The notes beneath the pieces are model-generated. The model did not search any database and was not told the DNA's origin. It saw nothing but the letters and a program-made list of their open reading frames with translations. This document shows positions 1 to 38,634 of a stretch of 38,634 bases of DNA, piece by piece. Within the stretch, counting starts at the first letter, position 1. Every line of letters starts with the position of its first letter. The stretch is taken from IMG/VR virus record IMGVR_UViG_3300005294_000057, positions 1 to 38,634 of that record; one strand, written 5' to 3'. Made by a program: the position numbers and the translations under genes. Source of the stretch: a virus.

Positions 1-93
1 CTCGGTGGGATTTCTACCGAATCGATCACGTAATTTGTTAATGATTGTGGTTAAAGCATCGTCTGAAATGTGCTCTTGAGGAGTATGAGCCAT
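1..93 (-). CDS. partial hypothetical protein (N-terminal 31 aa)
   Basis: An ATG at 93 opens a frame that runs without a stop to the window edge, so only the first 31 residues are visible. The start lies 1 nt after the TGA of the gene at 95-442, which fits translational coupling. No strong Shine-Dalgarno sequence precedes it. The visible peptide has polar residues followed by a basic segment (KLRDRFGRN). I do not recognise the family. Confidence 0.6.
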   Translation of the reverse strand, partial: MAHTPQEHISDDALTTIINKLRDRFGRNPTE

Positions 94-94
94 G

Positions 95-442
95 TCAGAC
101 ATCTGGGTTTTCTTTCTTGGGAATCTCTTCTGAAGGGTTGATCCCCAAGGTCGGATTGGCTTTCCTCCACATGCTAGAAAACTTCACTCCCAACTCAGGA
201 GTCCACCCTACTCCGACTTCGCCGAAAGCTGAATGAGAACCCACGGATAAAGAAACAGGTCCGGTATAAACATTGAGCATGGATTGAGCATGATGAGCAG
301 CTTGAGGATTTATCGATGGATTAATAGTTGCTTCTACTTGGAAGAGTCTTCCTTCATCATCTACAGACACATACGCTTCTCCTACAACGTATCTGTTACC
401 GTTTTCGTAAATGACGAGAGGAACCTTCTTTTTATCCGTCAT
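95..442 (-). CDS. hypothetical protein
   Basis: 115 aa. The start is set by AAGGAG nine bases before the ATG. The protein is soluble, with no membrane segment, and has a glycine/serine-rich central part (VSLSVGSHSAFGEVGVGW). It sits in the last-transcribed visible segment, downstream of the replication gene, with 11 nt between it and the gene before it. I do not recognise a family and assign no function. Confidence 0.75.
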   Translation of the reverse strand: MTDKKKVPLVIYENGNRYVVGEAYVSVDDEGRLFQVEATINPSINPQAAHHAQSMLNVYTGPVSLSVGSHSAFGEVGVGWTPELGVKFSSMWRKANPTLGINPSEEIPKKENPDV

Positions 443-453
443 CGGGTTCTCCT

Positions 454-807
454 TTAGGAAGAGGTGTTGTGATGATCGCCAGGTACCCCCTCATCATTGC
501 TTATCTGATGATATTTATGAAAGAAGCGATGATTGTCCACCACATCAAAATCCCCGGCGAGATTTTTGGTGATATGCGATTTATCAAATAACGCTAATTT
601 GACGGTTCGTAAACATGGAACGAGAATTCCTGTTTTGTCGTCGTTCAATTTTCCCTTACACCAGCTTACCGCCCACGCAGCGGTCTCTTGAGTAACGGGA
701 ACAGCTTGAACGGTGGCCTCCATGATAAGCTTATATGTTTTGTCCATATCAACTACCGTCGAAGACATAGTTGGACTTCTTTTCGTAGGTGTCGATATAT
801 GTTTCAT
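454..807 (-). CDS. hypothetical protein
   Basis: 117 aa. Two upstream Met codons exist (819 and 807). The ATG at 807 is preceded by GGAG with a 6-nt spacer, so I prefer it. The frame overlaps the end of the preceding gene (stop at 749) by 59 nt in a different frame. The protein is small and polar, with His and Asp clusters in the last third (VVDNHRFFHKYHQ). No family recognised. Confidence 0.65.
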   Translation of the reverse strand: MKHISTPTKRSPTMSSTVVDMDKTYKLIMEATVQAVPVTQETAAWAVSWCKGKLNDDKTGILVPCLRTVKLALFDKSHITKNLAGDFDVVDNHRFFHKYHQISNDEGVPGDHHNTSS

Positions 808-1258
808 TTTTCTCTCCATTATGAGTGATCTCGTACATGATGTTGTCCGGAAGATCAGTAATCATAATGGCCTTCCAATTCTGCAACGTCTTGCAAAACC
901 AGACGGTGAGAATTTTCCCTTGGAAAAACTCACTAGAAGGAAGCTGCATGTTGATGTATCGGATGAGCAACTCTTTGGCTCTGTTGATGATATCAACGTA
1001 ATCGTCTTCAAGCTCGACGACCAACATGTCTTCTTTTCTTTCTCTCGTAGGGGTGAGAATAGGTTTCAGAGAAACACCTTTAGTGAGGCCTTGAATGAGC
1101 AATTCTCGGATTTCTTCGAAAAACGCGGTCTCTCGAGAAGGATGAATGACCATGAGCGGTTTCCCTTCAATATTCATTTCTACCTGACCAATGGGTAGTT
1201 GTGATTCCTCACTCAAGAATATCGGGAACTGAGATTGACCGCGATGGAACATAGACAT
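749..1258 (-). CDS. hypothetical protein
   Basis: 169 aa with a predicted ATG start at 1258 (an in-frame ATG also lies at 1252). AAGGA lies 11 nt upstream, slightly far. It is a soluble mixed alpha/beta protein. A long plus-strand frame also covers this stretch, but the minus frame matches the direction of all neighbours and has normal protein composition. It follows a 227-nt stretch after the replication gene that holds structured sequence. Function unknown. Confidence 0.7.
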   Translation of the reverse strand: MSMFHRGQSQFPIFLSEESQLPIGQVEMNIEGKPLMVIHPSRETAFFEEIRELLIQGLTKGVSLKPILTPTRERKEDMLVVELEDDYVDIINRAKELLIRYINMQLPSSEFFQGKILTVWFCKTLQNWKAIMITDLPDNIMYEITHNGEKNETYIDTYEKKSNYVFDGS

Positions 1259-1289
1259 TGAGGTTATTTTCCTTATATAAAGAGACCTT

Positions 1290-1318
1290 GGGGACCTATC
1301 AGATTTCGACAGGTCCCC
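1290..1318 (-). terminator. hairpin before the gene at 749-1258
   Basis: Perfect 8-bp arms (GGGGACCT and AGGTCCCC) with a 13-nt loop. On the minus strand the hairpin is followed by AAGGTCTCTTTAT, a weak U-run, so termination would be partial at best. It could instead be a leader element for the gene starting at 1258. Confidence 0.35.
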
Positions 1319-1413
1319 TAAATACTATTATTGATGGCGCCCTCTATGAACCCAGCTGGGTTTGTGCTGAGGACACCACACCATTCCGCTTCGATGGAAG
1401 AGCCATCCTTCAT
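1318..1413 (-). CDS. possible 31-aa peptide in structured leader
   Basis: A short frame from ATG at 1413 to TAG at 1318 encodes 31 aa with the core EAEWCGVLSTNPAGFIEG. No Shine-Dalgarno sequence precedes it. The stop codon abuts a hairpin (arms GGGGACCT and AGGTCCCC) at 1290-1318. It could be a real microprotein, a leader peptide, or chance coding inside a structured RNA. The protein-like composition is the only positive sign. Confidence 0.25.
   Translation of the reverse strand: MKDGSSIEAEWCGVLSTNPAGFIEGAINNSI
1349..1362. promoter_or_regulatory. 14-bp perfect palindrome
   Basis: AACCCAGCTGGGTT is a perfect palindrome lying in the 227-nt gap between the replication gene and the next gene. 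It also falls inside the possible 31-aa frame. It could be a protein-binding site or the tip of an RNA hairpin. No function can be assigned from sequence alone. Confidence 0.3.
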
Positions 1414-1423
1414 TTACGGCTGC

Positions 1424-1464
1424 GATGCGTGCCCATCTATTGTTTTTACATGAGCTTGCGCATC
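1424..1464 (-). ncRNA. stem-loop just after the replication gene
   Basis: On the minus-strand RNA, GATGCG pairs with CGCATC and, inside it, GCTCAT pairs with ATGGGC. This gives a 12-bp interrupted stem with a 13-nt A-rich loop. No U-run follows, so it does not look like an intrinsic terminator. It begins about 20 nt after the TGA of the polymerase gene and may be an RNA stability or processing element, or part of a larger structured leader. Confidence 0.4.
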
Positions 1465-1485
1465 TATCCCCCCGGCATTTAGTGA

Positions 1486-4400
1486 TCAATCATACACCGG
1501 AGCCACAAAGTCGGCGAAAGGACCGAAGAAGTCGATAGCGGATCGGGCTTCTTCTGCCAACCTTTCGAAATATGTCATATCGATATCGTCCCACGAGAGG
1601 GCTTTTCTATCGATGGTGTCCTCCTCGAACATCGATGCTTCAACCCAGAAATAACCTTTCGTTCCCGTAACAGCGTACTGCTTATCGTCCTGGATACGAT
1701 AAAGAATACCGCCGCCACAACCTTCTTTGACGGGAACAAACTGTCCAGTCTTACCGATGAATTGCGGTCGTGTAGGAGAATCAACCGAGTACATGGGTTT
1801 AACCGAATCGAAGTCCAGATAAATATCTCCCTTGGAAACCTGCTTAGTTTCGCAGAAATCCTTGAATTCGAATTCCTGTTTGGTGAAGAGTGCTTTGTGT
1901 ACGTAGGGGTGCTGGAACTGAGCGCCTACCGCATCCCACTTAGGATATGGTGCTTCCTTGTCTTCCCGAGCGATATACACCGCGTCATTGACAAGACAGA
2001 ATTGATCGTATGTCTTCTCGCATTCGAAATTGTATCCGTATTTCTGACCGAACTCCATCACTTCTGTGACAATATCCGCGTCGGCTTCGGGAATCTTGAT
2101 AGAATCCGTCTTAATATGAATGACTTCATATCCTCGATCTTGAACGAATTCCATAAGATCGACCATGAACAAAGCACCGCGCTTCGCCACGATGTTATCT
2201 TTGTTCTGCTTCAAAGTGAAAGCGTTGACGAATTTCGCAGATGTCAAACCATACACCGAATTGATGACGATCTTCAGAGCTTCGGCAAGCTGATTGGCCG
2301 TTTTCCTTCTCTGATCAGGATCTTTGATCGCCTCAATATCGACGACGTACTTGACGAGTTTTCCTTCCATCATTCGTTTGGGCGTTTCCCAGTCTTCGGG
2401 TTTCCCATCTTTGATGGCTGTAGCGTTACGCTTGATAGCTACACGAGCGTCGAGCATTTCCTTGAATCGGGCTGTGTATTTATCTCCGAAAAGATTAAGT
2501 TCGATGATCGAGGTAGGATGCATGGAAGTGATGTCTAACACGGCAACGTTTTTGTACATCCCCGGTTTTGCCTTGACGAGCCCACCCTCGCCCGTCTCAT
2601 ACCCACGGTATGTGCTGACGCCCTTATCGTAGACATATCCAGGAAACATCTGCGAAAGGTCTGTGTACTGGAAATGCACATGAGCATTTTTATCATCACC
2701 GAAGATGATCTTTTCAGAATGCTTGTTGGTGGTGTCGTTGACCGTTTGGCCACTCAGATCAGCGAGAATCTGACGAGCCACAAAGTCCTGATAACGAGCT
2801 TTGAAGATGTCCTTCAAGGTAAGAACGTCATTACCGCAATATTCTGCAACCTTGGGCCACAGATGCTCAGGGACAGGCTGATCCCATGGGATTCCCAACT
2901 CGAGATGCCGGAGGCCCAATTCGATCTGGAACTTCTTGAGTCCCTGCTTCTTCGAACTGAAGTCATACACATCCGCGTATGATAGATTGTATGCTCCACT
3001 GAAGAGGAGATTCTTCTTGTCAGCGCTGGAATCGTTGATGATTCTGCTCGACAACTTGTAGAGATCCTCGTTACTGTAATTCATGTAACGAGCCCAGAGA
3101 ATATGATTGTCATATTTCCGGTTGTTGAACCCTACAAGCTTATAGGCGAAGAGACCCTCGATCTCCTGTGGAGTGGGGTTGATCAAAGACACCACTGTGG
3201 GTGAATTCTCATAACTCCAGCAAACCACAAAGAGGTTGGGAAACACTTCAACATCGAAGAAGACCAGAGGAAGTTCTTCATCCGCCTTCCCCGGCTCTGG
3301 GATCTCCATACCGATGAATTTCATCTTACCGACGAGCCCCACACAGTAGTCGCTGTGATTCGTACTGTTGAGTGAGAAAGCAAGAATCGGTGATCGGAGA
3401 TCAGTCACATCATACTGAAGTCCCGATTGATACGCGTCCTCGAGAATCTTCATGATAAATTCCACCGAAGGCTTGGTTCCTGGGTGGATATCTTTTCTCA
3501 AATTGCGAATGATGAGATCTCTGAGACCTTTCTCACTCCTAATGGTATCGGCTTGGAGCACCTTTTTCTCCTTGAGGGGAAGCCCGCTGTTTATCGTGGC
3601 GATTGGAATGTTATTGCATTTTGTAAGTCGTCGTCGGAGACTAGAATCTCCAACAAAGACTTTGATTTCGATCCCGTCATCGTAAACACGAGCAAGGTCC
3701 CCGATACCGGCTTCTCCACCCTCGTAGAAGTAATGGAGATGGATTCCCGCCCCACTTTTGCTAAACTCGGCATAAGTGGGCGGCCAGAGACTAGCCGCTG
3801 CGAGATTTCTCTCAAGAGATTTTCGTCCATCTTCGTCCTTAAGATCGAAGTCTATGACAATATGATTCTCAGGAACTTTGACGAAGTGGAGTTTTGTCGT
3901 GTCCAGATCCGAAAGAACAGTACACACCACTTGCGATGATTTTGGTTTGATCGTTTCTCCGTTGACGATACGTTCGGCATCTGTCCAATACTTAACCGGA
4001 TTTTCTTTTTCATTGGCGTATTGAGCGGGTTGTTGAGCCAAGAGTTCATCAAGAAGAGATGTTGTTTCCTCCATGACCAAGGAGAAAGTCTTGGTGTCCC
4101 TCTTCAATGTCGCTTTAAAGGACTTGGTCGTAAATCCGGAATAATAGCTCCGGTAAGTATGACCGTCCACTTCAGCCCTATCGAGGAAATCTTGGAAGTA
4201 GTTTCGGAGTTCTTCCCGGAATTTGTATTGCGGAAGAACCCAGTCCACACCTGTTTCTGTACAGAAATCCTTATACAAAGCATACGCCTGCTTCAAGGAT
4301 ATACCATCTTGCTTCTTGAAGAGATCGTAATTGGCTTCAACAAAGTTGAAGAACACATCCGTCTGAAGCATCATTTCCAGAGGTCGATACGCATTGTAGT

Positions 4401-5421
4401 AGTTCTTACCCAACCGTCGATATACATCAAGACAGTGATGGGCAATGGCTCCCAATTCGAAATCGATTCTAGAAATATGAGTGTGATACACGTTGGGGGC
4501 AAAAAGAGAACCGGTGGGATGAACGTCAATAAGACGTCGAATAATTCCCGATTTTGCATCGGTAATCTTTACAGGTTTATTCGTCCCCATGAGAAGCATG
4601 GCATTGATTCTGGTAGTGTAGCCGGCCTTGTACTTCTCATTGATGAGCATCTCTTCATGCGAGATGATCGAGTTCAATTTGGTGTTGTCTTCTATCTTTG
4701 ACAAGTCGCCGTCATGCTGAATCGCCACGAGAGGATTATGTTTGAACGCTTCGGTAGCGAAATTGTTGTTATTCCCCACCAAAGCCTTGGCTTCAAACAT
4801 AGTAATGTACCCGGCAAACAATTTCTGAATAATATTCAAAATAGTTGATTTACCGGTACCTCCTGGTCCATAAAGGACCAGGAATTTTTGAAGTTTCTTT
4901 GAATCTCCGGAAATGATAGCGCCGATGGTCCACTCGATTTTCTCCCTCTCTTCGGGAGCATAGAGTTTATCGAGCATGGTATCCCAAGTACTATGATCAC
5001 CGGCGACTAGAGGGTAGTTAAGACGCCGGCTGACATAATCGGTCTTTTTCACTTCTGTGTTGGAGAAGGTCAGTTTCTGATCCAATTGATGACTATTATC
5101 GCTGATATTCCGCATGAATCTGCGGAAATTCTCCCAGCCTTTTGTCGTGTATGATCGAAGATATTTTACCGTATTCGGAATACCATTTTCCGTCATTTTA
5201 TCCGAATACTCTTTAAGCTTCTCATCGACCAAACGCTGAACATCATATTCATCAGTAGACCATAACTGTTTACCTTCATCCCAAATGGCATAAAAAGAGC
5301 CACCGCGGACCATCAAATCCTTGGATCGGCCAACGGTGAAGTCTGGATAAATCTCCACAACTCCACCGCGACCGTCTTTAGTGACACGACCTTCCTTCGT
5401 CATGATTTGGAAGAAGTCCAT
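1486..5421 (-). CDS. fused SF3 helicase / AEP primase / family B DNA polymerase
   Basis: 1311 aa, start fixed by GAGGAGGG before the ATG. Four modules are visible. Residues 160-310 form an SF3 (D5/P4-type) helicase with Walker A GPGGTGKST (185-193), an acidic motif at HDGD (236-239) and sensor MGTNKP (278-283). Residues about 495-615 look like an archaeo-eukaryotic primase, with IDFD (523-526), SKSGAGIHLHY (554-564) and EIKVF (585-589). A 3'-5' exonuclease follows, with DVE (723-725), GFNNRKYD (764-771) and YCGND (861-865). Family B polymerase motifs are A DITSMHP (963-969), B KIVINSVYG (1050-1058) and C IKTDS (1103-1107). The protein would unwind, prime, copy and proofread phage DNA. Motif C has Lys where Asp is usual but keeps the second Asp. 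A neighbouring unknown gene ends 32 nt upstream, suggesting one operon. Confidence 0.93.
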   Translation of the reverse strand: MDFFQIMTKEGRVTKDGRGGVVEIYPDFTVGRSKDLMVRGGSFYAIWDEGKQLWSTDEYDVQRLVDEKLKEYSDKMTENGIPNTVKYLRSYTTKGWENFRRFMRNISDNSHQLDQKLTFSNTEVKKTDYVSRRLNYPLVAGDHSTWDTMLDKLYAPEEREKIEWTIGAIISGDSKKLQKFLVLYGPGGTGKSTILNIIQKLFAGYITMFEAKALVGNNNNFATEAFKHNPLVAIQHDGDLSKIEDNTKLNSIISHEEMLINEKYKAGYTTRINAMLLMGTNKPVKITDAKSGIIRRLIDVHPTGSLFAPNVYHTHISRIDFELGAIAHHCLDVYRRLGKNYYNAYRPLEMMLQTDVFFNFVEANYDLFKKQDGISLKQAYALYKDFCTETGVDWVLPQYKFREELRNYFQDFLDRAEVDGHTYRSYYSGFTTKSFKATLKRDTKTFSLVMEETTSLLDELLAQQPAQYANEKENPVKYWTDAERIVNGETIKPKSSQVVCTVLSDLDTTKLHFVKVPENHIVIDFDLKDEDGRKSLERNLAAASLWPPTYAEFSKSGAGIHLHYFYEGGEAGIGDLARVYDDGIEIKVFVGDSSLRRRLTKCNNIPIATINSGLPLKEKKVLQADTIRSEKGLRDLIIRNLRKDIHPGTKPSVEFIMKILEDAYQSGLQYDVTDLRSPILAFSLNSTNHSDYCVGLVGKMKFIGMEIPEPGKADEELPLVFFDVEVFPNLFVVCWSYENSPTVVSLINPTPQEIEGLFAYKLVGFNNRKYDNHILWARYMNYSNEDLYKLSSRIINDSSADKKNLLFSGAYNLSYADVYDFSSKKQGLKKFQIELGLRHLELGIPWDQPVPEHLWPKVAEYCGNDVLTLKDIFKARYQDFVARQILADLSGQTVNDTTNKHSEKIIFGDDKNAHVHFQYTDLSQMFPGYVYDKGVSTYRGYETGEGGLVKAKPGMYKNVAVLDITSMHPTSIIELNLFGDKYTARFKEMLDARVAIKRNATAIKDGKPEDWETPKRMMEGKLVKYVVDIEAIKDPDQRRKTANQLAEALKIVINSVYGLTSAKFVNAFTLKQNKDNIVAKRGALFMVDLMEFVQDRGYEVIHIKTDSIKIPEADADIVTEVMEFGQKYGYNFECEKTYDQFCLVNDAVYIAREDKEAPYPKWDAVGAQFQHPYVHKALFTKQEFEFKDFCETKQVSKGDIYLDFDSVKPMYSVDSPTRPQFIGKTGQFVPVKEGCGGGILYRIQDDKQYAVTGTKGYFWVEASMFEEDTIDRKALSWDDIDMTYFERLAEEARSAIDFFGPFADFVAPVYD

Positions 5422-5453
5422 CTACCCTCCTCTCGTTCTCTCGCCTCGCATCG

Positions 5454-5984
5454 TCAACCCTTTTGTATTACGTATTCGTTAAGTTGATACCATAACTCGA
5501 TATTACGTTGATCTTTCCCAGGGGGGCGGACTTTCAAAGGAAATAATCCGCCCCTGCCATTGGGTCGATACGTTCTCCAAATCACGTCATTTAGAGTTTC
5601 TTCGATGTGATGGGAGTATTCTATAGTATTGTCGTTGTATTTCTCCAAATTGAGATTCTCAATCAACTCCCAAAACCATGCACGAAGTTCTCCCTCGGAC
5701 ATGAAAGCGAGATGACGCGACAAACCAATGAGGAGTTCCAACATTGAACAGCCCATATTCATCCAACCAGAATCGGGCATAATTCCCTGATCGGCGACGA
5801 ACTCAGACCGTAAATCCTTTCCGTCTTCAGCACGGTTGTTGTCATGAGGAATGATATATACGAATTCCTTTTTATAAAGAATTCGCAGAAGATTCCAATA
5901 CGTCTTATGCGGATTTCCGGTATCCTCTTCGCCGATTTTTTGACAGAGCCATAGAAAATATGACTCATCAATCGGCTTGCTCAT
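5454..5984 (-). CDS. hypothetical protein, replication-gene neighbour
   Basis: 176 aa, ATG at 5984, 6 nt after the stop of the preceding gene. The ribosome binding site is weak, so coupling to the upstream gene is likely. The protein is soluble, with segments EFVYIIPHDNNRAEDGKDLR and a Trp-rich helical middle. I have the impression of similar uncharacterised proteins in other phages of Gram-positive hosts, but no function is known to me. Its position directly before the replication polypeptide suggests a replication-associated role, which is only inference. Confidence 0.8.
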   Translation of the reverse strand: MSKPIDESYFLWLCQKIGEEDTGNPHKTYWNLLRILYKKEFVYIIPHDNNRAEDGKDLRSEFVADQGIMPDSGWMNMGCSMLELLIGLSRHLAFMSEGELRAWFWELIENLNLEKYNDNTIEYSHHIEETLNDVIWRTYRPNGRGGLFPLKVRPPGKDQRNIELWYQLNEYVIQKG

Positions 5985-5990
5985 GACAGC

Positions 5991-6740
5991 TTATGCCGCC
6001 CTTCGGATGTGTCGAGGAGGCCTATCATCGTCAACCGCTCCCTTGATCAGATTGGCGTATGAGTTTCGAACGATGCGAAGCTCGATATCTTTCTGTTGAA
6101 GATGATTGCGGATGTACAGCAGATCTGGATCCTTGGACATGTGCCCGAATTTGTCGAGATTCTCTCGCCCCACCATCTCGTCGATATCCTCGATGGGAGA
6201 TCCGTCTTCATCCGCAAGAACATCGTCGTCGCTGTAATATGTATACGTCGGACGATCGAAATCGTTCATGTTCTCATGCAAGAATGCTTCGACAGAGATG
6301 ATGTAAGGTTTTTGTCGATCGAAAAGACCGGGTTCCACGTCAAGCTCCTCCCCGTGATCTCCTTGAATATAACCTTCTTCTTCAGCGAGAGATGCTGCGA
6401 TCTCCTGAAGATCTCTCTCAGAGAGGTCCTCCGTTGGACGAGCGGTTCTCACAGGAATTTGCTGTCCACTTCGCTTTCCTGTAAACGTCTCAACCGCTTC
6501 ATCCCTTCTCTGCTGGAGACGTCGATCAGCAAGGGCCTTTTCTGCTTTTTCGGGGGTTTCGTACTCGTCCTTCTTATACTTCAGCTTATAAGATTCACGA
6601 AGTCTCATGACTTCCTCGACAAGCATGTCCTCGTACTCGTCCTCGAGTTCACGTTTGGCGTACTGGTACCCGAAAGCAGCGCCGATCAGCAACGAAACAA
6701 CGGGTGGGATGGTATATCCCAATACCTTTTTGATGTTCAT
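5991..6740 (-). CDS. membrane-anchored acidic protein
   Basis: 249 aa. One N-terminal membrane segment (about residues 9-28) is followed by a long charged region with likely coiled coil (30-95) and an acidic C-terminal domain containing PYIISVEAFLHE, TYTYYSDDDVLADEDG and LYIRNHLQQKDIELRIVRNS. This C-terminal pattern resembles a domain I associate with uncharacterised phage proteins of Gram-positive hosts, found near DUF6353-like genes as here. AAGGAG lies 11 nt before the ATG. Its job is unknown. A role at the host membrane or in virion assembly is possible. Confidence 0.8.
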   Translation of the reverse strand: MNIKKVLGYTIPPVVSLLIGAAFGYQYAKRELEDEYEDMLVEEVMRLRESYKLKYKKDEYETPEKAEKALADRRLQQRRDEAVETFTGKRSGQQIPVRTARPTEDLSERDLQEIAASLAEEEGYIQGDHGEELDVEPGLFDRQKPYIISVEAFLHENMNDFDRPTYTYYSDDDVLADEDGSPIEDIDEMVGRENLDKFGHMSKDPDLLYIRNHLQQKDIELRIVRNSYANLIKGAVDDDRPPRHIRRAA

Positions 6741-6755
6741 CGGATGGATTTCTCC

Positions 6756-7691
6756 TTAGATAAGGTTCCAGATGGGTCCATCGACATTGAAGTCGAGAAG
6801 AATAGCCTTGTTGACGCCGTTGAAGAATTCTCGTGCTTCCTGAGATTCCCCATAAAGAACATCGTCGGCGAAGGTCAGAGCCCCGTCACCCATAGGCTTT
6901 CCATCAGAACCAAGCTTGAGATGTGAGTCCTTCAGCCATCCCACAACAGCGCCTTCCTGAGTACGAGGAAGATCCAGAGCATCGTAGACCTCGTTCAGGA
7001 AGAGATGTCCCTGAGCCTGCAACTTCTCATTCAAGAACCTCTGCTGAGCGCCAAGGAAGTAGACGTTGTACTGTGGTTCCCGCTGGAAGTTTCTCGAGCC
7101 GGCATCGAACCACTTGGCATAAATAGATCCATGAGAACCAACAGCCGCTCGCTTGACGACCTTGATTTCCGGACCCGTAGATCCTTCCTCCACGATCTCC
7201 TTAAGCTGAACTCCATATCGAAGATGTTCATCGACCTCTTTACCGTACTGATCGACGACCCTCTTGCGGTACTCATCAAATCCCTTGTGCATGGCCGCAT
7301 ACGCAGCCGTCATACCGATATAACGTCGATTGAGAACGATATGCGATCCGGTAAGAGCGCCGATAGAAAGAAGACCGATCCCTACTGCCGGCGCATATGC
7401 CTGAGCAATTCGCAGAGCAGTGCTGACGTTGATGCGAACCAGGTCTTTCTTGTTCTCATCATCCGAGTACTTATCCAGACTGTCATGGATCTTGTTTGCC
7501 GCCTGGATCTCTTCCTCGTGCTCGTCAAGAATATCGTGCATCTTGAGGGTGGCTCGGCAAGCCAGGACGACGGTGGCGACCATTCCCACGGTACCCACAG
7601 TAAAAAGGATAACCGGAGAGTGTTTACGAGCCTTCAATATTTGACGACCAGCTCTGCTGGTAATCATATTCGAGAGGTTCCTGAGATTCAT
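6756..7691 (-). CDS. DUF6353-like membrane protein, copy A
   Basis: 311 aa, ATG at 7691 with AAGGTG 7 nt upstream. The N-terminal basic helix leads into membrane segments at about 26-46 and 98-120. A conserved stretch follows (TAAYAAMHKGFDEYRKRVV), then a soluble C-terminal domain with FLNEVYDALDLPRT and VGWLKD. The arrangement matches the gene at 10250-11029, so the two are paralogues. The family (which I recognise as DUF6353-like) is uncharacterised. The stop is 15 nt before the next start, so it shares an operon with the membrane protein after it. Confidence 0.8.
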   Translation of the reverse strand: MNLRNLSNMITSRAGRQILKARKHSPVILFTVGTVGMVATVVLACRATLKMHDILDEHEEEIQAANKIHDSLDKYSDDENKKDLVRINVSTALRIAQAYAPAVGIGLLSIGALTGSHIVLNRRYIGMTAAYAAMHKGFDEYRKRVVDQYGKEVDEHLRYGVQLKEIVEEGSTGPEIKVVKRAAVGSHGSIYAKWFDAGSRNFQREPQYNVYFLGAQQRFLNEKLQAQGHLFLNEVYDALDLPRTQEGAVVGWLKDSHLKLGSDGKPMGDGALTFADDVLYGESQEAREFFNGVNKAILLDFNVDGPIWNLI

Positions 7692-7694
7692 ATA

Positions 7695-7829
7695 TTACAC
7701 CTTATTCTGATTCTTGAGGTTCTGGTAAATGGCGATGATCTGCTCATCAGGCATATTATTCACTCTTTGGCGCCATTTATTGCCGCCGTATGCTCCTTTG
7801 ACAGCTTCTCGTTTTGCAGTGATACTCAT
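7695..7829 (-). CDS. small conserved-looking protein, 44 aa
   Basis: ATG at 7829 with AAGGA 7 nt upstream; TAA at 7695, 3 nt before the DUF6353-like start. The peptide has the pattern YGGNKWRQRVNNM followed by PDEQIIAIYQNLKNQNK, which I recognise as typical of very small uncharacterised phage proteins. It is soluble and basic. Good spacing, a good ribosome binding site and tight packing make it convincing despite its size. Confidence 0.75.
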   Translation of the reverse strand: MSITAKREAVKGAYGGNKWRQRVNNMPDEQIIAIYQNLKNQNKV

Positions 7830-7859
7830 GACATTTTCCTTGAGAGGCGATTCTATATA

Positions 7860-8507
7860 TTAGTCCAAATGCTCAGGCCTCGGTAGATCGAGGAGATATC
7901 CTTCTCGAACTCGAGTGACCTTAGCCGAACGTAGATCCTTCCATCCATATTTACCATCGGTGTAGTCCCCCGTCACACCGACAAAGTCATATAGATCTGC
8001 CACAGAAGCAGCGCCATATTTATCGAGACGCTCGATAAGAGCATCGATGACTTCTTCGCCCTCAAATCGACTGTCGAGAATGATCTCATCGAATCGGTGA
8101 AGTCCTCGAGGATTCCGACTCATAGACCGAGGTTCATCTCGATTGAATCTGTTAGAAGGGGTTGGACGAGACATGTTGTTGTAGCTGGTATATGTTCGAT
8201 TTCCCGATCGCCGGCTTGAAGGACGAGATTCCCCTCCATACAAAGTTCGCTCAACGCCTTGTGTGATAACATCGACGATGACGTCTTTGACGGCCGGAAT
8301 AACGATTTCGAAAGCGACATACGTAAGAACTCCATCGGTATTATCACCGATGAATGTTTCTTTCAGACGAGAAAGTAGTGGCTTCTTGCGACGAACCAGT
8401 CTCCCCGAAATGATTTTTTCAGCCCTAGCCTCCTCTTCCTTCTGAGGTTCCGGCTTCGATATCGGGTTTCGCCTGGATGCTTGGCTATTTCCCGGAAATT
8501 GCTCCAT
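7860..8507 (-). CDS. phage protein of unknown function, 215 aa
   Basis: The ATG at 8507 has GAGG 5 nt upstream. A longer frame from a TTG at 8528 has no ribosome binding site and overlaps the preceding terminator, so I reject it. The N-terminal part is charged and disordered, then comes KETFIGDNTDGVLTYVAFEI and IPAVKDVIVDVITQG, a pattern seen in uncharacterised proteins of Gram-positive phages. A Ser/Arg/Asn-rich linker follows, then a compact C-terminal domain (residues about 145-215). No membrane segment is certain. It is the first gene after the terminator at 8529-8559. Confidence 0.75.
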   Translation of the reverse strand: MEQFPGNSQASRRNPISKPEPQKEEEARAEKIISGRLVRRKKPLLSRLKETFIGDNTDGVLTYVAFEIVIPAVKDVIVDVITQGVERTLYGGESRPSSRRSGNRTYTSYNNMSRPTPSNRFNRDEPRSMSRNPRGLHRFDEIILDSRFEGEEVIDALIERLDKYGAASVADLYDFVGVTGDYTDGKYGWKDLRSAKVTRVREGYLLDLPRPEHLD

Positions 8508-8528
8508 GTTTTCCTCTATCTCAGACAA

Positions 8529-8559
8529 AACTAAAAGACTAAGTTACAGTCTTTTAGTT
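8529..8559 (-). terminator. intrinsic terminator, 12-bp stem
   Basis: Perfect inverted repeat AACTAAAAGACT / AGTCTTTTAGTT with a 7-nt loop. On the minus strand it ends in TTTTGT. It lies 8 nt after the stop of the gene at 8567-8893 and closes that single-gene unit. The stem is A/T-rich, so some readthrough is possible. Confidence 0.65.
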
Positions 8560-8566
8560 AGAGGGG

Positions 8567-8893
8567 CTATGCACTGTGCCGAGCATTTTTTTCGTTTTTC
8601 ATTTCTTGCTGAAACTCTTCGACGACGATCTTAATGTCGGCCGCATGTTTGACGCATTCGTCGATAAACTCGTTGGTATATGCCTCTGCGGCATTCTGAA
8701 CGATGTTTCCTAGGGCCCAGGCGCCGAGGGCAACGGCGATCTTCTTGTGAATCTTCAGATCGGCCGGAAGATGATTCTTGACGATGTTGTACACAATGAT
8801 GCCCACACCGTACGTGACGCCATAGCCGAGAACCTTCTTAACCACGTCAATTTTATCGACAGTGTATTCTTTCTTGCCGATCGTGAAATTCAT
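8567..8893 (-). CDS. small membrane protein
   Basis: 108 aa. The predicted longer frame begins at 8962, but the promoter-like element at 8915-8946 lies inside that extension, so I place the start at the ATG at 8893. A hydrophobic stretch at about 21-38 and a second weaker one at 51-66 suggest one or two membrane segments, followed by a charged C-terminal helix rich in Glu and Lys. It is flanked by its own promoter-like element and terminator. Function unknown. Confidence 0.75.
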   Translation of the reverse strand: MNFTIGKKEYTVDKIDVVKKVLGYGVTYGVGIIVYNIVKNHLPADLKIHKKIAVALGAWALGNIVQNAAEAYTNEFIDECVKHAADIKIVVEEFQQEMKNEKNARHSA

Positions 8894-8914
8894 AAGACGT
8901 CTTTCTGTGAAGTA

Positions 8915-8946
8915 GGGTCTCATTAAGACCCATGTTTTTCCTGCGA
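8915..8946 (-). promoter_or_regulatory. repeated promoter-like element, copy a
   Basis: Minus-strand reading TCGCAGGAAAAACATGGG followed by TCTTAATGAGACCC. It matches three other copies at 12065, 12385 and 12827 over more than 30 bases. CTTAAT replaces the TATAAT of the other copies. No TTGACA lies at the usual distance. It sits about 22 nt before the ATG at 8893. Confidence 0.7.
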
Positions 8947-9018
8947 GTTGGGATGGGCGCATGTTAATCCACGGGGAGGTGATTACACGGCTGTCGTTTA
9001 AAGTCGAGCATCCGGAAT

Positions 9019-9065
9019 AAGACGACTGTTAAGGAGAGATTGTTCTTGAGAACCCCCATCGTCTT
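9019..9065 (-). other. inverted repeat after the gene at 9085-9798
   Basis: AAGACGA and TCGTCTT form a 7-bp outer stem, with a smaller GTTCT/AGAAC hairpin inside. It begins 20 nt after the TAA at 9085. The following bases (ATTCC) are not a U-run, so it may be a weak terminator or an RNA end-stabilising structure. Confidence 0.3.
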
Positions 9066-9084
9066 TGCTGACTCCCAAATATAA

Positions 9085-9798
9085 CTATCGACTCATTCGT
9101 CGACGGTGAACCATATTGAACTGATCCTGAGACATCTTGGTAATGTCGGTCCCCACCAGAGCGTTGAACTCGTCATCACTCAGACTCAGGAGCTCCTGCT
9201 CCGAATACTCCTCATACGCCTTTTGTCCAAGGAAGTCCTCACGAGCCTTGTTCTCCATTGCCTGAAGCACTCGATCGGTATTCTTAGACTCGGGCTTGAT
9301 CTCCTCGAAGCTTATGCCGGCTTCCATATCAGCGATAACCTCACTAGTAGATCGAGTCCCGCTATCCAGTTCTAGCGCCATCATCTTCACTTGAGCCGTA
9401 TTCTTCTCGTTAATGATGCCCTTGGGCATCACTCCCAAAAGGAAGTTGGAAGATGCCTCGGCGCTGGTCATAAGCTCAAGCATAAGTGCGTCAAAAGCTT
9501 GGGACCCCTTGAATTGCCGAGCATATTCACTCATGGTCTGGCCGGGAAGAATCTCACCCTTGTCGAAGACGTCGTCGGACACTCGCTTGCCATAAGCAGC
9601 AAGAACCATGGTCTCCATGGACTCGATCATGGCCTGGGTGTCTTTCTTATCGATGAGAACCTGCATGTGGTTCAGAAAGTTCTGCCCTCCATCACCGCCG
9701 TACTTCTTGACCAGCTCGGTTCTGGACATGTGGAAATACTCGATAACGACTCTCGATTTTCCCTCGAAATCCTCGAAAGCGATTTCCTTCTTGAGCAC
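9085..9798 (-). CDS. putative tail-assembly-chaperone-like protein
   Basis: 237 aa, starting with GTG at 9798. The N-terminal 140 residues show the pattern EIAFEDFEGKSRVVIEYFHM, then VLAAYGKR, then QAFDALMLELMTSAEASSNF and a glycine-proline exit (GVMPKG). This resembles proteins I associate with tail assembly chaperones in Gram-positive phages. Unusually, it lies 5 kb beyond the tail genes, among membrane proteins. The leader upstream (9805-9859) can form competing hairpins, and the start codon follows one of them directly with only AGAG as a ribosome binding site, so its translation may be controlled. Function by resemblance only. Confidence 0.6.
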   Translation of the reverse strand: MLKKEIAFEDFEGKSRVVIEYFHMSRTELVKKYGGDGGQNFLNHMQVLIDKKDTQAMIESMETMVLAAYGKRVSDDVFDKGEILPGQTMSEYARQFKGSQAFDALMLELMTSAEASSNFLLGVMPKGIINEKNTAQVKMMALELDSGTRSTSEVIADMEAGISFEEIKPESKNTDRVLQAMENKAREDFLGQKAYEEYSEQELLSLSDDEFNALVGTDITKMSQDQFNMVHRRRMSR

Positions 9799-9804
9799 TT
9801 TTCT

Positions 9805-9859
9805 CTACTTTCAGTTGAGGGGTGAAAGTAGGGTTCCTGCCCCTCAGCAAGAACCCTAC
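9805..9859 (-). promoter_or_regulatory. leader with two mutually exclusive hairpins
   Basis: Helix B pairs 9828-9836 with 9851-9859 (GTAGGGTTC/GAACCCTAC). Helix A pairs 9805-9813 with 9823-9831 (CTACTTTCA/TGAAAGTAG). They share bases 9828-9831, so both cannot form fully. The loops contain TGAGGGG and CCCCTCA, which are complementary, allowing a loop-loop contact or a third helix. Helix A ends 7 nt before the GTG start at 9798. The layout is what an attenuator or translational switch would look like. Helix B could also act as a weak terminator for the gene ending at 9871. Confidence 0.5.
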
Positions 9860-9870
9860 GGAAATATGAT

Positions 9871-10176
9871 TCAGCGCTTCTCGTTGGTCGTCTTCTTATC
9901 GACAACGACCTTCTCCGTCTCGGTCACCTCGACATCAGCAACCTCATCGACGTTCTTCGCTGCACGACGCTTCATGAGCAAGTAGGCGCCCGTTCCGACG
10001 GTGACCAGGGCAAGTGCCGTCACCCCCGCCACGAGGATTCCACGCTTGTTCTTGGAAGCGGTGTCGATGACATCGATCGCCGCGCTCATACCACTGTCCA
10101 TCAGAGCCGGCGCCGCCTCAGCGGCCTTCTGAGCAACCGGAACAGCAGCGTCGACGATCTTCTTGGTGTCCGACAT
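9871..10176 (-). CDS. small membrane protein, 101 aa
   Basis: ATG at 10176. Residues 1-40 are an Ala-rich amphipathic region, 46-68 a membrane segment (ILVAGVTALALVTVGTGAYL), and 69-101 a charged tail with many Lys, Glu and Val. The basic residues right after the membrane segment suggest the tail stays in the cytoplasm. The ribosome binding site is a purine-rich run rather than a clear GGAG. Function unknown; it belongs to the membrane-protein island. Confidence 0.75.
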   Translation of the reverse strand: MSDTKKIVDAAVPVAQKAAEAAPALMDSGMSAAIDVIDTASKNKRGILVAGVTALALVTVGTGAYLLMKRRAAKNVDEVADVEVTETEKVVVDKKTTNEKR

Positions 10177-10249
10177 AATGTTTTTCTCTTTCTCTTTTGG
10201 GAAGATGATTTAGCAGATTATACTGCTGAAATGTCTCTCGACATGTTCG

Positions 10250-11029
10250 CTAATGGCGAAATTTGCTTTTGTCCAACCCCGGAGGGTTCTTGTAGTTAAT
10301 CGCCATGCCGACGGTTTGATGACCATCAGGAATGAAGACCGGATCGGTGGATATTTCTATTTGATTTCCCCACCAGCCAATCTCATCGGAAATGCTAGTG
10401 CGATTAAGACCCACGGCTTCGTAGAAATCCGTCAACATCGCATAACCTTGATTGTTGATCTTGGCATTGACGGCATTGACGGCTCGATGAATGGTTTCAT
10501 GATTACTCTTGAATGTTCGATCGGTATAAGGCTCGTAGCAAAGAATTTCGCCGGTCCCCAATACCACAACATGTGTGGCTTGAGGATACCCTTGATCGAC
10601 GCGTCTCTGAGATAACTGTTCTTGAATGCCCCGTTCTTTCTTCTCACCGATGGTGTCTACCACCTGCTCTCGATATTCGTCGAGAGCTCGAGTGCTGATC
10701 TCATATGCCGCGGTCAGTACGGCTGCGCGACGAACACTCGCCCGATGAGCACAAATAATAACCCCAACGGTAAGGACTGCAGTTCCCACCGGTGGAATGA
10801 AGACCTTCCATACAAGGTCTACTTTTTCTTTCATGTCTAGAGGATGGCTTTGCTCCCCCTCGTCAAGGCGCTGTTGTTCTTCGTCGATCATTCGAGCAGC
10901 TTTGAAAGATGCTTTGGCCGTAAGAATTGCGGTGAGAACCACACCTGCGGCACCGGCGCCTACGAGAATAGCCGGTGAATGACGAGAAACAAGCCTCCCC
11001 GCTTGTTTGATCATACTGCTGAAATTCAT
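10250..11029 (-). CDS. DUF6353-like membrane protein, copy B
   Basis: 259 aa, ATG at 11029, overlapping the preceding gene by 4 nt (ATGA). It has the same plan as the gene at 6756-7691: a basic start with SRHSPAILVG, membrane segments at about 19-40 and 75-95, the conserved RRAAVLTAAYEISTRALDEY, then a soluble domain with LTDFYEAVGLNRT and EIGWWGNQ. Both copies share the TAAY...DEYR..VVD pattern. The role is unknown. Two diverged copies in one phage suggest a heteromeric complex or specialised variants. Confidence 0.8.
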   Translation of the reverse strand: MNFSSMIKQAGRLVSRHSPAILVGAGAAGVVLTAILTAKASFKAARMIDEEQQRLDEGEQSHPLDMKEKVDLVWKVFIPPVGTAVLTVGVIICAHRASVRRAAVLTAAYEISTRALDEYREQVVDTIGEKKERGIQEQLSQRRVDQGYPQATHVVVLGTGEILCYEPYTDRTFKSNHETIHRAVNAVNAKINNQGYAMLTDFYEAVGLNRTSISDEIGWWGNQIEISTDPVFIPDGHQTVGMAINYKNPPGLDKSKFRH

Positions 11030-11283
11030 GAAGTACTCTTCTTCCGAATGTGGGTTATCAACTCGTCAAAGCTGTCGAAATGATGCGACTTCGTGTAATA
11101 TACGCCCGATTCTAGAGCGCGTCGTTCTTTTTCTTTGAGACGAAACTCCTTTTCTCGAGACGAATGACGTTCTCCATTTTGCCGGCTTTCGGATTTCGAA
11201 CTCCTCACCAGCAAAATAAGAATGATGATTCCGATAAGAATCATCAAAGAACCGTAGGCGTAGAAGATAAATTCAGCTCCCAC
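11026..11283 (-). CDS. small single-pass membrane protein
   Basis: 85 aa, apparently starting with GTG at 11283. Residues 7-27 form a strongly hydrophobic membrane segment, followed by a basic, charged tail (SRQNGERHSSREKEFRLKEK) and a C-terminal DSFDELITHIRKK. The ribosome binding site is poor, so translation may be coupled to the overprinted small ORF ending at 11318. It overlaps the DUF6353-like gene by 4 nt, so the two are probably made together. Confidence 0.65.
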   Translation of the reverse strand: MGAEFIFYAYGSLMILIGIIILILLVRSSKSESRQNGERHSSREKEFRLKEKERRALESGVYYTKSHHFDSFDELITHIRKKSTS

Positions 11284-11317
11284 AATGGTGCGTCTTTCTT
11301 TCGAGGGGCGATGTGGT

Positions 11318-11431
11318 TCAGATACAGGTTTGAAGAAAACCGCCGAAAGCCATAACGATCAGGATCAGAATAACGGCTTTGTACGGAGGCTTTTCTTTTC
11401 TTCGACTAAAGCGTGGATAAATCCGTACCAT
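11318..11431 (-). CDS. overprinted 37-aa membrane peptide
   Basis: ATG at 11431 has AGGAG 5 nt upstream, one of the better ribosome binding sites in the island. The first 67 nt lie inside the gene at 11365-11730 in another frame, and the rest extends past its stop. The peptide has a basic N-terminus (YPRFSRRKEKPPYK) followed by a hydrophobic segment (AVILILIVMAFGGF). It fills the gap before the membrane protein at 11026-11283. It could be a small regulator or lysis-related peptide, but this is a guess. Confidence 0.5.
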   Translation of the reverse strand: MVRIYPRFSRRKEKPPYKAVILILIVMAFGGFLQTCI

Positions 11432-11730
11432 TTCTTCTCCTGAATAGCTCGATGTTTCGCTTCGTATTGATTGCGGATCTTCTTCATTTTCCGATGTTCT
11501 TTCATCGGCTTGAAGATCTTATTCAACCAGGCCCAGCTGGAGTTCAGAAGAACCGCCAGGAATACCGCAATAGACAAATATTGAATGGCGGGAAAAGCGA
11601 AATTCGAGTTTTCCATCAAGAAGGAGAGGATTCCCAGTCCCATGGTTACTGCAAGAATTCCCAACACCACCTTCGCGACGATGAGGAAAGTGTCGAGAAG
11701 GTCAATCACGAGAGGGGTGATACTAGACAT
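11365..11730 (-). CDS. two-pass membrane protein, 121 aa
   Basis: ATG at 11730 with an AAGGTAAGG purine run upstream. Hydrophobic segments at about 15-38 and 48-67 are followed by a long basic cytoplasmic-type helix (KPMKEHRKMKKIRNQYEAK). The topology is holin-like, but a better holin candidate lies at 12866-13240, so I do not call it one. It starts a run of co-directional membrane-protein genes after the terminator at 11786-11817. Confidence 0.75.
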   Translation of the reverse strand: MSSITPLVIDLLDTFLIVAKVVLGILAVTMGLGILSFLMENSNFAFPAIQYLSIAVFLAVLLNSSWAWLNKIFKPMKEHRKMKKIRNQYEAKHRAIQEKKWYGFIHALVEEKKSLRTKPLF

Positions 11731-11785
11731 TGCCTTACCTTTCCGATACTAGGGGGTGATAAGAATAGTCCCTGCAGATCAACTC

Positions 11786-11817
11786 AAAAGCCGCCTCGAT
11801 GCGCAATCAAAGACGGC
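11786..11817 (-). terminator. intrinsic terminator-like hairpin
   Basis: On the minus strand GCCGTCT pairs with AGGCGGC (one G-U pair) around a 14-nt loop and is followed by TTTTGAG. It lies in the 170-nt gap between the genes at 11901-12041 and 11365-11730. A wider inverted repeat (TCCCTGCAG at 11769-11777 with CTGCAGGGA at 11835-11843) encloses it. Confidence 0.5.
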
Positions 11818-11852
11818 CCCCGGAATAACCTGACCTGCAGGGAAGTACAGTG

Positions 11853-11890
11853 AAAACCATAGGACCGGAATAACAGTGTGGTCTATGGTT
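11853..11890 (-). terminator. terminator-like hairpin after the 46-aa gene
   Basis: AACCATAG at 11855-11862 pairs with CTATGGTT at 11883-11890. Alternatively GACC/GGTC extends the stem with one bulged base. On the minus strand the stem ends in TTTTCAC. It starts 10 nt after the TGA at 11901, as expected for a terminator of a single-gene unit. Confidence 0.5.
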
Positions 11891-11900
11891 GTTGAGGGGT

Positions 11901-12041
11901 TCAGTTGGAGGTATTGTTGTCGATGGGGAACGCGGTGCGAAGGGTCTTGGCGATGATCATGCGGGAACCAATGTGGGTAGCAATGGTAACAGCAGTGACA
12001 ACGGCAATCTTGGCAACGGCGATCTTCTGGTCGCGGGTCAT
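11901..12041 (-). CDS. small hydrophobic protein, 46 aa
   Basis: ATG at 12041 with TAAGGAG 7 nt upstream; TGA at 11901. The peptide begins with charged residues, then a run rich in Ala, Val, Ile and Thr (AVAKIAVVTAVTIATHIG) that could be a membrane helix, then a short polar tail. Its own promoter-like element (12065-12097) and terminator-like hairpin flank it. A plus-strand frame of 144 codons covers the same bases but has no ribosome binding site or matching context. Confidence 0.7.
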   Translation of the reverse strand: MTRDQKIAVAKIAVVTAVTIATHIGSRMIIAKTLRTAFPIDNNTSN

Positions 12042-12064
12042 AATAAGCTCCTTAACTGGGACTG

Positions 12065-12097
12065 GGGTTCTCATTATAACCCATGTTTTTCTTGCGA
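12065..12097 (-). promoter_or_regulatory. repeated promoter-like element, copy b
   Basis: Minus-strand reading TCGCAAGAAAAACATGGG, then TTATAATGAGAACCC. TATAAT is a perfect -10 hexamer. GGGTT and AACCC form a dyad across it. No consensus -35 is present, while TCGCAAG is conserved in its place. The ATG at 12041 follows 24 nt later, with TAAGGAG between. Confidence 0.75.
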
Positions 12098-12107
12098 GGC
12101 TTATTCG

Positions 12108-12131
12108 AAAATTCCCTCTGGGGAATTTTTT
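12108..12131 (-). terminator. terminator hairpin after the 52-aa gene
   Basis: Perfect 9-bp stem AAAATTCCC/GGGAATTTT with a 4-nt loop, flanked by A and T runs on both sides, so it could act in either direction. It starts 4 nt after the TAA at 12135 and separates that gene from the promoter-like element at 12065-12097. Confidence 0.65.
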
Positions 12132-12134
12132 GGG

Positions 12135-12293
12135 TTACTTTTTGCCGAGCAAACTCTGAAGATATCGAGTGCCAAAGTAGATCGCGCCGATAACCAAACC
12201 CGTTTTAATCAACTTCACCTGAGAAGGTTTGTTGAGATTGGTGGCATCGCCGATCGTTTTTGCTGCACCGTCGAACATGTTGTTGATGCTCAT
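12135..12293 (-). CDS. small membrane-type protein, 52 aa
   Basis: ATG at 12293 with AAAGGA upstream; TAA at 12135. The N-terminal half is polar (SINNMFDGAAKTIGDATNL), the second half carries a short hydrophobic stretch (TGLVIGAIYFG, about 31-41) and a basic end. It is preceded by an unusually long leader (about 90 nt) with an 11-bp hairpin and by a promoter-like element. Function unknown. Confidence 0.7.
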   Translation of the reverse strand: MSINNMFDGAAKTIGDATNLNKPSQVKLIKTGLVIGAIYFGTRYLQSLLGKK

Positions 12294-12327
12294 GATGATT
12301 CCTTTCATGGAAATGGGATATAAAGAT

Positions 12328-12357
12328 AATTAATATCCCTAGTTCAGGATATTAATT
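12328..12357 (-). promoter_or_regulatory. 5' leader hairpin of the 52-aa gene
   Basis: Perfect 11-bp arms AATTAATATCC/GGATATTAATT with an 8-nt loop. It lies between the promoter-like element (12385-12417) and the ATG at 12293. No U-run follows on the minus strand beyond the stem. It could protect the transcript 5' region or control readthrough. Confidence 0.45.
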
Positions 12358-12384
12358 AATGTACGATTAATCTTCGAACCACAA

Positions 12385-12417
12385 GGGTTCTCATTATAGG
12401 ATGTGTTTTTCTTGCGA
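12385..12417 (-). promoter_or_regulatory. repeated promoter-like element, copy c
   Basis: Minus-strand reading TCGCAAGAAAAACACATCC, then TATAATGAGAACCC. It keeps the upstream TCGCAAGAAAAACA block, TATAAT and GAGAACCC, but lacks the GGGTT arm seen in copy b. The preceding bases are very A/T-rich (12417-12445). Confidence 0.72.
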
Positions 12418-12448
12418 AAGAAAAAAATATATACCATGTAAAAAGAAG

Positions 12449-12483
12449 AGGCGTGTAAGCATAAACTTTCTTCTTACACGCCT
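12449..12483 (-). terminator. strong intrinsic terminator
   Basis: Perfect 11-bp stem AGGCGTGTAAG/CTTACACGCCT with a 13-nt loop. On the minus strand it is followed by CTTCTTTTT. It lies 38 nt after the stop of the gene at 12521-12805 and isolates it from the next promoter-like element. Confidence 0.8.
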
Positions 12484-12520
12484 TTCTTGGCTTCCATTTT
12501 GACGTTGGGGAATCGTCGGG

Positions 12521-12805
12521 TTATCGGATCCGGATGAAGCCCATAGCTTTCGACGTCACCACACCGAGTTTCTCATGGTTGAGGATGAGCAGGACGGCAA
12601 GAATACTCGCGGCTGCTGAAACCAGTGCGTCAGGACTGACCCGAGAGGAACTATTACGTTCCTTCATCTGGTACAGTTTGCCGAGCTGGTCAACAAGCTT
12701 CGAGTATTCCTCACTATCCGGATGCATCTCCTTGATATGAGTTTCAAGAGTGCTGATGATGTCGTTAAGCGAAGGATTCTTCTTCCAAGGGATACGGTTG
12801 AACAT
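12521..12805 (-). CDS. C-terminally anchored membrane protein, 94 aa
   Basis: ATG at 12805 with AAAGGAG 6 nt upstream. The first 50 residues are charged and helical; a membrane segment spans about 60-77 (ALVSAAASILAVLLILN), followed by HEKLGVVTSKAMGFIRIR. The pattern SPD...A...A.LLIL.HEK..V.TSKA.GF is one I recognise in uncharacterised small phage proteins of Gram-positive hosts. It forms a single-gene unit with the promoter-like element at 12827-12859 and the strong terminator at 12449-12483. Confidence 0.8.
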   Translation of the reverse strand: MFNRIPWKKNPSLNDIISTLETHIKEMHPDSEEYSKLVDQLGKLYQMKERNSSSRVSPDALVSAAASILAVLLILNHEKLGVVTSKAMGFIRIR

Positions 12806-12826
12806 GGCGTTCTCCTTTGATCACAT

Positions 12827-12859
12827 GGGTTCTCATTATAAGCCATGTTTTCCTTGCGA
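12827..12859 (-). promoter_or_regulatory. repeated promoter-like element, copy d
   Basis: Minus-strand reading TCGCAAGGAAAACATGGC, then TTATAATGAGAACCC. It begins directly after the holin stop codon at 12866 and precedes the ATG at 12805 by 21 nt. TATAAT is a perfect -10; no TTGACA is present. Confidence 0.75.
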
Positions 12860-12865
12860 TCCCCA

Positions 12866-13240
12866 TTAACGAACGGTGACTTTAAAGATGACTTCATTTT
12901 TCTGTGGAATAACGTTCATCGCATCATCACTGTTCAATGCCAAGACAAAATCTGGAGATTCACCTTCGGGTGTATGAACAACAGTAAGGTTTCCATCATA
13001 TCGAGATTCACTGTTGTTATAATTTCTCGAAGAGACACCCAGTAAAATTCCGAGAAAAGTATTGATTACGGTAATGGTGGCAGCAATTTCTTCAGTATAA
13101 GGAAATCCCCAAATCTGTGACAATCCCAAATATAGTGCCGCCAAACCGGGAAGAACTATTGTTGCTACCCATTTGAGCTTATCATAAGAACGGTTGTTCA
13201 ATAGAGGCCCGAGTGACGCCTTCTGTGGGTTTTCTGTCAT
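12866..13240 (-). CDS. holin, r1t-type
   Basis: 124 aa; the ATG at 13240 has AGGAG with good spacing, so the 27-residue upstream extension of the open frame is not used. Two membrane segments (about 24-42 and 50-69) carry the pattern KLKWVATIVLPGLAALYLGL, IWGFPYTEE and TFLGILLGVS, typical of phage r1t-like holins. Holins open the cytoplasmic membrane so that the endolysin reaches the wall. A soluble C-terminal tail of about 50 residues is longer than the minimal family. It overlaps the preceding gene by 59 nt. The endolysin is about 22 kb away. Confidence 0.85.
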   Translation of the reverse strand: MTENPQKASLGPLLNNRSYDKLKWVATIVLPGLAALYLGLSQIWGFPYTEEIAATITVINTFLGILLGVSSRNYNNSESRYDGNLTVVHTPEGESPDFVLALNSDDAMNVIPQKNEVIFKVTVR

Positions 13241-13592
13241 AACCCTTCTCCTGTTCGCGACGGGGGTTGGATAACTCAACATAAAGAGGAGGGTTTTTGA
13301 GAGGAAGGCTCTCGACCGCATGCATAATACGATCGACCAAACCGTTTCCGCCTATGGCTTTATAAGGCTCATAAAACAGAATTCTAAATTCCTCAAACTC
13401 ATCCTTGGTTATCCACCCACGCTCAACATAACTCATGCCTCGCTGACTTAGCTCAACACTGGCCAAGCCCATTAATAGACGAGTGGAGGCACTCCGTCTT
13501 TTTTCCCGGTGCGTATACCACGCCCAGAAACCGGAGGACCCCATGACTACTCCAAATAATGTGAAGAAAGTCGTTGTTATCCAACCGCCCAT
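13182..13592 (-). CDS. lysis-associated membrane protein (holin partner)
   Basis: 136 aa, with ATG at 13592 preceded by GGAGG. The open frame extends further upstream, but that part overlaps the FN3 gene and lacks a ribosome binding site. One N-terminal membrane segment (about 5-25) is followed by the pattern LLMGLASVELSQRGMSYVERGWITKDEF and YEPYKAIGGNGL. I recognise this as a phage protein usually found beside the holin in Gram-positive phages. Its exact role (second holin, antiholin or accessory) is not established to my knowledge. Confidence 0.75.
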   Translation of the reverse strand: MGGWITTTFFTLFGVVMGSSGFWAWYTHREKRRSASTRLLMGLASVELSQRGMSYVERGWITKDEFEEFRILFYEPYKAIGGNGLVDRIMHAVESLPLKNPPLYVELSNPRREQEKGYDRKPTEGVTRASIEQPFL

Positions 13593-13635
13593 GATTCCTC
13601 CATATCTACCTCCCCGTAGTGGAAGACGGTCGAAA

Positions 13636-14616
13636 TTATATAGTTTCCTTCCATATCCCAAGATATTTGACATATGGACGAGCAAGCTTCCATACCCCAG
13701 CATCGCGAACATAGGGTACAGCGATCTTCCACACCCCACCGTCCTTGATACGCACGCCGGCAATGGTCATAACGCTTGCTGATGCAGAATATGGACCCCA
13801 CCCTACTGAATTCTGAGCCCTTACCCAGAAATAATATGTCGTGCCAGGAGTCAAACCAGAGATGATCTTGGGAGAGGTTCCTGTGGAAGTCGACGTGGGT
13901 GCTGAGGAACTAGTTCCATATCCCACCTCAAAAGCAGTAATAGCAGAACCGCCATCACTATTTGGAGTCCACGATACTGTTACCGATGTAGGAGAAATAT
14001 CGGTAAGAATCGGAGTACTAGGAGCATCCGGAACTTTTAAGGTTGTGGTTTGGGCTCGCGCAGACCATGCGCTATACCCCTTAGAATTGTGCGTACGTGC
14101 CCAGAAGTAATAGAGGGTACCTGGAGTAAGGCTCGAAATGGTGGTGGATCCATCTGAACTTACTGTTGTGGTGGGCGCCGATGAATTTGTGCCATAACCG
14201 ATTTGTCGAGAATCTATAGATGCTCCACCATTAGAGCCATCGGTAAATGACACATCCACTGAGGTTGAAGTGATGTTTGCCAGGGTCGGCAAGCTGGGTG
14301 CTGCAGGAACCGTTGCACGATCGATATACACGCTATGTGTAGTAGGACCACCGAAGCCGCTAGTTCCTGTATCGAAAAGACGAAACGTTACCGTTTGAGA
14401 GGTAGTGACAGTAAAGGATCGTAGTTTTTCCCATCCAGCATTAGGCTGGTAGTTATACGTTGACGTTCCTGTACTACCATTGACCGTCCATCCATAAGGA
14501 AGGGCCGAGTTCCACGTTGTAGAATTACCTGAAGTAATCCAAAACTCGATAGTGGAACCCAGATCCCTAATCCTCATAGTACCTGAACTACCGGTAGACT
14601 TATCGTAATCAGTCAC
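13636..14616 (-). CDS. minor tail protein with two fibronectin-III domains
   Basis: 326 aa, GTG start at 14616 with AGGTG upstream. Residues 1-100 form an unassigned beta-rich domain. FN3 domains lie at about 104-193 and 196-284, each with the LTPGTxYYFWxRxxNSxG signature. The last 40 residues are three short repeats (GVWK..VPYV, GVWK.ARPYV, GIWK) common at the ends of actinophage tail proteins. It is probably displayed at the tail tip and may bind cell-surface sugars. It is the last tail gene before lysis. Confidence 0.85.
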   Translation of the reverse strand: MTDYDKSTGSSGTMRIRDLGSTIEFWITSGNSTTWNSALPYGWTVNGSTGTSTYNYQPNAGWEKLRSFTVTTSQTVTFRLFDTGTSGFGGPTTHSVYIDRATVPAAPSLPTLANITSTSVDVSFTDGSNGGASIDSRQIGYGTNSSAPTTTVSSDGSTTISSLTPGTLYYFWARTHNSKGYSAWSARAQTTTLKVPDAPSTPILTDISPTSVTVSWTPNSDGGSAITAFEVGYGTSSSAPTSTSTGTSPKIISGLTPGTTYYFWVRAQNSVGWGPYSASASVMTIAGVRIKDGGVWKIAVPYVRDAGVWKLARPYVKYLGIWKETI

Positions 14617-14624
14617 GATATCAC

Positions 14625-14867
14625 CTACGCGATAATCTTAAAGTAAATATCCCCGTCGTTACCGCCCGTGGGATCTGCTGTTCCTGAAGTAATTCCCGAA
14701 GCAGTGCGGTAAGCAGTCTTGCTGATGGGAATAAGAGCCTTCAATTGAGCAATGAAATCTCTTGTGCGGTTAATTTCTTGCGCTCCATTTTTTACCTTAC
14801 TTGTATCCGAACCGGTGCCGGGAACAAGAGGATAGCCAGCTGCGAGCGCTTCATCTCCAATAGCCAT
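14625..14867 (-). CDS. small tail-region protein, 80 aa
   Basis: ATG at 14867 with AGGAG upstream. The pattern MAIGDEALAAGYPLVPGTG and NGAQEINRTRDFIAQLK is one I recognise in small proteins of actinophage tail modules. It is soluble. Position between the Gp37-like protein and the FN3 protein, 8 nt before the latter, suggests a tail-tip or fibre role; the function is not known. Confidence 0.75.
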   Translation of the reverse strand: MAIGDEALAAGYPLVPGTGSDTSKVKNGAQEINRTRDFIAQLKALIPISKTAYRTASGITSGTADPTGGNDGDIYFKIIA

Positions 14868-14879
14868 GCGACTTCTCCT

Positions 14880-16052
14880 TTACGCTTCGTCCCAGTCCAA
14901 TTCTACATCAACTTCATCCCAATCTTCATCAGGATTCCAAGAATTCCACGATCCCGCTGTAACAAATTCATGAACGGAAAGCGTGGGATATTCTTTATCC
15001 CCTTCTTTATCGGAAATGAAGATTTGTTCCGTTACACGCATAATTGTTGCGGATCCACTCCCATTTTGACGCTCAACAAGATCACCAAGATTGAAGTCTA
15101 TACCGTAACGATAACCGCTATCCTGATCAATTTCTCCATCGAAAGCTGAGATGGGACGAGCTTTGGCTAATTCTTCCGTGCCTCGTTGAATCATCTTATC
15201 GGAAGCAACACCCGGATCTGTGTCGGTAATGTCATCCGCTTTGATAAACAAGGCTCGTCGATCAAATCCGGAAATACTAGAATCTACATCCAAAGCATAG
15301 ACAACTTCATGACCAACCGGAGAGATGACATATGCTACGTTTTTGTAGAGAGCCGTTGTGGTCAACTCACTGGTATTCTTCAAATTGTCCATATCAAGAC
15401 TGAAAACCACTGCGGGAAGCGTTGTCTGACCGGTGGTACGATCACATCCCATATAAACATCAAAGTAAATGATGGAAGTGTCTGGTCCTCTGACGATACG
15501 ATATCCCATATCATACACATTACATAAATCATTCAGAGCCTGATAAAGACTCATCATGTCTATTTCATAAGATACGGTACCGGTGGGTTCATCAATGGTA
15601 TCGTCGGGAAATAACTCACTACCTTCAACTATGGAAGGAATGATGTCGCCAGAATCTAAAATTCCCGTAACACAAATATCATGGAACAACTGTCGAGCTA
15701 TAGCCGCGGGAAGACCAGTGAGTATCCACTTAGGAGTTGCGGTGAGATCTCCTAAAGTACCTCGAGCCAATCGACTATCAAGAATATACTCAAGAGTCCT
15801 TCCTTTGACCTTGAGTATGAGTCTTTGTTCATCATCCGTGATATCCTCGATAGTCTCTACCACAGCCACACGACGTGTTTTATTGTGAGCCAACTTAGTG
15901 CCGATGGGCAAGAGATTACGATTCTCTAACGTCGAAGGAAGCATGATTTCAAAATCACCAGCAGCTCTGAATCTCTCGGTCCAAATGAAAGATTCATAAT
16001 TTTCCACAATCTGCTGTCGACGATAGAGACTATCGAGGGTATACACATCCAT
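14880..16052 (-). CDS. minor tail protein, ReqiPepy6 Gp37-like
   Basis: 390 aa. The N-terminus DVYTLDSLYRRQQIVENYES and WTERFRAAGDFEIMLP matches the siphovirus ReqiPepy6 Gp37-like family, a tail-tip protein. The rest is beta-rich, and the last 30 residues are strikingly acidic and Trp-rich (WNPDEDWDEVDVELDWDEA). Its ATG overlaps the stop of the distal tail gene (TAATG), a tight coupling typical of baseplate genes. Confidence 0.88.
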   Translation of the reverse strand: MDVYTLDSLYRRQQIVENYESFIWTERFRAAGDFEIMLPSTLENRNLLPIGTKLAHNKTRRVAVVETIEDITDDEQRLILKVKGRTLEYILDSRLARGTLGDLTATPKWILTGLPAAIARQLFHDICVTGILDSGDIIPSIVEGSELFPDDTIDEPTGTVSYEIDMMSLYQALNDLCNVYDMGYRIVRGPDTSIIYFDVYMGCDRTTGQTTLPAVVFSLDMDNLKNTSELTTTALYKNVAYVISPVGHEVVYALDVDSSISGFDRRALFIKADDITDTDPGVASDKMIQRGTEELAKARPISAFDGEIDQDSGYRYGIDFNLGDLVERQNGSGSATIMRVTEQIFISDKEGDKEYPTLSVHEFVTAGSWNSWNPDEDWDEVDVELDWDEA

Positions 16053-16873
16053 TAAACGCCTCCATATCGAGCATTATAGGTGAGTTCCCAAGGAATGGGA
16101 TCGCCTGTAGCATATACTCGGATATAGTTATTCCCCTTAGCTAAATCAAGCCAGGGCGATTCGTCCGGTTTACCATACAAAAGAGAACTCGTCGTTCCCG
16201 ATCGAACAAGAGTAATTCCTTTAGATCCTTCAACAGTATTGATGGTTAATACGTCGCCGGCTTCCAAGTCTGCAGAGAAATCCAAACTGCGAATAGCATC
16301 ATCTGGGCCTCTCATATAGATGGTGAAATCAGTCAGTGTCCGATCGACATTAAGAACAAATACAAATCCGGTTTTGACATTACCTGGATAAGAAATAAGA
16401 GTTTCAGTGCTTGTCGAAGTAGTATCTCCAGTAACTTCTTCGTCCGTAATGTCTATGAAATCGGGCTCATGACAAATAACCGAGATGTTCACTCGAGGTT
16501 CTTTGGTGAATATGTCAGGATCACATGATTCAACAATACCATCGATATCCCATATCGATCCGTCACCTAAATAAAACTTCATAAACACTTGAGATTCTGT
16601 CAAGAAATAATCATACAGTTTTTGACGCAGAGAGAACACTGTATCTATACTGTAATCCGGTTCCAAACCTACTTTGAACAAGATGTTTCTAGATTCTCGA
16701 CGACTAGACTGGAATTTAGCGCCTGGTCTTTTGGCATAAGGCGATGAAGATATAGAGGCCTTGACTGGACCTAAACCCCCAATATCTTCTACGATATAGC
16801 CATCCGTGACATCGTCTAGGGTCAGACTCAAAAGCTCGCCGATAGAGTTCCGTGTTTCCACTTTGGTAATCAT
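16052..16873 (-). CDS. distal tail protein (Dit-like)
   Basis: 273 aa. The order tape measure, this gene, Gp37-like protein is the standard siphovirus tail-tip order. The pattern SSRRESRNILFKVGLEPDYS, LRQKLYDYFLTES and IDGIVESCDPDIFTKEP fits the siphovirus tail component/Dit family. It would form the hub connecting tube and tip. The start overlaps the tape measure stop by 4 nt. Confidence 0.85.
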   Translation of the reverse strand: MITKVETRNSIGELLSLTLDDVTDGYIVEDIGGLGPVKASISSSPYAKRPGAKFQSSRRESRNILFKVGLEPDYSIDTVFSLRQKLYDYFLTESQVFMKFYLGDGSIWDIDGIVESCDPDIFTKEPRVNISVICHEPDFIDITDEEVTGDTTSTSTETLISYPGNVKTGFVFVLNVDRTLTDFTIYMRGPDDAIRSLDFSADLEAGDVLTINTVEGSKGITLVRSGTTSSLLYGKPDESPWLDLAKGNNYIRVYATGDPIPWELTYNARYGGV

Positions 16874-19800
16874 GATTTCGGCAGAGCTCCCTTCAAGACC
16901 GATAGCTGGTTGTTTGTCTGACGATAAATTTCCCCGGAGGAAAGAGCCTTAGGAGAATAGTTATACTGATTGAAATTATAACTACTGGCCGGAGGCTGAT
17001 CGCCACTATTATCTCTCCCATTTTGACTGTTCTGATGCTCCATAAAAGCATCTTCAGCATTCAACAACGTGGATTCCACAGAAAGAGGTTTAATGGCAAA
17101 GAATCCACTAATACTCTCAGCATTCTTCTTCACCTTGGTGAGATCGAGAACTGGAGTAATAGTAGGATTAAAGTCCATGTCCGCCAAAGCCATCGTATTG
17201 ATATCGAACATGGAATCCTTAAGAGAGCGAACAGCCGTTTGTCCAGCGTTTGTAGCCGAATCCGATACGAGGGTGGAGTATCGGGATATACCGGCGGCCA
17301 TTCCTTGCATGGAGAATTTACCCACTTCCATGAAAGCTTTAGAAGGTGAGTTAATCCCCAAGAAATCTTTAGCTGCTTCTAGTGCCGATTTAGCGGCGTC
17401 GACGGCAGCATTCTTGATTTCTTTGATCCCTGCTAGAATTCCCTTTGCTATACCTTTGACGATGGCTGCGGCCAACTTCCCGCCAGCCTTACCCATCTTT
17501 TCAGCATTATCATCGATAGCCTTTGTCAAACCATCAATGAATTTGATGATGAGGTTAAATCCAGATTGAATAATATCCGGAAGACCATCCGCAATACCAT
17601 CAATGAATTTAGACACAATCTGAAGAGCAACCGTAACAACCTTTTGAATATTATCACGAATGCCTTCAAGAATACCGATCAGGATTTTATACCCAGATCG
17701 AACCATGAGAGGAACTGCTGTTTCCATTTCCTTAAGAAGAAGAACCAGAAGTTTAAACAGCACCTGAATGATCTTAGGCGTCAACTCTTCAATGGCCTGA
17801 ATCATGGATAGAAGAACGGTAGTGATAGCTTGGAAGATGGCGGGACCAGCTTGAGAAATAACCTGAGCAAAGACGATAACACCTTCACCAATCTTCTGAG
17901 CAACCAGAGGAATGAGGCCAATCATCTTTATCAAGAATTTTTCCATGGTGTCTGCTGCATCTGCACCCAAAAGACTCAAAGCTTTCAAGCCTATGGAGAA
18001 AGCAAGAATACCCGCTCCGGCAGCAAGTAAGCCCACGCCGAGAAGAAGCACAGCGGCACCTAGACCAAGTAATGCTGGAACTGCCGCACCAAGTAATGCT
18101 CCAGCACCACCTAGAACGATGAAGAATCCAGCAAGAACAGCGAGAGCCTTACCTATTTGTTCCCATGACAAGTTACCTAGAGTGATGAGAATTGGAGTAA
18201 GAACAGCTAATGCGCCGGCCACAACCAACAAAGCCGCAGCGCCCCCGATACCTCCTTGGAGTATCAGCAAAGCCGCTGTAATCACTCCTAAGGCCCCCAG
18301 AAGAGCTACGGTACCTTTTGCTATGGCTTCCCATGACATATCGCCCAAACTCTTAAATGCTTTACCTATCATACCCAAAGCTAGAGCGACAATCAAGATT
18401 CCAGCTGCCGATAGAGGGGCCGTTGGTGGAACCAGAGATACTGCAGCTGCTACAATAGCCAAAGAGCCGGCAATAGCTGTAAGACCACGTCCAATTCCTT
18501 CCCAGCTCATTTTACCCATCTGCTCAAGCGAATCGGCAATGATGGCGATGGCACCAGCCATACTGATAATGCCGAGAGCAGCAAGAACTGTATCTGGAGG
18601 GAATAATTTAATAGCGGCGCCCATAAGAAGAAGGCCTGCAGAAAGACCCGTCATGGCTGTACCCAACTGTTCCCAGGTAAGCCCAGACAAATCCATGATT
18701 GCACTTGCAAGGATCTTTATTCCCGTAGCAAGAAGTAGGAGGCCCAATCCTTGACCGAGACCGCCCTTATCCGCTTCGACAAATTTAGTAAAGAGTATTA
18801 ATCCACCAAGAACAGCTCCAACACCGAGAAGACCTTTGGATAATTGCTGCCAATCCAAAGAAGCTAGGTCTTTCACTGTGCTTGCAAGCATTTTTACAGC
18901 AAGAGCGAGAACATTCAATGAAATTGCCGTGGCAAACATTTTAACATCATTGGGCATGTTCTGAACAACCGCAACCAATCCGGCAATGAGAACGGTAACT
19001 CCAAGAAGGCCGGTTGCCAATTCCTGCCAACTAAGATCAGAAAGTTCTTTCACCGAAGAGGTAAGAATACGAATGGCAATTCCAAGAACCACCATGGCGC
19101 CGACAATGGCATACATTTTACCAATGTCTTTAATATCAAGATGTTTTTCAAACAAGAATAAAGCTGTTCCCAATTGGGCAAACATGATTGTTATTGCTGC
19201 CAAAGCTCTAGTAAGACCTTCGGAATCGATCTTAGACAAAGCCATAACGGATAGAGTAAGAACACCGATAGCAAGAGCAATTTGAAGAAGAGTAGTGGCT
19301 CTCAGTGTATTTTGCAAAGAATTGAAAGCATCCGTAACTTTTCCGATGGTTTCTCGAACATCATTGATGATGCCCATAATACCACCAGCACTACCCGTGA
19401 ATAGCTTGACAAGCATGGTTACAAGAGTACCAAGAAGTGCTACCGCACCGCCACCAATAAGATGCGTTACGCTAACACCTTCGAACCCATTCTTGATGTA
19501 TGCCCCAAAATTCCCAAAGAAATTGAGAACGCTATACGTCATATCGACGATAACTTTACCGACCTTTTCGATAATGGAAAGAACACCTTTCCATCCTTTA
19601 GAGATCGCTCCAGTAACACCTTCAAGAGGTTCTAATTTTTCACCAAGTTTGTCGACACCATCAATTGCTTTATCACTACTGAACTTACCAAACAAATTAC
19701 CAATAGCTTGACCAATGAGTTGAATCAATTTCAAAGGAGCTTTAAGAACATTCTCGATATTCTCAAAGACTTTCTCGATGACATTTCCTTCTTTGATAGC

Positions 19801-21285
19801 TTCACGAAGCTTAACAAGAAAGTCACCAAGTCTTGCAGTGAAATCGAGAACTCCACCAGAACCTTTTCCAATAGCACCAACGAGATGGAGTATGGTTTTG
19901 AATACTGCTTTAACAATATCCCAACCAATGCCAAGAACGGCAAACAATCCAGCAAAAGTCCGTTTCAATTTACTCGCTGTTTCTCCTCCTATTTTGAGAC
20001 TGTTGGTAAAGTCTCGAAGAGAAGAAGTCATGGCGAATAGTTGTGCTCCAGTTTTTGCTGGGAAGATCTCTCTGAATCCATCCTTGATGGGTTTAATAAT
20101 CGCTCTCAATGCATTAAAGGCATTGGAGATGGATTGAATGAGGAATGTTCTTCCTCCAAGTTCTTTCCAATCACCAAGAACCTTATTTCGCATATCTGCG
20201 GATTCTTTAATGAATCCGCCAAGAACGTCGTTAGCACTAGTGAATAGACTACGAGCTTCTTCAAAATCGCCAAAAATGATTTCCCATGTTTGAGCCCAAC
20301 CAGACGTTGCAGACTCCTGCAGCGTGTTGATAAGGGCGGACATGGTTTTAACTTTAGTAGCTGCTTCTTGAGCCGTTTTACCCATTTGAAGAATCTGGGC
20401 AATTTGCTGCTTGTTATAACCCATATTCTTTAGCTGTTTGGCGTTGAGATCTCCAGTGAATTTACTCAGAGTCTCAGTGAGGATTTTTCCAGTAAGCCAT
20501 CCGTTTTCCAAAGTATTTCGGAAACCACCAGCATCCTTTACCATCTTATCGATGGCCACACCGTGGACACGAGCTGTTTCCATCAAAGCATCTTGGAAGA
20601 CTTTACCGCCCATGCCGGCATTGACGACTGAATTCCAGTCCATCAATGTTACTTTACCCGCAGCTATCGCCTGGGAAAGTTGATACATAGCTGTAGAAGC
20701 TTGTTGAGCATTTGAGCCCGAAACAGCCGCAAGATTAGCAATACCTTTAATGGCTGCAGTTGCGACATCAAGTTTTACACCCGCGGCGGTAAAGGTACCA
20801 ATGTTTCTTGCCATTTCAGCAAAGTTATAAATCGTCTGATCAGAATATTCATTAAGTATAGAAAGTGCTTTGGTAACATCATTCAAACCAGTCTTTTGCC
20901 ACGCTGTATTGGCAAGGATTGTCTGGATTGAATTAAGATTTGTCTCGTATTCTTCAAGACCGGTTTTCACTGGATCTACAGAAAGAGATTTAAGGAGATT
21001 CTCTCCTGTATAAATCGCTTGATTGGTAATATTTTGGAGAGCAGTAATAGCGATAATAGACATCGCTCGGAATCGATCAGCGATGGAGTCAACGGTGTTA
21101 GAAATATGACTCAGTGAAAAATTCTTAACCGCCGACGCAACATCTTGAATTCCCTTTGTGGCACCCTCAAACCTCAAACCTTTATTGAGATTATCGATAG
21201 AGCCCATAGTCTGTTTGACACCGGCTTCAAACTGCTTATTGTCAAACTTAGCTTCGACAACTTTAGTATCGATTGATGTGCTCAT
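16870..21285 (-). CDS. tape measure protein
   Basis: 1471 aa. The ATG at 21285 overlaps the previous stop (ATGA) and is preferred over one at 21306. It has a coiled-coil-rich N-terminal region (residues 1-400), a long hydrophobic central part and an Ala/Gly-rich end. The central part holds at least six degenerate repeats with the signature LSWEQIGKGL (for example LSWQELATGL, LDWQQLSKGL, LTWEQLGTAM, MSWEGIGRGL, MSWEAIAKGT, LSWEQIGKAL). Tape measures set tail length and help move DNA across the membrane. At about 0.15 nm per residue the tail would be roughly 220 nm, a rule-of-thumb figure. Confidence 0.95.
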   Translation of the reverse strand: MSTSIDTKVVEAKFDNKQFEAGVKQTMGSIDNLNKGLRFEGATKGIQDVASAVKNFSLSHISNTVDSIADRFRAMSIIAITALQNITNQAIYTGENLLKSLSVDPVKTGLEEYETNLNSIQTILANTAWQKTGLNDVTKALSILNEYSDQTIYNFAEMARNIGTFTAAGVKLDVATAAIKGIANLAAVSGSNAQQASTAMYQLSQAIAAGKVTLMDWNSVVNAGMGGKVFQDALMETARVHGVAIDKMVKDAGGFRNTLENGWLTGKILTETLSKFTGDLNAKQLKNMGYNKQQIAQILQMGKTAQEAATKVKTMSALINTLQESATSGWAQTWEIIFGDFEEARSLFTSANDVLGGFIKESADMRNKVLGDWKELGGRTFLIQSISNAFNALRAIIKPIKDGFREIFPAKTGAQLFAMTSSLRDFTNSLKIGGETASKLKRTFAGLFAVLGIGWDIVKAVFKTILHLVGAIGKGSGGVLDFTARLGDFLVKLREAIKEGNVIEKVFENIENVLKAPLKLIQLIGQAIGNLFGKFSSDKAIDGVDKLGEKLEPLEGVTGAISKGWKGVLSIIEKVGKVIVDMTYSVLNFFGNFGAYIKNGFEGVSVTHLIGGGAVALLGTLVTMLVKLFTGSAGGIMGIINDVRETIGKVTDAFNSLQNTLRATTLLQIALAIGVLTLSVMALSKIDSEGLTRALAAITIMFAQLGTALFLFEKHLDIKDIGKMYAIVGAMVVLGIAIRILTSSVKELSDLSWQELATGLLGVTVLIAGLVAVVQNMPNDVKMFATAISLNVLALAVKMLASTVKDLASLDWQQLSKGLLGVGAVLGGLILFTKFVEADKGGLGQGLGLLLLATGIKILASAIMDLSGLTWEQLGTAMTGLSAGLLLMGAAIKLFPPDTVLAALGIISMAGAIAIIADSLEQMGKMSWEGIGRGLTAIAGSLAIVAAAVSLVPPTAPLSAAGILIVALALGMIGKAFKSLGDMSWEAIAKGTVALLGALGVITAALLILQGGIGGAAALLVVAGALAVLTPILITLGNLSWEQIGKALAVLAGFFIVLGGAGALLGAAVPALLGLGAAVLLLGVGLLAAGAGILAFSIGLKALSLLGADAADTMEKFLIKMIGLIPLVAQKIGEGVIVFAQVISQAGPAIFQAITTVLLSMIQAIEELTPKIIQVLFKLLVLLLKEMETAVPLMVRSGYKILIGILEGIRDNIQKVVTVALQIVSKFIDGIADGLPDIIQSGFNLIIKFIDGLTKAIDDNAEKMGKAGGKLAAAIVKGIAKGILAGIKEIKNAAVDAAKSALEAAKDFLGINSPSKAFMEVGKFSMQGMAAGISRYSTLVSDSATNAGQTAVRSLKDSMFDINTMALADMDFNPTITPVLDLTKVKKNAESISGFFAIKPLSVESTLLNAEDAFMEHQNSQNGRDNSGDQPPASSYNFNQYNYSPKALSSGEIYRQTNNQLSVLKGALPKS

Positions 21286-21659
21286 GAGGATGTCACCGCC
21301 TTCCATATTTTGTGACTTAGATCGTCAAATATAGGGCGAATAGCAGGATTAATATAATCTCGACCTTCCACAAATCCTCCTGTGCCCGTCCCATATCCGT
21401 ATTGAAGCATAATGACTACTGGAAAACCATTTTCTGTATCTGAGTTATACCACGCTAAAGAATATACAGAACCTCTTCTTGTTGCTTTATAACTCCAAGA
21501 AGATTTTGCTTTTCCTGAATCGACTGGGGTAGCTGAAGAAAGAGCGATAACTCCTCGTTGTCCGCAAGAATTCATTATTCCTAGGATATCAACTTTTGAT
21601 GATCTTCCAAGAAATGACTCCATTTTTTTGAAGGAGCCACTACTAGTAAAGCTAATCAT
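21282..21659 (-). CDS. tail completion / HK97 gp10-like protein
   Basis: 125 aa. The pattern RGVIALSSATPVDSGKAKSSWSY followed by an aromatic, Gly-rich segment and GRDYINPAIRPIFDD is typical of gp10-like head-tail joining proteins. Such genes usually sit before the tail tube gene; here it lies directly before the tape measure and overlaps it by 4 nt, which is out of the usual place. Confidence 0.7.
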   Translation of the reverse strand: MISFTSSGSFKKMESFLGRSSKVDILGIMNSCGQRGVIALSSATPVDSGKAKSSWSYKATRRGSVYSLAWYNSDTENGFPVVIMLQYGYGTGTGGFVEGRDYINPAIRPIFDDLSHKIWKAVTSS

Positions 21660-21677
21660 GGTGACTCCTTTCTTAAA

Positions 21678-21920
21678 CTATGGAGTTACGGGAACTGTAT
21701 ACTTACCATTTTTAGATGCAGAAACAATGGAAACATTAGATAGAGTGGATAGATGAGTGAGAAATCCTTGAAAAAGGTTATCTCGTTGTGATTCTGGAAT
21801 TACGGCCCCATCCAAACGATAAGGATTAAAATCCAGATCCACACGATTACCACTAGGGTTATGATTCAGCGTTACTCGATACACGGCATAATCAGTGTGT
21901 GTTTCTTGCCCATATCCCAT
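21678..21920 (-). CDS. hypothetical tail-module protein, 80 aa
   Basis: ATG at 21920. Soluble and beta-prone, with DYAVYRVTLNHNPSGNRVDL and a DNLFQGFLTHLSTLSNVSI segment. It is packed 9 nt after the preceding gene and 18 nt before the gp10-like gene. No family is recognised; a structural or assembly role is inferred from position. Confidence 0.7.
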   Translation of the reverse strand: MGYGQETHTDYAVYRVTLNHNPSGNRVDLDFNPYRLDGAVIPESQRDNLFQGFLTHLSTLSNVSIVSASKNGKYTVPVTP

Positions 21921-21929
21921 TTCTACCCC

Positions 21930-22499
21930 TTACTTAATTGCTTGAACAACAACCATTCCATTGCTCAGTGAGAGGAGAGATTTGTTCTTAACGACAACAT
22001 CAACATGGGAAGGATCAACGATAGAACACGATTGAACTTCGATAGAACCCAAAATGCTCATATCTCCCGCAATGGAAGCCACCGCTTGATAATTAACATC
22101 ATTAAATGCGGGAATCAATGTTACCGAAACCGTAGCTGTACCACCGGCGCCAAGAGTTCCGATCTGTCCAAAACCCATGGCGTTATGTGGTTCGGAATTT
22201 ACTACAACTTTAACTTCAGTATACTCTTGTTGAAATTCCTCTTCTGTATAAGAAGAAGCAATTCCTCCACGTGGACGAAGAACAAATACTCCTCCCACAG
22301 GAGTAGACCACGATTCTGACGCATTTGGAATTTCAGGGTCTTCGGAAATATAAAGAACGGTGATAGTCAGTACACCATTTTCCTCGGTATAAGACCATTC
22401 TCCAGATTCAGGATCAGTTGCTTCCTGAAGGATTTCCGCTTCATTGGTTCCGTCATATCTGATAAAAGGTAGAACCACAAAACATTCTTCTACAGACAT
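21930..22499 (-). CDS. hypothetical fibre-associated protein, 189 aa
   Basis: ATG at 22499 with TAGGAG upstream. The N-terminal half is acidic; the C-terminal half (about 105-189) is a beta-rich domain with IGTLGAGGTATVSVTLIPAF and ending in VVVQAIK. It follows the Gp10-type fibre gene by 15 nt. Its likely role is a fibre accessory or host-recognition component, inferred from position and composition only. Confidence 0.65.
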   Translation of the reverse strand: MSVEECFVVLPFIRYDGTNEAEILQEATDPESGEWSYTEENGVLTITVLYISEDPEIPNASESWSTPVGGVFVLRPRGGIASSYTEEEFQQEYTEVKVVVNSEPHNAMGFGQIGTLGAGGTATVSVTLIPAFNDVNYQAVASIAGDMSILGSIEVQSCSIVDPSHVDVVVKNKSLLSLSNGMVVVQAIK

Positions 22500-22514
22500 T
22501 TCATCTCCTAGATA

Positions 22515-23573
22515 TCAGGCCGTTCTCTTCCATATATAAACAGATAAATATGGTGGAAGCATAGAGAATGCAGATCCAGTACCAGCAGAGGCCGAAGATC
22601 CCGTCAAAGTATGTGTATGTGCTCCAGCCGAAGTCATGGCGTTGCTATAATTTCTCTCCGAGCCAGTAATACCAGTGGAGTGGTTGATCCATTCCGTATT
22701 ACCATTCGCTCCGTCTTGATCTTCACCAAGACTGTGGACGTGAGAACCATTGCTTACTGCAGAATATGTTCCTGCTCCATGAGTGTGTGCTGGAAGTTCT
22801 GTAGTGGTTAACGTTTTTGTAGCAGCTCCACCTGTCGACCCATTGGTATATGTGCCATCGGCTCCAATAAGGAACTTCCCCTCAATAGCAACCCAGGTTC
22901 CTATACCGAAAAGTGTGGCCGGACTGGTGCTCACCGTCGACATATATATAGAACCAACAGGATATACCAAATCCATCAAAGCCAAAGCCGGCCCAGAGTG
23001 AATTTGCGTCCAAGCAGTCCATCCGCCGCCACCGCCAGAACTATGATAAGTTCTGAACCAAGATTTAGGAATCGCCGAGCCACCATCGTTGGTGTAAAAA
23101 GTCTGAACGCAGCGATCACTGTTTTGATTAACAGTAACGATGGATCCAAAACCGCTGTTCAAAGACCATCCAGAACCAGAACCAACATATGCAATGGAGA
23201 TTCCTGTGGGGTATGAAGAATATGACGCACTTTCCGCAGGAGCTGTGATGGATTGTACTTTGGATCCAGGTAGGGCTTCAAGAGTATCAAGTCGTGTATC
23301 TAAGCCATTAATTGTGGCGGCAAGACCGCCGGGGGTTACAGCTCTTGTGGTATCGGTTAAAGCCGCTGTTTCTGACGAAGTAGCAAGTTCAACAATACCT
23401 TTGACGGTATCGCTTGCGTCTGGAACGGTCCCGAGAACCGGGCCAGCATTAACAGTACCGCCATCATGTCTCGTAAGGATCAAATCCCCAGATCCATTAA
23501 TAACACCACTGACAATGGTACCGTCTTCTATTTCTTGCATTCTTTCGGCAGTATAACCAGTAACTGTAGCCAC
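22515..23573 (-). CDS. tail fibre with T4 Gp10/collar-like C-terminal domain
   Basis: 352 aa. The N-terminal part contains GTVPDASDTVKGIVELATSSE, a repeat found in phage tail fibres. Residues about 205-352 carry YPVGSIYMS, GTWVAIEGKFLIG, ELPAHTHGAG, paired His-X-His sites (HVH, HTH) and the ending SMLPPYLSVYIWKRTA, matching the metal-binding C-terminal domain of T4 Gp10/Gp12-type proteins. It is a good candidate for receptor binding or a baseplate fibre. The gene follows the tail tube paralogues, an uncommon place for a fibre. Confidence 0.82.
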   Translation of the reverse strand: MATVTGYTAERMQEIEDGTIVSGVINGSGDLILTRHDGGTVNAGPVLGTVPDASDTVKGIVELATSSETAALTDTTRAVTPGGLAATINGLDTRLDTLEALPGSKVQSITAPAESASYSSYPTGISIAYVGSGSGWSLNSGFGSIVTVNQNSDRCVQTFYTNDGGSAIPKSWFRTYHSSGGGGGWTAWTQIHSGPALALMDLVYPVGSIYMSTVSTSPATLFGIGTWVAIEGKFLIGADGTYTNGSTGGAATKTLTTTELPAHTHGAGTYSAVSNGSHVHSLGEDQDGANGNTEWINHSTGITGSERNYSNAMTSAGAHTHTLTGSSASAGTGSAFSMLPPYLSVYIWKRTA

Positions 23574-23585
23574 GATACTTCCTTT

Positions 23586-24293
23586 CTACAACGAATGAAT
23601 CGTATAGCTGACGGCGTCAATATAGACCGCGGACGGCCATGTGATTTCAAAAGTTGTTGAATCAAGCATCTGAATAGCCGAATCCGGTCCTTCTACAGTG
23701 AAAGTTCCATCTCCATGATCAATCACTCTAAGAATGGAATTCTCTTCAAAAATATCAAATATTTCAAAAGGAGTGGGAAGTCTTGCGTTTTCCGCTTCGG
23801 TTCCATACAAAACGTTTTCTAAATCTTCTATGGTAGAAGAATAAGCAATATTTGTATCTATGATAATATGAGAACCGAGAGTATTATCAGGCATATCAAT
23901 AGGTAAGGTGGAAAAACTCCAAGAAAAAGAGTCGGTGGATTTTTGAGTATGTGATTGCTGTTCTGGAGCTAAAAGAACATTATAGACCAAGTGAATTTTA
24001 TCATTTGTTCTATAACTCAATCCGAAAGAAGGAGTTTTTCGTCGAATAAGAATATCACTATAAAAGTTATCGGGGTAAGTATATGCTTGAATATTTCCCG
24101 AAAAATATCCTCTTCGTCGACGTTGATAATTCTTTACCCCATCGATATACGTAGTTGAGATTTCAGACTCGTCTTCTTCCCCTACAGAAATAAGCCCATT
24201 CCAAGGTTCACCAGGACCCGTTGGAGGATAAAACACTCCTTGATGTAAACCCATCTGATAGAGAGGTTGAGAGTCCCATGTCAATCTTGTCAT
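23586..24293 (-). CDS. tail tube-like protein, paralogue 3
   Basis: 235 aa. The N-terminal 190 residues match the two other tail tube-like proteins (RLTWDSQPLYQMGLHQGVFY, PWNGLISV, AYTYPDNF, FGLSYRTNDKIHLVYNVLLAP, ENVLYGTE). The C-terminal 45 residues are a different beta domain (FTVEGPDSAIQMLDSTTFEI) that I have seen at the ends of actinophage virion proteins. It is more diverged than the copy at 24303. It could replace tube subunits at the tail end or link to the fibre next door. Confidence 0.75.
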   Translation of the reverse strand: MTRLTWDSQPLYQMGLHQGVFYPPTGPGEPWNGLISVGEEDESEISTTYIDGVKNYQRRRRGYFSGNIQAYTYPDNFYSDILIRRKTPSFGLSYRTNDKIHLVYNVLLAPEQQSHTQKSTDSFSWSFSTLPIDMPDNTLGSHIIIDTNIAYSSTIEDLENVLYGTEAENARLPTPFEIFDIFEENSILRVIDHGDGTFTVEGPDSAIQMLDSTTFEITWPSAVYIDAVSYTIHSL

Positions 24294-24302
24294 GTTACCT
24301 CT

Positions 24303-24941
24303 TTAGGGCGTAAATAAAGCTATCAATTCATCAGGAGTTGGTAGTCGTGAAGGATCCGCTTCGGTTCCATACAAAATATCTTCTACTTCAAGAAGAATAT
24401 CTGGATCTGTATATCGAGAATCAATCATCAAATATGCAGTAGGCTTCAAACCAGTAATACTGGGCGCCATACTAGTAATCTTCCAACTATTAGCTACGAC
24501 ATTAACCGATCCACTAACACTGGTGTTTGACTTGTTGGAGGGTGCCGCCAAAGCATTATATACAATGTGGATCTTGTATCCGTGATCGGATTTATCGATA
24601 TCGTTTCCCACAATGGTCTTATAAGATAGACCAAAAGATTTTCTGGATTGACCCGTAACAAATAATCCGTTTTGAACAGAAGTAATGCCATCACAAGGCG
24701 CAAACTCCAGAGGAGAATTTAAAGCATTAATGGTCGCTTCAAATTCTTCTGATTCTGAAACATTCAAATACTTTTTACCGTCAAGATAATAAGGTCTAGC
24801 TCCACCGCCAGAGGAAGCTTTTTCTATACTGGTAACACCAATCCATGGTACGCCTGGAGAAGACCCAACAAACAATACTGCTTGACTAATGCCTGTTTCG
24901 TAAAATTTCTCCCCAGGAGTGCCCCAAGTCAAACGTGGCAT
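24303..24941 (-). CDS. tail tube-like protein, paralogue 2
   Basis: 212 aa; the ATG at 24941 has AGAGGGG 7 nt upstream, so the 17 extra residues of the open frame are not used. It shares RLTWGTPGEKFYETGISQAV, PWIGVTSI, SFGLSYKT, YKIHIVYNALAAPSNK and DILYGTEADPSRLPTPDE with the copy at 25519, but lacks any C-terminal extra domain. It follows the putative chaperone gene by 13 nt. It may be a specialised tube or adaptor subunit. Confidence 0.78.
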   Translation of the reverse strand: MPRLTWGTPGEKFYETGISQAVLFVGSSPGVPWIGVTSIEKASSGGGARPYYLDGKKYLNVSESEEFEATINALNSPLEFAPCDGITSVQNGLFVTGQSRKSFGLSYKTIVGNDIDKSDHGYKIHIVYNALAAPSNKSNTSVSGSVNVVANSWKITSMAPSITGLKPTAYLMIDSRYTDPDILLEVEDILYGTEADPSRLPTPDELIALFTP

Positions 24942-24954
24942 GACAAACCCCTCT

Positions 24955-25494
24955 CTATCCAGTACTACCAAGCTGTGCGCGCCGTTGAGCATTCAGAGCT
25001 CGCTGTTGAGCAGCTTGTTCGTGTCGCGGAATTTTCTTTTGTGGAGAATTCTTGATATTACACACTCTGATGAACGTAATTAAAGCGTTAAGATGCCAAT
25101 TTTGGCATTCCATACTGATATTATGAACATTCATCCAGTGGTAAATGATTTCAGCAGTGATAACTTCTCGATTAGGACGGTGTGGAGTCAGTTCATTGAA
25201 TGTCGTAGCTGTATGTTTTCTAGAAACATATTCCTGAATATCATCCACATTCTTCTGAGAAAGATGCTGAAAAATCTCCGGAGGGGTGTTTGGTGTGAGA
25301 ACCATCAATTGATAATATCGAAGAGTTTCTTCATAAGTCAAACCTTCTCGTCCAAGAAAAGGCTTTTCAAACTCCGACTCCCATTTTGACAAAGAGACCA
25401 GAGAATGTTCCATGTCCAAAGAAAACTTTTTTTCAATGAACTTACTTGTCGATTCGTCGTAAAACGTTCCGGTGAGAATCTCAATAGTAAGCAT
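24955..25494 (-). CDS. putative tail assembly chaperone
   Basis: 179 aa. The segment HSLVSLSKWESEFEKPFL is one I associate with phage tail assembly chaperones, followed by ITAEIIYHWMNVHNISMEC and a basic C-terminus. It lies directly after the main tail tube gene, the standard place. No -1 frameshift product running on into a longer frame is evident; the overlapping frame contributes only a few residues upstream of the paralogue 2 start. The tape measure is 3.7 kb further on rather than adjacent. Confidence 0.65.
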   Translation of the reverse strand: MLTIEILTGTFYDESTSKFIEKKFSLDMEHSLVSLSKWESEFEKPFLGREGLTYEETLRYYQLMVLTPNTPPEIFQHLSQKNVDDIQEYVSRKHTATTFNELTPHRPNREVITAEIIYHWMNVHNISMECQNWHLNALITFIRVCNIKNSPQKKIPRHEQAAQQRALNAQRRAQLGSTG

Positions 25495-25518
25495 TCTCTG
25501 GTCTCCTTTCCATCAACC

Positions 25519-26385
25519 TTAGTAGGTGTACAGCCAGTCTGAATCGATCGGATCCGGGAAGTAGTATCCGATATTTGCACGAGCAATGACAAGCTTGTTC
25601 TGTCCCGTAGTCAACGTCACCGTTCCAGTCACAATCTCATCATCAATGTAATACGTTACTCCGGTCACCGTCGGGATGGTGATAACATGAGTCGTACCGT
25701 TATAAGAAGGAACCGTCGGGGTAACCAGAGTCAAGGTTCCTTCGAACATTGCAATGATGTCGTCGGGCATGGGGAGCGAAGGATCCGTACCCGTCGTTCC
25801 GTAAAGAATGTCCTCGAGAGCGGCAAGCGTGGTGGGGTCAACCTTAGTGGAATCGATCACCAAGCTTGCAGTAGGCTTACGACCCGTCACCGCAACCGGA
25901 GTAGTCGACACTTCCCAACTGAAAGTGATAGCTTCCGGAGAATCATTAACAGTAGCATAAGCCTTCTCCGAAGGAGCGGCAAGTGCGCCATAAACAATAT
26001 GCAACTTGTAACCGAGATCCTCGGTAATGGCGTTTCCAATACGAGTGCGGTAACAGAAACCAAACGGCTTACGAGTCTGCTGACCAATAGAGACTCCAGC
26101 GCTTGGCTCTGCAGAGCCGTCACACTCGGCAAACTCATCGGGATATGTGTATGCCTCAATGGTGCAGCCAAACTCTTCAACAGAGAGAAGATTCAGATAT
26201 ACAGAATCATCAGCATACAACTTGGTCGACTCAGCACCACTGGGAGACTCGGTAACCGCAGTCATACCATTCCACGCGTAACCATTAGTATACGCGCCGG
26301 CGCCATTCTGCTTGTAGAGGACCGCCTGCTTAACGCCCGTCTCGTACAAACGATCGCTGGGCTGGCCCCATGTAAGTCTACTCAT
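25519..26385 (-). CDS. major tail (tube) protein with Ig-like C-terminal domain
   Basis: 288 aa, probably the main tube subunit because it is the first and longest of three related genes and sits between neck genes and the chaperone. The core (1-215) shows RLTWGQPSDRLYETGVKQAV, AYTYPDEFAECDG, FGFCYRTRIGN and YKLHIVYGALAAPSEK. Residues about 216-288 add a separate domain (TIPTVTGVTYYID, GYYFPDPIDSDW) that also ends the capsid protein. In known phages such Ig-like additions decorate the outside of the tail. Confidence 0.88.
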   Translation of the reverse strand: MSRLTWGQPSDRLYETGVKQAVLYKQNGAGAYTNGYAWNGMTAVTESPSGAESTKLYADDSVYLNLLSVEEFGCTIEAYTYPDEFAECDGSAEPSAGVSIGQQTRKPFGFCYRTRIGNAITEDLGYKLHIVYGALAAPSEKAYATVNDSPEAITFSWEVSTTPVAVTGRKPTASLVIDSTKVDPTTLAALEDILYGTTGTDPSLPMPDDIIAMFEGTLTLVTPTVPSYNGTTHVITIPTVTGVTYYIDDEIVTGTVTLTTGQNKLVIARANIGYYFPDPIDSDWLYTY

Positions 26386-26395
26386 TTATTTCTCC

Positions 26396-26701
26396 TCAGT
26401 AATACATCAAGAAGACATTGTGATGAAGTTTATCCACCACATAAAACCGATTAAAGACACATCTCGCCAACATAGCGATCTTATCCGGAAGAAGACTGTC
26501 CGAATCGTGGTCCATAACGGTAATCGTATATCGCTTGGTATAGCGATAAGGAATATCGTCAGCGAACATAGTAGTTGCATCGTCAGGTTTATAAACAATG
26601 CACGGATATGCCATTTGAAAACTAGAGGGTGGTTGGAAATATACGTTAGAAGAACCAATCGTATACTCTAATAAAGTCTGTAGATCAGACCTTGATCCCA
26701 T
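26396..26701 (-). CDS. neck / tail terminator-like protein
   Basis: 101 aa, ATG at 26701 with AGGGGG 8 nt upstream (a GTG at 26710 is less likely). The pattern SNVYFQPPSSFQMAYPCIVY, YTITVMDHDSD and CVFNRFYVVDKLHHNVF is one I recognise in neck-module proteins of Gram-positive phages. Position between the head closure-like gene and the tail tube fits a tail terminator or completion role. It overlaps the preceding gene by 17 nt. Confidence 0.7.
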   Translation of the reverse strand: MGSRSDLQTLLEYTIGSSNVYFQPPSSFQMAYPCIVYKPDDATTMFADDIPYRYTKRYTITVMDHDSDSLLPDKIAMLARCVFNRFYVVDKLHHNVFLMYY

Positions 26702-27014
26702 TATAAACACCCCCTAGCCTCAGCAAGAGTCGAGGACGCTGTACTTCAACATCTGAGATGACCCACAGCGTCCCCTGCCACTTGATGTAGCGCATGGCAA
26801 ATATATGTTCACTGGCATAAGCGTCTGCGACGATACGAATGGAATTCCTCACCGACAGATCTAGATTGATCTTATCCCCTTCCTGGAATCGGGGGGCGTC
26901 TCTGACCACGTCTCCATAATATGAGCGTTCGATCATGACGTCTTCCCATACACCAGGACGAATTTCTGTCGTACCGTCAGCAAATCCAATCTTTCCGCTG
27001 AACCTTTTCACCAT
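26685..27014 (-). CDS. head closure-like neck protein
   Basis: 109 aa. The pattern GVWEDVMIERSYYGDVVR, the central LDLSVRNSIRIVADAYA and the end GGVYN is one I recognise in small neck proteins following the capsid gene in Gram-positive phages. It probably seals the head and adapts it to the tail, by position. It overlaps the next gene. Confidence 0.65.
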   Translation of the reverse strand: MVKRFSGKIGFADGTTEIRPGVWEDVMIERSYYGDVVRDAPRFQEGDKINLDLSVRNSIRIVADAYASEHIFAMRYIKWQGTLWVISDVEVQRPRLLLRLGGVYNGIKV

Positions 27015-27033
27015 GGCCTCTACATTTATTTTA

Positions 27034-29079
27034 TTACGCTGCCGGACGCTTGAACGGCCAAGAGTCGTTGATGGTGTCGGCGAAGTAGTAGCCCGAAGCC
27101 GGCTCAGCGTAGATGGTCACAGACTCACCCGGGTCCAGAGCCGTCATAGCACCAGCAGAGATGGTGGTTCCACCAGGAGCGTCCTTGTAGACCACACCAG
27201 TAACGGTCGGGATCGTCACCACACCAGTCGAACTGACGAAGGACGGCTTAGTTGGGGTGGCCAGAACGTTGGTAGAGGTCGTCTTACGAATGACCAGAGC
27301 AGTCTTCAGCTTCGTCAGGGCACCCGAAAGGCGGGTCTCCATCAGATACTTGTACTGGTTGTAGTCGATATCGAAGTCGTCGAATGAGGTGATCTCGCCA
27401 CCCTTGTTCGTACCGATGTTGTAATCGAACAGGTTGACAATGATACCAACAAGATCCGCGATCTCATTCATGGGCTCGACAGTGACGACCTGATCCACAC
27501 CAAGAGCCTCAGCAACCTGAGCATTCGAGGTGTAAAGACGCCGACCATCGGCATCACGAGCCTTCTTAAACTTGTTCAACTCACGAATAGTCGTGAAGAA
27601 CGTGGGGGTACCAGTACCCTTCCAGTACTCCATGCCATCCATGACTGCATCCACGATCTCCTCATAGCTGGAGCTCGCGTCACCAACGTTCACAAACAAC
27701 GTGGTCGTGTAGAACTCGTGATCGTTGATGATCGAACGAATACCAGGACCACTAGAAGCACCCATAGGGTCCTTCACCTTGTCGTTGTCAGAAACGTCAC
27801 GACCATCGCCGATAAGGATGGCTCGTGCAATTTCCTCCTCAAGCATCAAACGCATTTCGCCCATGAGCCACATAACAACATCGAAATCGCTGATGTCGAG
27901 AATATCATCGCGATCCAAAGACTGCTTCTTATAGATCGTGGTGGGGTCGGTGGATCGCTTACTAACACCGATCCACTCTTCCTTCTTCATATTACCCTTG
28001 ATGTAACCCTTTGCGCGGGCTTCATCCTGAGTAATGTCGGCGGAGATCGTCTTGATGCGAGCAAAGGGGGTCTTGTGAACCGAACCCAAAACGCGGGACA
28101 CCCACTCGGTGCGCCGCTTGTCGAACTCTGGAGTGGTAGAAAGAGTCTTAGCGTCCGGGAAGAGAACCTCAATATCCTCGATGCCGTGCTGAAGACCACG
28201 CTCGTTCACAAAGGCATACACGGCCTCCTTGAAGGAGCCACACTTCTTGCCGTGCTCGAAAATACCCTTGATGTCATCGTGGGTGATCACGGTCTTCTTG
28301 TCAGAGTCAGTCTTGCTCTGATCGAAAATGTTACGGGTAGTACCCATGTCGTCAATACCTTCCTTGTGAGCGAGACTGTTCTCTTCCGGATTTTTCTCGG
28401 AATGAGTGACATCGTCCTTTGTCTTTACCTCATCGAGAGCAACGTTGAGCATGTAATCAAAGAGACCTTGCTGTTTGGGAGTCAGGGTGTCAAATACATC
28501 CTGAAGAGTTTCCTCTTTCCCATCCGCATGTTCGACAACCTCATCCTGATCATTATCGGAATCGTTGTCCTCTTCGTTTTCGTCCTCAGGAGAAGCATCC
28601 TCCTCCGAGTGAGCCAAAGAATCGAAAGGAATACCCATCGAAATGATGACTTCATCCTCGAGTTCTGTAACCAAACCATCACCATGAGCAAGATTAACGT
28701 TATCAATCTTTGCGCCAGAATTAGCGCCGGCAATCACCAAACTGAGCTCTTTGATAAACCCATGGAAGACCTTCTTAGATCTTTCCACCAACTGATTAGC
28801 ATAGATGGAGAGAGAATCAACATCTCCATTCTGCACCATCTTCTTAGCAGATCGACCCTGTGGAGTATCATTAAGATATCCATAAGAATAGACACCATCG
28901 GGGCGAGCTTCTAGAACAGCATGACCGAGAACTTGCTCGATGTCGTTATGCACGTGCTGCCAGACCAGCGGAACCTTCACCTTATCCATATGCTTAAAAG
29001 CATCCGGCATGATAGTTCGACCGTCGGAACACTCAATATTGGTCTTCGTGGCGTAACCGCTAAAATCCGGATCTACCAT
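27034..29079 (-). CDS. prohead protease / major capsid protein fusion
   Basis: 681 aa. Residues 1-125 form an HK97-type prohead protease with WQHVH (His42/His44) and DSLSIYA (Ser89/Ser91) as the likely catalytic sites. Residues 130-245 are very acidic, with repeats around SLAH and a TLTPKQQGLFDYML helix, and probably act as scaffold. From about 246 comes the HK97-fold capsid protein (EFDKRRTEWVSRVLGSVHK, LDISDFDVVMWLMGEM, YLMETRLSGALTK). Residues about 605-681 are an Ig-like domain shared with the tail tube protein. Self-cleavage after assembly is expected. AAGGGGAAGG precedes the ATG. Confidence 0.9.
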   Translation of the reverse strand: MVDPDFSGYATKTNIECSDGRTIMPDAFKHMDKVKVPLVWQHVHNDIEQVLGHAVLEARPDGVYSYGYLNDTPQGRSAKKMVQNGDVDSLSIYANQLVERSKKVFHGFIKELSLVIAGANSGAKIDNVNLAHGDGLVTELEDEVIISMGIPFDSLAHSEEDASPEDENEEDNDSDNDQDEVVEHADGKEETLQDVFDTLTPKQQGLFDYMLNVALDEVKTKDDVTHSEKNPEENSLAHKEGIDDMGTTRNIFDQSKTDSDKKTVITHDDIKGIFEHGKKCGSFKEAVYAFVNERGLQHGIEDIEVLFPDAKTLSTTPEFDKRRTEWVSRVLGSVHKTPFARIKTISADITQDEARAKGYIKGNMKKEEWIGVSKRSTDPTTIYKKQSLDRDDILDISDFDVVMWLMGEMRLMLEEEIARAILIGDGRDVSDNDKVKDPMGASSGPGIRSIINDHEFYTTTLFVNVGDASSSYEEIVDAVMDGMEYWKGTGTPTFFTTIRELNKFKKARDADGRRLYTSNAQVAEALGVDQVVTVEPMNEIADLVGIIVNLFDYNIGTNKGGEITSFDDFDIDYNQYKYLMETRLSGALTKLKTALVIRKTTSTNVLATPTKPSFVSSTGVVTIPTVTGVVYKDAPGGTTISAGAMTALDPGESVTIYAEPASGYYFADTINDSWPFKRPAA

Positions 29080-29119
29080 TTTGACCTTCCCCTTTCTTCC
29101 TAGGTGGATTCCGACTGGT

Positions 29120-29704
29120 TCAGAGCCGGGTTCTATTGACGGGCCTCACTGCTGGGGCGGCAAGTTTCTCCCGCATGTCTTTGATCTTCTGAGCAACAGA
29201 TTTAATTTGACTGTCCAAAGTCTTCACCTGTTTGTCAAGAATTTCATCTTTGTGTTTCTCATAGTAATCCTGCTGAGCTTTGGCCTTATCGGCTTTTTGC
29301 TTATCAGTCAACTTAGAAGTTGAAGAACGTCTAGTCGAAGTCTTCTCATCTTTGTTATCCGATTCTTTCACACCACTACGAGCCTTAGCTTGCTCTACTA
29401 GTTGAGCAAGAATTTCTTTGAGTCGAGCCAAACGCCCTTTAAGTTCTTCAACCTTTGCTTCCACTTCTTTACGTCTTTGTGCCGGATCCTTTTTAGGAAT
29501 CAGCTTTTTAGTAGAAGGTAAAGTCGAAATCTTCTGTGAAGTTTTCGAAGTGGAACGTTTAGGCAGAGGTTTCTTTACTGCGGTAGGTTTTCGACCGAGA
29601 AGTTCTCTTTCACGAAGATAACGTTCTCTTCGTTCGGCAGGATCGTATCCTACAGTCTGATAATGTTTAATACAGTCGTGAACGAATTCCTCAAGCAGTG
29701 GCAT
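29120..29704 (-). CDS. coiled-coil head assembly protein
   Basis: 194 aa; ATG at 29704 with GGAG 7 nt upstream, overlapping the portal stop by 14 nt. The N-terminus PLLEEFVHDCIKHYQTVGYD and a basic helix RRERYLRERELLGRK are followed by a Lys/Ser/Thr-rich linker and a long coiled coil (RRKEVEAKVEELKGRLARLK onwards). Position between portal and protease/capsid suggests a head assembly or scaffolding helper. The strongly basic composition would also allow DNA binding. Confidence 0.7.
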   Translation of the reverse strand: MPLLEEFVHDCIKHYQTVGYDPAERRERYLRERELLGRKPTAVKKPLPKRSTSKTSQKISTLPSTKKLIPKKDPAQRRKEVEAKVEELKGRLARLKEILAQLVEQAKARSGVKESDNKDEKTSTRRSSTSKLTDKQKADKAKAQQDYYEKHKDEILDKQVKTLDSQIKSVAQKIKDMREKLAAPAVRPVNRTRL

Positions 29705-31004
29705 TTTCCAACTCCTTAAGAACCCCATCAAGCTCTGTACCTAAAGAATCAAGCATCGATTGAACTTGATTATCTTCAGAGACTTGTTCTTCATTTGTCG
29801 ATTCTATACCAAGAGCTGATTGAGGCATATTGCTATTGCGAAGTTGGTCTGCTTTAGGATCTTGTGAGGGTTTGAACCCAATCCCTTGTCGAATCTCGTT
29901 TGAAGACAGAATCTCATTACGAGTGAACTTATCGGCAATTTCAGCGATCTGACTCAGGGGCACATAACTGAAAGCGTCACGGAAGAATGCAATGGACTGC
30001 CCTTGAGTAATGGCCGTTCTGGTCAAGAACTTACGTTTCATACTTTCAGCAATAGCCGTCAAGAAAGGTTTAACCGTTCGGTTATTGTAGTTAAGCATGG
30101 TGGCTTCATCTGCCGTACCATTCATTACTTCCGCTGTCAAACCCAACTGAACATAAAGCAGATTGGTAAGATATTCAATTTGCTTAAGAAGATTGTTTTC
30201 AGCAGGTCGGTTAAGCTGAGTAACTTTCTCCGTACCGTCTGTATAAGCAATACCGTATTTGCTACCTTTAAGCTGATTTTCAATATCAGTTCTTCGCTGC
30301 ATTGCCTGCTGACGACGAGCGTCAGATCTCACCACATACGGCAACTGAATGATGAGATCTAGCTTTCCGGAACTGCTTTGATCATCCACTGCATCCAAAA
30401 GATTCAGTTTATGAATCAGTCGTTTCAAGGTAGAGTTTGGTTCGTTCATCACCGCATAGAAAGGATTTTCTACGATAGCGACAAGTTTTTTGCTTACTGT
30501 GATCTGTTCCTCTTGTCCAACCTGTTCGTTATAGACTTTAATAGTCACAAACTCGCTGGAACCTCGAGGATAGCTGACAACTTTGCCCACTCGAAGATTT
30601 TTAATGTCATAACTACCACTTTCAGGATCGATGGTGGTTTCAACCGGAACAATGACCGCCTCTCCTTCGTCACATAAAGTCAAGACAATGTCTCGACGAA
30701 AATGTGTAGGTGATTGATCAATATTCGGTTCAACAGTTAGACAATAATTCAAACCACTTTTTCGAGTTTCCAGATAACGACCTTCGTTATCTAACTGAAC
30801 ATGTAAAATATCAGCTTCCGCAACATCGATACCCAGACGCGTGAAGATCGAGGCAAGGATGGACCGCTCGTTGGAATATCTAAAGCGTGGTCGGTTGGGA
30901 TGATACCCATATCCACCGCCACTAGAACCGTTGCCACGGAATTCATAAGACTTAGGATCCTTGAAGACGTTCCAAGCGTGCTTAAGGGAATCAATAAAGC
31001 CCAT
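29691..31004 (-). CDS. portal protein
   Basis: 437 aa, start fixed by GGGAAGGAGGTG before the ATG. It starts with a Gly-rich segment and continues with RSILASIFTRLGIDVAEADI, a beta-rich wing region and the C-terminal stem/crown segment EVMNGTADEATMLNYNNRTV and SNEIRQGIGFKPS. These fit HK97/SPP1-type portals, and the gene lies between terminase and capsid as usual. The dodecameric ring would be the DNA gate of the head. The last 40 residues are acidic and likely disordered. Confidence 0.9.
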   Translation of the reverse strand: MGFIDSLKHAWNVFKDPKSYEFRGNGSSGGGYGYHPNRPRFRYSNERSILASIFTRLGIDVAEADILHVQLDNEGRYLETRKSGLNYCLTVEPNIDQSPTHFRRDIVLTLCDEGEAVIVPVETTIDPESGSYDIKNLRVGKVVSYPRGSSEFVTIKVYNEQVGQEEQITVSKKLVAIVENPFYAVMNEPNSTLKRLIHKLNLLDAVDDQSSSGKLDLIIQLPYVVRSDARRQQAMQRRTDIENQLKGSKYGIAYTDGTEKVTQLNRPAENNLLKQIEYLTNLLYVQLGLTAEVMNGTADEATMLNYNNRTVKPFLTAIAESMKRKFLTRTAITQGQSIAFFRDAFSYVPLSQIAEIADKFTRNEILSSNEIRQGIGFKPSQDPKADQLRNSNMPQSALGIESTNEEQVSEDNQVQSMLDSLGTELDGVLKELENATA

Positions 31005-31040
31005 AACTCACCTCCTTCCCGAACGTGGTGACATTCGTCA

Positions 31041-32795
31041 TTATTCGAACGCCTCCTTGTTGATCTTGTATGCAATCCAGGCATCCATCAAAGCAGCAAC
31101 GTTGTCGATCTTTTCTTCGTAACGCTTCTTCCAAAGTTTTCGATTACCGTTGGTATCCTCAAGAGTGATGGCGTTACCCATGGCAAAAGACATAAGTTTC
31201 TCGTCAAATATAAGAAATTTTTGTTCACTAAGAGTTTTTAACTCGCCCAAAGGAACCGATTCAGTTCGAGAACCTTGAATGACTTTCTCGATACCGAAAG
31301 GACCGTTATCTTGTTCCCAACGAGTAACAAATTCCTTAGCATTGTATGGGTCAAATCCCAAACACCGTACGTCGTATTCGTGTTCGATGATGAAATCGTC
31401 TAAATCTTCATAAACTTCCATCATATCAAGAATTGTGCCCTCCATGACATGGAGGCTCTTTTCATTGATAAACTCTTCGTATTTCAAACGAGAAGCCGAA
31501 GGAAGTTTCTTTAAAGTCAATGATGTAATGTAGCTTCTAGTCTTCACGCCAAATTTACCATTACGTCCCATGGGGAATAAGAACGTAAAAGCACAGAAGT
31601 CGTCTCCTTGAGAGAGGTCGGCACCCAAAGAACAAGGCATACCATTAAAAGATCGACGACTATGTGGTAATGTTTCCTCATAAGTAAAGAAATATGTGTA
31701 TCCCTCCATAGGGATGCCAAATCTCTTAGCAAGAATATCATTTCTTGCTGCCGGAACCTTTTCGGCTCTCTCAACATCACGCTGATATACATCATAAGAT
31801 ACAGTCAAACCGATGTTTGGATTTGCTTTCGGCCACATTCGAGGATCGGCGACTTCTTTAATATCGTCCAATCGATAGTGCCATATAGAAATTTCAGGCG
31901 CTTCTTGTTCTCCTCGAAGAATTTGCGCCAACTCTATTTTAATACTGTCCCCACTACCATTACGAACAGTTCCTTCAGAACTTACCGCAACGATAAGATA
32001 TTCAGCACCATCTTTACTTGCGCCTTGTTCAATGGCACCGATAACATCTTCTCGAACATCACCGGAAAGCCATTCATCAACCGTAGAATACTTAGGACGA
32101 AGACCTTGAAGTTTATCAATAGACATAGGTCGTATTTCAAGTATGGAATTCGTCAAGAAATTCTCGATCCCTTTTTTAGTGGACACCAATTTCTGGCGCA
32201 AAGATCGAGAACCGGTAGTATTCTGCAAGGAACCTTCAGTAAGGAATTGAAATAACGGCCCTTTAGATCGAACAATTGCCGTTCGAATAGGGGACATCAC
32301 TTCATCAGCTTGTTTCATAGTTGGAGCAACAGTGATTTGTTTAGTAGTATCAGTATCACAGTTGAGAAAATAACTTTGAAGACAAGATTCATAAAGAGAT
32401 TTTGCTGCTCCTCGAGCAACGATGAGATATTGTTTTTTTACTAATCTCTTGAGAACGTATTTCTCTTTAAAAATCCCGCCGAGAGGATGTGATGGGTCAG
32501 AAACATACACCATCTTTTTTACATAGTGATACCAAGACAATAGTTGTTCGGCCCACAATTTAAAAGAGGGAAGAAGAACCAGATCGCCGCCATCGGTTAA
32601 CGTGAGTTCGTTTTCACAAAAAAGAATCCAACCTTCGATGGCTTTATCGTCATAATAGTAACGAGGGTCGGCAATGAGCGCATCGATCCGATTCATCTCC
32701 ATGGAAATTTCCTCGTTGACAGGAATTTCCCCCCGCATTACGGCATTACGGAACATACCGTAATATATTGGAGTTGCCGTATTCGATAGCGCCAT
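31041..32795 (-). CDS. terL: large terminase subunit
   Basis: 584 aa, with a perfect AAAGGAGG ribosome binding site. The ATPase domain has a Walker A-type ARGAAKS (127-133) and Walker B YSTVDEW (237-242, with Asp240/Glu241 catalytic). The nuclease domain begins near GADLSQGDD (391-399) and includes LGFDPYNAKEF and NVAALMDAWIAYK. It pumps DNA through the portal and cuts it. The Walker A is unusual in having Ala-Ala before the Lys, but other terminases of this type vary here. Confidence 0.93.
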   Translation of the reverse strand: MALSNTATPIYYGMFRNAVMRGEIPVNEEISMEMNRIDALIADPRYYYDDKAIEGWILFCENELTLTDGGDLVLLPSFKLWAEQLLSWYHYVKKMVYVSDPSHPLGGIFKEKYVLKRLVKKQYLIVARGAAKSLYESCLQSYFLNCDTDTTKQITVAPTMKQADEVMSPIRTAIVRSKGPLFQFLTEGSLQNTTGSRSLRQKLVSTKKGIENFLTNSILEIRPMSIDKLQGLRPKYSTVDEWLSGDVREDVIGAIEQGASKDGAEYLIVAVSSEGTVRNGSGDSIKIELAQILRGEQEAPEISIWHYRLDDIKEVADPRMWPKANPNIGLTVSYDVYQRDVERAEKVPAARNDILAKRFGIPMEGYTYFFTYEETLPHSRRSFNGMPCSLGADLSQGDDFCAFTFLFPMGRNGKFGVKTRSYITSLTLKKLPSASRLKYEEFINEKSLHVMEGTILDMMEVYEDLDDFIIEHEYDVRCLGFDPYNAKEFVTRWEQDNGPFGIEKVIQGSRTESVPLGELKTLSEQKFLIFDEKLMSFAMGNAITLEDTNGNRKLWKKRYEEKIDNVAALMDAWIAYKINKEAFE

Positions 32796-32810
32796 TACAA
32801 AACCTCCTTT

Positions 32811-33752
32811 CTATTTCGATCCGATCGCTTTGCTTCCGGCTTCAATGATATGACCATCGACAAATTTATAGCTACTTCGACTCGAAGAAGTTTTTGTCAT
32901 TTTCTGACGGATAAGATGAGAAATAACTTCTTTACCAACTGTGGTCAAAATATCGAGCATGAACTTGCGTCGTTCATCTTTCTTCTTATTCAGCTCACTC
33001 ATCGCTTCGCTGTATTTTTTCTCCATATTCAATCGATTATTCAAAGTTCTCAGTTCGCCATCGCTAAGTGTACGAACTCCACCTCGCTGCGCACGTTTAC
33101 GAAGCTCCGAAACTTTAGAAGAATCTGGAGAGTCTGCCCCACCGCGGAGTTTATCGCGAATGATTCCCCAACGCATTCCTTTGGTACCGAAATGCTCAAG
33201 AATATCTTTAGCGGAGATTTTCCCCATATCACCCATACGAACTTCATCCATTGATTTCTCTACAAGCATGAATTCTGGGCCGGAATAATCTCCTGTCCAC
33301 AAAGCAATGCGATCGAAATTAATCCAACTAATTCCTGGATAATCTCTATCGTCTTGAGGAGCTGGAGAACTTGGATATCCCATAGTCAAATGCGGAGTAA
33401 ATTTAGGGTACTGTGGAACAGAATTATACATTCGATAAAGTTGATCATCCTGAAGAAGATACGACCTGAATTGTTCGAGTTTTTGGAGGTTATAATCCCC
33501 AAAGAACAAGACATCAGCGTTTTCGGGACCAAGAGTTCCACGACGATCAACACTCATGCCAAATTTATAAGGCATGCTGGTGGAAATAACATGCTCAAGG
33601 TATTCAAGAATATGCATTCGTTGTGGATCATCGATTACATCCCCCAAATAACACAAAGTCATATGGGGAATTTTTTCACTTGAAAGCTTCCATACAACAT
33701 CGTCTACCGATGGAATGGCTACAATCACACAAGAGTTTCCCGCGTTATCCAT
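32811..33752 (-). CDS. 2H phosphoesterase-like / virion-motif fusion protein
   Basis: 313 aa, ATG at 33752 with GGAG upstream. The N-terminal domain (about 1-165) has the two signature motifs of the 2H phosphoesterase (LigT-like) superfamily, HMTL (30-33) and HLTM (121-124), spaced by about 90 residues with strand patterns VIVAIP and DRIALW. Residues 187-197 carry HFGTKGMRWGI, a motif seen in many phage head-associated proteins. The remainder is helical and charged. 2H enzymes cleave 2'-5' or cyclic nucleotide bonds; phage members can degrade defence signals. The location between fibre and terminase genes suggests it is packaged in the virion. The substrate is unknown. Confidence 0.78.
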   Translation of the reverse strand: MDNAGNSCVIVAIPSVDDVVWKLSSEKIPHMTLCYLGDVIDDPQRMHILEYLEHVISTSMPYKFGMSVDRRGTLGPENADVLFFGDYNLQKLEQFRSYLLQDDQLYRMYNSVPQYPKFTPHLTMGYPSSPAPQDDRDYPGISWINFDRIALWTGDYSGPEFMLVEKSMDEVRMGDMGKISAKDILEHFGTKGMRWGIIRDKLRGGADSPDSSKVSELRKRAQRGGVRTLSDGELRTLNNRLNMEKKYSEAMSELNKKKDERRKFMLDILTTVGKEVISHLIRQKMTKTSSSRSSYKFVDGHIIEAGSKAIGSK

Positions 33753-33762
33753 GTCTTCTCCA

Positions 33763-35028
33763 TTAAGCTAAAACGAGGAGCGGTATATAGGAATATACAC
33801 TACCTTCAGTACTCGGATCGATAGTTGCTGGGAACTGAGGCGTTCTTGTGGGGGCAACATAGACCCGGCGATGAGTGGTAATATCTCCTCCGTTATAAAC
33901 TGTGGTGAAACCTCCATGGGAAACGTAGAGAATCTCGGCCGAGGCATTTTCTATGGATATACCCACACGAACAAATCTTCCAGAAGATTCGGCTGCTATT
34001 GAAGAAGCCAAACTCTTCATTTTCCAACCGGCAGTCTGCCATAAGTTGTTATCAGTGGCTCCGGTATCTTGGAGAAGAACGCCGGCGTCTGTATATACAG
34101 CAAATCCATTGTAGCCAGAACTCGGAGGGGTTCCGTTGGCGGAGATGATATACAAGCCGACTTTGGAAATGACCTTTCCTGCAGGAACCCACATACGAAC
34201 CATCCAGTTACCCACAGTACTGGATTGATTTGCCGATTCAATCGGTATGCTGGAAGCAATGAATCCATATCCCTCGAGAGGATACACTCCTCCACTAGGC
34301 CCTGGTTCTCCATCGGCACCATCTACACCGTCTGAACCATCGATTCCGTTGGTCCCATTAGTACCGTCGGTTCCGTCCGCCCCGATCAAAGAAGTAAGCC
34401 ATTCAGATTCTGTTCCGATAAAACCATTATTCACGGCCACTTGATATGCAGATATACCTTGTGAACCATCAATACCATCTACACCATCAGAACCTGCTAG
34501 AGAGGTCAACCATTCGGATTCTGTTCCGACAAAACCGTTATTTACAGCTATCTGATAAGCGGAAAGACCTGATTCCCCATCATTTCCGTCTACTCCGTCA
34601 GATCCTATTAAAGAAGCCAACCACTGAGATTCTGTTCCGACAAAACCGTTATTTACAGCTATCTGATAAGCGGAAAGACCTGGAGAACCATTAGTTCCGT
34701 TGGTTCCATTAGTTCCATTAGTTCCGTTGGTTCCGTTGGTTCCATTAGTACCATCGGTTCCCGGCGGACCCACTAAAGAATCAAGCCATTCCTCAACAGT
34801 TCCAACAAAACCATTAGCGACAGCAACTTCATAGGCAGAATCGCCATCAGAGCCCGCACCAGTCAGGTAATCCAAATTTACCCATGTGTTGAGACCATCG
34901 CCAATTTTCAGTTTATTGGTGTCAATTTCAAAGCCAGGCTCTCCCAAAAGAAGTCGTGGATTTTTTGACGTCCAATTAGCAGCAGTGTCTCGACGTAATC
35001 TAAACCTTATTCCTCTTGTAAGATCCAC
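33763..35028 (-). CDS. collagen-like fibre protein with SAYxxAV repeats
   Basis: 421 aa. Residues 5-50 (RFRLRRDTAANW, LLLGEPGFEIDTNKLKIGDG) match the N-terminal domain of phage fibres such as major tropism determinants. Four repeats of SAYxxAVxNGFVGTExEWLxSL start at 64, 119, 156 and 193, separated by collagen-like Gly-X-Y stretches including seven consecutive Gly-Thr-Asn units. Residues about 250-421 form a beta-rich head, perhaps the receptor-binding end. It lies among head genes, so it may be a head fibre rather than a tail fibre. Confidence 0.85.
   Translation of the reverse strand: MDLTRGIRFRLRRDTAANWTSKNPRLLLGEPGFEIDTNKLKIGDGLNTWVNLDYLTGAGSDGDSAYEVAVANGFVGTVEEWLDSLVGPPGTDGTNGTNGTNGTNGTNGTNGTNGSPGLSAYQIAVNNGFVGTESQWLASLIGSDGVDGNDGESGLSAYQIAVNNGFVGTESEWLTSLAGSDGVDGIDGSQGISAYQVAVNNGFIGTESEWLTSLIGADGTDGTNGTNGIDGSDGVDGADGEPGPSGGVYPLEGYGFIASSIPIESANQSSTVGNWMVRMWVPAGKVISKVGLYIISANGTPPSSGYNGFAVYTDAGVLLQDTGATDNNLWQTAGWKMKSLASSIAAESSGRFVRVGISIENASAEILYVSHGGFTTVYNGGDITTHRRVYVAPTRTPQFPATIDPSTEGSVYSYIPLLVLA
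34517..34682. repeat. 111-bp tandem repeat in the fibre gene
   Basis: The 55 bases at 34517-34571 recur exactly at 34628-34682, an offset of 111 bp (37 codons), matching the 37-residue protein period. Further left, 34406-34460 is a diverged third unit. Confidence 0.85.
34686..34756. repeat. 9-bp microsatellite encoding Gly-Thr-Asn
   Basis: Seven in-frame units alternate between two synonymous forms (GGAACCAAC and GGAACTAAT on the minus strand). Loss or gain of a unit would change fibre length by three residues without a frameshift. Confidence 0.75.
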
Positions 35029-35036
35029 AGCTCCTC

Positions 35037-35438
35037 CTAGGAACTTCCACCATCGAGAATAAGATCTCCGATGGGAAGACTTGGTGGATTGGGGTTAACC
35101 CATTCGGTTGTTTCTCGGACAACGTTCATTCTCCAAGCAATCTCGTCAGCACGCTTGTTAAGCGCATCAATCAGATAGCTTGTTTGGGCGGGATCAAAGA
35201 GAAGTTTAACCCGAAGGAAAATATAAGTTTTCGCATCGTTTAAAAGAAGATTATCACCGAGGAATTGGTCCCATGTGGCGGTATCATCCTCGATCATGAA
35301 TCCATTCTCAGGCCCAATACCCAATTGATTCAAGGTGGGAAATACTGAATTAATATGAAGAATTAATTCATCATCGAAGTCCACGTTATCTTCGACCACA
35401 CCAAGCATTTTCTTCACACTAGTCAGGATACTGTTCAC
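35037..35438 (-). CDS. head-tail connector protein
   Basis: 133 aa. The pattern NSILTSVKKMLGVVEDNVDF and DDELILHINSVFPTLNQLGIGP, then KTYIFLRVKLLFDP and a C-terminal NPPSLPIGDLILDG tail, is typical of gp6-like head-tail connectors. Such a gene normally follows the capsid gene. Here it lies upstream of the terminase, between endolysin and fibre, so the neck genes are split between two places. Confidence 0.75.
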   Translation of the reverse strand: MNSILTSVKKMLGVVEDNVDFDDELILHINSVFPTLNQLGIGPENGFMIEDDTATWDQFLGDNLLLNDAKTYIFLRVKLLFDPAQTSYLIDALNKRADEIAWRMNVVRETTEWVNPNPPSLPIGDLILDGGSS

Positions 35439-35456
35439 ATGGGACCTCCTCTCTTG

Positions 35457-36257
35457 CTAGAATCGATTCTCATTCAACCGTCGCTGAAGAGCGACGATCG
35501 TTCGAGAAGTAGGAACGCTCAGGAAACCATCCACAGGACACTTAAGATAACGCTGAAGAGCCTCGATAGTCCGAGTACGATGACCATCCTGACGGATTCC
35601 CTCTCCATCAATCTGAAGACGGTAATCGACGATCCTCAGTTTCTTCTGAACCGCCCGAACCAGAGCACTATCTTTAGAGTCGATCTTGCCATCCACCGGA
35701 GTACCCATAACCTGCTGCCATCGAGAAATGGTTTTCGGACCCAAGATACCATCAACTTCAAGGATCTGAGGCTTTGTTGGGGGCTTGGGAACGGAAGGTC
35801 GCAGATAACGCAAGAAATAATCTGCAGTCGTAAGATTATCAGAAGCCTGATTGAATGCGGAAGTAATATGAATATGATCCGTATGCTTATTACTTCCCGT
35901 GTACACACGAGTTGTATAGCCATCGCGGACGTGCCAAATTCGACCATTGAAAATCATGTATCGAATCCAAGGCATAAGTCCTGCCCGACACTGCTTCACC
36001 CACAGTTGAACAACCTGCTCTGCTGTAACTGTAGCGTGACGAAGATCCTTATCAATGTCGATAGCACGGACCTCATTGATGCCATCTTTGTCGCTGAATT
36101 CCGGATTTCCGGTTTCGTCAGGATTATGAGAACTGACCCGCGCGGCGTGTTCATCATCGCCTTTGGCTCCGTCAGTAGTCCTATCCCGATTAGGAAATTC
36201 CGCGTCCAGCTGAACGAAAGCGGCCTTCAGTGGAGGAACGAGTGTCCAAGTACTCAT
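35457..36257 (-). CDS. endolysin: M15-type peptidase with wall-binding repeats
   Basis: 266 aa. The N-terminal domain (1-150) resembles the zinc peptidases of the VanY/L-Ala-D-Glu type: SSHNPDETG (His44), RAIDIDKDL (Asp67/Asp69) and TDHIHITS (His128/His130) are likely metal ligands. Two peptidoglycan-binding-type units follow (VDGILGPKTISRWQQVMG near 168-185; a second with CPVDGFLSVPTSRTIVALQ near 240-258). It would cut cell-wall peptides at lysis. The start overlaps the 45-aa ORF stop (TAATG). No signal peptide, so it needs the holin. Confidence 0.85.
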   Translation of the reverse strand: MSTWTLVPPLKAAFVQLDAEFPNRDRTTDGAKGDDEHAARVSSHNPDETGNPEFSDKDGINEVRAIDIDKDLRHATVTAEQVVQLWVKQCRAGLMPWIRYMIFNGRIWHVRDGYTTRVYTGSNKHTDHIHITSAFNQASDNLTTADYFLRYLRPSVPKPPTKPQILEVDGILGPKTISRWQQVMGTPVDGKIDSKDSALVRAVQKKLRIVDYRLQIDGEGIRQDGHRTRTIEALQRYLKCPVDGFLSVPTSRTIVALQRRLNENRF

Positions 36258-36394
36258 TACTCAGTCACCTCCGGAACATCGATGGTTTCGCTGGGCCAAT
36301 CGGTCTGAGAATCATCATCCCAGGGATCAGCAGTAGCCTCACCGATAAAACTTTCCGGATTCTCATCAACCGGATGCGGATTGTTGTCAGTCAT
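36257..36394 (-). CDS. small acidic protein, 45 aa
   Basis: ATG at 36394; TAA at 36257 overlaps the endolysin ATG (TAATG). The peptide is very acidic with many Asp, Glu, Pro and Trp (ATADPWDDDSQTDWPSE) and no hydrophobic helix. The ribosome binding site is weak. The one-base overlap makes coupled translation with the endolysin likely. It could modulate the endolysin or be a separate small virion protein. Confidence 0.65.
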   Translation of the reverse strand: MTDNNPHPVDENPESFIGEATADPWDDDSQTDWPSETIDVPEVTE

Positions 36395-36411
36395 GTCCGA
36401 AATATCCCATC

Positions 36412-37077
36412 TTAGTAAAAGTCCTGGAAAACCCCGGGGGCAATTTTCTGCAGATGCTCCAGAATGAGCATGGATACTTGTCGAATCTCGCTATCAGCAG
36501 ATTCGGAAAGACGCTGATCCAGCATGTCTCTCCACGCCCGCATGTTTCCAGTAACAAGAAGTCTAGTCTCGAGACCTTCAGGAAGAACTGTTCGGGCAGC
36601 ACCTCGAGCCGTCTTTCGCTTATCCCCCAACTCAGTAAGTTCTTTGACAATATCGACATAGAGCTTCTTGGCGAGAAGATGTAAAGCATGAATCCGAATT
36701 TTAGTGACTTTACTCAGCTTTTTCAACTCGGGATGCTCAGTCATATCAAACTGAGTGGCATCAACATATCGTTGACTCACCACAGAATATGAAAGGTGAC
36801 GATGACGCTCAAGTTCTAGAAGAAATGCTCGAGAAACATCTTCGAGATAGAACGATGCGCTGGCATGTTCCATCACAGAAAAATGTCTTTGATCGATAAT
36901 GTTCCCCAAATACCCATCGTTAGTCGATGTAGCCGGATTGGGTCTATCCCAAGAAAGATAACACAGTCGGCCGGCCTGTTCACCGAGATCATCACTCGGT
37001 GTTGGTGGATACTCATGGGGGATGTAACCAGGAATATTATCCACGACGATGGTATGAGCAATGAGTTTTACTCTCAT
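36412..37077 (-). CDS. thyX: flavin-dependent thymidylate synthase ThyX
   Basis: 221 aa. The ATG at 37077 overlaps the dCMP deaminase stop (ATGA), so the longer frame is not used. The ThyX signature RHRHLSYSVVSQRY is complete, preceded by HFSVMEHASASFYLEDVSRA and followed by LPEGLETRLLVTGNMRAW. It makes dTMP from dUMP using FAD and methylene-tetrahydrofolate. With the adjacent deaminase it forms a two-step route from dCMP to dTMP, feeding phage DNA synthesis. Confidence 0.95.
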   Translation of the reverse strand: MRVKLIAHTIVVDNIPGYIPHEYPPTPSDDLGEQAGRLCYLSWDRPNPATSTNDGYLGNIIDQRHFSVMEHASASFYLEDVSRAFLLELERHRHLSYSVVSQRYVDATQFDMTEHPELKKLSKVTKIRIHALHLLAKKLYVDIVKELTELGDKRKTARGAARTVLPEGLETRLLVTGNMRAWRDMLDQRLSESADSEIRQVSMLILEHLQKIAPGVFQDFY

Positions 37078-37490
37078 GAGTACAGAATTCCTCCTTCTGG
37101 ATAAGCGACCCGAATAATACCGGACCCTTGAATCAGGCGATCGCATCCATCACAAGGTTGATCGGTAACATAAAGAATAGAACCACGACATTCTAATCCT
37201 GCTCGAATAATAGCATTCTGTTCCGCATGGAGAGCAATACATGCTCCAGGACCCGTGTCATAGCTAGATCCCGGAAGAATATCGTCAAGAGTTCGTTGTC
37301 CTCGAGGACAAGCTCCTTCTGTCAAACATCCAGGGGCCTTCGCTGGAGCGCCATTGTAGCCCGTTGAGACGATCCTAGAGCCATTAACTATAAGAGCCCC
37401 TACTTGACGTCGGGTACAATCGGCTCTTTTTGACACAGCTTTTGCTATGTTCAAATAATACGTATCCCAATCGGGACGAGGATCCTTCAT
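37074..37490 (-). CDS. dCMP deaminase
   Basis: 138 aa. It has the zinc motifs HAEQNAI (His88, catalytic Glu90) and PCDGC (Cys113, Cys116), plus the N-terminal KRADCTRRQVGALIV and the Cys/His-type insert typical of deoxycytidylate deaminases. It converts dCMP to dUMP, the substrate of the ThyX gene directly downstream and overlapping by 4 nt. Confidence 0.93.
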   Translation of the reverse strand: MKDPRPDWDTYYLNIAKAVSKRADCTRRQVGALIVNGSRIVSTGYNGAPAKAPGCLTEGACPRGQRTLDDILPGSSYDTGPGACIALHAEQNAIIRAGLECRGSILYVTDQPCDGCDRLIQGSGIIRVAYPEGGILYS

Positions 37491-37499
37491 AGATATTTC

Positions 37500-37907
37500 C
37501 TACCACAATTTTGTATCACCGGGACGACGTTTGACCAAAGGTCTAGGTAGAAGCTTCTCGTCACCGAAGTGGATAGCGTTATGTGTTCTCAAAGTCGTGG
37601 TGATAAGAAACTCTGGATTCAATATGGCTTCGTCATCATTTATGATCTCTCGAGGAGTCATAGGATTGAGGTGATGAATAATCATAGCCGTATGAATGTC
37701 ATAACCAGAGATACCTAAATCACAACCGCCATCCCTTAGAATGATATGATGACGAATGCTACGCCATTCGGACGATTTATAGAAAGCTTGATTGATGTAT
37801 CGATCAAATCCAAAAGTGGCTTGTCCAACTCGCTCGTATAAAGCGAGGTATTTAAATCTCTCTTCAAGAGTCGATAGACGACAAAGCTCTGAGTATGATC
37901 TAATCAT
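37500..37907 (-). CDS. HNH endonuclease
   Basis: 135 aa. The core IRHHIILRDGGCDL, MIIHHLNPMTPREI and LNPEFLITTTLRTHNAIHFG has the His-His, Asn and His positions of HNH nucleases; the zinc-finger Cys pairs found in some relatives are absent. Such nucleases beside small terminase genes often take part in genome cutting during packaging. It overlaps the small terminase-like gene by 8 nt. Confidence 0.82.
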   Translation of the reverse strand: MIRSYSELCRLSTLEERFKYLALYERVGQATFGFDRYINQAFYKSSEWRSIRHHIILRDGGCDLGISGYDIHTAMIIHHLNPMTPREIINDDEAILNPEFLITTTLRTHNAIHFGDEKLLPRPLVKRRPGDTKLW

Positions 37908-38259
37908 CTCGATAGTCGTCTTCGCCTTGTAGATCGACAGTTCCTCTATAACTCGTCATGGCAGCAATTGCTTTCAAAAGGAGCGCTTCGGAATTTGTCG
38001 TTGATTGAATTTGATCTATCTTCGCCTTGTTTAATTGTATCTCACCAGCAAGGCGAGTTTGCTCAAGTTTCTCACGAGTAGAAGCCAACTTAAGATAATG
38101 CGAAATAACCTGAGCCGACGCAGTACCTTCTCTTAGCTGTTTTTCGGCAAGGTCTGTCGCTAAAAGAATAAGCTGATTCTCTCGACCTTCCGGAGTCGTC
38201 GCTGGAGGTCTTTTTTGTGGGGATTCATCGGAAGAGGTAGTCGTACGTCTTCCAGACAC
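37900..38259 (-). CDS. putative small terminase subunit
   Basis: 119 aa. A disordered basic N-terminus is followed by TTPEGRENQLILLATDLAEK, REGTASAQVISHYLKLASTR and a coiled segment. This pattern is one I recognise in proteins at the start of packaging modules in Gram-positive phages. Position upstream of the HNH and terminase genes supports a DNA-recognition role. The ATG has AAGGAG upstream. Confidence 0.7.
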   Translation of the reverse strand: MSGRRTTTSSDESPQKRPPATTPEGRENQLILLATDLAEKQLREGTASAQVISHYLKLASTREKLEQTRLAGEIQLNKAKIDQIQSTTNSEALLLKAIAAMTSYRGTVDLQGEDDYRDD

Positions 38260-38309
38260 AACGCAACTCCTTTCAATCTAAGCGAAATTATTTCAGAAAA
38301 ATAAGAGGC

Positions 38310-38546
38310 TTAGGAAGCAGCCATGAGGCCGGCGGCCTTGAGCTTGGTAAGGAGAGCGTTAAAGTCCGCAACCAACCCGGCAACGTCGGTAGCCGTACTA
38401 TTGGCCTGATACGCAGCCTTGGTGGTAAAAGGAGCGAAAGCAGTACCATCAGTATTCTTCAGGACGACCGGAGTAGGCGCCTGGTTGGATGGAGCGGCAG
38501 TGGTGGAGGGAAGAACAACAAGAGTCTTAGGGATTTGGTTGCCCAT
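38310..38546 (-). CDS. head fibre-like small protein
   Basis: 78 aa, ATG at 38546 with TAGGAAG upstream. A Pro/Thr/Ala-rich N-terminus (LPSTTAAPSNQAPTPVVLKN) leads to a C-terminal helix with STATDVAGLVADFNALLTKL and KAAGLMA, a pattern I associate with phage head fibre/decoration proteins. It is the first complete gene in the window, 51 nt before the small terminase-like gene. Confidence 0.6.
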   Translation of the reverse strand: MGNQIPKTLVVLPSTTAAPSNQAPTPVVLKNTDGTAFAPFTTKAAYQANSTATDVAGLVADFNALLTKLKAAGLMAAS

Positions 38547-38600
38547 CAGAGACTTCCTATCTACTTACGGGGACTTTTGCCCACGGGAGAATGAGAAAGC

Positions 38601-38631
38601 TTTTTGAAAATATCCCGCCGGGGGAATTTTG
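38601..38631 (-). terminator. possible terminator hairpin at right edge
   Basis: On the minus strand AAAATTCCC can pair with GGGATATTTT (one mismatch or bulge) around a short CCGGC loop, followed by CAAAAAG. It might end a gene lying beyond the right edge. Only part of the context is visible. Confidence 0.25.
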
Positions 38632-38634
38632 AGG

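What the first reader, a model, noticed from the sequence alone, without database searches (positions are those of the whole stretch)
32811..33752. 2H phosphoesterase joined to a virion-type motif: possible packaged counter-defence enzyme
HMTL and HLTM with about 90 residues between them are the two catalytic motifs of the 2H superfamily. T4 Acb1, a member of this superfamily, degrades cyclic oligonucleotide signals of CBASS defence. The following HFGTKGMRWG motif occurs in many phage head proteins, and the gene sits between fibre and terminase genes. Inference: the enzyme may travel in the virion and act at the start of infection, against cyclic nucleotide signals or on 2'-5' or cyclic phosphate RNA ends.
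Basis: partly seen in the sequence, partly recalled or inferred. Interest (0 to 1): 0.62.

Follow-up and report, generated by a model that had tools for sequence, protein, structure and literature searches.

The report
Head-tagged 2H phosphoesterase of a phage
This phage gene makes an intact RNA/nucleotide-cutting enzyme joined to a short peptide tag that related phages also put on many other effector-like proteins, so the enzyme probably rides inside the virus head and acts as infection starts.

Summary
ORF 32811-33752(-), 313 aa, is a real gene between a collagen-like fibre gene and TerL. Residues 7-166 form a 2H phosphoesterase: the model matches LigT, CPDase, Usb1 and rotavirus VP3 at VIA-Z about 12-13, and all four catalytic residues are invariant in 83/83 homologues. 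It is nearer to LigT/VP3 than to Acb1 (Z 8.4; no Acb1 profile hit).

Residues 187-196 (HFGTKGMRWG) are Pfam DUF7211, function unknown. My survey suggests DUF7211 is a modular head tag. Related phages carry up to 8 tagged proteins, most often at the N-terminus, fused to glutamine-deamidase-fold toxins, GNATs, an ADP-ribosyltransferase, one portal, and this 2H enzyme. Tags cluster near the terminase-to-capsid genes. In 50,697 phage records the tag follows one capsid type, the protease-major-capsid fusion (234 versus 244 records, near-identical genus counts). Phages with other heads fuse a related 2H domain to MuF instead.

Best reading: a virion-packaged, probably ejected 2H phosphoesterase. Packaging is inferred; substrate unknown (cyclic nucleotide signal or 2',3'-cyclic-phosphate RNA ends). 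Packaged 2H-MuF/portal fusions were proposed in 2017; I found no paper describing the tag. New variant of a known kind.

The parts
32811..33752 (-). whole gene: 2H phosphoesterase - DUF7211 tag - helical tail, 313 aa
   Evidence: homologues; RBS
33255..33734 (-). 2H (LigT-type) phosphoesterase domain, residues 7-166
   Evidence: searches (PF13563, PF02834; block pLDDT mostly 70-90), fold matches
33657..33665 (-). catalytic motif 1, H30-M-T32
   Evidence: H and T invariant 83/83
33384..33392 (-). catalytic motif 2, H121-L-T123
   Evidence: H and T invariant 83/83
33153..33212 (-). DUF7211 (PF23847) head tag; core HFGTKGMRWG at 33165-33194
   Evidence: 29.2 bits, over cut-off; disordered in the model
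32814..33152 (-). C-terminal helical tail (helix residues 211-286), conserved R240, L243, E244; shared with pre-TerL tagged proteins that lack 2H
31041..32795 (-). terminase large subunit, immediately downstream; TerL is directly downstream in nearly all homologous loci
33763..35028 (-). collagen-like tail fibre gene lying between connector and 2H gene
35037..35438 (-). phage connector protein (PF24829; phrog_4247), co-distributed with the tag
29691..31004 (-). portal protein
27034..29079 (-). S78 prohead protease - major capsid protein fusion; co-distributed with the tag among phage records

Best explanation
The gene encodes a catalytically intact 2H (LigT-type) phosphoesterase carried as head cargo. 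The enzyme domain (residues 7-166) is joined by a flexible segment to a DUF7211 tag (HFGTKGMRWG) and a helical tail. The protein is probably made late from the head/packaging operon. The tag or tail is recognised by a component of this capsid type (protease-capsid fusion, portal or connector), so the protein is taken into the procapsid, and it is ejected with the DNA. In the new cell it hydrolyses a nucleotide phosphodiester before phage genes are expressed, most likely a cyclic or 2'-5' nucleotide alarm signal or a 2',3'-cyclic phosphate RNA end. Shown here: fold, intact active site, conserved slot before TerL, tag sharing with other effector-like proteins, co-distribution with one capsid type. 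Inferred: packaging, ejection, substrate.
For: Fold and active site. TerL was found in 95 of 98 complete 2H ORFs' loci and is directly downstream on the same strand in 94; exact tag in 92 of 98. 280 tagged ORFs in 127 loci; tag within the first 25 residues in 176 of 254 complete ORFs. Tag partners: Gln_amidase toxin fold 9, GNAT 6, ADP-ribosyltransferase 1, portal 1 of 140; head-morphogenesis and minor-head families 2 each. GNAT stands in place of 2H in the same slot (L074, L127) or beside it (L076). All 219 tagged ORFs lie on the head-gene strand; 94 of 96 tag loci of 5 kb or more contain a homologue of this phage's head genes. In whole genomes, over-cut-off tags lie in a limited region near TerL/portal/capsid. 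Tag 234, protease-capsid fusion 244 and connector 237 of 50,697 records with near-identical genus counts, while TerL hits 1868. In other head types a related 2H domain is fused to MuF (Beagle gp25, Phinky gp29), a virion head protein (PMC5576092). Lactococcus phage 1706 gp07, same slot, two DUF7211 matches, is annotated 'structural protein'.
Against: No proteomics of this phage; no direct evidence of packaging or ejection. Co-distribution may partly reflect common descent of a whole head module, and rests on genus counts, not on a full record-by-record list. The 1706 'structural' label is a deposited annotation that I could not trace to data here. Only about a fifth (14/75) of the pre-TerL slots in tag-selected loci carry 2H, so it is accessory. 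No substrate data; fold similarity does not separate RNA-end from signal-nucleotide substrates.
Confidence: 0.55

Rival explanations
1. Packaged RNA enzyme rather than signal degrader: the 2H domain processes or cuts RNA (2',3'-cyclic-phosphate ends, tRNA fragments made by host anticodon nucleases, or Usb1-like RNase activity) at the start of infection.
For: Closest fold matches include LigT, CPDase and Usb1; the only NCBIfam match is TIGR02258 RNA 2',3'-cyclic phosphodiesterase, below cut-off; Iyer et al. 2017 favoured RNase action or 2'-5'A degradation for head-fused 2H domains (PMC5512222).
Against: No RNA ligase or kinase partner seen in the neighbouring genes examined; the 2017 paper says such 2H domains never associate with RNA ligases; rotavirus VP3 PDE, a signal degrader, scores equally.
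Confidence: 0.25
2. Assembly protein: tag and helical tail serve head assembly or DNA packaging (scaffold, portal or terminase interaction) and the 2H domain is an auxiliary or passenger; the tag is an assembly motif and not a cargo signal.
For: Nearly always next to TerL; many slot proteins are only tag plus tail; a portal protein carries the tag near its C-terminus (L113).
Against: The tag sits on up to 8 different proteins per phage locus, several with toxin or effector folds; 2H catalytic residues invariant 83/83; a related 2H domain sits on MuF in other head types.
Confidence: 0.17
3. A late cytoplasmic enzyme acting in the producing cell (RNA turnover or defence signal removal), not packaged.
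For: T4 Acb1, a 2H enzyme, is active in the infected cell (PMC9117128).
Against: The conserved head tag and the MuF fusions would be unexplained.
Confidence: 0.08

Closest known systems
2H phosphoesterase-MuF/portal fusions (polyvalent protein theme, Iyer et al. 2017, PMC5512222)
   Same: 2H domain joined to a head-associated protein near late genes; predicted to be injected
   Different: Here no MuF or portal domain; the carrier is a DUF7211 tag plus helical tail in the slot before TerL
Rotavirus VP3 C-terminal 2',5'-phosphodiesterase
   Same: LigT-like 2H fold (VIA-Z 12.4), a virus-encoded enzyme against a nucleotide alarm; VP3 is a virion protein (own knowledge)
   Different: About 13% identity, eukaryotic RNA virus, no tag; substrate of the phage enzyme unknown
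Acb1 anti-CBASS nuclease (T4, FBB1; PMC9117128)
   Same: HxT/HxT tetrad and 2H fold (Z 8.4)
   Different: No PF23474 match; catalytic H spacing 91 versus 69; Acb1 has no tag and is not described as packaged
MuF polymorphic toxins of temperate phages (PMC5576092)
   Same: Head-protein carrier with exchangeable effector domains
   Different: Carrier is a short peptide tag used on several separate proteins per phage, not one MuF domain
Lactococcus phage 1706 gp07
   Same: Same gene slot before TerL, two DUF7211 matches; annotated structural protein
   Different: No 2H domain
T4 capsid-targeting sequences on internal proteins (own knowledge)
   Same: Short sequence that directs proteins into the head
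   Different: Different sequence; whether DUF7211 is cleaved is not known

Membership tests
2H phosphoesterase superfamily | two HxT motifs about 70-100 residues apart | tested here: met
   H30/T32 and H121/T123, 83/83 invariant
2H phosphoesterase superfamily | 2H (LigT-like) fold | tested here: met
   (Z up to 12.8 over 144 residues)
2H phosphoesterase superfamily | phosphoesterase activity | not testable with these tools
   needs purified enzyme
Acb1 (PF23474) | match to the family profile | tested here: not met
   no match in the window protein at E<=5 nor in the window record at E<=10
Acb1 (PF23474) | C-terminal lid and aromatic base-stacking residues | not tested
   no residue-level superposition was available; fold Z 8.4
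RNA 2',3'-cyclic phosphodiesterase LigT equivalog (TIGR02258) | score above the curated cut-off | tested here: not met
   24.9 bits versus 65.7
DUF7211 (PF23847) | score above the Pfam cut-off and HxGxKGMxWG core | tested here: met
   29.2 bits in the six-frame search; 25.7, just under 27, in the whole-protein scan; core present
MuF head proteins (PF04233) | MuF domain | tested here: not met
   not matched in the window protein; present in Beagle gp25 and Phinky gp29
virion-packaged effector | protein present in purified virions | not testable with these tools
   needs mass spectrometry
virion-packaged effector | ejection into the host cell | not testable with these tools
   needs an infection assay

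The most novel reading that the evidence does not exclude
DUF7211 (D/E-x-L-x-H-[YFH]-G-[VIT]-K-G-M-[KR]-W-G-V-R-[RK]) is a dedicated peptide address by which one capsid type, the protease-capsid fusion head, loads a swappable set of several different effector enzymes (2H phosphoesterase, GNAT, deamidase fold, ADP-ribosyltransferase) for delivery with the DNA.
Probability: 0.5. Interest if true: 0.82.

Novelty: new variant of a known kind. Interest (0 to 1): 0.64.

Why it matters
If right, a widespread group of phages (of Gordonia, Arthrobacter, Streptomyces, Rhodococcus and others) delivers several enzymes per particle through one short tag. That would give a simple sequence rule for finding early-acting phage effectors, including counter-defence enzymes now labelled 'RNA ligase' or 'hypothetical', and a possible way to load chosen cargo into phage heads. 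It can be tested directly by virion proteomics on cultured phages.

Tried and rejected
Acb1 membership: no profile match. Defence-system family: no PADLOC match. Tag in solved structures: none (only a weak 8-residue chance match). Literature on the tag: no paper in the held library contains KGMKWG, GMRWG or DUF7211 in a relevant sense; subscription journals and bioRxiv were not searched. The genome-contig scan gave only tag/tail relatives, no 2H, so the host is not identified. Virion proteomics papers: Thermobifida phage P318 lists a 'phosphoesterase' in its virions but its relation to this gene is unknown; the Gordonia GMA2 paper did virion mass spectrometry but its table is in a supplement I could not read. 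Families missing from the VIA list are not excluded by it.

Full report
Observation. The ORF 32811-33752(-) encodes 313 aa and has a GGAG ribosome-binding site five bases before its ATG. It lies between a collagen-like fibre gene and TerL. HMTL and HLTM are present with catalytic H at residues 30 and 121, and HFGTKGMRWG at 187-196. The window is an IMG/VR virus record. Its TerL is 77% identical to TerL of Gordonia phages such as Conley and Duffington, and its capsid protein is up to 62% identical to that of Streptomyces phages.

The enzyme. Pfam PF13563 and PF02834 and NCBIfam TIGR02258 match below their curated cut-offs; phrog_24711 matches at E 1e-62. An AlphaFold2 model from 12 sequences has confident structure over residues 7-166, a disordered segment 169-208 that holds the tag, and a long helix 231-286 preceded by a shorter one from 211. 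Foldseek and VIA-align place the domain with LigT, plant CPDase, Usb1, Bacillus YjcG and the rotavirus VP3 phosphodiesterase (Z about 12-13); Acb1 is more distant (Z 8.4). The top viral matches include Rhodococcus phage Pepy6 gp013 and a Microbacterium capsid morphogenesis protein. In 83 distinct homologues H30, T32, H121 and T123 never change, while the median column is 58% identical. The active site is therefore conserved as in a working enzyme; no activity was tested.

The slot. Of 98 complete 2H ORFs collected (and phage records), TerL was seen in 95 loci and is directly downstream on the same strand in 94; 92 of the 98 carry the exact tag pattern. Distances of 2H and TerL sequences are correlated (Mantel r 0.39, 0 of 999 permutations as high), which indicates partly shared descent. 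In loci chosen only by the tag, 14 of 75 pre-TerL slots carry 2H. Other slot proteins are tag plus helix, or tag-GNAT-tag-helix (L074, L127), or 2H-tag-GNAT-tag-helix (L076). The 2H domain therefore behaves like an exchangeable module.

The tag. A scan of viral contigs with the tag and a six-frame analysis that also covered the phage records in hand gave 280 tagged ORFs in 127 loci; 176 of 254 complete ORFs have the tag within the first 25 residues, and up to 8 tagged ORFs occur per locus. The consensus is acidic-x-L-x-H-[YFH]-G-[VIT]-K-G-M-[KR]-W-G-V-R-[RK]. Among 140 tagged ORFs without 2H, Pfam finds the Gln_amidase toxin fold in 9, GNAT in 6, ADP-ribosyltransferase in 1 and a portal in 1. 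Cultured examples are Secretariat gp15 (two tags, GNAT, and a Gln_amidase match just under cut-off) and Schwartz33 gp18 (Gln_amidase, just under cut-off). The tagged portal has its tag near the C-terminus.

Link to the head. In tag loci of at least 5 kb, 94 of 96 contain a homologue of this window's TerL, portal, connector or protease-capsid fusion, and all 219 tagged ORFs are on the head-gene strand. In whole phage genomes, over-cut-off tags lie only in a limited region around TerL, portal and capsid, for example 15.1-21.5 kb of 78 kb in Poco6. Among 50,697 phage records the tag is found in 234, the protease-capsid fusion in 244 and the connector in 237, with genus counts Arthrobacter 95/95/95, Gordonia 55/55/55 and Streptomyces 54/54/53. 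TerL, by contrast, is found in 1868. The fused capsid protein of these clusters is known (PMC5513430, PMC5679793); the passages read do not mention the tag. Common descent of the head module could explain part of this pattern, but not the spread of the tag over several different proteins in one genome. I compared genus counts, not a complete record list.

Second carrier. Arthrobacter phage Beagle gp25 and Microbacterium phage Phinky gp29 have a related 2H domain fused to MuF and no tag. Gordonia phage GMA2 Orf10, labelled putative structural protein, has a C-terminal 2H/Acb1-like domain. Related enzymes on different head carriers fit head cargo better than an assembly role alone.

Mechanism. 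Iyer et al. 2017 proposed that 2H domains fused to MuF or portal act as RNases or degrade 2'-5' or cyclic nucleotide alarms, in proteins likely delivered by the virion (PMC5512222). Nomburg et al. 2024 show LigT-like PDEs used against nucleotide signals by phages and animal viruses (PMC11410667). I extend the first proposal to a tag-bearing carrier. Packaging, ejection and substrate remain inferred. My estimates: 2H enzyme intact 0.9; virion-associated 0.7; ejected 0.55; acts on a nucleotide alarm rather than RNA ends about 0.5, given ejection.

No supplement could be read. The host is unknown. The 1706 structural label is an annotation.

Noticed in passing
33763-35028: A collagen-like fibre gene sits between the connector and the 2H gene; most homologous loci have connector and 2H adjacent, and a few relatives (L096, L136, L141, L145) show a gap of similar size.
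   Followed up: partly
L113:5124-6575: Portal protein carrying the DUF7211 tag at residue 427 of 484.
   Followed up: partly
L218:7981-10632 (Gordonia phage GMA2 Orf10): 883-aa putative structural protein with a C-terminal Acb1/2H-like domain just after a portal-sized gene.
   Followed up: partly
L088:1057-6834 (76,797-base record, the size of ReqiPepy6): Seven consecutive tagged ORFs of unknown cargo; the six scanned show no significant Pfam domain beyond the tag.
   Followed up: partly
W01:56395, G001:73558, W03:74820, W09:40551, G003:30074: Weak sub-cut-off partial tag hits (profile positions 5-13) in ORFs of 888-965 aa away from the main tag cluster, in five phages.
   Followed up: no
L212, L216: Tag plus tail plus TerL on contigs binned as a Thermoplasmata archaeon and a Bacteroidota MAG; may be misbinned phage contigs.
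   Followed up: no
PMC6893835 (Thermobifida phage P318): Virion mass spectrometry lists a phosphoesterase among virion-associated proteins; not known to be 2H.
   Followed up: no
29120-29731: Coiled-coil-like protein of unknown function (phrog_12541) between portal and protease-capsid fusion; a candidate scaffold or tag receptor.
   Followed up: no
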